64,000 nt of DNA from Modestobacter caceresii (GTDB taxonomy: Bacteria > Actinomycetota > Actinomycetes > Mycobacteriales > Geodermatophilaceae). The stretch is taken from positions 116,116 to 180,115 of the forward strand of contig NZ_JPMX01000077.1 of assembly GCF_000761485.1 (NCBI RefSeq), in the 5' to 3' direction. A program made the position numbers and the translations under genes. Shown in pieces: positions 1 through 64,000 of the stretch. Below the pieces are notes generated by a model. The model had not been told where the DNA came from. It was given only the letters and a program-made list of their open reading frames with translations, and ran no database searches. The first letter of the stretch is position 1; each line of letters opens with the position of its first letter.

Positions 1-368
1 GTCCACTGCGCACCGCTGCCGGGGCCGAGGTCGGCGTCGAGCCGGGTCGGGACGTCATCGCGGTGCCCGGGCAGCGCCGTCGTCGTCCCGTCGGCGAACC
101 GGTAGGCCACCGCCGGGTCGAGCCGCTGCAACGGCAGCACCTCCGACAGCGGGGCGCCGGTGGCGGCGAAGAGGTCGTCGAGCACCTGCGGCAGGGTGAC
201 CAGGCTGGGCCCGGTGTCGAAGCCGTGGCCGTCACGGGCGTACCAGCCGAGCTTGCCGCCGACCTGCGGCGCCTGCTCCAGCACGGTCACCGCGTGGCCG
301 GTCGCGGCCAGCCGGGCGGCGGCGGCGAGACCCCCGAGCCCGGCGCCGACGACGACGACCCGGGCCAC
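1..368 (-). CDS. FAD-dependent oxidoreductase, phytoene desaturase (CrtI)-like, partial
   Basis: Only the N-terminal ~122 residues lie in the window; the gene runs off the left edge. The protein opens with a Rossmann FAD-binding fold: VVVVGAGLGGLAAAARLA (a GxGxxG dinucleotide-binding loop), an acidic end to the second strand (VLEQ), then VGGKLGWY and FDTGPSLVTLP. These are hallmarks of the CrtI / phytoene desaturase and amine-oxidase-like flavoprotein family. Substrate cannot be told from this fragment; a carotenoid desaturase or ketolase-type role is the family's common function. I chose GTG at 368 because the fold starts immediately; GTG at 377 is in frame and equally possible. It lies about 30-40 bases after the deacetylase gene on the same strand, so the two may be co-transcribed. 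Confidence 0.8.
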   Translation of the reverse strand, partial: MARVVVVGAGLGGLAAAARLAATGHAVTVLEQAPQVGGKLGWYARDGHGFDTGPSLVTLPQVLDDLFAATGAPLSEVLPLQRLDPAVAYRFADGTTTALPGHRDDVPTRLDADLGPGSGAQW

Positions 369-406
369 GCCCCTCACGGTAGCCGCCGGGGTGCGAGCGC
401 CGACGG

Positions 407-1288
407 TCAGAAGTCGGACTCCAGGTGGGCCAGCAGGGTGGCGCCGTCCCAGGTGGGCGGCGGCATGATCCGGCGGATGGTGGGCAGCGGCTGCATCGGG
501 TCCGTGGGCTCGGAGAGCTGGAACGCGGCCCGGTACCCGGCAGCGGCGACGTGCGGCAGCGCCTCCTGGTCCCACATCCCGTGCGGGTAGGCGAGCAGGT
601 CGACCGGGTGCCCGAGGATGCCGGCCAGGGTGGCCCTCGGGTCGTCGAGCTGCTCGGTCCACTGGCCGCCGGTCAGCTGGTCCACCCGCTGGTGGTCCCA
701 GCTGTGCGCGCCGATCGTCATGCCGGCCGCGTCGAGCTCCCGCAGCTGGTCGCTGCTGAGCCAGTCCGGCTTGTCCAGCACCACGGTCATCGGGAAGAAC
801 GCCGCCGGGAAGCCGAACTCGCGGAGCACCGGCAGGGCCGCCGTGGCGTGGGTGACCGACCCGTCGTCGAAGGTCAGCAGCACGGGCCGGTCGGGGAGGG
901 CGGTGCCGAACTGCAGGTGGTCCACGAGCGCCGGGGCGGTGACCGGGGTGTGACCGCCGTCGCGCAGCGCCTGCAACTGGGCGGTGAGCACGGCCGGGGG
1001 CGTGATGAGCGTGCGGGCGTAGGCGCTGTCGTCGGGGCGGAACTCGCGGATCTGGTGGAAGCAGAGCACCGGCACCGTCGACCGGGCGAGGATCTCCGCC
1101 GGCGTCCCCGGGGTGGGCGCTGGTTCCTCGGTCGGCGTGGGGGCCGCACTGGTCGACGCGGCTGCAGACTCCGGTGCCGACGTCGTGGCTGCCGACGTCG
1201 TGGGCGCAGCGGTCGGGGAACTGCCGGACCGGCTGCAGCCGGCGAGGAGGAGTGCGCCGCCGGCGGCCAGGAAGTCTCGTCTGCGCAC
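407..1288 (-). CDS. Polysaccharide deacetylase lipoprotein (NodB domain)
   Basis: A 293-residue exported esterase/deacetylase of the carbohydrate esterase 4 type, expected to remove acetyl groups from a cell-wall or extracellular polysaccharide. The start at GTG 1288 gives a signal RRRDFLAAGGALLLAGC: a twin-arginine-like motif followed by a lipobox with Cys18, so a Tat-exported lipoprotein is likely. A Ser/Thr/Ala/Pro linker (residues 20-62) follows. The NodB domain shows LLTFDDG (Asp141-Asp142), the metal-binding pair His195/His199 in GAHSWDH, and AYPHGMWD. A longer in-frame start at 1450 would put 54 Arg/Gly/Pro-rich residues before the signal peptide and run into the terminator hairpin at 1416-1457, so I rejected it. 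The enzyme class is clear; the substrate is not. Confidence 0.88.
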   Translation of the reverse strand: MRRRDFLAAGGALLLAGCSRSGSSPTAAPTTSAATTSAPESAAASTSAAPTPTEEPAPTPGTPAEILARSTVPVLCFHQIREFRPDDSAYARTLITPPAVLTAQLQALRDGGHTPVTAPALVDHLQFGTALPDRPVLLTFDDGSVTHATAALPVLREFGFPAAFFPMTVVLDKPDWLSSDQLRELDAAGMTIGAHSWDHQRVDQLTGGQWTEQLDDPRATLAGILGHPVDLLAYPHGMWDQEALPHVAAAGYRAAFQLSEPTDPMQPLPTIRRIMPPPTWDGATLLAHLESDF

Positions 1289-1415
1289 GGCACCACCGTG
1301 GCCCACCCGGGGGCGCCGGGGCAAACCCCCGGCGTGGCGCCACCCGGGTGAGCAGCCGCAGGGGCCCCTGACAGCTCCGGCGGGAGCGAGGCCGCCGACG
1401 GGGTCTACCCGCCCC

Positions 1416-1457
1416 ACCGACCGTGGAGCCGTGCCGGGGCCCGGCTCCACGGTCGGT
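1416..1457 (-). terminator. Rho-independent-type hairpin after the DUF2252 gene
   Basis: A 16-bp perfect stem (1416-1431 paired with 1442-1457) with a 10-base loop sits just beyond the stop of the minus-strand DUF2252 gene and before the deacetylase gene. No clear T-run follows, as is usual in very high G+C actinobacteria. Confidence 0.65.
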
Positions 1458-1487
1458 CTGGTGGCTCACGCTCGCCCACCGCCGAGG

Positions 1488-3059
1488 TCAGCGGTAGACG
1501 ACGTCCACGCTGCGGAAGGCGCCCAGCTCGTGGTCGGCGACGAAGTACTCGTGGTCCCGGCGGATCCGCTCGGCGGCCTCCTCGGCGAAGCGGAGGACGT
1601 CGTCGACGAACAGGTCCCGCCCGCCGATCGCCTCCAGGATCGCCGGCTCGACGTCGTAGTCGACCTTGCCGGTCTCGTCCGACATCGCGTGCGTGTGCGC
1701 CAGGACCCGCCCGCAGATCCCGGCGTACTCCTTCCACTCGCTCGTCGACAGCGAGCCGAGGCTGATGTCGTCGCGGAACGGCGCCCGCTCGCGGACCATG
1801 CAGCTGTGCCCGTCGATGTCGACGCTGCCGTAGAAGACGTCGCCGTCGACCAGGTGCACCCGCTGCGCGTGCCGGATCCGGTCACCCTGCTTGTCGACCT
1901 CGTACCCCGACGGCGGCACCAGCCCGGCCAGTGCCGAGCGGCGGGCGCGCTTGAACTCCAGCAGCAGGTCGTCGGTGCCGTCGTCGCGCACGCCGGCGAT
2001 GAGGACGTAGTACCGGGTCAGGCCCAGGGAGGCGGTGCCGGCGCCGCGCCGCTCGGCGACGTCCTTCACCCGCATCCGGCCGGCGCGCTCGGGCACCGCG
2101 ACCTCGTTCTCGGCGACGTAGCGGTCGACGATCTCCTGGAACTCCTCCCGGCGGCTGCTGACCGGCACCAGCTCCTCGTCGGTGCGGAAGCCGCGCCGGG
2201 TCTCCTCCAGGAGGTCCTCCAGCCACTCGGCGCGGCTGGTCTCCAGCGTGCTGGCGAGCAGCTCGGCGATCAGCGGCGGGGCGTTGTCCATCCGGAGCTG
2301 CTCGGTCTGCTCCTGGCCGTCGGCGGCGTAGGAGGCGATCCCGGACACGTAGCCGCGCACGAACCGGCGGGCGATGGCGCGCTGCTTCTTCGGGCTGAGA
2401 TCGGACTTCTCGGCCGCGCCGAGCATGAAGCCGACGGCGCCGCGCTTGAGGTCCCAGGTGAAGGGCGCGTAGTAGGCGTCGTCGAAGTCGTTGACGCTGA
2501 AGATCGGCACGTTGTCGGAGCTGGGCATCACGCCGAAGTTGCCGGGGTGGACGTCGCCGAGGGCGAGCACCGTGGGCAGCCGGGCGTCCTCGCCGACCAG
2601 GTCGCGGTAGAAGAGCAGGTTCGTGCCGCGGAAGAAGTGGAAGACCGAGCCGGCGAGCTTGTCGAACTTCGCCCGCGCCTCCAGGTCACCGGTGGCGATG
2701 CGGGTCTCGTGGTCCTCACGCACGGTCTCCCGTACGTGCACCCGGCGGTCGTTGCCAGTGAGCATCCGGGGGATGAGCACCATCTCGCCCCGGGCCCGGG
2801 CCTCGGCCAGCAGGCGGAACGCCTCGACCCGCGAGTGCACCGGCCGCGAGCCGTCGCCACGGACGCCGTCGGACGAAGCGCTGTCGGACGCGGCGCCGTC
2901 GGACGAGGCCCCCTCGGACGCGGCGCCGTCGCCGGAGTCGCCGGACGTCAGCGCGTCGACCAGTTGGTCCTTGGTCATCGACGAGCGTCCGGGTACGTCC
3001 TGCTCGCGCGCGCGGCGCAGCAGTTCGGTGCGGGTGGCGGACTCGAGGTCTGTGTCCAT
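1488..3059 (-). CDS. DUF2252 family protein with N-terminal Rho_N/SAP-like segment
   Basis: A 523-residue protein starting at ATG 3059. Residues ~8-40 (ATRTELLRRAREQDVPGR and MTKDQLVDAL) resemble a Rho N-terminal or SAP-like helix-extended-helix. Next comes a low-complexity Ser/Asp/Gly/Ala stretch made of short SDGA-type units (DNA roughly 2865-2950). The rest is the DUF2252 domain, recognised by MVLIPRMLTGNDRRVHVRETV, HPGNFGVM, NDFDDAYYAPFTWDLKR and a C-terminal ARTHA-like segment (LAHTHAMS). This family has a kinase-like fold (HPGNFG and DFDD resemble the catalytic and metal loops of aminoglycoside-phosphotransferase-like kinases), but no activity is established, so I name no substrate. It is transcribed alone, with a terminator hairpin at 1416-1457. 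Confidence 0.85.
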   Translation of the reverse strand: MDTDLESATRTELLRRAREQDVPGRSSMTKDQLVDALTSGDSGDGAASEGASSDGAASDSASSDGVRGDGSRPVHSRVEAFRLLAEARARGEMVLIPRMLTGNDRRVHVRETVREDHETRIATGDLEARAKFDKLAGSVFHFFRGTNLLFYRDLVGEDARLPTVLALGDVHPGNFGVMPSSDNVPIFSVNDFDDAYYAPFTWDLKRGAVGFMLGAAEKSDLSPKKQRAIARRFVRGYVSGIASYAADGQEQTEQLRMDNAPPLIAELLASTLETSRAEWLEDLLEETRRGFRTDEELVPVSSRREEFQEIVDRYVAENEVAVPERAGRMRVKDVAERRGAGTASLGLTRYYVLIAGVRDDGTDDLLLEFKRARRSALAGLVPPSGYEVDKQGDRIRHAQRVHLVDGDVFYGSVDIDGHSCMVRERAPFRDDISLGSLSTSEWKEYAGICGRVLAHTHAMSDETGKVDYDVEPAILEAIGGRDLFVDDVLRFAEEAAERIRRDHEYFVADHELGAFRSVDVVYR

Positions 3060-3115
3060 GCCCCTCCGCCTACCCCGACCCGCCCGGGTCCTGAAACCCC
3101 GACCGGCTGAGCGGG

Positions 3116-4135
3116 TCAGTGCAGGTCGCGGCGGGTGAACAGCACGGTGCTCAGGGTCAGGACGACGCCGGTCACCACGGCCATGAAGACGCCGGCCTGC
3201 AGGTTGCCCAGCAGGTACTCGGTGGACTCCCCGGTGATCGGGTCGGAGCCGAGGAACAGGGTCAGGCCGTCGGGCACGACCAGGGCCGAGGCGTTGTTGG
3301 TGAGCAGCCAGGGCTGCCACTCCAGCCGCAGTGCGCGCACCGCCGTCTCCAGCACCGCGAAGTAGACGAACCCCACCCCGAGCGCCGCGCCGGTGTTGCG
3401 CACCAGGTTGGTCAGGCCGAACCCGAGCAACCCGGCCAGCGTGGTGAGCAGCACGCCGCGTCCGGCGGTGGCCAGCAGCTCCGACCAGAACCCGTCGGGC
3501 AGGGCGACACCGTCGCCGGCGAAGGTCCGCCAGAGGCCGGCCATCGCCAGCCACGCGCCCTGCGCGACCACGCCGAGGACGGCGGAGGCCACGGCGACGA
3601 CGACGATCTTGGCGGCGATCACCCGGGGCCGCCGGGTCTCCCAGAACAACAGCGCGATCATCGACCGGGAGGACCACTCGGCGCCGACGAACGTGGCGCC
3701 GACCAGGAAGGCCAGCACCGCACCCGCCGCGCTGAACGCCACCGCCCCGGCGACGCCGTCCGCGGCGAAGGAGAACGGCGCCGGGTCCAGGTACCAGTCG
3801 AGGTCGAGGTCCGCGGCGGTGACCGGCGCGCCACACCACTCCTCGGGGGAGACGTCCGCCGGGACGTCGTCCGAGGCCAGGCACTCCTCCCGGAACTCGT
3901 TCGCCCGTTCCACCTCCCCCTGCAGCTGCTGCTGTGCCGCGGCGAGCCGCTCGGGCGTGGGGGAGGCGTACTGGGTGAGGCCGATGGCGGTGAAGGTGGC
4001 CCAGCCGAGCGCCGCGAGGAGCAGCAGCACCTGGATGAACCGGCGGGCTCCGAACCGGTGCGCCTCGGCCCTGAGCAGGCCGCTGAACCGGCCGGCGGGT
4101 GCGGTCGGGGGCGCCTCGGTGCGGACGGCGGTCAT
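3116..4135 (-). CDS. ABC transporter permease, ABC-2 type
   Basis: A 339-residue integral membrane protein. A short cytoplasmic N-terminus is followed by one membrane segment (around residues 35-52), a large extracytoplasmic loop of roughly 75 residues, then about five segments toward the C-terminus, including ALLTLAGLLGFGLTNLVRNTGAALGV and a last one ending VLFTRRDLH. This is the layout of ABC-2 membrane subunits of exporters. It overlaps the ATPase gene by four bases (4132-4135, ATGA), so the two are translationally coupled and form one transporter. The exported substrate is unknown; peptide or drug export is common for this family. Confidence 0.87.
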   Translation of the reverse strand: MTAVRTEAPPTAPAGRFSGLLRAEAHRFGARRFIQVLLLLAALGWATFTAIGLTQYASPTPERLAAAQQQLQGEVERANEFREECLASDDVPADVSPEEWCGAPVTAADLDLDWYLDPAPFSFAADGVAGAVAFSAAGAVLAFLVGATFVGAEWSSRSMIALLFWETRRPRVIAAKIVVVAVASAVLGVVAQGAWLAMAGLWRTFAGDGVALPDGFWSELLATAGRGVLLTTLAGLLGFGLTNLVRNTGAALGVGFVYFAVLETAVRALRLEWQPWLLTNNASALVVPDGLTLFLGSDPITGESTEYLLGNLQAGVFMAVVTGVVLTLSTVLFTRRDLH

Positions 4136-5046
4136 GCCGGCTCCGCCGTCAGCGCCAGGAACGCGCTCTCCAGGTCCGCCGCCACCGGGGTCAGCTCCTC
4201 CAGGTAGTGGCCGTGCTCGGCGAGCACCCGGGTGACCTCACCCGGCGCCGGGACGGCGGAGACCAGCAGCGCGTCCTCGGTCGGGGTGACGGTGAAACCG
4301 GCTGCGGTGAGCACGGCGGTCGCGGCCGCCCGGTCGGGCACCCGCACCCGCACGTCCCCGGAGGACCGGCCGGCGAGCACCTCGTGCACCGGGCCGGAAG
4401 CGATGCAGCGGCCCCGCGCCATGATCGAGACCTGGTCGGCGACCTGCTCGATCTCGGCCAGCAGGTGGGAGCTGAGCAGCACCGTCGTCGAGCCGTCGCG
4501 GCCCAGCCGGCGGATGAGCTCGCGTACGTCCCGGATGCCGGCCGGGTCCAGCCCGTTGCTGGGCTCGTCCAGGATCAGCAGCTGCGGGGACTTCAGCAGC
4601 GCGGCGGCGATGCCGAGCCGCTGCTTCATCCCCAGCGAGTAGCCCTTGAACCGGTCGTCGGCCCGGTCGCGCAGCTCGACGGTCTCCAGCACCTCCTCGA
4701 CCCGGCTGCGCGGCACCCCGGCGGTCTCGGCGAGCAGCCGCAGGTTGCGGCGGCCGGAGAAGCCGGGGAAGAACAGCGGGGTCTCGACCAGCGCGCCCAC
4801 GCTGCCGATCACCTGCGGGAGCCCATCGGGCACCGGTCGGCCCAGCAGTCGCACGTCGCCGGCGTCGGGCCGGATCAGGCCCAGCAGAACCCGGATGGTC
4901 GTCGTCTTGCCCGAGCCGTTCGGGCCGAGGAACCCGTGCACGCCGCCGGACTCGACCACCAGCTCCAAGGAGTCCAGGGCCTGCTGCGGCGGGCGGCCGC
5001 GTCGGGCGTAGCTCTTGGACACCGCGTGCATCTCCACGGCCGGCAC
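4132..5046 (-). CDS. ABC transporter ATP-binding protein
   Basis: A 304-residue nucleotide-binding subunit. Visible motifs: Walker A GPNGSGKT (residues 41-48), signature YSLGMKQRLG (136-145), Walker B LLILDEP (156-162) and the switch histidine in LLSSHLLAEIEQ. A C-terminal extension after the ATPase core is typical of the DrrA/CcmA group that partners ABC-2 permeases. The GTG at 5046 was chosen because AGGAGG stands five bases upstream; an in-frame ATG at 5091 lacks this. It precedes and overlaps the permease gene by four bases. It powers export of an unidentified compound. Confidence 0.9.
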   Translation of the reverse strand: MPAVEMHAVSKSYARRGRPPQQALDSLELVVESGGVHGFLGPNGSGKTTTIRVLLGLIRPDAGDVRLLGRPVPDGLPQVIGSVGALVETPLFFPGFSGRRNLRLLAETAGVPRSRVEEVLETVELRDRADDRFKGYSLGMKQRLGIAAALLKSPQLLILDEPSNGLDPAGIRDVRELIRRLGRDGSTTVLLSSHLLAEIEQVADQVSIMARGRCIASGPVHEVLAGRSSGDVRVRVPDRAAATAVLTAAGFTVTPTEDALLVSAVPAPGEVTRVLAEHGHYLEELTPVAADLESAFLALTAEPA

Positions 5047-5152
5047 GGGTGCCTCCTGTCGCGACGGGGCTGGGCGGGAGCACCGTGGCACAGCGCGCGC
5101 CCGGGCGACACCACCTGGCGTACGTGTCCGGAACGGGACCGGCCGCCGGGCG

Positions 5153-6157
5153 TCAGTGGGCGGTGCGCGGTGCGCCGAGGAGCGCTGCCAGTGCGGCGTC
5201 GGAGGCGGCGAGCGCCGTCCGGTCGTGCGTGCTGCTGGAGGCGACCAGCTCGGCGGCGCCGGTCCGGTCGAGCAGCTCGGCCAGCCGGCTCCCCACCTGG
5301 GCGGGGGTGCCGGCGATCGCCGCCGCGGCCGTCTGATCGACGTAGGACTGCTGGCGCGGGGTGAGGGTGCGGGCCCGGATCCCCGCCACCGGCTCCAGGG
5401 GCGGGAAGACGCCGGTGGTGCGGGCCTGGGCCATGGCCCACGCCTCGGGCAGCAGCAGGTCGGCGGCCTCGCCCGAGGTGTCGGCGACCAGCACGTCGAG
5501 ACTGATCGCCACCCGCGGCTCCGGTGCCTCCTCGCTCGGCCGGTAGGTGCGCCGGTAGTCCGCCAGCGCGGCCAGCCCGGGTTCCGGGTCGCCGGCCACG
5601 CCCAGCAGCGGGCCGCCGACGATCACCGGCAGCCCCAGCTCGGCCGCCACGGTCAGTCCCGAGCCGGTGGCCAGCACGTACACCGGGACGGCGGCGGCCG
5701 GGCGGGGGTGCGCGGTGATCGGCGCCGAGCCGGCGAGGAACGCCCGCAGCTCGGTCAGGTCGTGGGCGAAGTCCGGCTCACCGGTGGAGCGCAGCGCCTG
5801 CCGCACGGGGGCGGTGAAGCCGGGGGAGCGGCCCAGCCCCAGGTCGATGCGGCCGGGGGCGAACGCGCTCAGGGTGGCGAACTGCTCGGCGACGACCAGC
5901 GGCTGGTGGTGCGGCAGCATCACGCCGGCCGAGCCCAGCCGGATGCTCGTCGTCCGGCCGGCGATCGCGGCCAGCAGCACCGCCGGGGCGGCACCGGCGA
6001 TGCCCGGCACGCCGTGGTGCTCGGCGACCCAGAACCGCTCGAAGCCCAGCCGCTCGGCGCGCACCGCCCGCTCCACGGTGCCGATGAGCGCCGCTGCATC
6101 GGGCTCGCCGACCCGGGTGCGGGAGCGGTCCAGCAGTGAGAGCGCCGGACTCAGCAC
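5153..6157 (-). CDS. LLM class flavin-dependent oxidoreductase
   Basis: A 334-residue bacterial luciferase-like monooxygenase with a TIM-barrel fold using reduced flavin. Family signatures are FERFWVAEHHGVPGIAG near the N-terminus, TTSIRLGSAGVMLPHHQPLVVAEQFATL, and RIDLGLGRSPG, all typical of the group whose members are often annotated as MsnO8-like. The start is GTG 6157, which overlaps the end of the upstream phosphatase gene by seven bases, indicating translational coupling. The substrate is unknown. An open frame continues upstream through the phosphatase gene in another frame, but that extension carries no recognisable domain and was rejected. Confidence 0.88.
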   Translation of the reverse strand: MLSPALSLLDRSRTRVGEPDAAALIGTVERAVRAERLGFERFWVAEHHGVPGIAGAAPAVLLAAIAGRTTSIRLGSAGVMLPHHQPLVVAEQFATLSAFAPGRIDLGLGRSPGFTAPVRQALRSTGEPDFAHDLTELRAFLAGSAPITAHPRPAAAVPVYVLATGSGLTVAAELGLPVIVGGPLLGVAGDPEPGLAALADYRRTYRPSEEAPEPRVAISLDVLVADTSGEAADLLLPEAWAMAQARTTGVFPPLEPVAGIRARTLTPRQQSYVDQTAAAAIAGTPAQVGSRLAELLDRTGAAELVASSSTHDRTALAASDAALAALLGAPRTAH

Positions 6158-7800
6158 CGCAGGGCGAGGACGGCCAGGTCGTCCCGCTCGTGGCGGGAGT
6201 CCTGCCGGTGCCGGTCGACGGCGGCCTGCACGGCCTCCACCGTCTCCTCGGCCGAGCGCGGTGGGCCGCTCTCCAGCAGTCGGACCAGACCGGACTCCTC
6301 GAACTGCACCCCGGAGTCGTCCCGGGCCTCCGTCACGCCGTCGGTGTAGAGCACCAGGGTGCTCCCGGCGGACAGCTCGACGGCGACCTCGCCGAAGTCC
6401 GAGTCGACGGCCATGCCCAGCGGACGTCCCACCTCGCCCACCTCCGTGCACTCGCCGGTGGAGGAACGCAACACCGGACGGGGGTGTCCGGCGACGGTGA
6501 GCCGCGCGGAGGCGCCTGAGCTGTGCGGGCGGAGCACCAGGCAGCAGGCGGTGACGAAGCGGAGCGGGCCGGGGCCGGCCTCTCGGATCAGCGCGGCGTT
6601 GACCGCGCGCAGCACATCGGCTGGACCGGAGTCGGCTGTCGCGGCGGCCCGTGCGGTGTGCCGGGCGAGCGCGGCTGTCGCGGCGGCCTCGGCCCCCTTG
6701 CCGCAGACGTCCGCCATCAGGACCATCCAGCTCCCGCCAGGCAGTGGCAGGACGTCGTAGGTGTCCCCGCCGACGAGCAGCCCTCGGCCACCGGCGCGGT
6801 AGCGGGCCGCGATCCCGACGCCGGGGATGGCCGGCAGCGAGGGCGGCAGCAGGCTGCGCTGCAGCGTCTCGGCCAGGGAGCGGATCTGCGACTCGGCGCG
6901 GAGCCGGCTGAGGAACTGGCCGATCTGCCGCCCGGCGGTCGCCAGCACGTCGAGCAGGTCGTCCGGCACGGGACGCGCTTGCCGGGAGAACAGCTCGCAC
7001 ACGCCGAGCAGGGTGTCCCCGTACAGGACCGGGAAGGCCACGCCGGTGCGGACGCCATCGGCGTGTGCGCCGTCCCGGCGCAGGAAGCGCGGCTCGGACC
7101 ACAGGTCCTCGAAGACCACCGGCCTGCGCTCCTGCCAGGTGACGCCGGGCAGTCCCTCGCCGCGGCCGAGCGAGAGCCCGCGCGCGCGAGCGCGCAGGTT
7201 GGGCACCTCGCCACCCGGTGCTGCCCAGATGTCGGCACAGGTGAGGCGGCCGGTGACCTCGTGAGGACGCCAGATGGTGGCGGCGTCCCAGTCCAGCTCG
7301 TTGCAGAGCGTCGGCAGCAGCTGCTGGAAGGCGGCGTCGGCGTCGGGTGCCTCGGTCAGCGCTGCGGTGACCCGCTGGATCGCAGCCAGGTACCGGCTCA
7401 CCTGGAACTGACGTTCCAGGAGGATCGTGGTGCTGGCGTCCCGTAGGACGGCGACCACCAGGGCGCCGTCGACTGCTGCGCCCTCGGCGGCCAGCCGGGA
7501 GATCGTCAGGTCGACCGGCACCTCGTGCCCGGCGACGTGTAGCGCCGGCAGTTGCGTGGTCGCCCCGACCAGCTCACCGCGGCCGGTGGCCGCGTACCGG
7601 GCGAACCCGGTGCCGTGCCCGCGGCGCAGGCGTTCGGGCATGAGCACCGTCAGGGACTCGCCGATCAGCTCCTCGGGCCGGTGGCCCAGCAGCGTGTGCA
7701 CGGCTGGGTTGACGTAGGCGATGCGACCGTCCCGGTCGGCGACCACGACGGTGTCCGGGAGTGCCTCGAGCAACGCCGGCGCAGTACGCGGGTCGAACAT
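6151..7800 (-). CDS. PAS-GAF-SpoIIE protein serine phosphatase
   Basis: A 549-residue signalling phosphatase. Order of domains: PAS (about residues 5-110, with VVVADRDGRIAYVN and LGHRPEELIG), GAF (about 145-290, with GLPGVTWQERRPVV and GVCELFSRQ), and a PP2C-type SpoIIE domain (about 310-549). The phosphatase domain keeps the metal-binding sequences VGGDTYDV, LMADVCGKG, LYTDGVTEARD and RDDLAVLAL. Such proteins dephosphorylate anti-sigma-factor antagonists in actinobacterial stress pathways; the target here is not in the window. ATG 7800 was chosen because AGGGAG stands at good spacing; an in-frame ATG at 7860 lacks this. It is followed by the coupled LLM oxidoreductase gene. The ligand of the PAS/GAF sensors is unknown. 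Confidence 0.9.
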   Translation of the reverse strand: MFDPRTAPALLEALPDTVVVADRDGRIAYVNPAVHTLLGHRPEELIGESLTVLMPERLRRGHGTGFARYAATGRGELVGATTQLPALHVAGHEVPVDLTISRLAAEGAAVDGALVVAVLRDASTTILLERQFQVSRYLAAIQRVTAALTEAPDADAAFQQLLPTLCNELDWDAATIWRPHEVTGRLTCADIWAAPGGEVPNLRARARGLSLGRGEGLPGVTWQERRPVVFEDLWSEPRFLRRDGAHADGVRTGVAFPVLYGDTLLGVCELFSRQARPVPDDLLDVLATAGRQIGQFLSRLRAESQIRSLAETLQRSLLPPSLPAIPGVGIAARYRAGGRGLLVGGDTYDVLPLPGGSWMVLMADVCGKGAEAAATAALARHTARAAATADSGPADVLRAVNAALIREAGPGPLRFVTACCLVLRPHSSGASARLTVAGHPRPVLRSSTGECTEVGEVGRPLGMAVDSDFGEVAVELSAGSTLVLYTDGVTEARDDSGVQFEESGLVRLLESGPPRSAEETVEAVQAAVDRHRQDSRHERDDLAVLALRC

Positions 7801-7905
7801 GTGGTCTCCCTGGGAACGAGGTCTGGTCGCCCCGACCGCAGACTGCTCAGGGTCGCACATCGGACGACGCTGCGCCGGGCAGCACCTCGGCCCGTGCGGG
7901 GCGAC

Positions 7906-9018
7906 TCAGAAGGCGTAGCGGACGTGCAGCCACGGGACGTGCTGCCGGATGAGCTGCTGCAGCCGGTCGACCCCGGCCCGCTTCACGTCGTTGCGGTACC
8001 GGACGTTGACCTGGCCGTTCTGGCTGACCTTGGGCTGCTGGAGCTCCGGGCGCCAGAGCAGGTCCTCGGCCTGGGGGTGCCAGCCCAGGTTGACCTGGTG
8101 CAGCCCCTCGTTGTGGGTCAGCATGATCACCTCGGCGGCGGCCTGGGCCTTCGCGGCGTCGCCCAGCTCGTCGTCCAGCTGCTGCAGCAGCGCCGTCCAG
8201 TCGGCCTCCCAGCCCTCGCGCAGCACGACGGGGGAGAGGTTGAGGTGCACCTCGTAGCCGGCCGCGACGAAGTCGTCGACGGCGGCGATCCGCTCGCCGA
8301 CCTTGCTCGTGCGCACGTCCAGGACCGTGGCGTCGGCCTGCGGCATCAGCGAGAAGCGGACCCGGGTGCGGCCCTGCGGGTCGAGGTCGAGCAGGTGCTC
8401 GTTGACGTACTTGGTGGCGAAGGAGGCCTTCGCCGTCGGCAGCTCGCGGAAGGTGGCGACCAGGTCGGCGACGTTGTCGCTGACCAGTGCGTCGACCGAG
8501 CAGTCGCTGTTCTCGCCGATGTCGTAGACCCAGCTCTCCGGGTCGCACTGGTCGGGCTCGGTCTTCGGTCCCTGGCGGGCGACGTGCCGGCGCAGGTAGC
8601 CGGTGATCTGCTCGATGTTGGTGAACACCGTGATCGGGTTGGCGTAGCCCTTCTGCCGCGGCACGTAGCAGTAGGCGCAGGCCATCGCGCAGCCGTTGGC
8701 GGTGGACGGCGCGATCCAGTTGGCCGAGCGGCCGTTGGGCCGGGCCGACAGCGACTTCTTGACCCCGAGCACCAACGTCTCGGTCTTCACCCGCACCCAG
8801 CGGTCGACGTTGCCCTCGTTGCCGTGCAGCGTCGGGATCTGCCAGTGCGAGGGCACCTCCACCAGCTCCGCACCGGGGAACCGGGCCAGCACCTGCCGCC
8901 CGCGCGGAGAGGCGGCGGCCGCGGGCTCCGCGTAGACCGTGCGCACCTGCAGCAGCCGGTTCTCGACCGGTGTCTCGGGCGGGAGGACGTCGTCGAACAG
9001 GGTCAGTGCGTCCGTCAC
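7906..9018 (-). CDS. Spore photoproduct lyase family radical SAM protein
   Basis: A 370-residue radical S-adenosylmethionine protein of the spore photoproduct lyase family, which in Bacillus repairs the UV lesion 5-thyminyl-5,6-dihydrothymine in spore DNA. The [4Fe-4S] cluster motif C-x3-C-x2-C is Cys110, Cys114 and Cys117 (NGCAMACAYCY). GENSDCSVDALVSDN (Cys173) aligns by eye with the region of the hydrogen-donating cysteine of the Bacillus enzyme; that assignment is my inference. A TIM-barrel core with KYVNEHLL and RVRFSLMPQ follows. Because this lineage does not form Bacillus-type endospores, a role in general UV tolerance or another photoproduct is possible. It lies upstream of the PAS-GAF-SpoIIE phosphatase on the same strand, 105 bases apart. 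Confidence 0.9.
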   Translation of the reverse strand: MTDALTLFDDVLPPETPVENRLLQVRTVYAEPAAAASPRGRQVLARFPGAELVEVPSHWQIPTLHGNEGNVDRWVRVKTETLVLGVKKSLSARPNGRSANWIAPSTANGCAMACAYCYVPRQKGYANPITVFTNIEQITGYLRRHVARQGPKTEPDQCDPESWVYDIGENSDCSVDALVSDNVADLVATFRELPTAKASFATKYVNEHLLDLDPQGRTRVRFSLMPQADATVLDVRTSKVGERIAAVDDFVAAGYEVHLNLSPVVLREGWEADWTALLQQLDDELGDAAKAQAAAEVIMLTHNEGLHQVNLGWHPQAEDLLWRPELQQPKVSQNGQVNVRYRNDVKRAGVDRLQQLIRQHVPWLHVRYAF

Positions 9019-9067
9019 ACCTGGTGCAGCGCCGTCCGCACCTGCGCTGTTCCACCGGGCCGGGGGG

Positions 9068-9517
9068 TCACGCCCAGGGATCGGTGATCTCCCGCAGCCG
9101 GGTCAGTGCCGCGCGGAGCGCCGTCATGGACTCCGGGCCCAGGTGCGTCGCCCACTCCGCCTCGACGGTGGCGACGACGGGGGCCGCGAGGGCGGCTGCC
9201 TCCCGGCCACGAGCCGCGAGCCGGATCAGCCGGGCCCGGCCGTCCGAGGGGTCGGGGACCCGCTCGACGTAGCGACGCCGCTGGAGCTGGTCGACCAGCT
9301 CGCCCGCGGTCTGCTTGGTGACCTGCGCCTGGGCGGCCAGGTCGGTGAGCCGGCTGCCGTCGTCGGCGACGCGCTGCAGCAGCCGGGCCTGGGCGAGCGT
9401 GATCTCGAACCCTGCCTCGGCGAGCGCGGTGAGCACCCGGCTCTCCAGCGCCCGGTAGGGGTAGAAGAGCAGCAGCCCGGTGTTCGGCTCCACGGCATCC
9501 GGTCGCTCGGCGGTCAT
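9068..9517 (-). CDS. MarR family transcriptional regulator
   Basis: A 149-residue winged-helix regulator. The helix-turn-helix and wing are visible in VADDGSRLTDLAAQAQVTKQTAGELVDQLQRRRYVERVPDPSDGRARLIRLA (approximately residues 50-100), including the conserved DxR wing tip. MarR proteins bind as dimers to palindromes and usually release DNA on binding a small ligand. It is divergent from the mycothiol-type enzyme gene at 9594, and a 7-3-7 inverted repeat lies between them at 9552-9568, so control of both promoters is a reasonable inference. Confidence 0.9.
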   Translation of the reverse strand: MTAERPDAVEPNTGLLLFYPYRALESRVLTALAEAGFEITLAQARLLQRVADDGSRLTDLAAQAQVTKQTAGELVDQLQRRRYVERVPDPSDGRARLIRLAARGREAAALAAPVVATVEAEWATHLGPESMTALRAALTRLREITDPWA

Positions 9518-9551
9518 CGCACCCCTTGTGTAGTCACGGCATCCCGAGGAT

Positions 9552-9568
9552 CGTCAGGGATCCTGACG
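9552..9568. promoter_or_regulatory. Candidate MarR operator
   Basis: A perfect inverted repeat, CGTCAGG then GAT then CCTGACG, lies in the 76-base gap between the divergent MarR gene and the next gene. Its size and position fit a dimeric winged-helix regulator. No binding data are implied. Confidence 0.5.
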
Positions 9569-9593
9569 GAATCTACCGGCCGAGGGGGCCGCG

Positions 9594-10256
9594 ATGGACG
9601 GCGACGAGCTCTGGACGACGATCGACACCGAGCGGTCGACGCTCGCGGACCTGCTGGAGGAGCTGGCCCCGGCCGAGTGGGAGCACCCCTCCCTGTGCGC
9701 CGGCTGGCGGGTGCGGGACGTCGCGGCGCACCTCACCCTCGCCCACACGGGGGCAGCGAGCGCCCTGCCGGCGCTGGTCCGGGCCCGCGGCAGCTTCGAC
9801 CGGATGGTGCACGACACCGCGTGTGCCGCCTCCGTCGCGCCCCCGGCGCAGCTGGTGGCCGGCATCCGGGCGATGGTGGGTTCGCGCCGGCACGCCGTGG
9901 GGACGACGCAGCTCGAGCCGCTGATCGACGTCCTGGTCCACGGGCAGGACATCGCCGTGCCGCTGGGCCGGGAGCGCGCCGTGCCCCCGGCGGCGGCCGC
10001 GGCGGCCGCGACCCGGGTCTGGTCGATGGGCTGGCCGTTCTGGGCCCGGCGCCGGCTGCGCGGGGTGCAGCTGGTCGCCACCGACTCCGACTGGCACGCC
10101 GGCTCCGGCCCAGTCGTGCAGGGCAGCACCGGTGCGTTGCTGATGGTGCTCACCGGTCGCCGGTGCGGGGTCGCGCAGCTGTCCGGGCCGGGGGTCGTCG
10201 AGCTGGCCGGGGCGCCGGCGGGGCGGGGCGGCGGGTCGGGTGCGCGCTGGCCCTAG
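9594..10256 (+). CDS. Maleylpyruvate isomerase family mycothiol-dependent enzyme
   Basis: A 220-residue protein of the DinB-like superfamily. The N-terminal four-helix bundle carries CAGWRVRDVAAHLTLAHTG, where His46 and His51 are candidates for metal binding, and the PTLCAGW-like motif typical of actinobacterial mycothiol-dependent proteins of the MDMPI_N type. Members use mycothiol, the actinobacterial thiol, in isomerase or transferase reactions; the substrate here is unknown. The gene is divergent from the MarR regulator and probably controlled by it. Confidence 0.82.
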   Translation: MDGDELWTTIDTERSTLADLLEELAPAEWEHPSLCAGWRVRDVAAHLTLAHTGAASALPALVRARGSFDRMVHDTACAASVAPPAQLVAGIRAMVGSRRHAVGTTQLEPLIDVLVHGQDIAVPLGRERAVPPAAAAAAATRVWSMGWPFWARRRLRGVQLVATDSDWHAGSGPVVQGSTGALLMVLTGRRCGVAQLSGPGVVELAGAPAGRGGGSGARWP

Positions 10257-10294
10257 GCTCAGCGCTCCGCCGTCCCCCAACTCGGAGGTCCTCT

Positions 10295-10714
10295 GTGCTG
10301 GCCAGCATCGGCTACGCCGTCGCCTACACCGGCGTCGGCATCCTGCTGCTCGTGGTGGGCGCCCTCGCTCTCGACCTGCTCACCCCCGGCCACCTGGCCA
10401 AGCACATCTACGAGGAGCGCTCGGTCAACGCCGGCATCGCGCTGGCCGCCGGCTTCCTCGGCCAGGGCGCGATCGCGTTCACCACCATCTGGACCAACGC
10501 GACCAGCGGGTTCGGGCGGGCGCTGCTCTACACCGTGGTGTTCGGGCTGCTCGGCGTCCTGCTGCAGGCGCTGGCGTTCCTGCTGCTGGACCTGCTCACC
10601 CCCGGGCGGCTGGGTCAGCACCTCACCGAGGTGGCCTTCCACCCCGCCAGCCTGGTCTCCGCTGGCGCGACGCTGGCGGTCTCGGCGATCATCGTCGCCT
10701 CCATCTGGCCCTGA
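10295..10714 (+). CDS. DUF350 membrane protein
   Basis: A 139-residue protein with four predicted membrane helices (about residues 5-27, 46-66, 78-100, 118-137). It has the internal duplication of the DUF350 family: LDLLTPGHLAKHI (26-38) is repeated as LDLLTPGRLGQHL (98-110). No biochemical role is established for this family. GTG 10295 was chosen because CGGAGG lies eight bases upstream. It is 21 bases ahead of the nitrile hydratase-like genes on the same strand and may be co-transcribed with them, but a functional link is only suggested by position. Confidence 0.82.
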   Translation: MLASIGYAVAYTGVGILLLVVGALALDLLTPGHLAKHIYEERSVNAGIALAAGFLGQGAIAFTTIWTNATSGFGRALLYTVVFGLLGVLLQALAFLLLDLLTPGRLGQHLTEVAFHPASLVSAGATLAVSAIIVASIWP

Positions 10715-10735
10715 CCCCTCACCAGGAGGCTCCGC

Positions 10736-11032
10736 ATGAGCCGGATCAACGACGTCGGCGGGATGGCCGGGTTCCCGGCGATCGTCGAGGAGCCCGACGA
10801 GCCGCCGTTCCACGCGGACTGGGAAGCGCACGTCCTCGCACTCAACGGTGCGCTGATCAAGCGCGGGGTCTACAACCTCGACGAGTTCCGCGACGCCCAG
10901 GAGCGGCTGCCGGTGCAGCAGTACCTGGGCGCCTCCTACTACGAGCGCTGGTTCGCCGCGATCAGCACGCTGCTGGTGGAGAAGGGCGTCGCCACAGCCG
11001 ACGAGCTCGCGGTCGATGACCACGGCGCCTGA
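10736..11032 (+). CDS. Nitrile hydratase-like beta subunit, N-terminal half (separate gene)
   Basis: A 98-residue protein matching the N-terminal half of nitrile hydratase beta chains: it begins RINDVGGMAGF, then has FHADWEAHVLALNGALIKRG, NLDEFRDAQERL and YLGASYYERWFAAISTLLVEKGV. In ordinary two-subunit nitrile hydratases this part is fused to an SH3-like C-terminal half; here the C-terminal half is a separate overlapping gene, as in thiocyanate hydrolase and toyocamycin nitrile hydratase. A strong AGGAGG sits upstream of the ATG. It overlaps the next gene by 17 bases. The short nitrile hydratase accessory (activator) proteins are related, but they lack the DVGGMAGF opening, so I prefer a structural subunit. 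Confidence 0.8.
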   Translation: MSRINDVGGMAGFPAIVEEPDEPPFHADWEAHVLALNGALIKRGVYNLDEFRDAQERLPVQQYLGASYYERWFAAISTLLVEKGVATADELAVDDHGA

Positions 11033-11306
11033 CGGGTTCGCCCCGGGCGACCGGGTGCGCACCCGGGCCGTCGATCCGGCCGGTCACACCCGGCTGCCCC
11101 GGTACGCCCGCGGCGCGGTCGGGGTGCTGGTCGAGCGTGCCGGGCGGCACCCGCTCGCCGACGACCGCGCCCGCGGCCTGACCGGGCCGGCCCGGTCGGT
11201 GTGGCACGTCCGGTTCGCCGCCGCCGACCTGTTCGGCGAGGGCGACCACACGGTCACCGTCGAACTGTGGGAGGACTACCTGACCCGAATCGAGGAGCAG
11301 CGATGA
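11016..11306 (+). CDS. Nitrile hydratase-like beta subunit, C-terminal half (SH3-like)
   Basis: A 96-residue protein corresponding to the SH3-like C-terminal barrel of nitrile hydratase beta chains. Diagnostic stretches are FAPGDRVRTRAVDPAGHTRLPRY, ARGAVGVLVERAGRHPLADD, VWHVRFAAADLFGEG and the terminal VELWEDYL. The domain packs over the metal site of the alpha chain in the known enzymes. It starts inside the upstream gene (17-base overlap) and ends with a four-base ATGA overlap with the alpha gene, so all three polypeptides should be made in a coupled way and assemble together. Confidence 0.82.
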   Translation: MTTAPDGFAPGDRVRTRAVDPAGHTRLPRYARGAVGVLVERAGRHPLADDRARGLTGPARSVWHVRFAAADLFGEGDHTVTVELWEDYLTRIEEQR

Positions 11307-11893
11307 GCGGCGACCACGGCAGTTCCCGGATCTCGGCGCAGGTGCGGCACGTCGAGACGCTGCTGGAGAGCCGCGGTCTGCTGGCCGCCGGGGAGGTCGA
11401 CGGGCGCATCGACGAGTTCCTCGCCGGTGGCACCCCGGCCAACGGGGCGCGCATCGTGGCCCGGGCGTGGGCCGACCCCGGCTTCGCCGAGCGGCTGCTG
11501 GCCGACGCCAACACCGCCATCCGGGAGGTCGGGCTGTCGATGGCCGGCGGCCTGCAGGAGCAGCGGCTCAAGGTGGTCGCCAACACCGCGGAGACGCACA
11601 ACGTCGTCGTCTGCACGCTGTGCTCCTGCTACCCGATCGCCCTGCTCGGCCCCTCGCCCAGCTGGTACAAAAGCGAGGCCTACCGCTCCCGGGTGGTCCG
11701 TGACCCCCGGGGCGTGCTCACCGAGTTCGGGCTCGAGCTCCCGGCCGGGACGGCGATCGCCGTCTGGGACGCCAGTGCCGAGTCGCGGTACCTGGTGCTG
11801 CCCCGACGTCCGGAGGGGGCGGCGTCGCTGACCGAGGCGGAGCTGGCCGGGCTGGTGACCCGCAAGGGCCTGATCGGCACTGCCGCCGTCTGA
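11303..11893 (+). CDS. Nitrile hydratase / thiocyanate hydrolase-like alpha subunit, cobalt type
   Basis: A 196-residue alpha (catalytic) chain. The metal-claw motif VCTLCSCY places ligands at Cys104, Cys107 and Cys109 with Ser108 between; Thr105 is the residue usual in cobalt-containing enzymes, whereas iron enzymes normally have Ser there. In the family two of the cysteines are oxidised after translation. Further conserved parts are WYKSEAYRSRVVRDPRGVL and AVWDASAESRYLVLPRRP. Known relatives hydrate nitriles to amides or hydrolyse thiocyanate; the sequence does not decide which. No cobalt transporter or downstream activator gene is adjacent. Gene order beta-N, beta-C, alpha equals the three-subunit arrangement of thiocyanate hydrolase. 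Confidence 0.88.
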   Translation: MSGDHGSSRISAQVRHVETLLESRGLLAAGEVDGRIDEFLAGGTPANGARIVARAWADPGFAERLLADANTAIREVGLSMAGGLQEQRLKVVANTAETHNVVVCTLCSCYPIALLGPSPSWYKSEAYRSRVVRDPRGVLTEFGLELPAGTAIAVWDASAESRYLVLPRRPEGAASLTEAELAGLVTRKGLIGTAAV

Positions 11894-12032
11894 CCGATCC
11901 GGGTGAGGCGCGGCCGGGGAGCGGCCGGATCCTCGTGGCCAACGACTAGGTTGCCCGCAACGGAACTCGCCGGTCTCCTGCCCGTCCGACTCCGGCGACC
12001 CAGGCACCTCACCCGGAAGGCGGCACGAACGG

Positions 12033-12995
12033 ATGCGCAGCGGACCCGAGGTGGCGAGCGCACGCGTCACCGCCCCGGTCATCGGGGCGCTGTACGTGGC
12101 CGGCGGGCTCGCCGTCCTCGCCGTCGTCCTGCTGGGCGGGGGCGGTGCCGGCGGCGTCTCGTCCGTGCTGACGGCGATCGGGCCGGGTGCCCTGCTGGCC
12201 GGCGGTGTGGTGGTCCGCTGGGGTCGCCACCTGCCCCGGTCGGCGTTCCACCTGATGGTGCTGCTGGGCACCGCGCTGATCAGCACGGTCGTCTGCGCGG
12301 CGCCCGACCCGACCTCGGCCGTGGCGCTGGCCGGCATGTACCTGTTCATCGCCGTCGCGGCCTTCTTCCTCTTCGCGCTCCCGGTGGCGTCGGCGTACCT
12401 GGGCACCGCGATCGCGGCGTGCACCGTCGTCCTGACCCTGTGCGGGGTGGCGGCCGGCCCGGTGGTCGCGCTGGCCGTCGTGATGGCCGCGATGGGCCTG
12501 GTGGTCGCCACGCTGGCCCGGCGCGCCTCCGCCGCCAGCCTGGACGGGCTCACCGGCCTGGCCAACCGGCGTGGCTTCGACGACGCGCTCGAGGAGACGG
12601 TGCGGGTCGCCGTGCGCAGCGGTGCCGACCTGTCCGTGGCGCTGGTGGACATCGACCACTTCAAGTCCATCAACGACCAGCACGGGCACGCCGCCGGCGA
12701 CGACCTGCTCCGGACGGTGGCCGACGAGTGGCTGCCCCGGGTGCCCCGCGGCTCCGTGCTCGCCCGGCACGGCGGCGACGAGTTCGCGCTGCTGCTCCCC
12801 GCCCACGCCGGCCCGGCCGCGCTGGCGGTGGTCGAGCAGCTGCGGCTCGCCTGCGCCGGCGTGCCGCTGTCGATCGGCGTCGCCGCGCACGAGCCGGGCG
12901 AGCCGACCTCCCAGTTCATGCGCCGTGCCGACAGCGCCCTGTACCGGGCGAAGGCGGCCGGTCGTGCGCGCAGCGTCCTCTCCGAGGACCGCTGA
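12033..12995 (+). CDS. Membrane diguanylate cyclase (GGDEF)
   Basis: A 320-residue protein with about five or six hydrophobic helices in residues 10-155 followed by a GGDEF domain (about 165-315). The domain starts DGLTGLANRRGFD, has DIDHFKSINDQHGHAAGDDLL and the intact active-site motif HGGDEFALLL, and ends SALYRAKAAGR. It should make the second messenger cyclic-di-GMP from two GTP. The inhibitory RxxD site normally five residues before GGDEF is absent (PRGS is there), so product inhibition at that site is unlikely. It is monocistronic and convergent with glgA, only ten bases away. Confidence 0.9.
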   Translation: MRSGPEVASARVTAPVIGALYVAGGLAVLAVVLLGGGGAGGVSSVLTAIGPGALLAGGVVVRWGRHLPRSAFHLMVLLGTALISTVVCAAPDPTSAVALAGMYLFIAVAAFFLFALPVASAYLGTAIAACTVVLTLCGVAAGPVVALAVVMAAMGLVVATLARRASAASLDGLTGLANRRGFDDALEETVRVAVRSGADLSVALVDIDHFKSINDQHGHAAGDDLLRTVADEWLPRVPRGSVLARHGGDEFALLLPAHAGPAALAVVEQLRLACAGVPLSIGVAAHEPGEPTSQFMRRADSALYRAKAAGRARSVLSEDR

Positions 12996-13005
12996 GCGGC
13001 TCGGG

Positions 13006-14175
13006 TCAGCGGGCGGCGAGCACCGTCTCGTAGACCTCGGCGGTCTGCTGGGCGATCGCCGGCCAGCCGAACTCCGCCAGCACCCGCTCCCGGCCGGCCG
13101 CGCCCATCGCGGCCGCACGGCCGGGATCGGCGAGCAGTTCGGCCATCCGCGCCGCCAGCCCGGCGGCGAACGCGGTCGGGTCCTCGGCGTCGTAGGGCAC
13201 CAGCAGGCCGGTGCGGCCGTCGTCCACGACCTCCGGGATGCCGCCCACGGCGCTGGCCACGACCGCGGTGCCGCAGGCCGCCGCCTCCAGGTTCACGATG
13301 CCCAGCGGCTCGTACACCGACGGGACGACGAAGACCGTCGCCCCGGTGATCAGCGGCACCAGCTGCTCGCGGGGCAGCATCTGCTCGATCCAGACCACCC
13401 CGGTGCGGCGGGTCTGCAGCTCGGCCACGGCGTCGGCCACCTGCGCGCGTTCGGCCGGGGTGTCGGGCGCGCCGGCGCAGAGCACCAGACCGGCCTCGGG
13501 GGGCAGCTGATCGGCCGCGGCCAGCAGGTGCACCAGCCCCTTCTGCCGGGTGATCCGGCCGACGAACAGCGCGTACGGCCGGTCGGGGTCGACCCCCACC
13601 GAGCGGACGACGTCGGGCGCCTCGATCGGCCGGTAGGCCTGGGCGTCGACCCCGTTGCCGACCACGACGACCTTCGCCGGGTCCAGGTCGGGGTAGACGT
13701 CGAGGACGTCGGCCCGCATGCCGCGGCTGACCGCGATCACCGCGTCGGCCGAGGCGTAGGCGGTGCGCTCCACCCAGGAGGAGAGCCGGTAGCCCCCGCC
13801 CAGCTGGTCGGCCTTCCACGGTCGGCGCGGTTCCAGGGAGTGCGCGGTCACCACGTGCGCGGAGCCGTGCACCAGCGAGGCCAGGTGCCCGGCGTGGTTG
13901 GCGTACCAGGTGTGCGAGTGCACCAGCTCGGCGTCGGCCAGCGCGGCGGCGATCTCCACGTCGACGCCGACGGCCTGCAGTGCGCCGTTGGCGGCCTGCA
14001 GCCCGGACGGCACCCCGTGGCCGGTCGCGTCCGCACGTGGGCCACCGAAACAGTGGACGTCCAGCTCCGGCCCCTGCTCGAGTCCACGCAGGGCCGCGAC
14101 GAGGTGCTCGACGTGCACCCCGGCCCCTCCGTAGACGTCCGGCGGCCATTCCCGGGTGATCACTCCGACGCGCAC
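13006..14175 (-). CDS. glgA: Glycogen synthase / maltose-1-phosphate-forming glucosyltransferase (GT4)
   Basis: A 389-residue GT-B glycosyltransferase of the actinobacterial GlgA/GlgM type. The N-terminus [48 protein letters not shown] and the donor-site EPLGIVNLE (EX7E) motif are all present. Mycobacterial counterparts use ADP-glucose, made by GlgC, and can form maltose-1-phosphate for alpha-glucan synthesis; older annotation calls them glycogen synthase. The GTG start at 14175 gives the usual family length. The gene is divergent from glgC across a 71-base gap, which must hold both promoters. Confidence 0.92.
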
Positions 14176-14246
14176 GGACTCACCCTAGGTGGTTGGACCG
14201 TGGGGCAGATGGGGCGAACACCCCCGGCAGCCGATACGGTCCGTCC

Positions 14247-15467
14247 ATGCGTGGCGGCCCTCGAGTTCTCGGCATCGTGCTGGCAGGTGGTGAGGGGAAG
14301 CGCCTCGCCCCGCTGACCCAGGACCGGGCGAAGCCCGCGGTCCCCTTCGGGGGGAACTACCGGCTCATCGACTTCGTGCTCTCCAGCCTGGTCAACGCCG
14401 ACATCCGGCGGATCGCGGTGCTCACCCAGTACAAGAGCCACTCGCTGGACCGGCACATCACCACGGTCTGGCGGATGTCCACGCTGCTGGGCAGCTACAT
14501 CACCCCGGTCCCGGCGCAGCAGCGCCTGGGCCCGCGCTGGTACACCGGCAGCGCCGACGCGATCTACCAGAGCCTCAACCTGATCTACGACGACCGTCCC
14601 GAGATCGTCGTCGTCTTCGGTGCCGACCACGTGTACCGGATGGACCCGTCACAGATGATCGACCAGCACCTCGCCACCGGCGCCGGCGTGACCGTCGCGG
14701 GCCTGCGGGTGCCGCGCCAGGAGGCCACCGCCTTCGGTGTCATCGACGCCGACGAGAACGGCAAGGTGCGCCAGTTCCTGGAGAAGCCGGCCGACCCGCC
14801 GGGGATGCCGGGCAGCCCGGACGAGACGTTCGCCTCGATGGGCAACTACGTCTTCACCACCGACGCGCTGCTGGAGGCCCTGCGGGTCGACGCTGCCGAC
14901 GAGAACTCGGTGCACGACATGGGCGGGTCGATCATGCCGATGATGGCCGGGGCCGGCGACGCCTACGTGTACGACTTCAGCAGCAACGCCGTCCCCGGGG
15001 AGACCGAGCGCGACCACGGCTACTGGCGGGACGTGGGGACGCTGGACGCGTACTACGACTCGCACATGGACCTCGTGTCGGTCAGCCCGATCTTCAACCT
15101 CTACAACGACCGCTGGCCCATCTACACCCTGCCGCCGATGCTGCCGCCGGCCAAGTTCGTGCTCGGAGGCCGGGCCGAGGAGTCGATGGTCAGCGCCGGG
15201 GTGATCATCGACGGCGGCTCCGTGCACGGCTCGGTGGTCGCACCGAACGTGCGCGTGGAACGCGGTTCGCGGGTCGAGGCCAGCGTGCTGATGGACGGCG
15301 TCCACATCGGCGAGGGCGCCGTCGTGCGCCGCGCCATCCTGGACAAGAACGTCGTCGTCCCGCCCGGTGCGCAGATCGGGGTCGACCCCGAGCGGGACCG
15401 GGAGCGGTACCACGTGAGCGCCAGCGGCATCACGGTCCTGGGCAAGGGCTCCCGCGCCATCCTGTAG
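14247..15467 (+). CDS. glgC: Glucose-1-phosphate adenylyltransferase
   Basis: A 406-residue enzyme that makes ADP-glucose and pyrophosphate from glucose-1-phosphate and ATP, the committed step to glycogen. The pyrophosphorylase motif [33 protein letters not shown], the sugar-phosphate region FLEKP and YWRDVGT, and a C-terminal left-handed beta-helix ([20 protein letters not shown]) are all visible, at the standard family length. ATG 14247 was preferred to an in-frame GTG at 14193 because the family starts close to the nucleotide-binding loop. It is divergent from the glycogen synthase gene that uses its product. Confidence 0.95.
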
Positions 15468-15473
15468 CCGACG

Positions 15474-15989
15474 GTGCCGTCACCGCTGATCGTGACGCTG
15501 CTGCTGGACGACGCCGCCCAGCAGCGGTTCGACCGGCTGCGGGCGGCGCACTTCCCGCCGGAGCGCAACCACGTGCAGGCGCACGTGACGCTCTTCCACG
15601 CGCTGCCCGGTGAGCACCGGGCGGCCATCGGCCGCGAGCTGGCGGTGGTGGCTGCGCGACCGGCGTTCGACGTCGCAGTCACCGGCGTCCGCTTCCTCGG
15701 TCGCGGCGTCGCCCTGGACCTGGCGTCGTCGGAGCTCACTGCGCTGCGCAAGGGCCTGGCCGACGCCTTCGACCCGTGGCTCACCCGGCAGGACCGGCAG
15801 TGGTCCCGCCCGCACGTGACGGTGCAGAACAAGGTCGCCCCGGAGGCGGCCCGCGCGCTGCACGCCGAGCTGACCGCGTCGTTCGTGCCGGAGACGGTCA
15901 CCGCCCGCGGGCTCGGCCTCTGGCGCTACCTCGGCGGGCCGTGGGCGGCGGAGGCGGAGTTCCCGTTCGGCTCCGGTCGGTCCGGTTAG
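15474..15989 (+). CDS. 2'-5' RNA ligase / 2H phosphoesterase family protein
   Basis: A 171-residue protein with the two H-x-T-x motifs of the 2H phosphoesterase superfamily: HVTLF (about residues 40-44) and HVTVQ in RPHVTVQNK (about 113-117). Such proteins cleave or form 2'-5' phosphodiester or cyclic phosphate bonds; the physiological substrate here is unknown. It starts seven bases after glgC and probably shares its transcript, though nothing links its chemistry to glycogen. It ends with a four-base overlap with the convergent methyltransferase gene. Confidence 0.85.
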   Translation: MPSPLIVTLLLDDAAQQRFDRLRAAHFPPERNHVQAHVTLFHALPGEHRAAIGRELAVVAARPAFDVAVTGVRFLGRGVALDLASSELTALRKGLADAFDPWLTRQDRQWSRPHVTVQNKVAPEAARALHAELTASFVPETVTARGLGLWRYLGGPWAAEAEFPFGSGRSG

Positions 15990-16663
15990 GTGCGCTTGGT
16001 GGCGACCAGCAGGCCGGTGCCGATGGGCAGCACGGCGCAGGTCAGCGTCTCGTCCTCGCGGAGCGTCCGGGCGATCTCCCGCCACGCGACGGTCTGCGCA
16101 TCGCGGGCCGAAGGGTCGGCGATCTTGTCCTCGGTGAGCAGGCCGTGGCAGATGAGCGACCCGCTGTGCCGGATGAGCCCGAGCAGACCGGCCAGGTTGC
16201 CGGCGTACTCCAGCGGCGGGCCGGCGCAGCTGACCAGGTCGTAGGCACCGGGGGACAGCCGCGGCAGCACCTCACCGGGCGTGCCGAAGATCAGCCGGGT
16301 CCGCCCGCTGGGGACGCCGGCCTCGGTGAAGGCCTGCCGGGCCGCACGCAGCTCGGCCGGGTCGGCGTCCAGGGCGGTGAGGACGCCGTCGGGGCGCATT
16401 CCCTGCAGCAGCCAGAGCCCGGCGACGCCGCCGCCGCTGCCGATGGACACCACCGAGCGGGCGTCGCAGGCGGCGGCGAGGACGGAGAGGGTCGCGCCCA
16501 CCGCCGGCTCGACCGGGACCTGGGTCCCGAACGCCTCGGCGGAGGTCATGGCCCGCTGGCGGGCGGCCACCTGGGCGGGGGTCTCGGCGGCGAAGCTGTC
16601 GGCATAGGCCGCCGCGCCCGTCGGGGAGCCGCCGGTCGGGGGCGGTCCGGCAACGCTGGTCAC
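15986..16663 (-). CDS. O-methyltransferase, SAM-dependent
   Basis: A 225-residue class I methyltransferase. The SAM-binding loop is [20 protein letters not shown], followed by the acidic motif [11 protein letters not shown] and [12 protein letters not shown]. Like the Mycobacterium tuberculosis Rv1220c-type protein, it sits directly divergent from sigE, so its identity is backed by synteny. Substrate unknown. GTG 16663 was chosen because the upstream in-frame residues are Pro/Arg-rich noise. About 230 bases separate it from the sigE start and hold both promoters. Confidence 0.85.
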
Positions 16664-16896
16664 CGGGCGAGGGTAGTGGCGAGGGCGGGGTCCCCGCCCG
16701 CCCGGGTGGGGGACGGGACGACGCCCGGTCGACTGCCTGGCAACTGGCTGTGTGTCTGCGCTGCACGGGAACACCGACTGCGCGCCCGGCCGTTGGACCG
16801 GACGTGCGTCTCCCGCGTACCACCAGCCAGCGCTCCGTCGAGCGGTCCACCCCCGCTGGGGAGGTGTCGACCTCGGCCGTCTGCGATCCTGGGGCC

Positions 16897-17502
16897 GTGA
16901 CCGAGCCCACCGCGACCGGGTCGGCGGCCCCAGCCGGCCTCGAACCCGTGGCCTCCGCGGCCGACGGCTGGGTCGCGCCCACCTGGGAGCAGGTCGTCCG
17001 CGACCACTCGGCGCGGGTCTACCGGTTGGCCTACCGCCTCTCCGGCAACCAGCAGGACGCCGAGGACCTCACCCAGGAGACCTTCGTCCGGGTGTTCCGC
17101 TCGCTCGCCGACTTCTCCCCGGGCACCTTCGAGGGCTGGCTGCACCGGATCACCACGAACCTCTTCCTGGACATGGTCCGTCGCCGGCAGCGGATCCGCT
17201 TCGACGCCCTCCCGGAGGACACCGAGCGGCTGCCCGGCTCCGCGCCGTCCCCGGAGCAGGTCTACGCCGACACCCACCTCGACCCGCAGATCCAGGCCGC
17301 CCTCGACGCGCTCTCCCCGGAGTTCCGGGTCGCCGTCGTGCTGTGCGACATCGAGGGCCTCACCTACGAGGAGATCTCGGCGACCCTCGGCATCAAGCTC
17401 GGCACCGTCCGCAGCCGCATCCACCGCGGTCGAGTGCAACTGCGGGAGGCGCTGGCCCACCTCGCCCCCGGCCGCCCCGTCCCCGCCGTGGAGGTGTCGT
17501 GA
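16897..17502 (+). CDS. sigE: ECF RNA polymerase sigma factor SigE
   Basis: A 201-residue extracytoplasmic-function sigma factor. Region 2 (about residues 35-101) has [28 protein letters not shown] and [20 protein letters not shown]; region 4 (about 132-184) has [22 protein letters not shown] and [12 protein letters not shown]. These stretches match mycobacterial SigE closely, which controls the response to surface and heat stress. The start is uncertain: GTG 16897 is given, but in-frame upstream GTGs (e.g. 16864) would make a longer form, and mycobacterial SigE is also known with long N-termini. The stop overlaps the rseA start by four bases. Confidence 0.93.
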
Positions 17503-18074
17503 GCATCCCGGAGAGCCACCTCGCCCAGGAGGCGATCGCCGCCCTCGTCGACGGAGAGCTCTCCGGCGGGGCCGCGAACCGGGCGGCCCGGCACCTGGCC
17601 GGCTGCGCACAGTGCCGGATGGCGGTCTCCGCCCAGCGCGAGGCCAAGGACGCGCTGCGGCACGGGGTCGACGTCGCGGTCCCCGGTGACCTCATCTCCC
17701 GGTTGCAGGCCATCCCGTTCACGGCTGCCGGCCCCGGCGGCGGGCTGGGCTCGTTGAGCGCCGGTGCCGACGGCCTCGCGGCCACCGGCGCGGGTGGCTC
17801 CTGGGCGATCCCGCTCGCGCCCGCCGAGGCCCCGCCCCGGTCCGACGGCAGTGCCCGCTGGCTGCGGCGGGGGATGACCGGGGCGCTGGCCGGCCTCGGT
17901 CTGGGTGTCGCCGTGCTCGCCGTCAACCTGCCGACCGCCGACATGCCCCACCGGGAGCCGGTGGCCGACGCCGTCCGCTATGCGCCGACCGAGCGGACCG
18001 ACATCGTCCCGCCCGTGGTGCGCACGTCCACCGTCGGTTCCACCACCGGCCTGCCCGCCGGCGGGACGCCCTGA
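17499..18074 (+). CDS. rseA: Anti-sigma-E factor RseA, zinc-finger type
   Basis: A 191-residue anti-sigma factor. The zinc-binding anti-sigma motif HxxxCxxC is His32, Cys36, Cys39 ([10 protein letters not shown]), which in this family clamps the sigma factor in the cytoplasm. A hydrophobic segment near residues 126-143 suggests a membrane anchor, with a short outer tail rich in Pro/Thr. It starts at GTG 17499 within the sigE stop and is thus co-translated with its target. Its stop overlaps the probable htrA start. In mycobacteria RseA is released from SigE by phosphorylation and proteolysis; whether this applies here is inference. Confidence 0.9.
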
Positions 18075-19675
18075 GCGGGACGCCCGGCACCGAGCCGTCC
18101 GACGCCGGCTCCCGTCGCGCCGACCACGCAGTCGGCCTGAGCGACGAGCAGCCGACCGCGTACGCCCGTCCCGCGGGGACGACAGGCGCCTTCGCGCCCA
18201 CCGACGCCCGGCTGCAGCCCAGCACCCCGCCGGCCCCGGCTCCCCAGCCGGAGCAGCAGGCGGCCTTCGGTCGGCCCGCCGCGGTCGACGGGTCGTTCGG
18301 CGACGACCGCCCGGTGCCGTCGCCCCGACCAGTGCCCCCGCCGCCCCCCGAGGCGGTGCTGCGGGCGTTCGCCCCCCGGGACGGCGCCACCGGTCTGGGT
18401 GAGCCCCCGGGTGGCCGCCCCGCGCGGCGGCGCACCGCGGTGGCCCCGTTCTGGAAGCCCGACGCGATCGCCGACCCGTGGCGCGACCCGCACGCCCCCG
18501 CTGCGCTGGGTGCACCCGCGCAGTACCCGCAGGAGCAACCGCCGCCCGGCCCGGTCCTGCCGGAGCCGCAGCGTCGCAGCAAGGTCCGGCTGCGCGACCT
18601 CTCCGTCCGGCTGACCGTGCTGGCCCTGCTGAGCCTGCTCCTGGTCGGCATGGTCGGCGGCACGACCGCCTGGTACCTGGGCCGGACGGCCGACGAGGCG
18701 CCGTTGCTGGCCGAGGGCACTCAGCTCTCCGAGGTGTCCCCGGGCACCAGCCGGGAGCCCGGTTCGATCGCCGACATCGCCGGTCGGATCATGCCCGCCG
18801 TGGTCTCCATCGAGGTCCGGCTGGCCAGCGCAGGCGCCACCGGGTCCGGGGTCGTGGTGGACGCCGAGGGCGGCTACATCATCACCAACAACCACGTGAT
18901 CTCCGGTGCCGCCGACGTCGCGGGCGCGGAGATCCGGGCGGTCTTCAGCGACGGCAGTGGCTCCACCGCCCGGATCGTCGGCCGCGACCCGGCCAGTGAC
19001 CTCGCCGTCCTCAAGGTGGAGAAGCCCGGGCTGGTCGCGGCCTCCCTCGGCAGCGTCGGCGATCTCGTCGTCGGTGACCCCGTGGTGGCGATCGGTTCGC
19101 CGCTGGGCCTGGCCGGCACGGTCACCAGCGGCATCGTCAGCGCGCTGGACCGCCCGGTGCGGCTGACCGGCGAGGGCAGCGACACCAATGCCGTGATCAG
19201 CGCCGTGCAGACCGATGCGCCGATCAACCCCGGCAACTCCGGTGGCGCACTGGTCGACGCCACCGGCGCGGTCATCGGGATCAACACCGCGATCGCCTCG
19301 GTGGCGGGCGCCGGCACGACCGGCGGTTCGATCGGCCTCGGCTTCGCCATCCCGATCGACACGGTGCGCGACATCTCCGAGGAGCTGATCACCACCGGGA
19401 CGGCGGTGCACGCCTCGCTCGGCGTGAACGCCCGCACGGTCACCGACGGCACCCGCGACGGGGCGCTGGTGCTCAACGTCGAGCCCGGCAGTGGTGCCGC
19501 CGAGGCCGGGGTGCAGGAGCAGGACGTGGTCATCGCGGTCGACGGCGAGCCGGTCGTCAGCTCGGAGGAGCTGGCCGTCGAGGTCGACGCCCGCGAGCCG
19601 GGTGACACGGTGACCCTCGAGCTGGTGCGCGGTGGCAGTTCCCGCGAGGTCGACGTCACCCTCGGCGTGGCCTGA
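18071..19675 (+). CDS. htrA: HtrA/DegP-like serine protease with PDZ domain
   Basis: A membrane-anchored trypsin-like protease that degrades misfolded envelope proteins. With the start given (CTG 18071) it has 534 residues: a long Pro-rich cytoplasmic part, membrane helix ~181-203, protease with the triad His275 (NNHVISGA), Asp310 (SDLAVLKV), Ser390 (NPGNSGGAL), and a PDZ domain ~446-531. The first standard start in this frame is GTG 18314. However, the frame is open back to the rseA stop, and the segment QQAAFGRPAAVDGSF just before 18314 matches a conserved part of mycobacterial HtrA (QAFGRPSGVQGSF, recalled). The CTG overlapping the rseA TGA gives nearly the mycobacterial length. If CTG is not used, the gene is 18314-19675. 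Confidence 0.88.
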   Translation: MSGTPGTEPSDAGSRRADHAVGLSDEQPTAYARPAGTTGAFAPTDARLQPSTPPAPAPQPEQQAAFGRPAAVDGSFGDDRPVPSPRPVPPPPPEAVLRAFAPRDGATGLGEPPGGRPARRRTAVAPFWKPDAIADPWRDPHAPAALGAPAQYPQEQPPPGPVLPEPQRRSKVRLRDLSVRLTVLALLSLLLVGMVGGTTAWYLGRTADEAPLLAEGTQLSEVSPGTSREPGSIADIAGRIMPAVVSIEVRLASAGATGSGVVVDAEGGYIITNNHVISGAADVAGAEIRAVFSDGSGSTARIVGRDPASDLAVLKVEKPGLVAASLGSVGDLVVGDPVVAIGSPLGLAGTVTSGIVSALDRPVRLTGEGSDTNAVISAVQTDAPINPGNSGGALVDATGAVIGINTAIASVAGAGTTGGSIGLGFAIPIDTVRDISEELITTGTAVHASLGVNARTVTDGTRDGALVLNVEPGSGAAEAGVQEQDVVIAVDGEPVVSSEELAVEVDAREPGDTVTLELVRGGSSREVDVTLGVA

Positions 19676-19766
19676 CACCTGCTGTTGGGCTGTGGGTCGT
19701 CCGACAGCAAGCCGGTCCGCCTACGCTGGACACGACCGCGGTCCGCGGTGGGTGCGAGGAGGAGCG

Positions 19767-20159
19767 GTGTTCGACTCGATCGGCTGGGGCGAGATCGTCG
19801 TCCTGGCGCTGGCGGCGCTGTTCATCTTCGGCCCCGACCGCCTGCCCTCGCTGGCCAAGGACGCCGCGAACGGGCTGAAGAAGGCGCGGGATGCGGTCAC
19901 CGGGGTGCGCGGGCAGCTGCACGACACCCTGGGTGACGACTTCGACCACCTGCGCGACATCGACCTGCGGCAGTACCACCCGAAGACCTTCATCCGGTCG
20001 CAGCTGATGGGCGACGACGACGCCCCGGCCCGGACGGGGAGCACCGCCGCGAGCGCAGCTGCTGCGGGAGCGACCGCAGCCGGCTGGTCCCCGGCGGGGC
20101 AGGCGACCCGCACGCGGGACGCGAGCACCCCGCCGCCGTTCGACGTCGACGCGACCTAG
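19767..20159 (+). CDS. tatB: Sec-independent protein translocase TatB
   Basis: A 130-residue component of the twin-arginine translocation system, which exports folded proteins. The N-terminal membrane helix (SIGWGEIVVLALAALFIF), the hinge GPDRLP, and the amphipathic helix LAKDAANGLKKARDAV are standard for TatB, followed by a variable Ala/Thr-rich tail. GTG 19767 is preceded by a strong GAGGAGG. It follows htrA by 91 bases, the order found in mycobacteria. TatA and TatC are not in this window. Confidence 0.9.
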   Translation: MFDSIGWGEIVVLALAALFIFGPDRLPSLAKDAANGLKKARDAVTGVRGQLHDTLGDDFDHLRDIDLRQYHPKTFIRSQLMGDDDAPARTGSTAASAAAAGATAAGWSPAGQATRTRDASTPPPFDVDAT

Positions 20160-20203
20160 GCCGCGTCTCCGGACTCTGCTGCTCGCCAGGGAGGAGCCGG
20201 TGG

Positions 20204-20542
20204 ATGGCTCACGACGCTGAGCTCGCAGACCGCGTCCGCACTGCGCTGTCGGACCGGGACGTCCGTGAGGTGACGATGTTCGGCGGCCTGGCGTTCATGG
20301 TCGACGAGAAGATGATGGTCTCCGTCTCGGGCGGCGGAGGCGCACTGCTCGTGCGCGTGTCCCGCAGCCGCGATGCCGAGTACCTGGAGGCGCGCGGCGC
20401 CCGCCGGGCAGAGATGGGCACGGGCCGGTCGATGGGCGAGGGGTGGATCACCGTCGCCGAGGAGGCGCTCACGGAGGACGAGGACCTGCAGTTCTGGGTC
20501 GACGCCGCCCTGGAGCACCACGCCGAGGCAGCGGGGCGCTGA
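20204..20542 (+). CDS. TfoX/Sxy N-terminal domain protein
   Basis: A 112-residue protein of the TfoX_N family, recognised by REVTMFGGLAFMVDEKMMVSV followed by LLVRVSR and a C-terminal helix region ITVAEEALTEDEDLQFWVDAAL. TfoX in Haemophilus regulates competence, but the many short actinobacterial relatives have no known role, so I assign none. A good GGGAGGAG precedes the ATG at 20204. The gene is followed by a strong bidirectional hairpin. Confidence 0.8.
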   Translation: MAHDAELADRVRTALSDRDVREVTMFGGLAFMVDEKMMVSVSGGGGALLVRVSRSRDAEYLEARGARRAEMGTGRSMGEGWITVAEEALTEDEDLQFWVDAALEHHAEAAGR

Positions 20543-20561
20543 CCGCACACGTCCGACGACA

Positions 20562-20595
20562 GAGGCCGGTCACCCCGCGTGGGGTGACCGGCCTC
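20562..20595. terminator. Bidirectional terminator between convergent genes
   Basis: A perfect 15-bp stem (20562-20576 with 20581-20595) and a four-base GCGT loop stand between the convergent TfoX-like and mrp genes. Position and symmetry fit termination from both sides. Confidence 0.8.
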
Positions 20596-20611
20596 GGTCG
20601 TGCGGGGGTGG

Positions 20612-21772
20612 CTACCGCTTGACCGGGGTCAGCCCCAGCGACATGCCGGACAGCCCGCGCTGGCGGACGGCGAGGGCGTCGGCGATCGCGGACAGCGACT
20701 GGGCGGCGGGCGCGTCGGGCTGGGCGAGCACGATCGGCGCACCGGCGTCACCGGCCTCGCGCAGCCGGGTGTCCAGCGGGATCTGGCCCAGCAGCGGCAC
20801 CCGCGCACCGAGGGTCTTGGTGAGCGCGTCGGAGACGGCCTGGCCGCCGCCGGAACCGAAGACGTCCATCCGGGAGCCGTCGGGCAGCTCCAGCCAGGAC
20901 ATGTTCTCCACGACGCCGACGACCTGCTGGTGGGTCTGGGTGGCGATCGCACCGGCCCGCTCGGCCACCTCGGCGGCGGCGAGCTGCGGCGTCGTCACGA
21001 CCAGGATCTCGGCGTTCGGCACCAGCTGGGCCACCGAGATCGCCACGTCACCGGTGCCGGGCGGGAGGTCCATGAGCAGCACGTCCAGGTCGCCCCACCA
21101 CACGTCGGCGAGGAACTGCTGGAGCGCACGGTGCAGCATCGGCCCGCGCCAGACCACCGGGGTGTTGCCGGGGGTGAACATGCCGATCGAGATGACCTTC
21201 ACGCCGTAGGACTGCGGCGGCATGATCATGTTGTCGACCTGGGTGGGCTTGTCGTCCACGCCGAGCATCCGGGGCACCGAGTGGCCGTAGATGTCGGCGT
21301 CCACGACGCCGACCGACAGGCCCTTCTTGGCCAGTGCCGCGGCCAGGTTCACCGTGACGCTGGACTTGCCGACGCCGCCCTTGCCCGAGGCGACCGCGTA
21401 GACCCGGGTCAGCGAGCCCGGCTGGGCGAAGGGGATGACCGGCTCGGCAGCGTCGCTGCCGCGGACGGTCTTGCGCAGCTCGGTGCGCTGCTCGTCGCTC
21501 ATCACGTCCAGGCCGACCGCCACGGAGGTGACGCCGGGGACCGCGGAGACGGCCTGGGTGACGCGGTTGGTGATGGTCTCGCGCATCGGGCAGCCGGCGA
21601 CGGTCAGGTAGACCTCGATGCGCACCGCGCCCGGGTCGCCGCCGACGCCGATCTGCACGTCCTTGACCATGCCCAGCTCGGGCAGCGGACGGTTGATCTC
21701 GGGGTCCTGGACGGTCGCCAGCGCCGCGTTCACGGCGTCCAGCTCCGGGGATCCGGTCAGCGTGTCGGACAT
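20612..21772 (-). CDS. mrp: Mrp/NBP35-family iron-sulfur cluster carrier ATPase
   Basis: A 386-residue P-loop protein that carries and delivers Fe-S clusters in this family (ApbC/Mrp). Domains: N-terminal MIP18/DUF59 (about residues 8-90, VQDPEINRPLPELGMV) and a deviant Walker A GKGGVGKSS at 130-138, then DADIYGHSVPRMLG and DLPPGTGD. The C-terminal CxxC that binds a bridging cluster in many homologues is not present: ENMSWLELPDGSRMDVFG stands at that place, which as I recall is usual for actinobacterial Mrp. A small hairpin (8-bp arms, 21811-21830) lies 40-60 bases upstream of the start and could sit in the leader. Confidence 0.93.
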   Translation of the reverse strand: MSDTLTGSPELDAVNAALATVQDPEINRPLPELGMVKDVQIGVGGDPGAVRIEVYLTVAGCPMRETITNRVTQAVSAVPGVTSVAVGLDVMSDEQRTELRKTVRGSDAAEPVIPFAQPGSLTRVYAVASGKGGVGKSSVTVNLAAALAKKGLSVGVVDADIYGHSVPRMLGVDDKPTQVDNMIMPPQSYGVKVISIGMFTPGNTPVVWRGPMLHRALQQFLADVWWGDLDVLLMDLPPGTGDVAISVAQLVPNAEILVVTTPQLAAAEVAERAGAIATQTHQQVVGVVENMSWLELPDGSRMDVFGSGGGQAVSDALTKTLGARVPLLGQIPLDTRLREAGDAGAPIVLAQPDAPAAQSLSAIADALAVRQRGLSGMSLGLTPVKR

Positions 21773-22064
21773 GCGCGTTGTGTCTCCTTCGACGGGGAGC
21801 CTGCGGATTCCGGGCCCCTGTGGGGGCCCGCGCGCCGGCGAGCCCCACTGTACGGCGGCTGATCGACCCGCCCCGGGCCAGCGGGTGTGAACCGGCCGAC
21901 CCCGGACCTGCGGGGGCGACGGCCGGTGGCGGCTGACGGCCGCCCGGCGCGCCCGGCACGACCCGCCGGTGCCCGAGGGTCACCAGATGACAGCGCTGCG
22001 GTGTCTGGTCATGATGAGGCGCCCAGTGGCGCAGCTCACAGTCGAGCAGTCGGGAGACGTCCTC

Positions 22065-23594
22065 ATGACCCAGTTCCAGCACCGCTCCACCCGGCTCTGT
22101 GCGGTCACCGCCGCTGCGACCCTCCTGGTCGGCGGGTGGGCCGGCACCGCCGGTGCCACGGACGACCGACGCGGGCCCGAGGGCCCGGTCGCCCCGGGGT
22201 TCCAGGAGGTCCAGCAGTCGCCGTCGCTGCCGGCGGTGCCCGCCCGGGACATCGAGTGGACGGTCGCCGACCCGGCCTTCGACTACGACCCCGCCACGGG
22301 GCAGCCGGGTGAGGCCTTCACCCCGCTGCTGGACGCGGAGGGCCAGCCGCGGACCCGGGTCCTGACCGGCGTGGAGAAGGGCGCCGGCTACCGGATCGAG
22401 GTGCCCACCGAGGGCTGGAACGGGGACGTGGTGTTCTGGGAGCACGGCTACCGCGGCACCGGGACGGTGCTCTGGGTGGACAGCCCCTCCTTCGAGCTGC
22501 GCCAGGCCTACATCGACGCGGGCTACGCCTGGGCGGCGTCGTCCTACTCCGCCAACCGGTACGACATCCGGGCGGGGGTCACCTCGACGGAACGGCTGGC
22601 CCGGCTCTTCGACCGGCTCGTCGCCCCGGCCGACGACCGCTACCTGCAGGGGGTGTCCATGGGCGGCCACATCATCGGTGCCCTGGTGGAGCGGCAGCGG
22701 GTGGACTGGGCCGGCGCCGCGCCCATGTGCGGGGTCATGGGGGACCTGGCCCAGTTCGACATCCGACTGGACTACAACCTGGTGGCGCAGACGCTGGCCG
22801 AGGTCGACGCGTACCCGGTGACCTCGACCGAGGACTACCAGGCTGCGATCGCCGAGATCAAGGCGACCCTGGGGCTGCCCACCTCGCCCACCGGTCCCAA
22901 CCCCGAGCTGACCGATCGGGGGGAGACCTTCCGGGACGTCGTGATCGACCTGACCGGCGGCCCCCGGCCGGGTGACGAGGCCGCCTTCACCTACTGGGAG
23001 GGGCTGACCTTCAACCTGGGCCGGTTCGCCGACGACCCGACCGGGACGCTGGGTGGGCTCACCGCCGGCTCGGTGGCCGAGAACGCCGACCGGCTGTACC
23101 CGACCACCTTCACCTTCCCGGACGGCTCGACGCTGAACTCCCGGATCGAGCGGGTCGAGGCGGCGCCGGGCACCCGCGAGGAGACCGGGAAGGCGCCGAT
23201 CATCCAGCTGGACGCCGACTTCTCCGTCCCGGTCCTGTCGGTGCACACCATCGGTGACATGTTCGTGCCGTTCGAGCACCAGCGGATCTACGCCGCCGAG
23301 GCCGCGATCCAGGGCACCGGCGGGCTGCTGGTGCAGCGGACGGTCCGGTCGGTCGGGCACTGCGAGTTCAGCCCGGAGGAGGCGGCACAGACCTTCACCG
23401 ACCTGGTGACCTGGGTCGAGTCCCTCGAGGGGGGCGGCCCGATGGTGCGGCCGGCAGGGGAGGACGTGCTGAACCGGAACGCGGTGGCCGAGGCGGACCT
23501 CGGGTGTGCGTTCACGGTGCCGCAGACCGGCGGCACCCGGGACCTCCTCCCGGCCTGCCCGGTGGTCGAGGAGCAGGTGGGCGCCGGCTCCTGA
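22065..23594 (+). CDS. Secreted alpha/beta hydrolase
   Basis: A 509-residue exported protein. A signal peptide is visible (CAVTAAATLLVGGWAGTAGA, likely cleaved after an AxA near residue 29). The body has alpha/beta-hydrolase features: VVFWEHGYRGTGT (oxyanion region), the nucleophile elbow GVSMGGH, and a late acid/histidine region with VLSVHTIGDMFVP and VGHCEF. The substrate is unknown; tannase- or esterase-like activity is possible for this architecture. ATG 22065 was preferred to 21969 because the signal peptide starts there. It is the first gene of the accessory-looking stretch after mrp. Confidence 0.8.
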   Translation: MTQFQHRSTRLCAVTAAATLLVGGWAGTAGATDDRRGPEGPVAPGFQEVQQSPSLPAVPARDIEWTVADPAFDYDPATGQPGEAFTPLLDAEGQPRTRVLTGVEKGAGYRIEVPTEGWNGDVVFWEHGYRGTGTVLWVDSPSFELRQAYIDAGYAWAASSYSANRYDIRAGVTSTERLARLFDRLVAPADDRYLQGVSMGGHIIGALVERQRVDWAGAAPMCGVMGDLAQFDIRLDYNLVAQTLAEVDAYPVTSTEDYQAAIAEIKATLGLPTSPTGPNPELTDRGETFRDVVIDLTGGPRPGDEAAFTYWEGLTFNLGRFADDPTGTLGGLTAGSVAENADRLYPTTFTFPDGSTLNSRIERVEAAPGTREETGKAPIIQLDADFSVPVLSVHTIGDMFVPFEHQRIYAAEAAIQGTGGLLVQRTVRSVGHCEFSPEEAAQTFTDLVTWVESLEGGGPMVRPAGEDVLNRNAVAEADLGCAFTVPQTGGTRDLLPACPVVEEQVGAGS

Positions 23595-23634
23595 CCGCCG
23601 TGCCCGCGGCGCTGGCCGACCCGGGGTCCGCCTA

Positions 23635-23644
23635 GACATCCCAC
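23635..23644. repeat. 10-bp direct repeat, left copy at IS110 element
   Basis: gacatcccac; an identical copy in the same orientation is at 24977-24986 on the other side of the transposase gene. It may mark the recombination core or flank of the element. Confidence 0.5.
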
Positions 23645-23655
23645 GGTTGGAAGCG

Positions 23656-24885
23656 TCAAGCGGCGGTGGTTTGATCGGCTGCGGTGTGCCAGGCGGTGGT
23701 CTCGTCGTAGCGCTGGTGGTGGTGCAGGCAGCCGTGCAGGATGCCGACGAGGCGGTTGGCCAGGGCGCGCAGCGCTTGGTGGTGGGTGGCGCCGCGGGCG
23801 CGTTGCCGGTCGTAGTACTCCCGGGCTCCGGGTGAGGCGGTCAGCGCGGTGAACGCCTGTAGGTAGAGGGCGTCGGCGAGCCGGCGGTTGCGGGCGTAGC
23901 GGGCCAGCACCACCCGGCGGGTGCCCGAGGCGCGGGGGATCGGGGCCATCCCGGAGTAGTTCTTGCGGGCCTTGGGGTCGGCGAAGCGGTGCGGGTCGTC
24001 TCCGAACTCGGCGAGCACCCGGGCGCCCAGGACCGGCCCGAGCCCGGGCTGGCTCAGGTAGATCTCAGCGTCCGGGTGCCGGCCAAAACCCGCCTCGACC
24101 TCGCCCCGGAGCACCTCGGTCTGGGTGACCAGTTCGGCGATGACGGCGACCTGTGAGCGCACCGCGGCGGTGTAGGCGCCGACCACCCCCGGATGGGCCT
24201 GCAGCTGCGGGGCGCGCAGCGCGGCTTGGATCCGTTCGGTGGTGCCCTCGAGGTTGCGCTGCCGCCCGGCCCGGCGCAGCGCCGCAGCGATCTTGGACTG
24301 GGAAAGACGGCGGCCCGCCTCGGGTGAGGGGGCGATCGCCAGGATCGCCAGGGCGTCCCGGCCGGCGAGCTCGTCACCGAAGGCGGCCAGCGCGGCCGGA
24401 TAGAACTCACGCAGCATCGAGCGCAACGCGTTGGTCTGCCGCTGCCGGGACCAGACCATCGACTGGTGGGTGCGGGTGAGCACCTTGACGTGCTCGGCGA
24501 CCGCGGAGTCCCCGGCGACCGGGCGGTGGTGGGCGCGGTCCAGCCGGACCAGTTCGGCCAGCACGTGCGCGTCACCGGGATCGCTCTTGGCACCCGAGGT
24601 GCCGTGCCGCTCGCGGTAGCGGGCCACCTGCAGCGGATTGACCGCATAGACGGTGTAACCGGCGGCAAGCAGTGCCTGCACCCACGGCCCCCGGTCCGTC
24701 TCGATCCCGACCGTCACCTGATTCGCCTCGGCATCCTCGGCCACGTGGTCGGCGACCAAGGCATGCAGCCCGGCCAGCCCCTCGACTCCCTCGGGCAGCC
24801 GCCGGCGGGCCAGCCGGCGGCCGGACTCGTCGACGATCTCAATGTCGTGATGGGCTTCGGCCCAGTCATCTCCGATGAACAACAC
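23656..24885 (-). CDS. IS110 family transposase (DEDD recombinase)
   Basis: A 409-residue transposase, complete. The N-terminal RuvC-like DEDD domain shows FIGDDWAEAHHDIEIVDE, TVGIETDRGPWVQALLAAG and SGAKSDPGDAHVLAELVR (the acidic residues). The C-terminal Tnp20 domain has LSQPGLGPVLGARVLAEFGDD, YSGMAPIPRASGTRR (with the candidate catalytic serine) and ALRALANRLVGILHGCL. GTG 24885 is chosen with GGAGG nine bases upstream; the longer start at 25023 gives unrelated residues. These enzymes work with a short guide (bridge) RNA made from the element's non-coding end. Confidence 0.93.
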   Translation of the reverse strand: MLFIGDDWAEAHHDIEIVDESGRRLARRRLPEGVEGLAGLHALVADHVAEDAEANQVTVGIETDRGPWVQALLAAGYTVYAVNPLQVARYRERHGTSGAKSDPGDAHVLAELVRLDRAHHRPVAGDSAVAEHVKVLTRTHQSMVWSRQRQTNALRSMLREFYPAALAAFGDELAGRDALAILAIAPSPEAGRRLSQSKIAAALRRAGRQRNLEGTTERIQAALRAPQLQAHPGVVGAYTAAVRSQVAVIAELVTQTEVLRGEVEAGFGRHPDAEIYLSQPGLGPVLGARVLAEFGDDPHRFADPKARKNYSGMAPIPRASGTRRVVLARYARNRRLADALYLQAFTALTASPGAREYYDRQRARGATHHQALRALANRLVGILHGCLHHHQRYDETTAWHTAADQTTAA

Positions 24886-24986
24886 TTCGCAACGGCCTCC
24901 TCCGGTCCGGTGGCACCTGTCCGAACCCTGGAGGAGAAGACCGTGGCGACCTAATGGATCAGTGCTCATCCGGCACGACATCCCAC
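24886..24986 (-). ncRNA. Possible IS110 bridge RNA region (leader of the transposase gene)
   Basis: The ~100 bases (up to ~250 if the end is further out) upstream of the transposase start are non-coding and hold short complementary stretches. In IS110-group elements the bridge RNA is transcribed from the end upstream of the transposase gene. I cannot fold or align it here, so this is a positional suggestion only; the span between start and direct repeat is shorter than typical for bridge RNAs. Confidence 0.25.
24977..24986. repeat. 10-bp direct repeat, right copy at IS110 element
   Basis: gacatcccac, identical to 23635-23644 and in the same orientation. Confidence 0.5.
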
Positions 24987-25140
24987 CGGCCATCCGCTTC
25001 TCCTCGCGCACCGGCGGGGGCACGGTCTAAGCGTGGGCCTCGACCATCGGACCCGGGACGGGCAGTGCTCACCCACCGGCGGCTCGGACACCCGATCCTG
25101 CTCCAAAGCCGTCCGGATGTAGCCCCATTAGGGTCGGCCC

Positions 25141-25848
25141 GTGCCGTCCTCCGCCCGCACCGCCACGCTCCGGGACGCCGTCGGGCTGGGCGTGGCGGTG
25201 GGGCTGTACGGGGTCGCCTTCGGTGCGGCGGCGGCCGGGGCCGGGCTGGACACCTGGCAGGCGGTGGCGACGTCGGCGCTGATGTTCACCGGCGCCTCCC
25301 AGTTCGCGATGATCGGCGTACTCGGTGCCGGCGGGGGAGCGTTCTCCGCCGTGGGCAGCGCCCTGCTGCTCGGCACCCGCAACACCGTCTACGGCGTCCG
25401 GCTGGCCCCGATGCTGGCGCCGCAGGGCTGGCTGCGCCGGGCCGGGGCGGCGCACTGGGTGATCGACGAGACGACGGCGATGGCGGTCGCCGCGCCGGAC
25501 CGGGAACTGGGCCGGCTGGCGTTCTGGGTCACCGGCGCCACCATCTACCTGGGCTGGAACGTCACGACGCTGGTCGGGTCGCTGGGGGCCGCGGCGCTGG
25601 GGGAGACGGCGCAGGCCGCGCTGGACGCCGTCGTGCCCGCGGCCTTCCTGGCGTTGCTGTGGCCCCGGCTGCAGCGCTCGGCGCGCGAGCCGGGCGTGCA
25701 GCGGCGGGTGGCCCTGGGCGGCGCGGTCGTCGCGCTGGCGCTCACCCCGTTCGTGCCGGCCGGGGTGCAGGTGGTGCTCGCCGTGGTCGCGGTGGCGCTG
25801 GCCGGCCGGCCGCGGACGACGACGTCCCCGCGGGAGGCGGCCGCGTGA
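25141..25848 (+). CDS. azlC: AzlC family branched-chain amino acid exporter, large subunit
   Basis: A 235-residue membrane protein with about seven hydrophobic helices. Family hallmarks are the N-terminal GVAVGLYGVAFGAAA, MFTGASQFAMIGVLGAGG and LLGTRNTVYGVRLAP. AzlC works with the small AzlD protein to export branched-chain amino acids or analogues; the substrate here is inferred from the family. The GTG start is 13 bases into a fresh intergenic region next to the IS110 end. It overlaps azlD by four bases. Confidence 0.9.
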   Translation: MPSSARTATLRDAVGLGVAVGLYGVAFGAAAAGAGLDTWQAVATSALMFTGASQFAMIGVLGAGGGAFSAVGSALLLGTRNTVYGVRLAPMLAPQGWLRRAGAAHWVIDETTAMAVAAPDRELGRLAFWVTGATIYLGWNVTTLVGSLGAAALGETAQAALDAVVPAAFLALLWPRLQRSAREPGVQRRVALGGAVVALALTPFVPAGVQVVLAVVAVALAGRPRTTTSPREAAA

Positions 25849-26162
25849 GCACCGGGACGCTGTGGGCGGTGGTGCTGGTCGGCTCGCTGGGCTGTTACCT
25901 GCTGAAGCTGGCCGGGCTCTCGGTGCCGGCGGCCTGGGTGGAGCGGCCGTGGGTGACCCGGGTGGTGGAGTTCGTGCCGGCGGCCCTGCTGGCCGCGCTG
26001 GTCGCCGTCCAGGCCGCGACCTCGGGGCCGGACCTGGTCGTGGACGGGCGGCTGGTCGGGCTCGCCGTGGCCGCGGTGGCGCTGGCCCTGCGGGCACCGT
26101 TCATCGTCGTCCTGGTGCTGGCCGGTGCAGCCGGTGCGCTGGTGCACGTCGTCACCGGTTGA
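25845..26162 (+). CDS. azlD: AzlD domain protein, small exporter subunit
   Basis: A 105-residue membrane protein with three to four helices: TLWAVVLVGSLGCYLLKLAG, VVEFVPAALLAALVAVQ and FIVVLVLAGAAGALVH. The length, the YLLKLAG motif and pairing with AzlC fit the AzlD family. It starts at GTG 25845 in the azlC stop (GTGA overlap), so the two subunits are co-translated. A strong terminator follows. Confidence 0.9.
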   Translation: MSTGTLWAVVLVGSLGCYLLKLAGLSVPAAWVERPWVTRVVEFVPAALLAALVAVQAATSGPDLVVDGRLVGLAVAAVALALRAPFIVVLVLAGAAGALVHVVTG

Positions 26163-26173
26163 CCGGACCGGTG

Positions 26174-26209
26174 GGGGTCGCCGTCCCGCGCCGTGGGGAC
26201 GGCGACCCC
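26174..26209. terminator. Bidirectional terminator between azlD and the usp gene
   Basis: A perfect 14-bp stem (26174-26187 with 26196-26209) with an eight-base loop in the gap between convergent genes. Confidence 0.8.
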
Positions 26210-26216
26210 ATCCGGT

Positions 26217-26618
26217 TCAGCCGGCCGACGGGGCCTTGACCGACAGCACCGGGCACTCGGCCTCCAGCAGGATGCGCTGGGCGTCGCTGCCGAAGACGAG
26301 CTTGCCGGTGGGCGACCGCCGGCGGATCCCGATCACGATGAGCGAGGCACCCAGCCGCGCCGCCGTCGCCACCACCTCGTCCGCCCCGCTCTGGCCGCCG
26401 ACGTGCTGCTCGAGCTCGAAGGTCAGGCCGGTCTCCTCGAGCAGGCCGCGGACCTCGGCGAGGTCCTCGGGACTGGCGTACGAGGGGTCGACGTAGGCGT
26501 CCCCGCGCGAGGTGTTCAGCACGTGGAGCTGCTCCCCGCGCAGGTCGGCCTCCTCCACCGCCGCCCGCAGGGCAGCGCGGCCCTCCGGCTTGGGCACGTA
26601 GCCCACCACGATCGTCAC
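26217..26618 (-). CDS. Universal stress protein (UspA domain)
   Basis: A 133-residue single-domain UspA protein. It starts [23 protein letters not shown], and ends with [39 protein letters not shown], where the G-x2-G-x9-GS/T-type ATP-binding pattern of the family is partly kept. GTG 26618 overlaps the tctA stop by four bases (GTGA) and has AGGAG six bases upstream, so it is the last gene of the tctCBA operon. That coupling suggests it acts with the transporter, perhaps as a regulatory ATP-binding subunit, as known for UspA-TRAP transporter pairs; this is inference. Confidence 0.9.
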
Positions 26619-28156
26619 GACGAACTCCTCTCGGACTCGGCAGGCGTGGCGACCACGGCGGCCAGTTCTGCCTCGGTACGGGCCTGACGGCGGCGGAGCC
26701 ACCAGCCCAGGAACAGGAAGACCACGAGCGCCGCGTACACGACCGCCGCGAAGGGGCTGGTGACCAGGACCGTGGGGTCACCCTGGCTGATGGCCAGGGC
26801 GCGGCGGAGCTGCTCCTCGGCGATGGGGCCGAGGATCAGCCCGACCACCGCCGGCGCGATCGGGAAGCCGAAGTTCCGCATCGCCCAGCCCAGCAGGCCG
26901 AGGAGGAACAGCAGGACCAGGTCCTCGGTCGAGGCGCCGACGGAGTAGCTGCCCAGCGCGGCGAAGGTGAGGATGCCGGCGTACAGGTAGGGCCGGGGGA
27001 TCTGCAGCAGCTTCACCCAGATGCCCACCAACGGCAGGTTCAGCACCAGCAGCAGGACGTTGCCGATGTAGAGGCTGGCGATCAGGGCCCAGATCAGCGC
27101 CGACTCGTCCTGGAACAGCAGTGGCCCCGGCTGGATCCCGTAGCTCTGGAAGGCGGAGATGAGGATCGCCGCCGTCGCCGAGGTGGGGAGGCCGAGGGTG
27201 AGCAGGGGCACCAGGACCCCGGCCGCCGAGGCGTTGTTGGCCGCCTCCGGGCCGGCGACGCCCTCGATGGCGCCCTTGCCGAACTCCTCGCGGTGCTTGG
27301 AGAGCTTCCGCTCCGCCGAGTAGGACAGGAAGGTCCCGACCTCTGCACCGCCGGCGGGCAGGGTGCCGATCGGGAAGCCGATGGCAGTGCCGCGCAGCCA
27401 CGGCTTCCACGAGCGGCGCCAGTCGTCCTTCGTCATCCAGCCCTTGCCCGCCGGCACCAGGGGGATGGGGCCGCGGCGCATCCGGGAGGCGACGTAGAGC
27501 GCCTCCCCGACGGCGAAGACCCCGACCGCCACGACGACGACGTCGATGCCGTCGGCGAGCGCGGGCAGCCCCAGGGTGAACCGCTGCTGCCCGGTGAGCG
27601 TGTCGGTGCCGACCAGGCCGAGGAACAGCCCGATCCCGAGCGAGGCGATGCCCCGGGGCGGGCTGGAGCCCAGCACCGCGGCCACCGTCAGGAAGGCGAG
27701 CACCAGCAGGGCGACGTAGTCCGCCGGGCCGAGCTGGACCGCCAGGCGCGCGATCGTCGGCGCCACCAGGGTCAGCGCCACGGTGGCGATCGTGCCGGCC
27801 ACGAAGGAGCCGATGGCCGCGGTGGCCAGTGCGGCCGAACCCCGGCCGGCCTTGGCCATCCGGTTGCCCTCCAGCGCGGTGATGATGGAGGAGGACTCAC
27901 CGGGGGCGTTGAGCAGGATGGACGTGGTCGAACCGCCGTACATGCCGCCGTAGTAGATGCCGGCGAACATGATGAAGGCCGCGGTGGGCTCCAGCGAGTA
28001 GGTCAGCGGCAGGAGCAGCGCCAGGGTCATCGCCGGGCCGATGCCGGGCAGGACGCCGACGGCGGTGCCCAACGTGACGCCGATCAGCGCGTAGAGCAGG
28101 TACATCGGCTGCAGAGCGGTGGCGAACCCGTCGAGCAGCGCGCCGAAGTCACCCAA
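26615..28156 (-). CDS. tctA: Tripartite tricarboxylate transporter, large permease TctA
   Basis: A 513-residue integral membrane subunit with about 12 helices. Conserved family motifs include [62 protein letters not shown] and the second half [27 protein letters not shown]. It forms the secondary transporter for tri- or dicarboxylates with TctB, fed by the TctC binding protein. It overlaps tctB by eight bases and the usp gene by four. The actual carboxylate is unknown. Confidence 0.95.
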
Positions 28157-28691
28157 GGAAGCTCACTCCCTCCAGCGGTCCGGCCGGCAGGTACAGGTCC
28201 AGCAGCTGGGTGAACAGGACCTGGGTGGTGAAGGCGAGCACGGCCCCCACGAGCACGGGCCGCCACCAGGGACGGGCGCCCAGCGACCAGGCGGCGCCGC
28301 CGAAGAGCACGGTCGCCGCGATGGGCCAGCCGAGGGGTTCCACCAGGACGACGAGGGCGGCGAAGGACCCGGTCAGCTTGAGCACGGTGGCCCAGTCGGT
28401 GGTGGCCGACGGATCGACGTCCTCGCCCTCCTCGGCGGCGCCACCGTGCCCGCGGGCCAGGTCGACGAAGAGCGCGAGGGAGGTGAGCACCAGCAGCACC
28501 CCGACCGCGTACGGGAAGGCCTGCGGGCCCACGGTGTTCACCGAGCTGGGCGCGACGATGGTGCTGGCGTCGACCAGGGTGAAGACCCCCAGCGCGAGCA
28601 GCCCCACGGGGAAGGCAGCCTCTGCCCAGGACCACGCCCGCCCCGGCGTACCGGTGCGGGCGCGGTCCTCAGCGGCTGCAGACGAACTCAC
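28149..28691 (-). CDS. tctB: Tripartite tricarboxylate transporter, small permease TctB
   Basis: A 180-residue membrane protein with four hydrophobic helices (e.g. [38 protein letters not shown]) separated by an acidic loop. The pattern [11 protein letters not shown] and the C-terminal [16 protein letters not shown] are typical of TctB. It is poorly conserved overall, and position between tctC and tctA (overlaps of four and eight bases) secures the call. Confidence 0.9.
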
Positions 28692-29707
28692 TCCACCAGC
28701 CCGATGTCCTGCAGGACACCGCGCACCCGCTGCTGCTCCTCCTCGAGGAAGGCGTCGAACTCGTCGCCGGACAGGTAGGTGTCCTCCCAGCCGTTGAGCT
28801 CCAGCCGCTCCTGCCAGGCGTCGGACTGCACGGCCTCGTCGACGAGGTCGATCAGCTTCTGCCGGGCCTCGGGGGACAGGTCCGGCGGCCCCACGACCCC
28901 GCGCCAGTTGCTGAGCTCGACGTCCAGCCCTGCCTCGGTCAGCGTGGGTGCGTCGATGCCCTCGACCCGCTCGGCGCCGGAGACGGCCAACGCACGCAGC
29001 TCGCCGGCCTCGATCTGCTCGGCGTACTCGGAGACACCCGAGATGCCGGCCGAGACCTGGCTGCCCAGCAGGGCGGCCAGGGACTCACCGCCGCCGGAGT
29101 AGGCCACGTAGTTCAGGTCCTCGACCGGCACGTCCCCGGCCTGGGCGATCAGCCCGGCCAGGATGTGGTCGGTCCCGCCGGCCGAGCCGCCGGCGATCGA
29201 CACCGACCGGCCGTTGGCCTTCATGTCGTCGACCAGGTCCTGGACGTCCTGGTACGGCGAGTCCGCGGGGACGACGACGACTTCGTCCTCGGCCGTGAGC
29301 CGCGCGATCGGGGTGGTGTCCTCCAGCGTGGCCTGGGACTGGTTGGTCTCGATGGCGCCCAGCATCACCAGGCCCATCACCATCAGGAAGTCCTCGCTGC
29401 GCTCGTTGGCGAGCTCGGCCAGGCCCACGGTGCCGCCGGCACCGCCGACGTTGGTGACCTGGGTGCTCCCGGCGAGCTCGGCCTCCTCGATGGAGGCGGC
29501 CAGCGCACGGGCGGTCGAGTCCCAGCCGCCGCCGGGATCGGCCGGGGCCATCATCTCCAGGCGGTCGACCGCAGCGTCCGCGCCGGCCTCGCCGTCACCG
29601 GAGTCGCTGCAGCCGGTGAGCAGGCCCAGCAGTGCCGCGCCGGCCGCAGCGGTCAGCCGCCAGGGGCGGGCAGCGGACCGTGGTCGTGCGCTGAGGGTCA
29701 GGGACAT
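28688..29707 (-). CDS. tctC: Tripartite tricarboxylate transporter, substrate-binding lipoprotein TctC
   Basis: A 339-residue periplasm-type solute-binding protein. The lipoprotein signal ends LLGLLTGC with Cys33 as the anchor. The mature part has PADPGGGWDSTARALA, NVGGAGGTVGLAEL, and VSIAGGSAGGTDHILAGL, the loops that contact the carboxylate in this family. It is the first gene of the tctCBA-usp operon, divergent from the two-component system gene at 29863. Confidence 0.94.
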   Translation of the reverse strand: MSLTLSARPRSAARPWRLTAAAGAALLGLLTGCSDSGDGEAGADAAVDRLEMMAPADPGGGWDSTARALAASIEEAELAGSTQVTNVGGAGGTVGLAELANERSEDFLMVMGLVMLGAIETNQSQATLEDTTPIARLTAEDEVVVVPADSPYQDVQDLVDDMKANGRSVSIAGGSAGGTDHILAGLIAQAGDVPVEDLNYVAYSGGGESLAALLGSQVSAGISGVSEYAEQIEAGELRALAVSGAERVEGIDAPTLTEAGLDVELSNWRGVVGPPDLSPEARQKLIDLVDEAVQSDAWQERLELNGWEDTYLSGDEFDAFLEEEQQRVRGVLQDIGLVE

Positions 29708-29862
29708 CGGGTGGACCTCCTCGTCCGCCGGGCCGGGATCGGCTCGGGTTCTGTTCGGACGCTAGGAAGGCCGCAGGCTGGTGGGAACGTCACGGTCGTA
29801 CTGGTTGTTTCGGTCTTTGTGGTCGGCGCCACATCCAGGGGTGGCGAGCGCACACTGGGCCG
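29708..29862. promoter_or_regulatory. Divergent control region between tctC and the CitA-type kinase gene
   Basis: A 155-base gap holds the promoters of both divergent units. The stretch around 29800-29825 (tggttgtttcggtctttgtg) is clearly poorer in G+C than the surroundings, as promoters are here. The response regulator at 31452 is the natural candidate to bind here. No exact operator could be defined. Confidence 0.45.
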
Positions 29863-31455
29863 GTGCGCCGCCGGACCATGACCCTCGGGGTCCAACTGCT
29901 CCTGTTGCAGGTGGGCATCGTGCTGGCCACCGTGTTGCTGGCGGGCGCGGTGGCCGTGCAGCACCAGCAGGAGCAGATCCGCGACGCCTACCGCCAGCAG
30001 GTGCTCACCGTCGCCACGAGCACGGCCCGGCTGCCCAGCGTCGTCGACGCGTACGGCAGCCCCGATCCCGGCGCCGTCCTGCAGCCACTGGCCGAGCTGC
30101 TCCGGGAGGCCTCCGGGGTGACCTTCGTCGTCCTCACCGACGCCGACGGGATCCGCTACTCCCACCCCGATCCCGACCGGATCGGCGAACCGGTGTCCAC
30201 CGACCCGAGCCCCACGCTGGCCGGCGAGGTGTTCGTCGGCACCGAGCAGGGGACGCTGGGGGAGTCGCTGCGCGCCAAGGTGCCGGTCCGCGACGGCTCC
30301 GGACAGGTGATCGGCGCGGCCTCGGTGGGCATCCTGGAGGCCCAGCTCGCCGCCGAGTTCCGGCAGGAGGCGCCGGTGCTGGTCGCCTGGCTGGGTGGCG
30401 CCGCGCTGCTGGGGTCGCTCGCGTCGTGGTTCGTCGTCCGGCTCGTCCGCCGGCGGATCTTCGGCCTGGAGCCGGAGGAGATCGCGCGGCTGCTGGAGAC
30501 CCGAGAGGCGATGGTGCACGGCATCCGCGAGGGCCTGGTCGCCGTCGACGACCGCGGGCGGGTGGTCCTGGTCAACGACGAGGCCTCTCGACTGCTCGGC
30601 CTGGGCGAGGACGTGGTGGGCCGCCCCGCCGCCGAGGTCCTGGACGCGGCGATGCTGCCGCTGGTCGGCGGTGAGCGAGCGGTGACCGACGAGCTGGTGC
30701 TCGCCGGGGAGCGGCTGCTGGTCGCGAACCGGACCCCCGCGGTCGTCGGCGGCCGCCGGGTCGCCGAGGTGCTCACCCTGCGCGACCGCACCGAGCTGTC
30801 CAGCGCCCTGCGTGAACTGGACGGCCAGCGCAACCTGACCAACACCCTCCGCGCCCAGGCCCACGAGTTCAGCAACAAGCTGCACGTGATCCAGGGGCTG
30901 ATCGAGCTCGGCCGGGAGCAGGACGCGGTGGCCTTCATCGACCGGGCCGGGGGTGGTCAGCTGCTCGACGGCCGGTCGCTGGCCGCGGTGGCCGACCCGG
31001 CGGTGACCGCGCTGGTGCTCGCCAAGTCGGCGGTCGCCCACGAGCGGGGCATCGCGCTGACCCTCGCGCCTGGGAGCTCCCTGACGGCCGGGAGCGGGGA
31101 CGACGTGGTGACCGTGCTCGGCAACCTGCTGGACAACGCGATGGACGCCACCGGGAACGGCGGGACGGTCATGGTCCACCTCGGCTCGCAGCCCGACGGT
31201 GGGCTCGTCGTGCGGGTGGACGACGACGGACCGGGCGTGGCCGACGCGGACCGGACCCGGGTCTTCGACGTCGGGGTCACGACCAAGCGGCCGGCCGACG
31301 CCGATCACGGCCGCGGCATCGGCCTGGCGCTGGTGGCGAGGATCGCGGCCCGTCGCGGCGGCTCGGCCACGGTCACCGCCGCGCCCCTGGGCGGAGCCCG
31401 GGTCGAGGTGCACCTGGGCGCCCCCTCCCCGGCGATGGCCGAGGCGGCGCCGTGA
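29863..31455 (+). CDS. CitA/DcuS-type sensor histidine kinase
   Basis: A 530-residue membrane kinase. Two membrane helices (about residues 10-32 and 172-195) enclose an extracytoplasmic PAS-like sensor with the family signature RYSHPDPDRIGEP, used by CitA/DcuS kinases to bind carboxylates. A cytoplasmic PAS (about 215-310) precedes the Spo0B-like H-box QAHEFSNKLHVIQGLIELG with His334 as the phosphoacceptor, and a HATPase domain with NLLDNAMDA and GRGIGLALV. It overlaps its response regulator by four bases and is divergent from tctCBA, so it very likely senses the transported carboxylate. Confidence 0.92.
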   Translation: MRRRTMTLGVQLLLLQVGIVLATVLLAGAVAVQHQQEQIRDAYRQQVLTVATSTARLPSVVDAYGSPDPGAVLQPLAELLREASGVTFVVLTDADGIRYSHPDPDRIGEPVSTDPSPTLAGEVFVGTEQGTLGESLRAKVPVRDGSGQVIGAASVGILEAQLAAEFRQEAPVLVAWLGGAALLGSLASWFVVRLVRRRIFGLEPEEIARLLETREAMVHGIREGLVAVDDRGRVVLVNDEASRLLGLGEDVVGRPAAEVLDAAMLPLVGGERAVTDELVLAGERLLVANRTPAVVGGRRVAEVLTLRDRTELSSALRELDGQRNLTNTLRAQAHEFSNKLHVIQGLIELGREQDAVAFIDRAGGGQLLDGRSLAAVADPAVTALVLAKSAVAHERGIALTLAPGSSLTAGSGDDVVTVLGNLLDNAMDATGNGGTVMVHLGSQPDGGLVVRVDDDGPGVADADRTRVFDVGVTTKRPADADHGRGIGLALVARIAARRGGSATVTAAPLGGARVEVHLGAPSPAMAEAAP

Positions 31456-32171
31456 CCGGCGGAGGCGCGGTGCGGGTGCTGGTCGTGGACGACGACTTCG
31501 CCGTGGCGGCGGTGCACCGCGGCTACGTCGAGTCCGTGCCCGGCCTGGAGGTGGTGGGCGAGGTGCACCGGGGCGTCGAGGCGCTGCAGGCCGTCCAGGT
31601 GCTCGCCCCCGACCTGGTGCTGCTGGACATCCACCTGCCGGACCTCTCCGGCGTCGAGGTGCTGCGGCGGCTCCGGTCGCTGGCCGGCCCCCAGCCCGAC
31701 GTCATCGTCATCACCGCCGCGCGGGAGGTGGAGACGGTCCGGGCGGCGATGACCACCGGCGTCGTCGACTACCTGGTCAAGCCCTTCTCCCTGGCCGCCT
31801 TCCGGGAACGGCTGGAGGCCTACCGGGCGCACCGGGTGGAGGTCCTGCGCCGTACCGCCGAGCCGGGGCGGGGGTTGCAGCAGAGCGACGTCGACCGGCT
31901 CTTCTCGACTCGACGGCGGGTCAGCGAACCGCTCGCGGCGACCCCGCTCCCCAAGGGGCTCTCGCCCCGGACGCTGGAGTTCGTCGCCCGGGCGCTGGCC
32001 AGCAGCCCCGCCGACGACCTGTCCGCCGGTGAGGTCGGGCAGCGCTGCGGCCTGGCGCGGGTCAGCGCCCGGCGGTACCTGGAACACCTGGAGCGGTCCG
32101 GGCTGGCCGCCGTCCGGCCCCGGTACGGAGCTGCCGGCCGTCCGGAGAACGGGTACCGCTGGACCGGGTGA
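31452..32171 (+). CDS. CitB-type response regulator
   Basis: A 239-residue regulator. The receiver domain has [18 protein letters not shown] with the acidic pocket, Asp59 as phosphorylation site in LVLLDIHLP, and Lys in [10 protein letters not shown]. The C-terminal part (about residues 165-239) has a helix-turn-helix, [23 protein letters not shown], typical of the CitB/DcuR family. The GTG start lies in the kinase stop (GTGA). It probably activates tctCBA upstream. A terminator hairpin follows at 32173-32208. Confidence 0.92.
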
Positions 32172-32172
32172 C

Positions 32173-32208
32173 GGACGCCGTCGTCCCGAGGGGGGACGAC
32201 GGCGGTCC
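32173..32208. terminator. Terminator hairpin between response regulator and MFS genes
   Basis: A 15-bp stem with one bulged base (left arm 32173-32187, right arm ending 32208) lies in the 50-base gap of two convergent genes. Confidence 0.7.
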
Positions 32209-32221
32209 GGGTGCCGGCGGG

Positions 32222-33802
32222 TCAGTGCGCCAGCGGCAGCTGGGCCTGCTCCTCGGCCAGCCGCTCCGCGCCGCTGGTGGTCTTCAGCGGCTTCTCCTTG
32301 ATGAAGAGCACCACCAGCAGCGCCAGCGCGGCCAGCGGGGTGGCGATCAGGAACAGCTCGGCGGTGGCGTTGCCGTAGGCGTCCTGCACCACGCGGGCGA
32401 CCTCCGGCGGCAGGCTGGAGACGTCGGGGACGGTGGTCTCGCCGCCGCCGCTCTCGCCGCCGCCCCACACGGCCAGGTCGCCGGCCACCCGGCTGGCGAG
32501 CACCGCGCCGAGCACGCTGACCCCGATCGTGCCGCCCAGGCTGCGGAAGAACGACAGCACCGAGGTGGCCGAGCCGAGCTCCCGGGCGGGCACGTCGTTC
32601 TGCGCCGCCAGGACCAGGTTCTGCATCAAGAGGCCCACGCCGACGCCGAGCACGACCATGAACGCGCCGAGCAGCCAGATCGAGGTCTGCGCGTCGATGG
32701 TGGACAGCAGGCCGAAGCCGAGGGTCATCAGGACGCCGCCGGCGACCAGGAACCGCTTCCACGTGCCGGTCTTGGTGATCAGCGCACCGGCCACCGTCGA
32801 GGAGACCAGCAGGCCGCCGACCATCGGCAGCGAGAGCAGCCCGGCCTCGGTGGGGGAGTAGCCCAGCGAGATCTGGAAGTACTGGGACAGGAAGACCGTG
32901 CCGCCGAACATCGCGATCCCGACCAGGGCGCTGGCCAGCGTGGTGAGGGCGACGGTGCGGTTGCGGAAGATGCCGAGCGGGATGACCGGCTCGGCCACCT
33001 TCGACTCGACGAGGAGGGCGAGCGCCAGCAGCACGGCGGCGCCGCCGACCATCAGCGCGGTGGTGCCGGAGAGCCAGTCGAAGTCGTTGCCGGCCAGGGT
33101 CACCCAGATCAGGAGGGTGCTCACCCCGGCGGTGATCAGCAGGGCGCCCAGCCAGTCGATCTGCACGCCACGACGCTTGACCTGGGTGAGCTTGAGCGTC
33201 TTCTGCAGCAGCACGATCGCCAGCAGCGCGAACGGCACCCCCATGAAGAAGCACCAGCGCCAGCCCAGCCACGCGGTGTCCACGATGACGCCACCGATCA
33301 GCGGCCCGGCGACGGTGGCGACGGCGAAGACGGCGCCGAAGATGCCGGCGTACCGGCCCAGCTCGCGCGGCGGGATCATCGCCGCCATCACGATCTGCAC
33401 CAGCGCGGTGAGGCCACCGGCGCCGAGGCCCTGGACCACCCGGGCCACGATCAGCGTGGTGGTGTCCTGGGAGAAGCCGGCCAGCAGCGAACCGGCGACG
33501 AAGAGGGTCAGCGAGAGCTGCACCAGCAGCTTCTGGCTGACCAGGTCGGCGAGCTTGCCCCACAGCGGCACCGAGGCCGTCATGGCGAGCAGCTCGGCGG
33601 TGACGACCCAGGTGTAGATCGACTGGCTGCCGTCCAGGTCGGCGATGATCACCGGCAGGGCGTTGGAGACGACGGTCGCCGCCAGGATGGACACGAAGAT
33701 GCCCACCATCAAGCCGGACAGCGCCTGGAGGACCTCCCGTCGGCTCATCCTGGCCTCGGTGCTGGCCGCGCCGGCTGCGCCGGTCTCCACGGTCGTGGAC
33801 AT
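32222..33802 (-). CDS. DHA2 family (EmrB/QacA) multidrug efflux MFS transporter
   Basis: A 526-residue transporter with 14 predicted helices, the DHA2 drug:proton antiporter layout. Motif A-like PLWGKLADLVSQKLL follows helix 2; IVARVVQGLGAGGLTALVQIVM and GPLIGGVIVDTAWLGWRWCFFM (motif C and neighbours) are typical. ATG 33802 was chosen since AGGAG stands five bases upstream; an in-frame ATG at 33826 lacks this. The TetR regulator gene lies directly upstream on the same strand, 42 bases away, suggesting drug-inducible control of a regulator-transporter operon. Confidence 0.92.
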   Translation of the reverse strand: MSTTVETGAAGAASTEARMSRREVLQALSGLMVGIFVSILAATVVSNALPVIIADLDGSQSIYTWVVTAELLAMTASVPLWGKLADLVSQKLLVQLSLTLFVAGSLLAGFSQDTTTLIVARVVQGLGAGGLTALVQIVMAAMIPPRELGRYAGIFGAVFAVATVAGPLIGGVIVDTAWLGWRWCFFMGVPFALLAIVLLQKTLKLTQVKRRGVQIDWLGALLITAGVSTLLIWVTLAGNDFDWLSGTTALMVGGAAVLLALALLVESKVAEPVIPLGIFRNRTVALTTLASALVGIAMFGGTVFLSQYFQISLGYSPTEAGLLSLPMVGGLLVSSTVAGALITKTGTWKRFLVAGGVLMTLGFGLLSTIDAQTSIWLLGAFMVVLGVGVGLLMQNLVLAAQNDVPARELGSATSVLSFFRSLGGTIGVSVLGAVLASRVAGDLAVWGGGESGGGETTVPDVSSLPPEVARVVQDAYGNATAELFLIATPLAALALLVVLFIKEKPLKTTSGAERLAEEQAQLPLAH

Positions 33803-33844
33803 GGTGCTCCTGTCAGTGCTGTGCATCGGTCGGGAACGGGGAGG

Positions 33845-34447
33845 TCAGCGGCCGGGCTCGGGCAGGCCGGCGGCCAGTGCGTCGAGCGCCTCGTCGAGCA
33901 GGGCGGTGAGCGGGACGGCGCCGCGCTGGACGTGCCAGCGGGAGAAGGTCACCCGGACGGCGGCGGACAGCACGGCGGCGAGCAGACCGGGGTACAGGTC
34001 GGTCCCGGCGTCCTGGCCGGTGCGCTCGGCGATCGCCACCGCGACCTCCCGCTCGTCGGCCGCGCCGATCTCCACCAGCCGGGGGAGCAGTGCAGGGGTG
34101 CCGGCGATGACGGTGATCCGGTCGTGCAGCGCCGCGGCGTCGGCCTCCAGCGCGGTGAGGTCCGCGTGCAGCGCGGCGCGGGCGGCGGCGAGCGCCCCCG
34201 CGCCGGGGGGCTGAGCCCGCAGCCGCGCGGACAGCCGCGGCTGGTCGGCGCCGGCCGGGAAGAGCAGCGCCTCCTCCTTGGCGGAGAAGTGGTTGAAGAA
34301 CGTCCGGTAGGAGACGTCGGCCGCTGCCGCGATGGCCTCGACGGTGACGTTCTCCCAGCCGAGCTCGATCGCCAGCCGGAGGGTCGCCGCGGCCAGCGCG
34401 GCCCGGGTGTCGGCCTTCTTCCGCTCGCGCAGCCCTCGCTCGGTCAC
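33845..34447 (-). CDS. TetR family transcriptional regulator
   Basis: A 200-residue repressor-type protein. The N-terminal helix-turn-helix is clear: ADTRAALAAATLRLAIELG then VEAIAAAADVSYRTFFNHFSAKEEAL (about residues 10-58). The C-terminal helical domain for ligand and dimerisation is variable. GTG 34447 was preferred because the only earlier start is a TTG at 34483 lying inside the palindromic candidate operator at 34469-34500. It probably represses its own operon, including the efflux pump gene downstream. Confidence 0.9.
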   Translation of the reverse strand: MTERGLRERKKADTRAALAAATLRLAIELGWENVTVEAIAAAADVSYRTFFNHFSAKEEALLFPAGADQPRLSARLRAQPPGAGALAAARAALHADLTALEADAAALHDRITVIAGTPALLPRLVEIGAADEREVAVAIAERTGQDAGTDLYPGLLAAVLSAAVRVTFSRWHVQRGAVPLTALLDEALDALAAGLPEPGR

Positions 34448-34468
34448 GCGCTCAGGATGCGCGGTTCG

Positions 34469-34500
34469 CTGCACAATGTGCAAGCTTGCTTGGTGTGCAG
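34469..34500. promoter_or_regulatory. Composite palindromic operator upstream of the TetR gene
   Basis: Arms CTGCACA (34469-34475) and TGTGCAG (34494-34500) enclose a perfect 10-bp inner palindrome GCAAGCTTGC (34480-34489), with four-base spacers on each side. The symmetric 7-4-10-4-7 design fits a site bound by one or two regulator dimers. It stands 22-53 bases upstream of the TetR gene start and 63 bases before the divergent membrane-protein gene, so both could be controlled. Confidence 0.7.
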
Positions 34501-34562
34501 CTGATCACGACGTGCGGCGCGGCGGACGCAGGCGGGCGGACGGCGGCGGCACGATCGGTGCC

Positions 34563-35171
34563 GTGACGGCGACGATCGAGGCACCGGCCCGTCGGCGGGC
34601 ACCCCTGGCGCTGGCCCTGCTCGCCGGGGTGCTGACCGGCGCCGCGGCCAAGGCGGGTGACGAGTCGGGGTGGCGGTGGGCGGCCGACCTCGGCTCCTAC
34701 CCCGCCGCCTGGGTGCTGGTCGTGGCCCTGATCGGCTGGTCGGCGCCCTCGCTCTCCGCCGCCGCGCTCCGCTCCGGGGTGTTCTTCGCGGCGATGACGG
34801 TGGCCTACTACGCGTGGGCCGCGCTGGTCCTGGACTTCGGCTGGTCGGTCCGGCTGCTGGTCGCCTGGCTGGTGCTGTCGGCCACCGCGGTGCCGGCCAC
34901 CGCCGTGGCGGCGCACGTGGCGACCCGGGGCTCGGGGTGGCTGTCGGGAGCCCTGCTGGCGATGGCCGCCGGCATCACCCTGGGCGGTGGTGCGCTGGCC
35001 GACGCCGGTGACCACCCGGTGCAGGCGGTGGTCGACGTCGTCATCGCCCTGGTGCTCGTCGTCGTCCTGGCCCGTGACCTGCGCACCCGACTGGAGGCCG
35101 CGGCGCTGACGCTCCCGCTCACCGGGGTGGCCGCGGTGCTCCTCGGTCTGCTGCGCGACCTGCTGGGCTGA
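34563..35171 (+). CDS. Multi-pass membrane protein, DUF6518-like
   Basis: A 202-residue protein with about six to seven hydrophobic helices after a short basic N-terminus; recognisable stretches are GVLTGAAAKAGDESGWRWAADLGSYPAAWVL and RSGVFFAAMTVAYYAW. I recall similar actinobacterial proteins under DUF6518, with no known function. GTG 34563 fits the start of the first hydrophobic region. It is divergent from the TetR gene and shares the 34469-34500 operator region; it runs into the kinase-like gene four bases downstream. Confidence 0.72.
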   Translation: MTATIEAPARRRAPLALALLAGVLTGAAAKAGDESGWRWAADLGSYPAAWVLVVALIGWSAPSLSAAALRSGVFFAAMTVAYYAWAALVLDFGWSVRLLVAWLVLSATAVPATAVAAHVATRGSGWLSGALLAMAAGITLGGGALADAGDHPVQAVVDVVIALVLVVVLARDLRTRLEAAALTLPLTGVAAVLLGLLRDLLG

Positions 35172-35175
35172 GCGG

Positions 35176-35673
35176 GTGCTCATCGTGGTGGGCGGGCTGC
35201 CCGGGGTCGGCAAGACGACGGTCGCCCGAGAAGTGGCCGCCGCGCTGGGCGCGGCCCACCTGCGGGTCGACGCCTTCGAGGTCGCCCTGCTCCGGCAGGG
35301 CCTGGTGCCCACCCCGGACGAGGTCGGCGCGCACGGCTACGACCTGGCGCTGGCCGCCGCCGACACCTGCCTGACCGCCGGCACCGACGTGCTGGTCGAC
35401 GCGGTCTTCGACGTCGCCGCCGCCCGCCGGCCGTTCCGGGACCTGGCGATCCGGCACGGGATCCCGGTGCACTGGGTGCGGCTGATCTGCACCGACCGGG
35501 CCGAGCACCGGCGCCGGGTCGAGGAGCGTCCCGCCGACCTCCCCGGCCACGTCCTCCCGACCTGGGAGCAGGTGCGGGCCCGGCGGGTCGACCAGTGGCA
35601 CGACCGGCACACCGTCGTCGACACCGCCGGCGGCGACCCGGTCACCGCCGCGCTCGCCGCCCTCCGCGACTGA
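35176..35673 (+). CDS. AAA family ATPase / small-molecule kinase-like protein
   Basis: A 165-residue P-loop protein. Walker A is GLPGVGKTT (about residues 7-15), followed by LRVDAFEVALL and DVLVDAVFDVAAARRPFRDLA, then a lid-like arginine-rich part HRRRVEERPADLPGH. This resembles the zeta-toxin/chloramphenicol phosphotransferase-like and gluconate-kinase-like groups; no substrate can be named. No antitoxin-like partner is adjacent. It begins four bases after the preceding membrane-protein gene. Confidence 0.82.
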   Translation: MLIVVGGLPGVGKTTVAREVAAALGAAHLRVDAFEVALLRQGLVPTPDEVGAHGYDLALAAADTCLTAGTDVLVDAVFDVAAARRPFRDLAIRHGIPVHWVRLICTDRAEHRRRVEERPADLPGHVLPTWEQVRARRVDQWHDRHTVVDTAGGDPVTAALAALRD

Positions 35674-35677
35674 CGCG

Positions 35678-36223
35678 TCAGCCGACGGGGTCGGCCGCCG
35701 CCTCGCGGCGCTTCTTGTTCTTCTTCTTGCGCTCGGCGGCCTCGTCGTCCGGGTCCTCGGGCACCAGCCGGTTGAGCTCGCCGCGGATGAAGTCGCGGGT
35801 GGCCAGCTCGCCGACCGACACCCGCAGCGAGGCCAGCTCCCGGGCCAGGTACTCGGTGTCGGCGCGGGTCTGCGCCGCGCGGTTGCGGTCCTCCTCGGCC
35901 TGGATCCGGTCGCGGTCGGCCTGCCGGTTCTGCGCGAGCAGGATCAGCGGTGCGGCGTAGGCGGCCTGGGTGGAGAAGGCCAGGTTCAGCAGGATGAACG
36001 GGTAGGGGTCCCAGCGCAGGTCGACCGCGACCACGTTCAGCGCGATCCAGACGATCACGAGGATCGTCTGCACCGCGAGGAACCGGCCGGTGCCCAGGAA
36101 CCGGGCGATCCCCTCGGCGAACCGGCCGACCGCGTCGGGGTCCAGTCGCAGGAAGCTGCCGATGCCCCGGGCGGTGCGTGGCTGGTCCAGCCGCAGGTCG
36201 GCGCGCCGCTCGGCCTCAGCCAC
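35678..36223 (-). CDS. DUF1003 membrane protein
   Basis: A 181-residue protein with two membrane helices (about residues 48-68 and 76-95, FLAVQTILVIVWIALNV and PFILLNLAFSTQAAYAAPLILLAQNRQADRDR). The core WDPYPFILLNLAFSTQAAYAAP is the signature of DUF1003. The C-terminal half is charged and probably coiled-coil, ending in a Lys-rich tract. Function unknown. It overlaps the MgtE_N/CBS gene by eight bases, and in other actinobacteria the two occur next to mrp. Confidence 0.9.
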   Translation of the reverse strand: MAEAERRADLRLDQPRTARGIGSFLRLDPDAVGRFAEGIARFLGTGRFLAVQTILVIVWIALNVVAVDLRWDPYPFILLNLAFSTQAAYAAPLILLAQNRQADRDRIQAEEDRNRAAQTRADTEYLARELASLRVSVGELATRDFIRGELNRLVPEDPDDEAAERKKKNKKRREAAADPVG

Positions 36224-37454
36224 GCCGGGACCTCTCGCGCCAGTCCTCGGGCAGCAGGTGGTCCAGGACGTCGTCGACGCTGACCGCGCCCACCAGCCGG
36301 CCCTGCGGGTCGACCACCGGCGCCGCGACCAGGTTGTACGTCGCGAAGTAGCGGGTGACCTCGGTCAGCGGCGTCTCCGGGCGCAGCGGCTCCAGGTCGT
36401 CCAGCACCCCGCTGACCAGCCCGGACGGCGGTTCGCGCAGCAGTCGCTGGATGTGCGCCAGCCCCAGGTACCGCCCGGTCGGCGTGGCCGAGGGCGGCCG
36501 GCAGACGTAGACCTGGCTGGCCAGCGCCGGGGAGAGCTCGGGGGTGCGGACCCGGGCCAGCGCCTCGGCGATCGTCGCGTCGGGGGCGAGGATCACCGGC
36601 TCGCTCGTCATCATCCCGCCGGCGGTGTCCTCGGAGTACTTCAGCAGCTGGCGCACCGGCTCGGCCTCGTCCGGCTCCATCAGCTCGAGCAGCCGGTCCC
36701 GGTCGAGGGTGGAGAGCTCGGCCAGCAGGTCGGCGGCGTCGTCGGGGTCCATCTCCTCCAGGACGTCGGCGGCCCGCCGTTCCTTCAGGGTGCCCAGGAT
36801 GGTGATCTGGTCGGCCTCCGGCAGCTCACCGAGCACGTCGGCGAGCCGGGGGTCGTCCATCGCCTCGGCGACCTCGTGCCGCCGCTTGATCGGCAGCTCC
36901 TGCAGCGCGTGCGCTGCGTCGGCGGCGTTGAGCTCGCGGTAGGTGGCGATCAGCGTCTCGGCGCTCTGCCCGGTCTCGGGCAGGGCCAGCCCGCTGACCT
37001 CGTCCCACGCCAGCTGGTGCAGCTGCCCGCGGCGGCCCAGCCGGCCCGGCTCCTGGACGGCGAGGCGGGAGACGACCCAGTCACCGGTCCGGGTCTGCTC
37101 GATCGCGGCGTCGACGACGGCGGCCGGCCGGTCGGACTCCTGGATGGTCACCCGCCGGTCCAGCAGCTCGCCCAGCACCAGGGTCTCCCCGGCCCGCTGC
37201 TCGAAGCGCTTGAGGTTGACCGTGCCCGAGGACAGCCGCACCGAGGCGGAGTCCACGCCGGTGACCCGGCCCATCGGGCAGAAGATCCGGCGGCGCGGCA
37301 CCACCTCGACGATGAGGCCCAGCACGCGCGGCGCGGCGGTGCCGACCCGCAGTGCGATGAGCACGTCGCGGACCTTGCCCACCCGGTCGCCGTTGGGGTC
37401 GAAGACGGTCAACCCGGCCACCCGGGACACGTAGGCCCTCGTCACCGTCGTCAC
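36216..37454 (-). CDS. MgtE N-terminal/CBS domain protein with PRC barrel, no membrane domain
   Basis: A 412-residue soluble protein. Order: a PRC-barrel-like segment (residues ~5-60, AGLTVFDPNGDRVGKVRDVLIAL), a second barrel-like part, the MgtE intracellular N domain (~200-300, AHALQELPIKRRHEVAEAMDDPRLADVL and MDPDDAADLLAELS) and two CBS motifs (~300-412, GGMMTSEPVILAPDATIAEAL; AAPVVDPQGRLVGAVSVDDVLDHLL). True MgtE magnesium channels have a following membrane domain, which is absent here, so it is a sensor-like protein, not a transporter by itself. GTG 37454 has GGAGGG upstream. It overlaps the DUF1003 gene by eight bases. Confidence 0.9.
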   Translation of the reverse strand: MTTVTRAYVSRVAGLTVFDPNGDRVGKVRDVLIALRVGTAAPRVLGLIVEVVPRRRIFCPMGRVTGVDSASVRLSSGTVNLKRFEQRAGETLVLGELLDRRVTIQESDRPAAVVDAAIEQTRTGDWVVSRLAVQEPGRLGRRGQLHQLAWDEVSGLALPETGQSAETLIATYRELNAADAAHALQELPIKRRHEVAEAMDDPRLADVLGELPEADQITILGTLKERRAADVLEEMDPDDAADLLAELSTLDRDRLLELMEPDEAEPVRQLLKYSEDTAGGMMTSEPVILAPDATIAEALARVRTPELSPALASQVYVCRPPSATPTGRYLGLAHIQRLLREPPSGLVSGVLDDLEPLRPETPLTEVTRYFATYNLVAAPVVDPQGRLVGAVSVDDVLDHLLPEDWRERSRRG

Positions 37455-37546
37455 TGGCCCTCCTCGGTGCTGCGTCGGTCCCGTGACCAGCCGATGCGGT
37501 GACCTCGGCAACCCGGCCACCGAAGCGGAAGGCTACCGTCGCCTTC

Positions 37547-38428
37547 GTGGCGGCCCCGGGACCCGATCGACTCAGCTACGAGGTCGTGGACGTGTTCGCG
37601 CCCCAGCCCTACGCGGGCAACCCGCTGGCGGTGGTGTTCGACGCCGACGAGCTGACCACCGAGCAGTGCCAGGCGCTGGCCTTCGAGTTCCACCTCTCGG
37701 AGACCTCGTTCCTCTGCGCACCCACCGCCCCGGACGCCGACTACCGGGTGCGGATCTTCACGCCGTTCGCCGAGCTGCCCTTCGCCGGGCACCCCAGCGT
37801 CGGGGCCGCGCACACGCTGGTGCGCACCGGGCGGCTGCCGGCCGGCCGGGTGCGCCAGGAGTGCGGCGTCGGCGTCCTGGACCTGACGGTGGACGTCGCC
37901 GGGGCGACCCTCGGCGGCGGTCGGCCGACCCTGGACCCGGGGCCGGACCCCGCCGCCCTGGCCGCTGCGCTGGGGCTGTCCGCCGCGGACCTGGCCGACT
38001 CGCCGGTGCACGTGGCCGGCTGCGGCCTGCCCTTCGCGTACCTGGCGGTGCAGCCGGGCGCGGTCGACCGGGCGCGCCCGGACCAGGGCGCGCTGGACCT
38101 GCTCGGCGTGGGGGAGGGCGTCTCGGTGCTCAGCTGGGACGCCGGCACGGCCACCGCCTACGCCCGGGTGTTCGCCGGCGACCTGCGCTGGGGCGAGGAC
38201 CCGGCCACCGGTTCGGCGGCGCTGGGCGCGGGTGTCTGGCTGGCCGCGGCCGGCCTGGTGCCGGCGGACGGGACGGCGCAGTACACGGTCCGGCAGGGCG
38301 AGCAGCTCGGCCGCCCCTCGGTGCTGTCCTGCACGGTCACCACCGCCGACGGTGCCGCCACCGCGGCCACCGTCGCGGGCACCGTGCTGCCGATCGCCAG
38401 CGGCACGATCCGGGTCCCGGCGCGGTGA
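37547..38428 (+). CDS. PhzF family isomerase-like protein
   Basis: A 293-residue protein of the PhzF/diaminopimelate-epimerase-like fold. VVDVFAPQPYAGNPLAVVFD, LSETSFL with the conserved glutamate (Glu52), RIFTPFAELPFAGHPSVGAAHTL and the closing GEDPATGSAA are canonical. PhzF acts in phenazine synthesis, but most family members in non-producers have unknown substrates, and no phenazine genes are here. It overlaps the EamA transporter gene by four bases, which may export its product. Confidence 0.9.
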   Translation: MAAPGPDRLSYEVVDVFAPQPYAGNPLAVVFDADELTTEQCQALAFEFHLSETSFLCAPTAPDADYRVRIFTPFAELPFAGHPSVGAAHTLVRTGRLPAGRVRQECGVGVLDLTVDVAGATLGGGRPTLDPGPDPAALAAALGLSAADLADSPVHVAGCGLPFAYLAVQPGAVDRARPDQGALDLLGVGEGVSVLSWDAGTATAYARVFAGDLRWGEDPATGSAALGAGVWLAAAGLVPADGTAQYTVRQGEQLGRPSVLSCTVTTADGAATAATVAGTVLPIASGTIRVPAR

Positions 38429-39393
38429 CCGATCCCGCCGCCCCGCCCCGGTCAGCGGCGCGCGCGGTGGGCGCCACCGCCCCGTCGGTGTCGCCCTGGG
38501 CGGTGCACCGGCCGGGTGGCCGGGACGTCGCGCTGATGGCGGTGGCCGTCATCGGGGTGTCGTTCTCCGGCCCGCTCACCGCCATGGTCGCGACCTCGTT
38601 CCTGGCGATCGCCTTCTGGCGCAACGCCGCCGGTGCCATCCTGCTGCTGCCGGTGCTGCTGCTGCGCGAGCGCGCGACGCTGACCGGGCTGCGACCCCGG
38701 CAGCTGGTGAGTTCCGTCGTCGCCGGGCTGTTCCTGGCCGCCCACTTCGCCGCCTGGCTGCCCAGCCTGTCGATGACGACGGTCGCCGCCTCCACCGCGC
38801 TGGTGACCACGACGCCGATCTGGACGGCGCTGGCCGCCCGCGTCTCCGGCGTCCACCTGCCCCGGCAGGTGTGGTGGGGGCTGGCCCTGGCGGTGTTCGG
38901 CGCCGCGCTGATCGCCGGGGTCGACGTCACGGTCTCCTGGACGGCGCTGGCCGGCGACGGGCTCGCGCTGCTGGGGGCGATCTGCGCCGGCGGCTACATG
39001 CTCGCCGGGGCCCGGGCGCGGGAGCGGCTGACCACCTCGGCCTACGCCGTCATCTGCTACTCGACCTGCGCGGCCGTCCTGGCCCTCGCCGCGCTGGTCG
39101 TCGGGGTGCCGCTGGCCGGGTTCAGCGCGCGGGACTGGTGGCTGATCGCGGCGATCACCGTCTGCGCGCAGCTGCTCGGGCACACGCTGCTGAACCTGGT
39201 GCTCTCCTCGGTGGGCCCGACGGTGGTCGGGCTGGCGGTGCTGCTGGAGGTGCCGGGCGCGTTGCTGGTCGCGCTGGTGCTGCTGCAGCAGGTGCCGCCG
39301 CTGCTGGCGCTGCCGGGGATGATCGCCGTCGTGATCGGGGTGGCCCTGGTGATCCGGGCCGGGCGCCCGACACCGGAGGCTGATCCGGTCTGA
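38425..39393 (+). CDS. DMT superfamily transporter (EamA domains)
   Basis: A 322-residue membrane protein with about ten helices arranged as two EamA repeats. Typical stretches are FLAIAFWRNAAGAILLLPVLLLRER, ASTALVTTTPIWTALAAR and, in the second repeat, GPTVVGLAVLLEVPGALLVAL. EamA proteins export amino acids or other metabolites. GTG 38425 is inside the PhzF stop (GTGA). A 63-bp palindromic repeat begins 11 bases after its stop. Confidence 0.9.
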   Translation: MTDPAAPPRSAARAVGATAPSVSPWAVHRPGGRDVALMAVAVIGVSFSGPLTAMVATSFLAIAFWRNAAGAILLLPVLLLRERATLTGLRPRQLVSSVVAGLFLAAHFAAWLPSLSMTTVAASTALVTTTPIWTALAARVSGVHLPRQVWWGLALAVFGAALIAGVDVTVSWTALAGDGLALLGAICAGGYMLAGARARERLTTSAYAVICYSTCAAVLALAALVVGVPLAGFSARDWWLIAAITVCAQLLGHTLLNLVLSSVGPTVVGLAVLLEVPGALLVALVLLQQVPPLLALPGMIAVVIGVALVIRAGRPTPEADPV

Positions 39394-39404
39394 CCCGAGG
39401 CGTT

Positions 39405-39467
39405 GTTGATCATCGGCGAGCGGCTGCTCGACACGCCGACGGTGGCCGCCGTTCGCCGATGATCAAC
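39405..39467. repeat. 63-bp palindromic repeat, copy 1
   Basis: Perfect 15-bp arms (GTTGATCATCGGCGA at 39405-39419 and its complement at 39453-39467) with a 33-base centre. A related 63-bp copy in the same orientation lies at 40079-40141. It could also end transcription of the EamA gene. Confidence 0.75.
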
Positions 39468-39509
39468 CGGAGGAGCGGGTCGTTCAGCGGACCCGAGCCG
39501 ATCCAGCTG

Positions 39510-40043
39510 TCAGTCGTGCAGCAGGACGAGGCCAGGGCGCCCGTTCGGCGCATCCGGACCGTGGCCGATCCGGCGCCAGCCGCGCTGCTCGTAGAGAGCC
39601 AGCGCAGGCGTGGGCTCGTCGCGGGTCATCAGCCACGCACGCTCCCGGGTCTCGGCCAGCAGCGTGTCCAGCAGCGCCGCGCCGAGCCCCTGCCGACGGC
39701 GGCTCGGGTCGACGACCAGCAGGCAGACCGCGAAGCTGCCCTCCAGCAGGTCCGCCGCCACATCGAGGCGTGTGCGGAGCTGGCGTCCCCACGGGTCGGA
39801 CTGCTCGGGCCAGTGCCACGGGTGGCCGTAGGCGAAACCGACCAGTCGCCCGTCCGCGCGCAGCGAGGTGGTGAGCAGGTCCGGTCGGGGGAGGAGCGCG
39901 CCGTACAGCGCCGCGAAGACTGCGGCGACCTCAGGTGGCTCACCCAGCGGTGCGCCCCGGGACGCTTCTCGGTACAGCTGCTCGACCTCTGCCGCCGCCG
40001 GTGCCCCCTCGCTTCCTTGCGTCACCAAGGGGTCCGGACCCAC
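39510..40043 (-). CDS. GNAT family N-acetyltransferase
   Basis: A 177-residue acetyltransferase. The acetyl-CoA site is in VCLLVVDPSRRRQGLGAALLDTLL, with the R/QxxGxG/A motif RRQGLGAAL; ALYEQRGWRRIG is the usual C-terminal GNAT strand. The substrate is unknown. GTG 40043 is chosen, with GTG 40025 also in frame; the much longer frame to 40424 has no family features. The gene is bracketed by the two 63-bp repeats. Confidence 0.82.
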   Translation of the reverse strand: MGPDPLVTQGSEGAPAAAEVEQLYREASRGAPLGEPPEVAAVFAALYGALLPRPDLLTTSLRADGRLVGFAYGHPWHWPEQSDPWGRQLRTRLDVAADLLEGSFAVCLLVVDPSRRRQGLGAALLDTLLAETRERAWLMTRDEPTPALALYEQRGWRRIGHGPDAPNGRPGLVLLHD

Positions 40044-40078
40044 GGAACGACCGTAGCCGTCCGCGTGGCTCCGCCGCT

Positions 40079-40141
40079 GTCGACCATCGGCGAACGGCTG
40101 CTCGACACGCCGATGACGGCCGCCGTTCCACGATGACCACG
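40079..40141. repeat. 63-bp repeat, copy 2 (degenerate palindrome)
   Basis: Same length and orientation as the copy at 39405-39467; the centre CGGCTGCTCGACACGCCGA is identical, while the outer arms have diverged and pair less well. Confidence 0.7.
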
Positions 40142-40212
40142 CGGGGGCCGAGGAGTCGCGGAGCAGCGTCGCTACTCTCCGGTAACCAACGTCGACCAGC
40201 AGCGGAGGCACC

Positions 40213-41166
40213 GTGGCCGAGCTCCGATCCCGTCGTTCCAACCTCGCCGTCCCGGGCAGCAACCCCCGGTTCCTGGAGAAGGCCAAGAGCCTCCCCGCCG
40301 ACCAGGTCTTCCTGGACCTCGAGGACGCCTGCGCTCCGCTGGCCAAGCCGGGCGCGCGGAAGAACATCGTCGCGGCGCTGAACGAGGGCGGCTGGGGCGA
40401 GAAGATCCGCACCGTCCGGGTCAACGACTGGACGACGGAGTGGACCTACCGCGACGTGGTCGAGGTCGTGGAGGGCGCCGGCGCCGAGCTCGACTGCATC
40501 ATGCTGCCCAAGGTCGCCGACGCCGCCCAGGTGAAGGCGCTGGACCTGCTGCTCACCCAGATCGAGAAGAGCAACGGGCTCGAGGTCGGGCGGATCGGCA
40601 TCGAGGCGCAGATCGAGACGGCGCAGGGCCTGATCAACGTCAACGACATCGCCTTCGCCAGCGACCGGATCGAGACGATCATCTTCGGCCCGGCCGACTT
40701 CATGGCCAGCATCAACATGAAGTCGCTCGTCGTGGGCGCCCTGCACCCCGACTACCCGGGCGACCCCTTCCACCACATCCTGATGACGATCCTGATGGCC
40801 GCCCGCGCCCGCGGCGTGCAGGCCATCGACGGCCCCTTCCTGCAGGTGCGCGACGTGCCGGCGTTCGAGGAGGTGGCCAAGCGCTCGGCGGTGCTCGGCT
40901 TCGACGGCAAGTGGGTGCTGCACCCGGGGCAGATCGACGCGGCGAACGAGATCTACGCGCCGTCCCAGGAGGACTTCGACCACGCCGAGCTCATCCTGGA
41001 CGCCTACGAGTGGGCGACGTCGGAGGCCGGCGGCAAGAAGGGCTCGGCGATGCTCGGCGACGAGATGATCGACGAGGCCAGCCGGAAGATGGCGCTGGTG
41101 ATCGCCGGCAAGGGCCGCGCGGCCGGGATGTCCCGCACCTCGACCTTCACCCCGCCGGAGGGCTGA
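40213..41166 (+). CDS. HpcH/HpaI aldolase / CitE-like CoA-ester lyase
   Basis: A 317-residue TIM-barrel lyase of the citrate lyase beta/malyl-CoA lyase group. Motifs: NLAVPGSNPRFLEKAKSL, VFLDLEDACAP, the metal-binding glutamate region GIEAQIETAQGLINV, FGPADFMASI with the second metal-binding aspartate, and WVLHPGQIDAANE. Members cleave malyl-, citramalyl- or beta-methylmalyl-CoA; the exact ester is unresolved. Start GTG 40213 with GGAGG upstream. An acyl-CoA dehydrogenase gene lies 1.3 kb further on the same strand, consistent with a CoA-based carbon pathway. Confidence 0.9.
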   Translation: MAELRSRRSNLAVPGSNPRFLEKAKSLPADQVFLDLEDACAPLAKPGARKNIVAALNEGGWGEKIRTVRVNDWTTEWTYRDVVEVVEGAGAELDCIMLPKVADAAQVKALDLLLTQIEKSNGLEVGRIGIEAQIETAQGLINVNDIAFASDRIETIIFGPADFMASINMKSLVVGALHPDYPGDPFHHILMTILMAARARGVQAIDGPFLQVRDVPAFEEVAKRSAVLGFDGKWVLHPGQIDAANEIYAPSQEDFDHAELILDAYEWATSEAGGKKGSAMLGDEMIDEASRKMALVIAGKGRAAGMSRTSTFTPPEG

Positions 41167-41190
41167 CCCGTCTCTGCACTGGCTCGTGGA

Positions 41191-41248
41191 CGGCCCCGTC
41201 CCGAGGCTCGCCCCGAGCTCGCGAGGGGTGAGGAGGACGGGGTCCTTC
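41191..41248. terminator. GC-rich hairpin between CoA lyase and DUF4190 genes
   Basis: Outer arms GGCCCCGTCC (41192-41201) and GGACGGGGTC (41235-41244) pair at nine of ten positions; the inside can pair further, and CCTTCTT follows on the plus strand. The genes on both sides converge. Confidence 0.6.
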
Positions 41249-41249
41249 T

Positions 41250-41648
41250 TCAGGGGGCGAACGCGCCGTCGCTGATGGAGGCGAGCACCCAGATGTAGGC
41301 CACCAGCCCGATGACCATGAAGGTCGTGACGATGCCGCCGACGATCACGGCGACCACCGCCAGGCCGCCGCCTCTCTCGCCGGTCCGCCGGACCTGCCGG
41401 CCGGCCACCAGGCCGAGCACCAGGCCGACCGGGGCGAACACGAAGGCGGTGAACAGGGCCACGATCGCGAGCTGGTTGGTCGGCCGCTGCCAGCCGGGGC
41501 CGTAGGCAGTGCGGCCGTACCCGGGAGGGCCGTACCCCGGAGGCCCGTACGCGGGCGGTCCGGGAGGTCCGTACGCGCGGGGTCCGTACCCCGGCGGGGC
41601 GCCGTACGACGGCGGCGGGTCCCCGCGGTAGAAGTCGTCCTGGCTCAC
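41250..41648 (-). CDS. DUF4190 membrane protein with Pro/Gly/Tyr-rich N-terminus
   Basis: A 132-residue protein. The first ~55 residues are built of GPPGYGPP/GPPAYGPP-type units and are probably disordered and cytoplasmic. Two membrane helices follow (LAIVALFTAFVFAPVGLVLGLVAG and LAVVAVIVGGIVTTFMVIGLVAYIWV), with the charged turn RQVRRTGERGG between, the DUF4190 pattern. No function is established; such tails often mediate protein-protein contacts. GTG 41648 starts directly at SQDDFYRG. Confidence 0.82.
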   Translation of the reverse strand: MSQDDFYRGDPPPSYGAPPGYGPRAYGPPGPPAYGPPGYGPPGYGRTAYGPGWQRPTNQLAIVALFTAFVFAPVGLVLGLVAGRQVRRTGERGGGLAVVAVIVGGIVTTFMVIGLVAYIWVLASISDGAFAP

Positions 41649-41664
41649 GGCGTCAGTGTGCCGG

Positions 41665-42381
41665 TCAGGCGCCGATGGCCGCGGCAGGCAACGCGGCGAT
41701 GCGGGTGGCGATCGACCGGCCGGCGGCGGCGGTGACCTCCGGGTCCTCGCCGACCAGTACCGAGAGCACCTGCCCCCGCGCCTGGGCGAGGGTGACCTGG
41801 GTCGTGCCGTCGGCGAGGCGGTACTGGAAGACGACGCTGTTGGCGGCCAGGCCCTCCGCGCTCGGGCCCGGCTCGAACGTGTACTCCTCGGCCGGGCAGC
41901 CGCCGAACGCCTGGACCAGCTCCTGCACGGCGGTCGTCGCCGCGGCCGGGGTCGCGTAGGCGATCGCCTCCGACGACAGCTGCGCGGTGCCGGCGGGGTC
42001 CAGGCCCACCACCGGCTGCTTCGCCGTCCGCTGCGACTCGGAGGTGAACGGATAGCCGCAGATGCCGTCGAGGCTCGGGTTCCCCGCCAGGTCGGCGTCC
42101 GTGGGGACGGGGTTGGCCTGCACCGACCAGCCCTCCGGCAGGTCGGCGGCCCGCAGGGCGGTGGCCACGATCGCCTCGGCCGGGTCCTGCGCGGCGGCCG
42201 GGTCGGCTGCCGCCGCCGCTGCGGCGGCTGCGTCGGCCGGGGCGGGTTCCGCAGTGTTCTGGGCGGGTCCGGCGGTGCCCGGGGCGGCCGCACCGTCGTC
42301 GGCGTCCTCGGCTGTCCCGCACCCGGCCAGCGTCAGGAGGGCCACGGCGGCGGGGACGAGGAGGCGGCGACGGTGCTTCAC
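41665..42381 (-). CDS. Putative lipoprotein, secreted
   Basis: A 238-residue protein with a clear lipoprotein signal: basic start KHRRRLL, hydrophobic stretch and LTLAGC with Cys21. An Ala/Pro/Asp-rich linker (residues 22-70, including a run of nine alanines) is followed by a folded domain with two further cysteines (ICGYPF and GGCPAEEY) that could form a disulfide. I do not recognise a named family; the layout resembles actinobacterial sensor or PknH-like lipoproteins. It sits 16 bases upstream of the DUF4190 gene on the same strand, a likely operon. Confidence 0.75.
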   Translation of the reverse strand: MKHRRRLLVPAAVALLTLAGCGTAEDADDGAAAPGTAGPAQNTAEPAPADAAAAAAAAADPAAAQDPAEAIVATALRAADLPEGWSVQANPVPTDADLAGNPSLDGICGYPFTSESQRTAKQPVVGLDPAGTAQLSSEAIAYATPAAATTAVQELVQAFGGCPAEEYTFEPGPSAEGLAANSVVFQYRLADGTTQVTLAQARGQVLSVLVGEDPEVTAAAGRSIATRIAALPAAAIGA

Positions 42382-42502
42382 CGCCGCGACGGTAACCGCC
42401 ACAGCTGTGCGGCCGGGACGCCGGAGGACGGGGCCGGGCGTGCTCCATACTCGCGACGTACTCGCCAGTAACCGAGACACCGTCGTCCCGAGGAGTGTGC
42501 GC

Positions 42503-43699
42503 ATGACCCGCCTGGCCCAGACCGCGGACCTGACCGACGTCCAGACCGAGATCCTGTCGACGGTCCGCAGCTTCGTGGACAAGGAGATCATCCCCAGGGC
42601 CCAGGAGCTGGAGCACGGGGACGTCTACCCGACCGAGATCGTCGAGGGCCTGGCGGAGATGGGGATCTTCGGGCTGACCATCCCCGAGGAGTTCGGCGGG
42701 CTGGGGGAGTCGCTGCTGACCTACGCCCTGGTCGCCGAGGAGATCGCGCGCGGCTGGATGAGCGTCTCCGGCGTCATCAACACGCACTTCATCATGGCGC
42801 ACCTGATCACCCAGCACGGCACCCCGGAACAGCAGGCCGATTACCTCCCGCGGATGGCCACCGGCGACCTGCGCGGCGCGTTCTCGATGTCCGAGCCGGA
42901 GCTGGGCAGCGACGTCGCGGCGATCCGGACGAAGGCCACCCGCGACGGCGACGAGTACGTCATCAACGGCTCGAAGACGTGGCTGACCAACGGCGAGAAC
43001 GCCACCCTGGTCGCCTTCCTGGTCAAGACCGACGAGGGGAGCGACTCCCCGTACAAGAACATGACCACGTTCCTGGTGGAGAAGACCCCGGGCCTGGGTG
43101 AGCGACTGCCCGGGTTCTCCATCCCGGGCCGCATCGACAAGATGGGCTACAAGGGCATCGACACCACCGACGCCAGCTTCGACGGGTTCCGGATCGGCGC
43201 GGACAAGATCCTGGGCGGGCAGCCCGGCCGCGGCTTCTACCAGATGATGGACGGCGTCGAGGTCGGTCGGGTGAACGTCGCGGCCCGTGGCTGCGGGGTC
43301 GCGATCCGGGCCTTCGAGCTGGCCATCGAGTACGCCCAGCAGCGGGAGACCTTCGGCAAGCCGATCGCCCAGCACCAGGCCATCGCCTTCAAGCTCGCCG
43401 AGATGGGCACCAAGGTCGAGGCGGCCCACACGATGATGGTGCGCGCGGCCCGGCTGAAGGACTCCGGCGAACGCTTCGACGTCGAGGCCGGCATGGCCAA
43501 GTTGCTGGCCAGCGAGTTCGCCAGCGAGGTCACGCAGGAGTCCTTCCGCATCCACGGCGGCTACGGCTACTCCAAGGAGTACGAGATCGAGCGGCTGATG
43601 CGCGAGGCGCCGTTCCTGCTGATCGGCGAGGGCACCAGCGAGATCCAGAAGACGATCATCAGCCGCGGCCTGCTCAAGGAGTACGCCAGCAAGCGCTGA
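42503..43699 (+). CDS. Acyl-CoA dehydrogenase
   Basis: A 398-residue FAD enzyme that oxidises an acyl-CoA to the 2,3-enoyl-CoA. Signatures: MGIFGLTIPEEFGGLG, AFSMSEPELGSDVAAIRTKATRDGDEYVINGSKTWLTN (FAD- and substrate-binding middle strand), YAQQRETFGKPIAQHQAIAFKLA, and the C-terminal RIHGGYGYSKEYEIERLMREA and IGEGTSEIQK. Chain-length preference cannot be told. ATG 42503 has GAGGAG upstream. It may act with the CoA lyase encoded 1.3 kb upstream. A strong hairpin terminates the transcript. Confidence 0.94.
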   Translation: MTRLAQTADLTDVQTEILSTVRSFVDKEIIPRAQELEHGDVYPTEIVEGLAEMGIFGLTIPEEFGGLGESLLTYALVAEEIARGWMSVSGVINTHFIMAHLITQHGTPEQQADYLPRMATGDLRGAFSMSEPELGSDVAAIRTKATRDGDEYVINGSKTWLTNGENATLVAFLVKTDEGSDSPYKNMTTFLVEKTPGLGERLPGFSIPGRIDKMGYKGIDTTDASFDGFRIGADKILGGQPGRGFYQMMDGVEVGRVNVAARGCGVAIRAFELAIEYAQQRETFGKPIAQHQAIAFKLAEMGTKVEAAHTMMVRAARLKDSGERFDVEAGMAKLLASEFASEVTQESFRIHGGYGYSKEYEIERLMREAPFLLIGEGTSEIQKTIISRGLLKEYASKR

Positions 43700-43705
43700 C
43701 CCGTC

Positions 43706-43747
43706 CCCCCGGCCCCACCAGAATGGCCATTTTGGTGGGGCCGGGGG
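43706..43747. terminator. Long near-perfect palindromic terminator
   Basis: A 21-bp arm pair without loop (43706-43726 with 43727-43747; one mismatch) centred on GAATGGCCATTTT directly follows the acyl-CoA dehydrogenase stop. The A/T-rich centre flanked by G/C arms makes it distinctive. Confidence 0.75.
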
Positions 43748-43795
43748 CTGGGGGGCGGGTGGAACAGCGGGGCGGGTGGGCGCCTTGCACCGGGA

Positions 43796-44734
43796 ATGAG
43801 AGCTGCAGGAGTGACGGAGTTCGGTGGTCCGGAGGCCCTGCGCCTGGTCGACGTCCCCCGGGAGCCGCTGGGCCCGGGGCAGGTGCGCGTGCGGGTGATG
43901 GCGGCGGCGGTCAACCCGACCGACACCTACAGCCGCAACGGCACCTACGCCCAGCGTGACCCGGTCAAGGAGCCCCCCTACGTGCCGGGGATGGACGTCG
44001 CCGGGGTGCTTGCCGAGATCGGGGAGGGCGCCGACACCGACATCCACGTCGGTGAGCACGTGATGGGCATCGTCGTCCCGACCGGTGCGCACGGCGGCTA
44101 CCGCGAGGACGTCGTGCTGCCCGCCGGCTCCATCGCCCGCGTCCCCGAGGGCGTCGGCCACGCCGCGGCGGCCACGCTGCCGATGAACGGCCTCACCGCC
44201 CGGCTCGCCCTGGACCGGATGTCTCTGCAGCCGGGACAGGTGCTCGCGGTGACCGGCGCGGCCGGGGCCTTCGGCGGCTACGTCGTCCAGCTGGCCAAGA
44301 CCGAGGGGCTGACCGTGGTGGCCGACGCCAAGCCCGAGGACGAGCAGCTGGTGCGCGACCTGGGTGCCGACGTCGTCGTCCGGCGGGGGGATGACGTCGC
44401 CGACCGGATCCGCGAGCAGTTCCCCGACGGCGTCGACGGGCTGGCCGACGGCTCGGTGCAGGACGCCGCCGTGCTGCCCGCGGTCAAGGACGGCGGGGCC
44501 GTCGCGACCGTCCGTGGCTACCGCGGCGACGGGCAGCGCGACCTGCGGGTCTTCCCGGTGATGGTCCGCGACTACGCCGAGGAGCACGCCAAGCTGGACC
44601 GGCTGCGCGAGCAGGTGGAGAACGGCGAGATCACCCTCCGGGTGGCGCACACCTTCCCGGCGGCGAAGGCCGCGGAGGCCCACCGCCGGCTCGAGGCCGG
44701 CGGCGTGCGGGGACGTCTGGTCCTCACCTTCTGA
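43796..44734 (+). CDS. NADPH:quinone oxidoreductase family protein (zinc-independent MDR)
   Basis: A 312-residue medium-chain reductase. The N-terminal GroES-like domain starts MRAAGVTEFGGPEALRLVDVP and contains GMDVAGVLAEIGEGA; the Rossmann part has GQVLAVTGAAGAFGGYVVQLAKTEGL as cofactor loop. Zinc-binding cysteines of alcohol dehydrogenases are missing, as in quinone reductases. The electron acceptor is unknown. It ends 19 bases before the serine-repeat gene, so both may be on one transcript. Confidence 0.9.
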   Translation: MRAAGVTEFGGPEALRLVDVPREPLGPGQVRVRVMAAAVNPTDTYSRNGTYAQRDPVKEPPYVPGMDVAGVLAEIGEGADTDIHVGEHVMGIVVPTGAHGGYREDVVLPAGSIARVPEGVGHAAAATLPMNGLTARLALDRMSLQPGQVLAVTGAAGAFGGYVVQLAKTEGLTVVADAKPEDEQLVRDLGADVVVRRGDDVADRIREQFPDGVDGLADGSVQDAAVLPAVKDGGAVATVRGYRGDGQRDLRVFPVMVRDYAEEHAKLDRLREQVENGEITLRVAHTFPAAKAAEAHRRLEAGGVRGRLVLTF

Positions 44735-44753
44735 CCGCGATAGGAAGGCCCGC

Positions 44754-45062
44754 ATGAGACGCAGGCGCTCGTGGGGCTCGCTCTGGTCGAAGGGCTCGGT
44801 GCTGTCGATCGGCTCGACCGGGTCGGTGCTGTCCATCGGCAGCGTCGGCTCGGTGCTGTCGATCGGCAGCATCGGCTCGTCCTGCTCGCTGTTCAGCATC
44901 GGGTCGAGCACGTCGATCGGGTCGGCGGCGTCCTGGCTGTCGATCGGGTCGGTGCTGTCGGCGGAGTCCCGGTGGTCGGTGCTGTCCTGGCGGTCGGTGA
45001 GGTCCTGGCGGTCGGCGGGGGAGTGCGCCGGGGAGTGCGACTGTTGCGGGTCGGCCGCCTGA
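44754..45062 (+). CDS. Serine-periodic repeat protein (Ser at every third residue)
   Basis: A 102-residue protein of unknown function. Serine stands at positions 6, 9, 12 and so on to 87: 28 consecutive triplets x-x-Ser without a break, arranged in nine-residue units such as GSVLSIGST and GSVLSIGSV. The tail (residues 88-102) has four cysteines (C91, C95, C97, C98). GGAAGG lies seven bases before the ATG. The serines use both TCN and AGC codons, which share no bases at the first two positions, so the period is kept at protein level. I recall similar SVLSIGS proteins in actinobacteria, all uncharacterised. A beta-solenoid or other three-fold fold is plausible. It abuts the convergent AlkD gene. 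Confidence 0.8.
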   Translation: MRRRRSWGSLWSKGSVLSIGSTGSVLSIGSVGSVLSIGSIGSSCSLFSIGSSTSIGSAASWLSIGSVLSAESRWSVLSWRSVRSWRSAGECAGECDCCGSAA

Positions 45063-45722
45063 TCAGCCCAGGTGCTTGGCCGCCTCCCGGCGGGAGAGCG
45101 GGCTGAGCTCGTGCTCGGCCAGGAACCGGCGCACCCAGTCGGGGTCGGTCTTGGTGTGCTCGCGCAGCGCCCAGCCGATCGCCTTGCGGACGAAGAACTC
45201 CGGGTCGGCGGCGTTGACCTCGATCACCTCGGCGAGCAGCGCGGTGTCGGTGCGCTCCTTGGCGCCGAGCTGGGCGATGACCGCGCTGCGCCGCAGCCAC
45301 CGGTCCGGGTCGCGCGCCCAGCCCTGCAGCACCGGCCGCAGCCGCGCCGGGTGGGCGAGCAGCAGATCGCGGACCCGGGGCTGGACCCCGTCGACCAGGT
45401 CCCACCACGCGCCGGTGGTGATCATCTCCTCGTACAGCGGCAGCAGCTCCAGGGCGCCGCGGGCGACGGGCAGGCCGGTGAGCGCGATGGCGGCATGGCG
45501 CTCCTCCCGGACGGTCGCCTCCCGCCACAGCTGACCGGCGGCCCGTTCGACGTCCGGTGGGTGCGTCTGCGCGGCGGCCCGGACGATCCGGCGGACCTCG
45601 GGCAGCCGCACCCCGAGGCAGGGTTGCGCCGTCTTCAGGTAGGCCTGCATGCCGCGGCCCCGCTCGGGGTCGGCCGCCGCCCGCAGCGCGGCGCGCACCT
45701 CGGCGACCAGGTCAGCGGCCAT
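45063..45722 (-). CDS. DNA alkylation repair protein, AlkD-like
   Basis: A 219-residue all-helical protein of the AlkD/AlkC HEAT-like family. Typical parts are MQAYLKTAQPCLGVRLPEVRRIVRAA, LLPLYEEMITTGAWWDLVDGVQPRVRDLL, WARDPDRWLRRSAVIAQLG and the C-terminal EFFVRKAIGWALREHTKTDPDWVRRFL. AlkD excises positively charged alkylated bases. The WWDLVD and RKAIGWALRE motifs, which carry the catalytic Asp/Arg region, are kept. Its stop is immediately next to the stop of the convergent serine-repeat gene. Confidence 0.92.
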   Translation of the reverse strand: MAADLVAEVRAALRAAADPERGRGMQAYLKTAQPCLGVRLPEVRRIVRAAAQTHPPDVERAAGQLWREATVREERHAAIALTGLPVARGALELLPLYEEMITTGAWWDLVDGVQPRVRDLLLAHPARLRPVLQGWARDPDRWLRRSAVIAQLGAKERTDTALLAEVIEVNAADPEFFVRKAIGWALREHTKTDPDWVRRFLAEHELSPLSRREAAKHLG

Positions 45723-45821
45723 GCCGGTGATCCTGCCGCAGTCGGATCGCCCAGCGGGAGCCCCCGTGCGAGGCTGCCGGGGAGGTCGCCCGCCGGAGTG
45801 CGGCCCTGGTCGGGAGGTCCC

Positions 45822-47360
45822 GTGAACGGCGCGCAGGCAGTCATCCGCACCCTGGTCGACGGCGGGGTGGACGTCTGCTTCGCCAACCCCGGCACCTCGG
45901 AGATGCACTTCGTCGCCGCCCTGGACGACGTCCCGGAGATGCGGGCCGTGCTCACCCTGTTCGAGGGGGTCGCCACCGGCGCCGCCGACGGATACGCGCG
46001 GATGACCGGCTCGCCGGCGGCCACGCTGCTGCACCTGGGGCCGGGGCTGGGCAACGGGATCGCCAACCTGCACAACGCCCGCCGGGCACGGACGCCGCTG
46101 GTCAACGTCATCGGCGACCACGCACTGACCCACAAGCGGCTGGACGCGCCGCTGGAGTCCGACATCGACGCGCTGGCCGGCACGGTGTCCGGGTGGGTGC
46201 GCCGGTCGCTGGCCACCAGCGAGGTGGGTGCGGACACCGCCGACGCGATCGCCGCCGCCGCCCGCGGCCAGGTGGCCAGTCTGGTGCTGCCGGCCGACGT
46301 CTCCTGGAGCGACGGCGCCGCGGTGGCCGCCGTCCCGTCCCGGCGCCCGGCCCCGCAGGTGCCCGCCTCCGTGGTTGAGGAGGTGGCCGGGGTGCTCGGC
46401 GGCTCGACCTTGCTCTTCCTCGGCGGCGACGCGGTGCTCGAGCCCGGGCTGCGGGCCGCTGCCCAGGTCGCCGCGGGCACCGGTACCCGGCTGCTGTCCC
46501 AGCGGTCGCCGGCGCGGATGCAGCGCGGGGCCGGGCGGCCCGACGTGCTCAAGCTGCCGTATCCGCCCGAGGGCGCCCGCAAGCAGCTGGACGGCGTCGA
46601 GCACCTCGTTCTGGTCGGTGCCGTGGAGCCGGTGGCGTTCTTCGGCTACCCCGGCATGGACGGCCGGCTGCTGCCCGAGGGCTGCTCGGTGCACGTGCTG
46701 GCCGCCCCGGGCGAGGACGCCGTCGCGGCGCTGCAGGCCCTGGCCGAGTCGACCGCACCGGACGCGACTCCGGAGCTGGCCGAGGCCCGCCGTCCGGACC
46801 TGCCCACCGGGGAGCTGGACATCAAGGCCCTGGCCGAGGTGGTCGGCGCATTGCTGCCCGAGCGGGCGATCGTCGTCGACGAGGCGCTGACCAGCGGCTA
46901 CTTCCTCCCCATGGCGACCGTCGGAGCGCCGGCGCACGACTGGCTGACCCTCACCGGCGGCGCGATCGGGCAGGGGATGCCGGTGGCCGTCGGCGCCGCG
47001 GTGGCCTGTCCGGACCGGCCGGTGGTCTCGCTGCAGGCCGACGGCAGCGCGATGTACACCATCCAGGCGCTGTGGACCCAGGCCCGCGAGGGGCTCGACG
47101 TCACCACGGTCATCTGCGACAACAGCGCCTACGCGATCCTGGCCAGCGAGCTGGAGAGCGTCGGTGCGGCCGGCGGCGGGGAGCGCGCCGGGAAGCTGCT
47201 GGACCTGGGCGGGCCGGCGCTGGACTTCGTCGCGCTGGCCACCGGGATGGGCGTGCCGGCGACCCGGGCCACCACCGCCGAGGAGCTGGCCGAGCAGTTC
47301 CGCGCCGCGCTGGCCGAGCCCGGGCCGCACCTGATCGACGCCGTCCTGCCGCGCGGCTGA
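45822..47360 (+). CDS. Thiamine-diphosphate enzyme, acetolactate synthase large-subunit-like
   Basis: A 512-residue TPP enzyme. The N-terminal domain has FANPGTSEMHFVAALDD and the catalytic glutamate in FEGVATGAADGYARM; a middle domain follows; the C-terminal TPP/Mg site is LQADGSAMYTIQALWTQAREGLDVTTVICDN. The PGTSEM opening, rather than PGG, and the short length make it closer to the benzoylformate-decarboxylase/IlvB-like group than to true biosynthetic acetolactate synthase; no small subunit gene is near. Start GTG 45822 with GGAGG five bases away. Substrate unknown. Confidence 0.88.
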   Translation: MNGAQAVIRTLVDGGVDVCFANPGTSEMHFVAALDDVPEMRAVLTLFEGVATGAADGYARMTGSPAATLLHLGPGLGNGIANLHNARRARTPLVNVIGDHALTHKRLDAPLESDIDALAGTVSGWVRRSLATSEVGADTADAIAAAARGQVASLVLPADVSWSDGAAVAAVPSRRPAPQVPASVVEEVAGVLGGSTLLFLGGDAVLEPGLRAAAQVAAGTGTRLLSQRSPARMQRGAGRPDVLKLPYPPEGARKQLDGVEHLVLVGAVEPVAFFGYPGMDGRLLPEGCSVHVLAAPGEDAVAALQALAESTAPDATPELAEARRPDLPTGELDIKALAEVVGALLPERAIVVDEALTSGYFLPMATVGAPAHDWLTLTGGAIGQGMPVAVGAAVACPDRPVVSLQADGSAMYTIQALWTQAREGLDVTTVICDNSAYAILASELESVGAAGGGERAGKLLDLGGPALDFVALATGMGVPATRATTAEELAEQFRAALAEPGPHLIDAVLPRG

Positions 47361-47369
47361 CCCGCTGGG

Positions 47370-48809
47370 TCAGGTGTCCGCGACCCGGGCCTCCTCCTCT
47401 GCCGGCGAGCGACGGCCGAAGTAGAAGATGCCGATCCCGAGCGACACGATGAGCAGCACGGCCATGAAGACGAGCAACGGGACCGCGCCGAACTGGGCGA
47501 TCAGCGGCAGTGACGCCGCGGTGACCAGGCCGCCGCCGAAGAAGGGCTCGAAGGCCAGCTGTTTGTAGCCGAACGCCTCCATGGCCGGGGTGGCGGCGTT
47601 GGGGTCGGCAACCCGGATCAGGATCAGCCCGGTGGCCGTGACGCCGAGGGACTGCCCGAGGTCACCGATGCCGCGTTCGAACCAGAACCGCGGGATCATC
47701 CGGCGGGCCAGGAAGACGAAGACCCCGACGTTCCAGGCGAGCCCGGCGATGGCGAGCAGCAGGAACGTCACCCAGTTGTTCGCGATCGCCTGGATGGACA
47801 GCGTGGCCAGCGCGCTGATGATCAGCAGGTCGAGCGCGATGCCCTGGATCCGCAGCATCATCTGCCGGTCGACGATGCCGGTGCGGTCGAACCGGTCGAC
47901 CAGCTTCTGCACCGCGACGCCGCCGATCATCGCCAGCGGGAACAGCGGAACGTACTCGAAGAGCTCGACGGTGTCGGCCCACAGCAGCCGCTCCAGCGCC
48001 TGCAGCGCCTCCAGGAGGGCGAGGCCGAGCAGGATCGCCACGGCGACGACGGCGAAGTGGATCGCCAGCGGCTCGACCGAGGCGGTGCGCACCGTCAGCA
48101 TCGCGGCCGGCTTCTGCTCCTCCCGCTCGTAGAGCCCGCGCTGCTCGGCCAGCGAGGTCTTCGCATCGCTCTCCAGCACCTCGGCGCGGCCGGTGTGCAC
48201 CCCCCAGTTGATCAGCGCGATGCCCACGACGACACCGGCGACGACGCCCACCGTGGCCAGGCCGAGCGCCAGGTCCTGTCCCTCGGGGAAGCCGAGCTCG
48301 GCGAAGGTGTCGCCCAGCCCCGCTGCGGTGCCGTGCCCGCCCTCGAAGCCGACCTCGATCAGCGCCCCGACCATCGGGTCCTGGTCGAGGAAGGGCACCA
48401 GCAGGAGGACGGCGAGCAGCAGCCCGATCACGTACTGGCCGGACGCCATGGTGACGCCGAGCGCCAGTTGCGGGCCGGCCAGCTCGGCGGCCTCCTTCAC
48501 CTTGGGGATGCGCTCGCCGAGGAACAGCGTCGCGAACACCACCGAGATGAGCAGGCCGGGCAGCGACGCCCAGACGTCGAGGAACTCCTCCGGCCACAGC
48601 CCGCCGGTCAGCGGGGCGTCCGGCCCGCCGATGGCCTCGGCGATCGAGCCGACCACCTCCGGGCCGATCAGGAGCGCCAGGAAGCCGCCGATGATCGAGC
48701 TGGGGAGGAAGAGCTTCTGCGCGATCCGCGACCGGATCCGGACGAGCTTGGCGACCAGGAGCAGGACGCCGAGCACCAGCAGGCTGAGTCCGATGACGTC
48801 GGCGGACAC
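47370..48809 (-). CDS. Sodium/glutamate symporter (GltS)-like membrane protein
   Basis: A 479-residue transporter with about 12 helices in two inverted halves. The first half has FLPSSIIGGFLALLIGPEV and the pore-type ALIEVGFEGGHGTAAGLGDTFAE, where GGHGTA is the GltS re-entrant-loop signature; the second half has a matching region IADNNW-like (IANNWVTFLLLAIAG) and LGQSLGVTATGLILIRVADP. It probably imports a dicarboxylic amino acid or related anion with sodium. A charged middle loop holds EREEQKPAAM. GTG 48809 has GGAGG five bases upstream. The 280 bases before the next gene hold only its promoter, as far as I see. Confidence 0.87.
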   Translation of the reverse strand: MSADVIGLSLLVLGVLLLVAKLVRIRSRIAQKLFLPSSIIGGFLALLIGPEVVGSIAEAIGGPDAPLTGGLWPEEFLDVWASLPGLLISVVFATLFLGERIPKVKEAAELAGPQLALGVTMASGQYVIGLLLAVLLLVPFLDQDPMVGALIEVGFEGGHGTAAGLGDTFAELGFPEGQDLALGLATVGVVAGVVVGIALINWGVHTGRAEVLESDAKTSLAEQRGLYEREEQKPAAMLTVRTASVEPLAIHFAVVAVAILLGLALLEALQALERLLWADTVELFEYVPLFPLAMIGGVAVQKLVDRFDRTGIVDRQMMLRIQGIALDLLIISALATLSIQAIANNWVTFLLLAIAGLAWNVGVFVFLARRMIPRFWFERGIGDLGQSLGVTATGLILIRVADPNAATPAMEAFGYKQLAFEPFFGGGLVTAASLPLIAQFGAVPLLVFMAVLLIVSLGIGIFYFGRRSPAEEEARVADT

Positions 48810-49089
48810 GGTGCCTCCCTCGGGGAGATCCGAGTCGGGACCGGTCACGCAGGGTGGTCCCTGACGGGTCTCACACCCTGGTGCCTCGGAGGTCCGCCGA
48901 CAACCCCCCGGTCGGCCTTGACCTCCCTCAGCTCGCCCATGGGCTCAGTGCAGTCGCTGTAACCACCTCGCCTGCGGTGGATGGACGTCCGCGACGCCCG
49001 GTGCTCCGGTGCTGGTCACGCCGCGATGGCACGGGGTTTCCCCGATGATCAACGCAGGGCATCTGTGGCTCACCATCCGAGGAGGACCC

Positions 49090-49590
49090 GTGGACACCTG
49101 GCTGATCATCGTCATCGTCATCGCCGTGCTGATCGTGCTGGCGCTCGTCGCGTTGGCGATCACCAAGCGCGGCGGGGCGAGCAAGGAGCGCAAGCGCGAG
49201 CAGGCCCTCGAGCACCTGCGGGAGGCGGAGCTGCTCGCCGCCCGCGCGGACAAGGAGCAAGCGCTCGCCGACGAGCAGGCCGCCCGGGCCCGGCGGGAGC
49301 GCGCCGAGGCCGAGGAGCGCACCGCGCTGGCGGAGCGGGAGGCGCACGAGCACACCGTCCACGCGCAGCAGGAGCGGTCGATGGCCGCCGAGCTCAAGGC
49401 CAAGGCGGAGAAGCTCGCCCCGGGGCTGGCCCAGTCTGACGGCTCACACCACCAGGTGGACGCCGACCGGCGGGACGTGGCCGAGGAGCAGGACGTCGTG
49501 CGCCACGACGACCCCGTGCGGCAGGACGACCCCGTGCGCCGGGAGGCGTCCCCGCAGCAGGAGGGCCCCCACGGCGCCACCCGCGCCTGA
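49090..49590 (+). CDS. Single-pass membrane protein with Ala/Glu/Arg coiled coil
   Basis: A 166-residue protein of unknown function. One N-terminal helix (TWLIIVIVIAVLIVLALVALAI) is followed at once by a positively charged stretch KRGGASKERKREQ, so the long helical tail should stay in the cytoplasm. Residues ~32-120 are an uninterrupted Ala/Glu/Arg-rich coiled coil. The C-terminal part is Asp/Arg/Pro-rich with repeated RHDDPVRQDDPVR units. GTG 49090 has CGAGGAGG upstream; GTG 49009 in frame would put extra residues ahead of the helix. Confidence 0.75.
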   Translation: MDTWLIIVIVIAVLIVLALVALAITKRGGASKERKREQALEHLREAELLAARADKEQALADEQAARARRERAEAEERTALAEREAHEHTVHAQQERSMAAELKAKAEKLAPGLAQSDGSHHQVDADRRDVAEEQDVVRHDDPVRQDDPVRREASPQQEGPHGATRA

Positions 49591-49673
49591 TCACCTCATC
49601 CGCAGCTGTCTCCCCGCTCCGGGGGCTCCTCGTTACAGGCACTGGACCAACATGGCCGACCGTTGTTCGGGTG

Positions 49674-51263
49674 TCAGTTGGGCAAGGCGCCGTCGACCGC
49701 GGTAGGTGACGGCGGGGCGCTGCCGCCGTGCGGTGCCTCGCCGGTCATCAGCTGCACGATCTGCTCGCGGTCGGCCGCCGAGGGCAGCCCCCAGGCCGGG
49801 TCGTAGTCGTAGACCTCGGCGAGTGGGCGTGAGGCGGTGCGGCCGGTGAGGATCTCCACCGCCGAGGTGTCGATGAGCCCGGGGTGCTCCACTCCGCAGG
49901 CCTCCGCGACCTTGAGCAGGTCGCGCCGGAGCGTCTGGATGTAGGTGGCCGCCCGCACCGACTTCAGCGCGGGGTCCAGGCCGTGGGCGAGCCAGGCGTT
50001 CTGGGTGGCGACGCCGGTGGGGCAGGTGTCGGTGTGGCACTTCTGCGCCTGGATGCAGCCGATCGCCAGCATTGCCTCGCGGGCGACGTTGACCAGGTCG
50101 CAGCCGAGGGCGAAGGCGATGGTCGCGTTGTCGGGCAGGCCGAGCTTGCCGCCGCCGATGAAGGTGACCTGCTCGTGCAGCCCGGCCCGGGCGAAGGTGG
50201 AGTAGACCCGGGCGAAGCCCAGCTGGAACGGCAGCGAGACCGAGTCGGTGAAGATCAGCGGCGCGGCGCCGGTGCCGCCCTCGCCGCCGTCGATGGTCAC
50301 GAAGTCCACGCCCCGGTCGGTGGTCGCCATCAGCTCGGTGAGCTCGTGCCAGAACCCCATGTCGCCGACGGCGGACTTGATGCCGACCGGCAGCCCTGTC
50401 TCGGCGGCGAGCAGCTCGACCCAGTCGAGCAGGCTGTCGGTGTCGGAGAACTCGGCGTGCCGGGACGGGCTGATGCAGTCGACGCCCTCCGGGACCCCGC
50501 GGGTGGCGGCGATCTCGGCAGAGACCTTGGCCGCGGGCAGCACGCCACCCAGACCGGGTTTGGCGCCCTGGCTGAGCTTGATCTCCAGGGCACGGACGGG
50601 GGCGGAGGCGACCAGGTCCTTGAGCCGGGCCAGGTCGAAGCGGCCGTGCTCGTCGCGGCAGCCGAAGTACGCCGTCCCCAGCTGGAACACCAGCTCACCG
50701 CCGTGCCGGTGGTGCGGGGACACCCCGCCCTCGCCGCTGTTGTGCAGGCAGCCGGCCAGCGCGGCGCCGCGGTTGAGCGCCTCCACCGCCTGGCCGGACA
50801 GCGAGCCGAAGCTCATCGCGGAGATGTTCACGACCGACTGCGGCCGGAACGCGTGTGCCCGCCCGCGGGCGGCGCCGAGCACCTTGGCACTGGGCAGCCG
50901 CGTCTCCTGCCCGGCTTGCGCGGTGGTGGCCGGGACGGCGTGGCCGAAGGTGCGGTGGTTGATGACCGGGTAGCCGGCGGTGAACTCGAGGTCGTTGTCG
51001 GTGCCGAAGCCGAAGTAGTTGTTCTGCTTCTTCGCCGACGCGTACACCCAGCGCCGCTGGTCGCGGGTGAACGGCCGCTCCTCGTTGTTGCCCGCCACCA
51101 GGTACTGCCGCATCTCGGGGCCGATGGACTCCAGCAGGTAGCGGGCCCGGCCGAGCACCGGGAAGTTGCGCAGCAGGGTGTGCTCGCGCTGCAGGAGGTC
51201 GCGGGCGGCGACCCCGGCGAGGGCGGAGAGTCCGGCGGCCGCAGCGCGGGTTGCCCAGGTCAT
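49674..51263 (-). CDS. FMN-binding glutamate synthase family protein
   Basis: A 529-residue protein equal to the FMN/Fe-S central part of glutamate synthase without amidotransferase or NADPH domains. It begins with a hydrophobic segment (AAAAGLSALAGVAARDLL) that may anchor it. FMN-barrel landmarks are ISAMSFGSLSGQAVEALNRGA, EIKLSQGAKPGLGGVLPAAK, TIDGGEGGTGAAPLIFTDSV; the 3Fe-4S cysteines are in CIQAQKCHTDTCPTGVATQ. The family's physiological reaction is unclear. It is divergent from the tad operon. Confidence 0.92.
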   Translation of the reverse strand: MTWATRAAAAGLSALAGVAARDLLQREHTLLRNFPVLGRARYLLESIGPEMRQYLVAGNNEERPFTRDQRRWVYASAKKQNNYFGFGTDNDLEFTAGYPVINHRTFGHAVPATTAQAGQETRLPSAKVLGAARGRAHAFRPQSVVNISAMSFGSLSGQAVEALNRGAALAGCLHNSGEGGVSPHHRHGGELVFQLGTAYFGCRDEHGRFDLARLKDLVASAPVRALEIKLSQGAKPGLGGVLPAAKVSAEIAATRGVPEGVDCISPSRHAEFSDTDSLLDWVELLAAETGLPVGIKSAVGDMGFWHELTELMATTDRGVDFVTIDGGEGGTGAAPLIFTDSVSLPFQLGFARVYSTFARAGLHEQVTFIGGGKLGLPDNATIAFALGCDLVNVAREAMLAIGCIQAQKCHTDTCPTGVATQNAWLAHGLDPALKSVRAATYIQTLRRDLLKVAEACGVEHPGLIDTSAVEILTGRTASRPLAEVYDYDPAWGLPSAADREQIVQLMTGEAPHGGSAPPSPTAVDGALPN

Positions 51264-51479
51264 GTCCCACTATGACGCGAGCCCGCTCCGATCGTGTCCG
51301 GTTCTGCGCCGGGACCTCTCCGTGCGCGCGAGAGGCACCTCGCCGTCGTCGTGTCCCCTGACCGGGTGAACCAGCCGGGTGAGCGGTCACTCCTTGTCCA
51401 CAGGGCGTCCCGCGGAGCCGTCCCATCCCCTTACAGTCACCGCACTCAACCGACCAAGTGGCTGCTCAACGGGGGTGTC

Positions 51480-52733
51480 GTGCCGGTGGCGAGCTCTGCC
51501 GTCGATCTCGTGGACGGCGAGGTCCGGGAGCTGATCCGGCGCCGGGGGCTCGACCCGTTCAGCGATCCCGGGCCGGTGCGGATGCTGGTGCGGGACGTGG
51601 TCGCCGACTACTCCGAGCGCTCGCTGTCCTCCACGTTGCCGCCGGTCGGTGACCCGGAGGGCGTCGTCCGCGACGTGCTGGACCGGGTGGCCGGCTACGG
51701 GCCGCTGCAGCGGTGGCTGGACGACCCCGAGGTCGAGGAGATCTGGGTCAACGAGCCGGGCCGGGTGTTCGTCGCCCGCCGCGGGCGCAGTGAGCTGACG
51801 ACGACGATCCTGGGCGCCGGGCAGCTGGCGGACCTGGTCGAGCGGATGCTGCGCAGCTCGGGTCGGCGGATCGACATGTCCACCCCGTTCGTCGACGCGA
51901 TGCTGCCCGACGGCTCTCGGCTCCACGTCGTGATCCCGGATGTCACCCGCCGGCACATGGCGGTGAACATCCGGAAGTTCGTGCTCCAGGCGCACTCGCT
52001 CGACGAGCTGGTCGCGCTGGGCACCCTGACCTCACAGGTGGCTCGGTTCCTGGAGGCCTCGGTCGCCGCGGGGCTGAACATCCTGGTCTCCGGCGGAACC
52101 CAGGCCGGCAAGACCACGATGCTCAACTGCCTGTGCGCCGCGGTCCCGGCCCGCGAGCGGGTGGTCACCTGTGAAGAGGTCTTCGAGCTGCGGGTGCCGT
52201 TGCCCGACGTCGTGGCGATGCAGACCCGGCAGGCCAACCTCGAGGGCGCGGGTGAGATCCCGTTGCGCCGGCTGGTGAAGGAGGCGCTGCGGATGCGGCC
52301 CTCCCGGCTGGTCGTCGGCGAGGTGCGCCAGGAGGAGTGCCTGGACCTGTTGATCGCGTTGAACAGCGGACTGCCCGGCATGTGCACCCTGCACGCCAAC
52401 AGTGCCCGCGAGGCCGTGGTCAAGATGTGCACCCTGCCGCTGCTGGCCGGGGAGAACATCGGGCACGCCTTCGTCGTCCCGACCGTGGCCTCCAGCGTCG
52501 ACCTCGTCGTGCACGTGGGAACCGAGCCCAGCGGTGCACGGCGGCTGCGCGAGGTCGTGGCGCTGCCCGGCCGGACCGAGGGCAGCGTCGTCGAGACCGC
52601 CGACGTCTTCACCACCCGCGACGGCCGGCTGGTGCGCGCCGACGGCTACCCGCCGCACGCCGACCGCTACGCCGCCCACGGCTTCGACCTGGCTGCGCTG
52701 CTGGGCGACCCGGCCGAACGGCGGACCGCGTGA
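51480..52733 (+). CDS. tadA: Tad/Flp pilus assembly ATPase (CpaF/TadA)
   Basis: A 417-residue secretion ATPase that powers pilus polymerisation. N-terminal domain VRMLVRDVVADYSE and GPLQRWLDDPEVEEIWVNEPG; ATPase with Walker A GGTQAGKTT (205-213), acidic box VTCEEVFELRVP, DVVAMQTRQANLEGAGEIPLRRLVKEALRMRPSRLVVGEVRQEECLDLL (Walker B and Asp box region) and TLHANSAREAV. GTG 51480 is chosen with a G-rich site before it; GTG 51486 is in frame. It is the first gene of the tad operon here and overlaps tadB by four bases. Confidence 0.93.
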   Translation: MPVASSAVDLVDGEVRELIRRRGLDPFSDPGPVRMLVRDVVADYSERSLSSTLPPVGDPEGVVRDVLDRVAGYGPLQRWLDDPEVEEIWVNEPGRVFVARRGRSELTTTILGAGQLADLVERMLRSSGRRIDMSTPFVDAMLPDGSRLHVVIPDVTRRHMAVNIRKFVLQAHSLDELVALGTLTSQVARFLEASVAAGLNILVSGGTQAGKTTMLNCLCAAVPARERVVTCEEVFELRVPLPDVVAMQTRQANLEGAGEIPLRRLVKEALRMRPSRLVVGEVRQEECLDLLIALNSGLPGMCTLHANSAREAVVKMCTLPLLAGENIGHAFVVPTVASSVDLVVHVGTEPSGARRLREVVALPGRTEGSVVETADVFTTRDGRLVRADGYPPHADRYAAHGFDLAALLGDPAERRTA

Positions 52734-53593
52734 GCGTGCCCGGTGGCCTGCTCGGGCTGGCGCTCGGCGTCGGCCTGCTGCTGATCTGGCGCAGCGGCGC
52801 CCGGGCGCCGGTCCGGCGCGCGGGCACGTCCCGGCCGGGACGGCGCCAGCAGCTGCTCGCCGCCGCCGGGCTCACCGGGATCAACTCCGCCCAGCTGCTC
52901 GCGCTCCAAGTCGCCCTGGGCATCGCTTGTCTCCTGCTGGTCCTGCTGACGACGCAGACGGTGACGATCAGCCTGGCGTTCGGCGTCTTCGGCTCGGCGG
53001 TGCCGCACCTGCTGGTGCGTCGGCTGGCCGCCAAGCGCCGGGCCGACCTGCGCGAGGTGTGGCCGGAGGTCGTGGACAACCTGGCCTCGGCGGTGCGGGC
53101 CGGGCTCTCGCTGCCCGAGGCGCTGTCGGCGCTCGCCGTCCGTGGGCCTGAGGTGCTGCGAGGCTCCTTTGCCCGGTTCGCCGCCGACCACCGCTCCAGC
53201 GGCCGGTTCAGCGACGCCCTCGACCGGCTGAAGGACGACCTGGCCGACCCGGTGGGCGACCGGATCGTGGAGACGCTGCGGGTGGCGCGCGAGGTGGGCG
53301 GCAGCGACCTGGGCCGAGTGCTGCGCACCCTGGCCGCGTTCCTCCGCGAGGACGCCCGGGCCCGCGCCGAGCTGGAGACCCGGCAGGGGTGGGTCATCCA
53401 GGCCGCCCGGCTGGCCGTGGCTGCGCCGTGGGTGGTGCTGCTCCTGCTCGCCACGCAGCAGCAGACGCTGACCGCCTACGACAGCCCGGTCGGGACGGCG
53501 CTGCTGCTGATCGGCGGCGGGGTGTGCCTGCTGGCCTACCAGCTGATGCTGAAGATCGGGCGGTTGCCCGAGGACGTGCGGGTGCTGCAGTGA
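52730..53593 (+). CDS. tadB: Tad pilus inner-membrane platform protein TadB
   Basis: A 287-residue type II secretion F-domain membrane protein. Helices at the N-terminus (GGLLGLALGVGLLLIW, LLALQVALGIACLLLVLL) flank a cytoplasmic region; the GspF-type four-helix domain has EVWPEVVDNLASAVRAGLSLPEALSAL and AREVGGSDLGRVLRTLAAFLREDARARAELETRQGWV. It forms the platform with TadC. GTG 52730 overlaps the tadA stop by four bases. Confidence 0.92.
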   Translation: MSVPGGLLGLALGVGLLLIWRSGARAPVRRAGTSRPGRRQQLLAAAGLTGINSAQLLALQVALGIACLLLVLLTTQTVTISLAFGVFGSAVPHLLVRRLAAKRRADLREVWPEVVDNLASAVRAGLSLPEALSALAVRGPEVLRGSFARFAADHRSSGRFSDALDRLKDDLADPVGDRIVETLRVAREVGGSDLGRVLRTLAAFLREDARARAELETRQGWVIQAARLAVAAPWVVLLLLATQQQTLTAYDSPVGTALLLIGGGVCLLAYQLMLKIGRLPEDVRVLQ

Positions 53594-53663
53594 GTGAGCA
53601 TCGCAGCGAGCGCCAGCGAGCGAGGAGCGGAGCGAACGGGCCGCGGAGCGGCGCGGTGTCGTC
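53594..53663 (+). repeat. GAGCG-rich tract between tadB and tadC
   Basis: The 70 bases between the tadB stop and the tadC start are made of degenerate GAGCG/AGCGAG units followed by GGGCCGCGGAGCGGCGCGG. It breaks the otherwise overlapping operon. It looks like an inserted intergenic repeat or a structured spacer; it has an open frame but no protein-like content. Confidence 0.55.
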
Positions 53664-54605
53664 GTGAGTGCCGGGCTGACCGGCATGCTGCTGGGGCTGG
53701 TCGCGGCCACCGGCGTGCTGCTCGCGGTGAGCTTCGCGCCGCCGTTCCGGCAGGTGCGGCTGGTCGACCGGCTGGCGCCCTATGTGCACGACAGTCCGGC
53801 GCCGTCCCGGCTGCTGGGCACCGCCACCCAGCCGGGGGTGCTCAGCGCCGCCCGGCGGGTGTTCGGGCCGGTGCTGGCCGACGGCGGGCGCCACGTCGAC
53901 CGGCTGCTCGGTGGCCGGGTGGCGGTTCGGCGGCGGCTCGACGCGCTGAACGCCGACGCGACCGTCGAGGACTTCCGGATCGAGCAGGTGGTGTGGGGCG
54001 GGGTCGGGCTGCTCGGTGCCGCCGTCCTGGCCGTGCTGGGGTCGGCGCTGGCCGGGGCGGTGAACCTGCTGTCGGTCGTGCTGTTGTGCGTGGCCGGGCT
54101 GGTCGGCGGGGTGCTGGGCCGGGACTGGTGGCTGACCCAGCAGGTGCAGCGGCGTGAGGAGCTGCTGCTGGCGGAGTTCCCGGTGGTCGCCGAGCTGCTG
54201 GCGCTCGCCGTGACCGCGGGGGAGAGCCCGACCGCGGCGATCGCCCGGGTCACCCGGCTCTCCGGCGGCGAGCTGGCCCGGGAGCTGGGCGCGACCCTCG
54301 CCCGGGCCCGCGCCGGGGTGCCGCTGGTCGATGCGCTGCAGCAGCTGGCCGACCGCACCTCGCTCGACCCACTGGCCCGGTTCGTCGACGGCCTGATCGT
54401 GGCCATCGAGCGCGGCACCCCACTGGCCGAGGTGCTGCGGGCCCAGGCCGCCGACGTCCGAGAGGCCGGCAAGCGCCGGCTGCTCGAAGCAGGCGGGCGC
54501 AAGGAGATCGCGATGATGGTCCCGGTCGTGTTCCTGGTGCTGCCCGTCACCGTCCTGTTCGCCCTGTACCCGGGGCTGATCAGCATCGTCTCGCTGGCGC
54601 AGTGA
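53664..54605 (+). CDS. tadC: Tad pilus inner-membrane platform protein TadC
   Basis: A 313-residue membrane protein with a GspF-type domain. An N-terminal helix (GMLLGLVAATGVLLAVSF), two central helices (GVGLLGAAVLAVLGSALAGAV and LSVVLLCVAGLVGGVLG), then LLLAEFPVVAELLALAVTAGESPTAAIARV and EAGKRRLLEAGGRKEIAMMVPVVFLVLPVTVLFALYPGL. It pairs with TadB. GTG 53664 follows the GAGCG-rich spacer. Confidence 0.92.
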   Translation: MSAGLTGMLLGLVAATGVLLAVSFAPPFRQVRLVDRLAPYVHDSPAPSRLLGTATQPGVLSAARRVFGPVLADGGRHVDRLLGGRVAVRRRLDALNADATVEDFRIEQVVWGGVGLLGAAVLAVLGSALAGAVNLLSVVLLCVAGLVGGVLGRDWWLTQQVQRREELLLAEFPVVAELLALAVTAGESPTAAIARVTRLSGGELARELGATLARARAGVPLVDALQQLADRTSLDPLARFVDGLIVAIERGTPLAEVLRAQAADVREAGKRRLLEAGGRKEIAMMVPVVFLVLPVTVLFALYPGLISIVSLAQ

Positions 54606-54633
54606 CGCCGGTGACCGACAGAGAGGACCACGG

Positions 54634-54840
54634 ATGCGTGCCTACGCGTTCCTTCTGACCGCGCTGGCTGCGCTGGCGGCCCGGCTGCGGGAGGACGATC
54701 CCGAGCGGGGCGACGTCCCGGGCTGGGTGATGATCACGGTGATGACCGCCGCGCTGGTGCTGGCGATCCTCGTGCCGTTCCGCGCGGCGATCGTGCAAGC
54801 GGTGTCGAACGCGCTGGAGTCCGTGACGAGTGCGCAGTGA
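54634..54840 (+). CDS. Flp-pilin-like small membrane protein
   Basis: A 68-residue protein with an Arg/Asp-rich stretch (LREDDPERGDVPGW) before one helix, VMITVMTAALVLAILVPF. The GDVPGW-VMIT context with charged residues just before the hydrophobic segment is typical of small pilin-like proteins in actinobacterial tad operons. Its N-terminus also has a hydrophobic part, FLLTALAALAA. It lies between tadC and the TadE-like genes and overlaps the next gene by 11 bases, so it is a likely major or minor pilus subunit. Confidence 0.72.
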   Translation: MRAYAFLLTALAALAARLREDDPERGDVPGWVMITVMTAALVLAILVPFRAAIVQAVSNALESVTSAQ

Positions 54841-55237
54841 GCGGCTGACGGACGACGGCGAGCGGGGGAGCGCGGTCGTCGACTTCGTGCTGGTCGGCGT
54901 GCTGGTCGTGGCGTTGCTGCTGGCGGTGTTGCAGGTGGCGGTCTACGTGCACCTGCGCAACGTGGTGGTGGCCAGCGCGCAGCAGGGCGCCCGGTACGCG
55001 GCCAACGCCGACGTGCCCGCCGAGGCCGGGGCGGCCCGGACGTTGGAGATCGTCGGCCAGGCGACCTCGACGGGGACGGCGGCCGGGTTGGCGTGCGAGT
55101 CGGTGCAGGAGGTCGACGAGAGTGGGCTGACGCTCGTCGTCGTCCGGTGCGTCGGGGCGGTGCCGAGCCTGTTCGGCCCGCTGGGGGACCTGCTGCCGCT
55201 GTCGGCGACCGGGCGTTCGGTGGCGGAGACGCCGTGA
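54830..55237 (+). CDS. TadE-like pseudopilin
   Basis: A 135-residue protein with a prepilin-type N-terminus: charged DDGERG, then SAVVDFVLVGVLVVALLLAVLQVAVYVHLRNVVVASAQQGARYAA. The Gly-Ser-Ala-x-x-Asp/Glu pattern marks the prepilin peptidase site, cleaving after Gly. Two later cysteines (LACESV, VVRCVGAV) may form a disulfide. TadE proteins are minor pseudopilins for Flp pilus biogenesis. It overlaps both neighbours. Confidence 0.88.
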   Translation: MRSERLTDDGERGSAVVDFVLVGVLVVALLLAVLQVAVYVHLRNVVVASAQQGARYAANADVPAEAGAARTLEIVGQATSTGTAAGLACESVQEVDESGLTLVVVRCVGAVPSLFGPLGDLLPLSATGRSVAETP

Positions 55238-55695
55238 ACTGGCTTCGTGAGCGACTGAGCGGCCCCGAGCGTGGGTCGGCGATCGTGGAGTTCGTGTTCA
55301 TCGCGCTGGTGGTGTTCCTGCCGCTGGTCTACATCGTGGCCGGGTTCTCGGCCGTCCAGCGCGGGGTGTTCGCGGCGAACGCGGCGGCCCGGGAGGCGGG
55401 GCGGGCGATCGCGACCGCGCCGGACGTGTCGACGGGGCAGGCGCGGGCGGAGGCGGCGGTGGCGATCGCGGTGGCCGACCAGTCGGTGGAGGCGACCGAC
55501 GTCGTCCTGGCCTATGCGCCGGTCGGCGCCGGGTGCGAGGCGGCGGGTGGCTATGCGCCGTCGCTGGTGCCGGGAGAGGAGTTCTCGGTGTGCGTGACGG
55601 TGACCGTGCGGATCCCGCTGCTGCCGGAGTTCATCGACGCCAACACCGCCACCGGCCAGTTCCTCGTCGAACGCGACCGCTACGTCGACGGCTGA
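55234..55695 (+). CDS. TadE/TadF-like pseudopilin
   Basis: A 153-residue second pseudopilin. GPERGSAIVEFVFIALVVFLPLVYIVAGFSAVQRGVFAANAAAREAGRAIATA is the prepilin-type start with Glu at +5 after the Gly. Two cysteines (GAGCEAAGG, SVCVTV) follow. GTG 55234 overlaps the previous stop by four bases. It is the last gene of the visible tad operon; TadZ, CpaB and prepilin peptidase genes are absent here. Confidence 0.88.
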   Translation: MNWLRERLSGPERGSAIVEFVFIALVVFLPLVYIVAGFSAVQRGVFAANAAAREAGRAIATAPDVSTGQARAEAAVAIAVADQSVEATDVVLAYAPVGAGCEAAGGYAPSLVPGEEFSVCVTVTVRIPLLPEFIDANTATGQFLVERDRYVDG

Positions 55696-55705
55696 CCGAC
55701 CCGCC

Positions 55706-55758
55706 GTTGTGCGCCCAGCGTCGGTCCCGACCCGGCGAACCGACGATCGGCGCACAAC
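55706..55758. repeat. 53-bp palindromic repeat, copy A
   Basis: Outer arms GTTGTGCGC (55706-55714) and GCGCACAAC (55750-55758) and inner arms CGTCGGT/ACCGACG form a two-step hairpin. Copies of equal length and orientation are at 56966-57018 and 58879-58931. Confidence 0.8.
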
Positions 55759-55774
55759 CCCGCGGACACGCGCG

Positions 55775-55806
55775 AGGGGCGGCCCCGGCTGACCGGGACC
55801 GCCCCT
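55775..55806. terminator. Terminator hairpin between tad operon and isomerase gene
   Basis: A 14-bp stem with one mismatch (55775-55788 with 55793-55806) and a CTGA loop between two convergent genes. Confidence 0.7.
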
Positions 55807-55824
55807 GCGGACCGTGCTGCTACC

Positions 55825-56760
55825 TCAGTAGGTCACGGAGGTGAGGTAGTCGAGGCCGGCCTGTGCGGCCTCGAAGGGGTCGAACGTCGGGTCGCCGAAG
55901 CGCGGGTCGTGCTCGACGACGTAGTAGCGGACGTGCTGGGCGGCCGCGAAGATCGCCGGGAAGTCGAGGGAACCGCGGCCGACGATCTCGATGCGGTTGT
56001 CCAGGGCCGGGTTGAGGTCCTTGACGTGGAGCAGCTTGATCCGCTTGCCGTACTCCTCGATGACGTCGACCGGGTCGAGGCCGGCGAAGGCGACCCAGTA
56101 CAGGTCGAGCTGGGAGACCACGTTCTTCTTCTGGGTGTGCTGCATCAGGATGTCGAAGGCGGTGCGGTCGCCGAAGACGGTGGAGAACTCGAAGTCGTGG
56201 TTGTGGATGAACAGGGTCTGGCCGGCCTGGCGCGCCTGCTCACCCACGGCGTCGAGGTACTCGGCGTAGGCGATCCAGTCGGCCTCGGTCTCGAGCTCCC
56301 CGATCCACGGGGCGCCCGCGGTGCTGCCGGAGCCGAAGTACTTGATGCCGAGGACGCGGTTGTCCGCGATGATCTGCTCGATGTCCGTGGGGTTGGCGGG
56401 GGAGCCCACGTCGACGTGCCGGGCTGACGCCTTGAGGCCGTACTCGTCCAGCAGGGCCGCGTACTCCTCGGCGGTCCAGCCGCTCAGTGTGTACGGCTCG
56501 ACGTTCCGGTAGCCCATCTCGGCCAGCCGGCGCAGGACCTCCTCGTGGCGCGCCTGCGATCCGGCGTCGTCGCCGATGTAGTCGGCGAACGTGTAGAGCT
56601 GGATCGAGATCTTGCTGAGCGGCACGCCCCGATCGGCGCACTCGGCGGCTGCCGGGGCCTTCGTGGGCGGGGCGGCGCTCGCTGAGCCGGCGAGGCCGAC
56701 GAACAGCAGTGTGGACAGGACGGCTACGAGCACGGCCCGCAGACCGATCGGCACCTTCAT
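55825..56760 (-). CDS. Exported sugar-phosphate isomerase/epimerase-like protein
   Basis: A 311-residue TIM-barrel protein of the xylose-isomerase-like superfamily. A signal peptide is present (AVLVAVLSTLLFVGLAGSASA, AxA site), so unlike most relatives it is exported. Barrel features: ISIQLYTFADYIG, RHVDVGSPANP, FIHNHDFEFS, QLDLYWVAFAGLDP and LLHVKDLNPALD, with His/Asp/Glu residues suited to a divalent metal. Secreted members occur with sugar uptake or inositol-type catabolism, but the substrate is unknown. AGGGGG precedes ATG 56760. A 15-bp palindrome lies ~112 bases upstream. Confidence 0.85.
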   Translation of the reverse strand: MKVPIGLRAVLVAVLSTLLFVGLAGSASAAPPTKAPAAAECADRGVPLSKISIQLYTFADYIGDDAGSQARHEEVLRRLAEMGYRNVEPYTLSGWTAEEYAALLDEYGLKASARHVDVGSPANPTDIEQIIADNRVLGIKYFGSGSTAGAPWIGELETEADWIAYAEYLDAVGEQARQAGQTLFIHNHDFEFSTVFGDRTAFDILMQHTQKKNVVSQLDLYWVAFAGLDPVDVIEEYGKRIKLLHVKDLNPALDNRIEIVGRGSLDFPAIFAAAQHVRYYVVEHDPRFGDPTFDPFEAAQAGLDYLTSVTY

Positions 56761-56871
56761 GGGTCCCCCTCTGAGCGTGACGTGGGCAGACGACATCGCC
56801 GGGCGGCCACCCGCTGTCTGGAGACGGGAGCCCCGCACCGAGGTGTGCTGTGCGTCACAACGTAGCGGCAC

Positions 56872-56886
56872 TTGTGTCAGACACAA
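56872..56886. promoter_or_regulatory. Candidate operator, 15-bp perfect palindrome
   Basis: TTGTGTC, A, GACACAA. The symmetric half-sites with GTC/GAC next to the centre look like sites for GntR- or LacI-type regulators. It is about 112 bases upstream of the exported isomerase start, where a repressor could block its promoter. Confidence 0.5.
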
Positions 56887-56965
56887 AGCAGAAGTCGGAC
56901 AGCTGCCCGGCGGAACAATGCGACCGCCCCGGGAGCACCTGGGCGCAGCGCCCAGTCAGCTCCCC

Positions 56966-57018
56966 GATGTGCGCTCGTCGTCGGTCCGCGGTCGGCGAAC
57001 CGACGACCAGCGCACAAC
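56966..57018. repeat. 53-bp palindromic repeat, copy B
   Basis: Arms TGTGCGCT (56968-56975) and AGCGCACA (57009-57016), inner arms GTCGTCGGT/ACCGACGAC. Same length and orientation as copies A and C. Confidence 0.8.
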
Positions 57019-57236
57019 GCCGGCCGTCAGGAAATCGGTCGCGCGCCGACCAGCCCCGCGCGTACGGTCCGGCGCGACCGGACAGGCGACCAGGGAGCAG
57101 CGACATGGGTGGCAGCGGCGACATCTCCGGGTGAACCCCGGGATGTGCCCGGCAGGCGAGCAGCCGCCGGAGCCTCCGTCGTCCTCGTCCACCGCCGGGC
57201 TGCCACGGGCGCCCGCGTCCCCGCAGAGGTCCTGCC

Positions 57237-58868
57237 ATGCCCGATGCCTCCGTCGTCTGCTCCGCCCTGTCCTTCACCTGGCCCGACGGCACCTCCGTCT
57301 TCGCCGATCTCTCCTTCACCGTCGGTGCCGGCCGCACCGGCCTGATCGCACCCAACGGCGCGGGCAAGAGCACCCTGCTCAGGCTCATCGCCGGTGAGCT
57401 CCGCCCGAGCGCCGGCACGGTCACCGTGGAGGGTCTGCTCGGCCACCTGCCGCAGACACTGCCGCTGGCCGGCGACCTCACCGTCGCCGAGGCCCTCGAG
57501 GTGGACGGCGTGCTGGAAGCCCTCAAGGCGATCGAGTCCGGCGACGCGGCCGACGAGCACTTCGCCACCATCGGCACCGACTGGGACGTCGAGGAGCGCA
57601 CCCGCGTCCAGCTCGACCGGCTCGGCCTGGGCGACGTCACGCTCGACCGCCGGCTCGACACCCTCAGCGGCGGGCAGGTCGTCACGCTCGGCTTGGCCGC
57701 GCAGCTGCTCACGCGCCCCGACGTCCTGCTGCTCGACGAGCCGACCAACAACCTGGACGGCGACGCGCGCCGCACCCTCCACGCCGCGCTCGACGACTTC
57801 GCCGGCTGCCTGTTGGTGGTCAGCCACGACCGGGCGCTGCTCGACCGGATGGACCGCATCGCCGAGCTCGACCGCGGCGAGCTGCGCACCTACGGCGGGG
57901 GCTTCACCGACTGGGAGGCCGCCGTCCGGGCCGAGCAGGAGGCGGTGGAGCGCGACGTCCGCACCGCCGAGCAGCAGGTCAAGCGGGAGAAGCGGGAGCG
58001 GCAGCTGGCCCGGGAGCGGGCGCAGAAGAAGTCGGGCAAGGCCGCCCGCACCGTGAAGGACGCCGGGCTGCCGAAGATCCTCATCGGCAAGATGAAGCGG
58101 ACCGCCCAGGAGTCGGCGGGCAAGGCCGACGACGTGCACGCCGCCCGGCTCGACGGTGCCCGCACCCGGCTGGAGGAGGCCGAGCGCGCGCTGTGGGACG
58201 ACCAGGCGATCGTGCTCGAGCTGCCCGGCACCGCGGTGCCGGCCGGGCGCACCGTGTTCGCCGGCGAGGGCCTGCAGCTGCGGCTGGGGGAGCGGGCACT
58301 GTTCGCCGAGGGCGGTGTCGACCTCACCGTCCGCGGGCCGGAGCGGATCGCACTGACCGGCGCGAACGGCGCCGGGAAGTCGTCGCTGCTGCGGCTGATG
58401 ACCGGCGACCTGCACCCCGACGTGGGGGAGATCCGGCGGGCCGACGGCCGGGTCGCCCACCTCTCCCAACGGCTGGACCTGCTCGACCTCGACCGCACCC
58501 TGGCCGAGGCGCTGGCCGACGCGGCACCCGCGATGCCGACGGCGGAGCGGATGAACCTGCTGGCCCGCTACCTGTTCCGCGGCTGCCGCGCGCACCTGCC
58601 GGTGCGGGCGTTGTCCGGCGGCGAACGCCTGCGGGCGACGCTGGCCTGCGTGCTGCACGCCGAGCCGGCACCGCAGCTGCTGCTGCTCGACGAGCCGACG
58701 AACAACCTCGACCTGGTCAGCGTCGCCCAGCTGGTCGGCGCGCTGCGGGCCTACCGGGGTGCGTTCGTGGTGGTGAGCCACGACGAGCGGTTCCTCGCCG
58801 AGCTCGGCATCACCCGCTGGCTGCACCTGGCGGGAGGCCGACTGCACGAGGTCGCCGCACCCGGCTGA
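57237..58868 (+). CDS. ABC-F family ATP-binding cassette protein
   Basis: A 543-residue protein with two ABC ATPases and no membrane part. First site: Walker A APNGAGKST (39-46), signature LSGGQ, Walker B LLLDEPTNNLD. Second site: LTGANGAGKSS, LSGGERLRATLA, LLLDEPTNNLD. A Lys/Arg-rich linker with RERAQKKSGKAARTVKD lies between. ABC-F proteins act on the ribosome, either protecting it from antibiotics or in translation control. Which applies here is open. The gene stands alone, flanked by repeat copies B and C, with a >200-base leader. Confidence 0.92.
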   Translation: MPDASVVCSALSFTWPDGTSVFADLSFTVGAGRTGLIAPNGAGKSTLLRLIAGELRPSAGTVTVEGLLGHLPQTLPLAGDLTVAEALEVDGVLEALKAIESGDAADEHFATIGTDWDVEERTRVQLDRLGLGDVTLDRRLDTLSGGQVVTLGLAAQLLTRPDVLLLDEPTNNLDGDARRTLHAALDDFAGCLLVVSHDRALLDRMDRIAELDRGELRTYGGGFTDWEAAVRAEQEAVERDVRTAEQQVKREKRERQLARERAQKKSGKAARTVKDAGLPKILIGKMKRTAQESAGKADDVHAARLDGARTRLEEAERALWDDQAIVLELPGTAVPAGRTVFAGEGLQLRLGERALFAEGGVDLTVRGPERIALTGANGAGKSSLLRLMTGDLHPDVGEIRRADGRVAHLSQRLDLLDLDRTLAEALADAAPAMPTAERMNLLARYLFRGCRAHLPVRALSGGERLRATLACVLHAEPAPQLLLLDEPTNNLDLVSVAQLVGALRAYRGAFVVVSHDERFLAELGITRWLHLAGGRLHEVAAPG

Positions 58869-58878
58869 CCCGGCCGCC

Positions 58879-58931
58879 GGTGTGCGCTCGTCGCCGGTTC
58901 CGGACCGGGGAACCGACGGTCAGCGCACAAC
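58879..58931. repeat. 53-bp palindromic repeat, copy C
   Basis: Starts 11 bases after the ABC-F stop; arms TGTGCGCT and AGCGCACA are intact, inner arms have a few mismatches. Also 53 bases long and in the same orientation as A and B. Confidence 0.8.
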
Positions 58932-58951
58932 GGGCGTGCAGCGGAACGAGG

Positions 58952-59182
58952 TCAGCCGGCGATGCGGGTGCACTCCGGGCAGCGGTCGGTGCCCGGGAAG
59001 GTGAGCCAGTCCTGGGTGGCGACGGCGGAGACCAGGACGCCGCAGACCGACTGGTCCAGACCGTCGACGACCGGGCGGGCGACGGCATGGGTGACCTGGT
59101 CGCTGCTGCGGGGGTCGTGCGCCGTGGAGGCCACGTGGGTGGCGGTGCGGTCGGTGCCGATCGAGGAGATGGTCGCCGTCAT
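58952..59182 (-). CDS. Small Cys-containing protein of unknown function
   Basis: A 76-residue protein beginning MTATISSIGTDRTATHV and containing DQVTHAVARPVVDGLDQSVCGVL, DWLTFPGTDRCPECTRIAG. Cys47, Cys68 and Cys71 could bind a metal; the CPEC pair at the end resembles half of a zinc knuckle. I do not recognise a named family. The composition (Thr, Val, Asp, few Pro/Arg) is that of a folded protein, unlike noise frames in this DNA. It converges on the ABC-F gene with copy C between. Confidence 0.6.
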   Translation of the reverse strand: MTATISSIGTDRTATHVASTAHDPRSSDQVTHAVARPVVDGLDQSVCGVLVSAVATQDWLTFPGTDRCPECTRIAG

Positions 59183-59376
59183 GGGCAGCAGCCTGCCGGA
59201 CGAACATGACGATCTGACTGCGATGGGACGTTGATCCTGCGATGGCTCGTCACACACGTGCCGAGGCGGCCCCGGGTACAGCCTGCTGCACCGCAAGAGG
59301 CCAGGTCAGGGGATCGGAGACGGGGCGCGCCCCGACCAGCATCGGGAGGGACACCAACCCGACCGAGGAGCCCCCC

Positions 59377-59622
59377 GTGCCCGACCCGTACCGCCTGGAG
59401 CCCACCGCACAGCCCGTCGACCTCCGTCCCGCCCCCGAGCCGGCCCGCAGCACCCCGGACCGGCCGCTGCGCACGCTGCTGTGGGTCGTCCTGGTGCTGA
59501 GCATCGCCGGCAACAGCGTCACCTCGTTCAGCGCCGTCCCGCTCGCGGTCAGCATCGGCTTCGGCCTGCTGACCGCCGTCAGCGCCATCACGCTGATCAG
59601 CCTGCACGTGCGCAACCGATGA
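59377..59622 (+). CDS. Small two-helix membrane protein of the ABC operon
   Basis: An 81-residue protein: a Pro-rich cytoplasmic start ([19 protein letters not shown]) and two hydrophobic helices, [18 protein letters not shown] and [20 protein letters not shown]. No named family is recognised. AGGAG precedes GTG 59377, and it overlaps the ATPase gene by four bases (ATGA), so it may be an accessory part of the ABC system. Confidence 0.72.
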
Positions 59623-60362
59623 GCACCACCCTCGCGCCGACGGCCACCGCCGCCGTCGCGCTCACCCACGTGACCAAGACCCACCCCAACGGCGTCCGCG
59701 CCCTGGACGACGTCACGGTCGAGGTGCCCCGCGGCAGCTTCCTCGCCGTCATGGGTCCCTCCGGCTCGGGCAAGAGCACCCTGCTGCAGGTCGCCGCCGG
59801 GCTGGACACCCCGACCAGCGGCGAGGTCCTCCTCGACGGCGCCGGCATCGGCGGGCTGGACGAGACCCGCCGCACCGAGCTGCGCCGCGACCGGATCGGC
59901 TTCGTCTTCCAGGCCTACAACCTGCTGCCCGCGCTCACCGTGGGGGAGAACATCACCCTGCCGTTGCGGCTGGCCGGGAAGCCGCTGGACCGGGAGTGGG
60001 TGCAGTACCTCGTCGACCGGGTGGGCCTGGGCGACCGGCTGGACCACCGGCCGACCGAGCTCTCCGGCGGCCAGCAGCAGCGGGCCGCGATCGCCCGTGC
60101 CCTGGTCGCCGGGCCCGCCGTCGTCTTCGCCGACGAGCCCACCGGCGCCCTGGACCTGCACAGCGCCGCCGAGGTGCTGGGCCTGCTCCGGGCCCTGGTC
60201 GACGACCTGGGCCAGACCGTCGTGCTGGTCACGCATGACCCGGCCGCCGCGGCCCGCGCCGACCGCGCGCTGGTGATGGCCGACGGCAGGGTCGTCGACA
60301 CCCTCGAGCGCCCGGCCGCCGCCGACCTGGCCGGGCGCCTCGTCGCCCTGCGCGAGGGCTGA
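59619..60362 (+). CDS. ABC transporter ATP-binding protein, LolD/MacB type
   Basis: A 247-residue ATPase. Walker A is [10 protein letters not shown]-loop [18 protein letters not shown], signature [15 protein letters not shown], Walker [16 protein letters not shown] and the switch His in LVTHDPAAA. The PALTV-x-EN and EPTGALD patterns mark the MacB/LolD/FtsE group working with FtsX-like permeases that move lipids, peptides or drive mechanical work. It is preceded by the two-helix protein gene and followed three bases later by the permease gene. Confidence 0.93.
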
Positions 60363-60365
60363 GCC

Positions 60366-62873
60366 GTGCTCGCACTGGCCCTGCGGCTGGCCCGCACCCG
60401 GCTCACCGCCTCCCTCGCCGTCCTCGTCGCGGTGCTCGGCGGGGCGGCCATCGTCACCGGCACCGGCGTGCTCGCCGAGTCCGGCCTGCGCTCGCACCTG
60501 CCCGTCGAGCGGCTGGCCGGCGCGGAGGTGGTCGTCTCCGCCGACCAGACGGTGCAGCCCAGCGCCGACCTCGCCGTCGCCCTGCCCGAGCGGGGGAGCG
60601 TGCCCGTCGCGCTGGCCGACGAGCTGGGGCAGCTGCCCGGGGTGGCGGCCGCCGTCGCCGACGTCGGCTTCCCGGCCGCCGTCGTCGGCGCCGACGGGGA
60701 CGTCGTCGCGACCGCCGACCCGACGACCGCCGGGCACGGTTGGTCCGCCCTCGGCCTGCTCGACGACCCCGAGGTCACCGGCACCCCGCCGACCGGCCCG
60801 CAGGAGGTCGCCCTCGACTCGGCGATCGCCGCCACGGCCGGCGTGGCCCCCGGCGACACCGTGCGGGTCGTGCTGGCCGGCCGTGCCGTCGACGCCCGGC
60901 TCACCGCGGTTGTCCCGGTCGGCGCGGGCGTGCTCGTCGCCGACGACCGGGCGGCGCAGTTGGCCGGGCAGACCGACACCGTCGACCTCATCGGCGTCCA
61001 GGTGACCGGGGACGTCGAGGCGGTCGCCGACGCCGTCCGGCCGCTGCTGCCCGCCGGCACGATCGTCAGCACCGGCGACGCCCGCGGCGACGTCGCCCTC
61101 CCCGAGGCGGCCGCGGCCCGGTCGCTGCTGGTCGTGCTCGCGTCCTCCCTGATGGGCGTGCCGCTGCTGATCGTCGGGTTCGTCGTCGCCGGGGCGCTGG
61201 CCGTGTCGATCGGCGGTCAGCGCCGCGAGCTGGCTCTGCTCCGCGCCGTCGGCACCACCCCGCGGCAGCTGCGCCGGCTGGTCGCCGGGCAGGCTGCCGT
61301 CGTCGCGGCGGTCGCGCTCGTCCCGGGCATCGCCCTCGGCTACCTGCTGGCCGGGCAGTTCCGTCGGCTGCTGGTGCACGTCGGGGTGCTCCCCGACGCG
61401 CTGCCGCTGGCGGTCGGCCCACTGCCGGCGCTGGCCGCCGCCGCGCTGCTGCTCCTCGTCGTCCAGGTCGCCGCCCGCTGCGCCGCCTGGCGCACCAGCC
61501 GCGAACCGGTGACCCAGCTGCTCGCCGACTCCCGGACCGGCCCGCGCACCCCGTCGCCCGGCCGGCACCGTGCCGGGCTGCTGCTCATCGCCGCCGCCGT
61601 GCCGCTCTCGGTGCCGCCGCTGCTGGTGCAGTCGCCGATCGGGGCGGCGTCCACCTCGCTGGCCGGCATCGTCGCCGCCATCGGCCTCGCGCTGGCCGGC
61701 CCGCTCCTGCTCCGTCGGGTCACCGGCCGGCTCGCCCGCCGGCTGCCGGCCGGCACCTCCGCGCCCGCCTGGCTGGCGGTGGCCAACCTGCACGGCTACG
61801 CGCTGCGCTCGGCGGGTGCGGTCACCACGCTGGCGATGGCGGTCGTCGTCGCGCTCACCTACACGTTCGCCCAGACCACCGTGATCGACGCGACGGCGGA
61901 GGAGACCCGGGCGGGCACCGTCGCCGATGCGACGGTCACCGCCCCCGACCTGGGCGGCATCCCCGCCGGGCTCCTCGGCGCGGTGCAGGCCGTCCCAGGG
62001 GTGGAGGCGGCCGCGCCGGTCAGCACCACGACCGTGCTCTGGCCGATGCGCCTGCTGGGCGAGGAGGATCTGTCCGCCGGGCCGGCGCTGGTGCTGCCCC
62101 CGGCCGGGGCCGGCGTGCTCGACCTCGACGTGCGGGACGGCGACCTGGCCGAGCTGACCGGCGCCACGGTGGCCGTCGGCAGCGACGCGGCCGCCGCCCG
62201 GGACGTCGGGATCGGCGACCGGGTGCAGCTCACCCTCGGGGACGGCGCGGAGGTCGAGGCCCGGGTGGTCGCCGTCTACGACCGGGAGCTGGGCTTCGGC
62301 TCCGTCGTCCTCTCCGCCGACCTGGCCGCGGGGCACACCACCGGCGGGCTGGCCGACAGCCTGCTGGTGCGCACCGACGGCGACCCGGCGACCGACCGGG
62401 CGCTCGCGGCCCTGACCGACCGGCCCGGCGTGACGGTGTCCGACGGCGGGGTCGCCGGCGACCGGCCGGCCGCGCCGCCGGAGGTGTGGATCAACCTGGC
62501 GGTCATCGGCGTGCTGCTGGGCTACCTCCTGCTGGGCATCGCCAACGCACTCGTCGCGGCGACCGCCCAGCGGCGCGGGGAGATCGCCGCCCTGCGGCTG
62601 ACCGGAACGACGCCGCGTCAGGTGCGCGCGATGATGCGGCGCGAGGCGGCGCTGGTCTCCGGCGCAGCCGTCGCGGCCGGGGTGCTGGTCTCCGTGGTGC
62701 CCCTGGCGCTGCTCGGCCTGGGCTTCCTCGACCGCCCCTGGCCGTCGGGGCCCGGCTGGCTGCTGCCAGTGACGGCGGTCGTCGTCACCGGCATCGCGTT
62801 CCTGGCCATCGAGGTGCCGACCCGGGCCGCGCTGCGGGTCGCGCCGGCCGACGCGCTCGCCACCCAGGGGTGA
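60366..62873 (+). CDS. FtsX-like ABC transporter permease (fused double unit)
   Basis: An 835-residue membrane protein with two FtsX-type halves. The first helix ([23 protein letters not shown]) is followed by a large outer domain, then helix group with [25 protein letters not shown]; a second outer domain lies after residue ~510, and the second helix group has [26 protein letters not shown]. The repeated LR-GTTPRQ motif is the coupling helix to the ATPase. It makes a full transporter with the 59619 gene. Cargo unknown. Confidence 0.92.
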
Positions 62874-62888
62874 ACCGGCCGTGCCGAC

Positions 62889-62981
62889 TCAGCTCGGGAA
62901 GCCCTCCTCCGCCGGTGCCTGGGTGGGGGTGGACTGCTCGGCGGCGGGACGGGTGCGGCGCTGCTCGACGGACACGCTCAT
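62889..62981 (-). CDS. Possible 30-residue peptide gene
   Basis: An ATG at 62981 with GGGAG at suitable spacing opens a short frame coding 30 residues (starting MSVSVEQRRTRPAAEQ, ending EEGFPS). It lies convergent to the ABC permease gene end. Hydrophilic, no signal peptide. It may be real or chance; no family is recognised. Confidence 0.3.
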   Translation of the reverse strand: MSVSVEQRRTRPAAEQSTPTQAPAEEGFPS

Positions 62982-63126
62982 GGGGACTCCCGGAGACGTC
63001 GGCCGGACCGGCCGGTGGCCTGGACGCCGTGGTCAGCGCCCGATCCGGACGCCAGGGAGCTCAGGAGCGCAGGACCCGGGGTCGGAGGTCCCTGATCGAG
63101 GGACTCCCGGCCTCAACCGGGCAGCG

Positions 63127-63363
63127 TCACTGCAGGGTGTCGCGGTTCTGGGCGTGCTCGCTGACCTGCGGCATCTCCTCACCAGCCGTGCCCACGCGCA
63201 CCGGCTCGCCGGCCGTGGTGCGGGCCCAGCACAGCCGGCACAGGTGGGTGGGCTCCTCCGGCAGCAGCGGGTGCGCGCCGAGCGGTCGCACCTGCACCCA
63301 GCCGACGGCGGCGGGGGCGTCAGCCACCTCGGCACAGCGGTCACAGCGGTACTGGACGGACAT
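63127..63363 (-). CDS. Small zinc-ribbon-like protein
   Basis: A 78-residue protein with two cysteine pairs, CDRC (Cys7, Cys10) and CRLC (Cys42, Cys45), separated by about 32 residues, as in four-cysteine zinc ribbons. Between them is VGWVQVRPLGAHPLLPEEPTHL. AGGAGG precedes ATG 63363. No named family recognised; a nucleic-acid- or protein-binding role would be only a guess. Confidence 0.65.
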   Translation of the reverse strand: MSVQYRCDRCAEVADAPAAVGWVQVRPLGAHPLLPEEPTHLCRLCWARTTAGEPVRVGTAGEEMPQVSEHAQNRDTLQ

Positions 63364-63468
63364 GCGGATCGACCTCCTGGCCCGGGGGACGACGGCGGCC
63401 CTCAGGACACCAGCGTCCCCCTCCACCGCGGAGATCGCAGCCCGGATCCGGTCAGCAGCACAGCGTGA

Positions 63469-63582
63469 TCAGGCCAGCGGCAGCTGTTCCTGCAGGTCCG
63501 CGTCGAACCAGTCGCTGCCCAGGTCCTCGACCTCGCGCAGTTCGAGCTCGGCGAGCAGGGCGTAGGCGGTCTCGATGTCCAT
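63469..63582 (-). CDS. Possible 37-residue acidic protein gene
   Basis: ATG 63582 opens a 37-residue frame rich in Glu, Asp and Leu (MDIETAYALLAELELREV, SDWFDADLQEQL) with an amphipathic helical look. There is no good ribosome-binding site, so confidence is low. Confidence 0.35.
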   Translation of the reverse strand: MDIETAYALLAELELREVEDLGSDWFDADLQEQLPLA

Positions 63583-63644
63583 GTGCCCGAGCCAACGGCG
63601 GGTTCCGCACGCCCGGCTGGAGGGATCCGCAAGAGAACCGCAGA

Positions 63645-63881
63645 TCAGCCGCCGCGGTTGACCTCGGCCTGGACGACGCCGAGCAGCGCGGTCTGCAGCG
63701 TCTGGTCGTCGTGATCGCCGCGGTCGAGGGCCTCCTGGGCCGGGCCGGGGAGCTGGCGCACGTCGAGGTCGTCGAGCCACGTCGTCTCCCCGCCGACCTG
63801 GCGTCCCAGCGTGAGGGCGTCGCCCTCACGCCGCACCAGGTACTCCTCGCCACCGAGCTCGATCGTCGTTGAGTCGCTCAT
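63645..63881 (-). CDS. Small acidic hypothetical protein
   Basis: A 78-residue protein: SDSTTIELGGEEYLVRREGDALTLGRQVGGETTWLDDLDVRQLP in the first half looks like a small beta fold; the second half, QEALDRGDHDDQTLQTALLGVVQAEVN, is helical. No family is recognised. Its codon use resembles neighbouring real genes. The 119 bases to the right edge hold only its probable promoter. Confidence 0.55.
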   Translation of the reverse strand: MSDSTTIELGGEEYLVRREGDALTLGRQVGGETTWLDDLDVRQLPGPAQEALDRGDHDDQTLQTALLGVVQAEVNRGG

Positions 63882-64000
63882 GGCGTCGCCGTACCCGAGG
63901 CCCCTGCCGGTCTACACCCGCCCCGGCATGGGCACCCCCGGTGATCGGGCGGCCGGGACACGCCGCCCTGAGCTGCCGGTGTTCACTCTTTCCGGGGCGA

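Follow-up and report, generated by a model that had tools for sequence, protein, structure and literature searches.

The RTX nonapeptide follows the motif GGxGxDxUx. In the account given in PMC6891781, such nine-residue repeats build a parallel beta-roll with calcium turns, and as far as that account goes, this is the nearest known design of nine-residue length to the protein family described here. Both are built of nine-residue tandem units with Gly at the turns and, as proposed for the window family, a hydrophobic strand of short length. However, the window protein (the window being the whole 64-kb stretch of DNA that was analysed) has about 100 residues, carries a Ser lattice and is without calcium-binding Asp; its sole Asp lies in a Cys tail, so the Asp-nonapeptide of RTX is absent and membership fails.

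Two further repeat systems resemble the family in part. The SRRP adhesins of Gram-positive bacteria have Ser-rich repeats, as outlined in PMC6973325, and so does the window family, but SRRPs are cell-surface, exported and O-glycosylated, whereas the window protein has ~100 residues and no export signal visible by eye. TvgA is a TVGG repeat peptide whose Val residues, according to the relevant part of PMC9062424, become cyclopropylglycine; it is likewise a short peptide of repeats in which Val and Gly keep constant positions. Unlike TvgA, the window family has a different motif and a hydrophobic tail in most relatives, and no radical-SAM protein occurred among the 20 neighbours tested.

The His-Xaa-Ser proteins (HxsA) are also small repeat proteins with Ser at every third residue, whereas the window family has Leu/Ile/Gly at set positions within a nine-residue superperiod. 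Against the NCBIfam model NF038313 (HxsA4) the window protein scored 16.2 bits for a cut-off of 55, and it contains no His, which in HxsA comes first in the triplet. HxsB (TIGR03978) gave no match in the window's genome (0/1), in a search in which 14 control genomes were also without a match over the cut-off and which had no positive control. On these grounds an identity as an HxsA RiPP precursor was rejected, and searching the window's genome with NF038313 returned nothing at E 0.001. Among the relatives, 14/52 matched HisXaaSer_A4 at E of 0.001 or below (best 2.1e-6; E values alone, no bit scores); any relative above the HxsA4 cut-off would carry the HxsA4 name in NCBI annotation. The HxsA4 model also matched Corynebacterium glutamicum below its cut-off, and this species, which would be convenient for laboratory work, may carry a member.

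A Pfam scan of 52 members gave no match at E 0.001. Of these relatives, two matched phrog_36982 (no function; E down to 2.2e-5), and one matched gly_rich_SclB at 4.5e-4, which was taken as composition. In the open-licence papers searched, the strings GSVLSIGS and SIGSVGS were absent, SILSIGS appeared in an unrelated physics paper only, and a search by topic gave apparently nothing on the family. The protein is best read as a small, usually stand-alone member of an actinobacterial family that had not been described before.

The serine lattice and its gene

The array gene at 44754..45062 (+) translates as MRRRRSWGSLWSKGSVLSIGSTGSVLSIGSVGSVLSIGSIGSSCSLFSIGSSTSIGSAASWLSIGSVLSAESRWSVLSWRSVRSWRSAGECAGECDCCGSAA. 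The features of the locus (strand in brackets) are:

43796..44734 (+): zinc-dehydrogenase/quinone-reductase-like gene (Pfam ADH_N, ADH_zinc_N, ADH_zinc_N_2)
44741..44746 (+): TAGGAA, degenerate -10-like counterpart at -13..-8, one base further upstream than the family box (by eye)
44754..45062 (+): x-x-Ser array protein, 102 residues plus stop (ORF translation, family conservation)
44754..44768 (+): short basic N-terminal stretch, MRRRR (residues 1-5)
44769..45014 (+): Ser lattice, residues 6-87
45024..45047 (+): Cys tail CAGECDCC, replacing the hydrophobic tail of most relatives
45063..45722 (-): DNA alkylation repair gene (PF08713), convergent, its stop codon abutting the array gene, regarded as a mere neighbour

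The sequence-only reading had described 28 unbroken x-x-Ser triplets in a 102-residue protein, four Cys in its tail and a gap of 19 bases behind a quinone reductase gene (43796-44734). All of this was borne out: lattice positions 6, 9, ... 87 hold Ser in 28/28 cases, and the four Cys are residues 91, 95, 97 and 98 of a 13-residue tail. In order, the lattice consists of an N-cap (SWGSLWSKGS), nonapeptide units (SVLSIGSxG) and a W-rich C-cap (SWLSIGSVLS...SRWSVLSWRS). The longest run in 100,000 shuffles of the window protein's residues was 11, against 28 observed. When the 64-kb window was read in six frames, the longest one-residue runs of period 3 after this one were 13 (V, T, D) and then 9 (R); the 13-long runs have coordinates inside the same 44754-45062 stretch in other frames, and the R run lies elsewhere. 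Tandem Repeats Finder reported a 27-base (nine-codon) tandem array at 44787-44879.

The lattice serines are encoded by 20 TCG, 5 TCC and 3 AGC codons (n = 28). Both TCN and AGC were thus present, as had been claimed, but the wording that they alternate was too strong for 3 AGC in 28. Read by eye in the long minus-strand frame, TCG gives Glu, TCC Asp and AGC Leu, in agreement with the earlier remark that such swaps turn Asp/Glu into Leu on that strand.

Coding status and selection

At least 96 relatives were found in named genomes and 80 were kept, giving a core set of 81 sequences with the window protein; 78 of these match the core pattern and 69 have cores of equal length (71 codons). In pairwise comparison of the 69, 83.5% of single-base codon differences were synonymous in the plus frame, versus 5.5-39.5% in the other five frames, the next best being the minus-strand frame at 39.5%. 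This agrees with the proposal that selection acts on the plus-strand protein for its Ser period, and a check of the homologues for stops found the plus frame open in 69/69 cores. Differences at codon positions 1, 2 and 3 numbered 22391, 10509 and 64626, in pairwise counts that include related sequences many times. Both TCN and AGY codons occurred in several Ser columns. Core columns 33 and 54 (counted from 0) were mostly AGY (63 and 66 of 69) and the others mostly TCN, so the repeats are old and have seen no recent copying or homogenisation. Several G, L and W columns were almost as invariant as Ser. Purifying selection keeps a Ser lattice made of nonapeptides between caps across the family, with lengths usually changing by nine.

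The stretch at 44754-45062 is almost certainly a real, conserved protein-coding gene. The opposing reading, a DNA repeat that lies open by chance, can point to the 27-base tandem repeat and to a minus-strand frame that is likewise open in 68/69 cores, but it has to contend with the synonymous excess of the plus frame, with TCN and AGY sharing the same Ser column, with a -10-like box at constant distance from the start (described below) and with repeats that are not homogenised. It is already refuted as far as sequence allows, and we give it next to no probability. An antisense gene in the minus frame was rejected on its 39.5% synonymous changes.

Constraint between the closest relatives of the window looks weak. 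Against L003, dN was 0.014 and dS 0.036 (3/6 changed codons non-synonymous), and against the L004 core, dN was 0.051 and dS 0.080 (8/12 non-synonymous). A Modestobacter relative at the same locus, L098 (match 1501-1602), retains 11 triplets, and by eye ~45 residues (five nonapeptides) are missing in frame from its array relative to L004. The local clade may therefore be relaxing or losing the gene.

Nonapeptide units, caps and tails

In the family alignment the N-cap reads S-L-W-S-x-D/G-S, the units S-phi-L-S-I/V-G-S-phi-G and the C-cap G-S-W-L-S-x-G-S-x-L-S-A-x-S-R-W-S-V-L-S-W-R. The window protein belongs to this family, its Ser lattice lying between SLWSxDS and SRWSVLSW caps. Core lengths of 71, 62, 53 and 44 residues, in steps of nine, were found in 69, 6, 2 and 1 of 78 members, respectively. 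The cap-to-cap distance was a multiple of nine in 116/131 assigned proteins (3 of 134 were unassigned), which identifies S-phi-L-S-I-G-S-phi-G as the unit and confirms the nine-residue organisation already read from the window; the remaining 15/131, not multiples of nine, include members with caps built differently.

Among 482 selected units, position 3 was L in 94%, position 6 G in 92% and position 9 G in 95%, under a filter that forced Ser at 1/4/7, G/A at 6, G/A/Y/D/N/S at 9 and a listed set at 3. Positions 2, 5 and 8 alone were free of the filter. Position 5 was I/V in 91% of units and never charged, and most of the few charges fell at position 8 (3.5%). Ser filled 3247/3266 lattice places within called arrays, partly by construction since the array caller penalises other residues. 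In L085 (1417-1824), extra GSSRSR repeats lie near the N-cap and the lattice reaches 33 triplets (32 Ser).

A hydrophobic tail (best 17-residue hydropathy of at least 1.6) was present in 90/130 relatives. Tails shorter than 17 residues occurred in 15/130, and eight tails, including that of the window protein, carried two or more Cys. The window protein is without the hydrophobic C-terminal segment that is common, though not universal, in the family. The tail, unit, cap-distance and hydropathy counts leave out L033 and L078 (duplicate, or without a clear start); L100, L101, L124, L135 and L137 (doubtful/GSV-type simple repeats, mis-picked frame or frame change); L099 (no run of 8); and L110, L143-L146 and L148 (duplicates). 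Three members from the window's order (L123, L129, L132) have, in place of the hydrophobic tail, an acidic stretch followed by a terminal CHCQT or RHCQT, and this ending is a second, distinct Cys or His-Cys type. In L136 (386-898, -), an x-x-Ser array follows an apparent N-terminal hydrophobic segment; its start codon is uncertain and it has no Pfam match.

Upstream signal and neighbouring genes

A YANNNT hexamer beginning at -12 of the start codon (-12..-7) was present in 66/79 upstream regions, compared with at most 4 of 79 at any other scanned offset. The 79 regions come from the 81 sequences, two of which had no clear start, and starts were chosen regardless of the box. Conservation falls off strongly upstream of about -16. 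In mycobacteria, according to the part of PMC4633059 concerned, either a -10 hexamer or a Shine-Dalgarno sequence, not both, marks leaderless versus leadered genes. The hexamer lies where a -10 box would be needed if transcription starts at the A of ATG, from which we infer a leaderless mRNA with its own promoter. This interpretation has to accommodate a first base that is C in 72% of boxes, unusual for a -10 box, a G at -6 in 78%, and the relatedness of the sequences. The TAGGAA of the window is without the final T of YANNNT and is overlapped by a Shine-Dalgarno-like AGGAAGG (44742-44748); given this overlap and the 19-base gap, co-transcription with the upstream gene is possible at the window.

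The close quinone reductase proved to be a feature of one clade. Across 149 loci it was confined to the window's clade and L099, so its adjacency fails as a family feature and a family-wide partnership was rejected. A reductase of 77-100% identity lies directly upstream in L001/L110 (the window itself), L003/L083, L004/L084, L078/L085, L098 and L099, each pair being the same contig. Distant reductase homologues (29-34% identity) occur at the Streptomyces-type loci L005, L022, L034, L047 and L104. That of L022 (34%; 151 bases upstream, same strand) was taken as a chance neighbour, such genes being abundant in those genomes. The other Modestobacter copies (among L086-L096) had no reductase within ~3.2 kb. 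The combination of reductase, DNA alkylation repair and TPP-enzyme neighbours was seen in the window's clade only, while L099 retains reductase and TPP enzyme. At L099, which belongs to a different genus of the family, this reductase is followed (~1500-1630) by a short open remnant-like array, ATIGSALSMGSVGSWLSVGS..., and the locus may thus predate the Modestobacter clade.

No neighbour cluster beyond the gene and its antisense frame spanned more than 5 of 80 loci, in calls from a simple GC3 script that can miss genes. Twenty neighbours from 13 loci included a thioester-domain protein, ABC ATPases, a zinc dehydrogenase, a GDSL lipase, a beta-lactamase-fold protein, a DNA methyltransferase and others, with no shared theme. 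An operon or partner gene assigned by neighbourhood was rejected accordingly. Elsewhere in the window, short repeats of 15, 24 and 39 bases occur in tandem at 41513-41597, with an abundance of GGAGGCCCGTACCC-like units.

Structure and proposed explanation

AlphaFold2 gave a mean pLDDT of 47.0 and a pTM of 0.16 for the window protein (50 sequences), and 58.4 and 0.33 for L138 (52 sequences), whose array stood at ~40-47. Over the array, block pLDDT was ~40-56 in both members and what is drawn is helix; the sole confident part of the L138 model was its tail helix (block pLDDT 90-96). The beta-helix or aligned Ser face suggested by the sequence-only reading therefore has no support from these models. 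Predictions often fail for low-complexity repeats with shallow alignments, so the low pLDDT may still allow a beta-helix. A search of solved structures matched chains of kinesin light chain 1 (E 0.0006-0.003) and three further entries with E up to 0.08, over 27-39 residues; being weak and short, perhaps through a Gly/Ser-rich linker, these were rejected as homologues.

In three members the hydrophobic moment peaked at 120 degrees (0.84-1.22) and was 0.11-0.13 at the alpha-helix angle of 100. This moment, together with the capped ends, the steps of nine and the fixed L3, I5, G6 and G9, favours a stacked structure with a nine-residue repeat, which we judge to fall just short of an even chance. 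The arrays are also rich in V/I/L/A, with a median longest uncharged stretch of 58 residues. The best 19-residue mean hydropathy of the array had a median of 1.5, reached at least 1.6 in 38/130 and was 1.47 in the window protein, and array mean hydropathy was below ~1.15 in the rows examined (window and later loci of the 130).

We tentatively propose a membrane-tethered, self-stacking nonapeptide scaffold, a statement that as a whole we consider possible and less than probable. Within each nonapeptide, phi-L-S-I would be a single short beta strand, its L3 and I5 pointing inwards and its S4 outwards, and G-S-phi-G-S would make a single Gly-Ser turn. The units would stack into a compact solenoid or beta-roll in which the serines align as hydroxyl ladders, a fold resembling the RTX calcium beta-roll with Ser-Gly turns replacing calcium. 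The rod would be cytoplasmic, and the hydrophobic tail would tether it to the membrane in most species, a part of the proposal that we regard as moderately probable. In the window's clade, which has a Cys-rich tail, that tail might act as the tether instead. The rod would self-assemble into a membrane-associated scaffold or patch, with no conserved partner gene involved.

A scaffold role is suggested because partner genes and obvious catalytic residues are lacking and no export signal is discernible by eye. It is weakened by AlphaFold2, which does not fold the array and draws helix, by the missing Pfam match and weak solved-structure matches, by the 15/131 cap distances off nine and by the weak selection among the closest relatives. 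If the rod or filament were true, it would be a new metal-free repeat fold. A bolder version, in which the protein is a very tight metal-free solenoid of nine residues per coil or half coil, with three Ser hydroxyl ladders, forming a membrane-bound filament in many actinobacteria, is distinctly improbable. Were it true, the family would supply a cytoskeleton-like or membrane-domain scaffold; annotation would have overlooked it on account of its short length, low complexity and often leaderless expression.

Several other explanations bear on the same data. The array could be embedded in the membrane rather than tethered to it, the uncharged V/I/L/G/S/A stretch lying in the bilayer of an oligomeric membrane protein with Ser satisfying backbone or neighbour contacts. 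The long uncharged stretch and the borderline membrane-like hydropathy allow for this, as do the hydrophobic tail of most members and the low-confidence helices in both models. Against it, a period of 3.0 and units of nine misfit an alpha helix, as the low moment at 100 degrees indicates, Ser makes up one third of the residues, and both the array mean and the best 19-residue value of the window protein are modest for such a role; we regard it as rather unlikely. A little less likely still is a low-complexity protein that is intrinsically disordered or forms condensates and has no defined solenoid. The very low pLDDT over the array and the variable length and tails would fit, but position-specific constraint, aromatic caps at both ends and nine-residue steps are unusual for disorder. 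The composition is also far more hydrophobic than that of a typical disordered linker.

The array could instead present sites for modification: either actinobacterial kinases would phosphorylate its Ser residues, or an enzyme from an unlinked gene would alter Val/Ile/Ser in RiPP-like fashion. Regular x-x-S spacing, the 14/52 matches to HisXaaSer_A4 and the precedent of cyclopropylglycine in the TVGG repeat peptide, as presented in PMC9062424, speak for a substrate, and a true case would add one more repeat substrate. We nevertheless find it improbable: the window protein reaches 16.2 of 55 bits and lacks His, HxsB was not found in the one genome searched without a positive control, a radical-SAM Pfam match occurred in 0/20 neighbours (three of which match nothing), no neighbour of any kind recurs, and near-constant G, L and W columns are needless for mere sites. 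Very improbable is a protein that binds ice or surfaces, or is secreted as an adhesive, by way of an aligned Ser face, although the sequence-only reading had allowed for ice or surface binding. Known solenoid antifreezes do have aligned polar positions in their repeats, but known ice-binding faces use Thr rather than Ser. No signal-peptide-like N-terminus was seen by eye in the window protein, which argues against a secreted role of this kind, and most relatives begin with a short polar or basic stretch followed directly by the array. The tethered scaffold is our preferred, still tentative reading.

Distribution across actinobacteria

The search for homologues proposed earlier returned many relatives. 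Relatives among the matches listed were mostly from Streptomyces, and also from Kitasatospora, Yinghuangia, Actinacidiphila, Modestobacter, Rhodococcus, Hoyosella and Micrococcales MAGs. The window's genome has one good copy, a second match being at E 0.13. Matches were found in 12 of 23 listed genomes of the same genus, the Modestobacter protein L003 being 98% identical to that of the window, and in 19/112 genomes of the window's family at E 0.001, two of these being doubtful (G043, with only the odd repeat L100, and G035, with the remnant-like L099). Class-wide, 88/393 genomes matched at E 1e-6, some with stops or very short matches and the weakest uninspected. Phylum-wide, 24/396 matched at 1e-10, among them L137, a simple GSV repeat, and L135, which changes frame. 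These genome counts may be low, as the initial scoring covers part of the candidates in many genomes.

The family is widespread, with matches in 40/121 sampled Streptomyces genomes, though Pfam matches none of its 52 scanned members. A different class of the phylum also contributed matches (19/197 genomes), and the members read from it (L138-L142, L147, L149) have S-I-L-S-I-G-S-A-G units and in several cases a hydrophobic tail. That a strict three-residue lattice persists in two or more actinobacterial classes poses a clear structural puzzle. Plasmids, phages and viral contigs gave no match, and an origin from a mobile element or phage was rejected for this reason. Overall, this appears to be a large, patchily distributed actinobacterial family. 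In a tree built from few columns, with long branches and bootstrap not settled, and with L044 left out because it runs off its contig, the window grouped with the Modestobacter sequences L003, L004, L098 and L085 (98/94).
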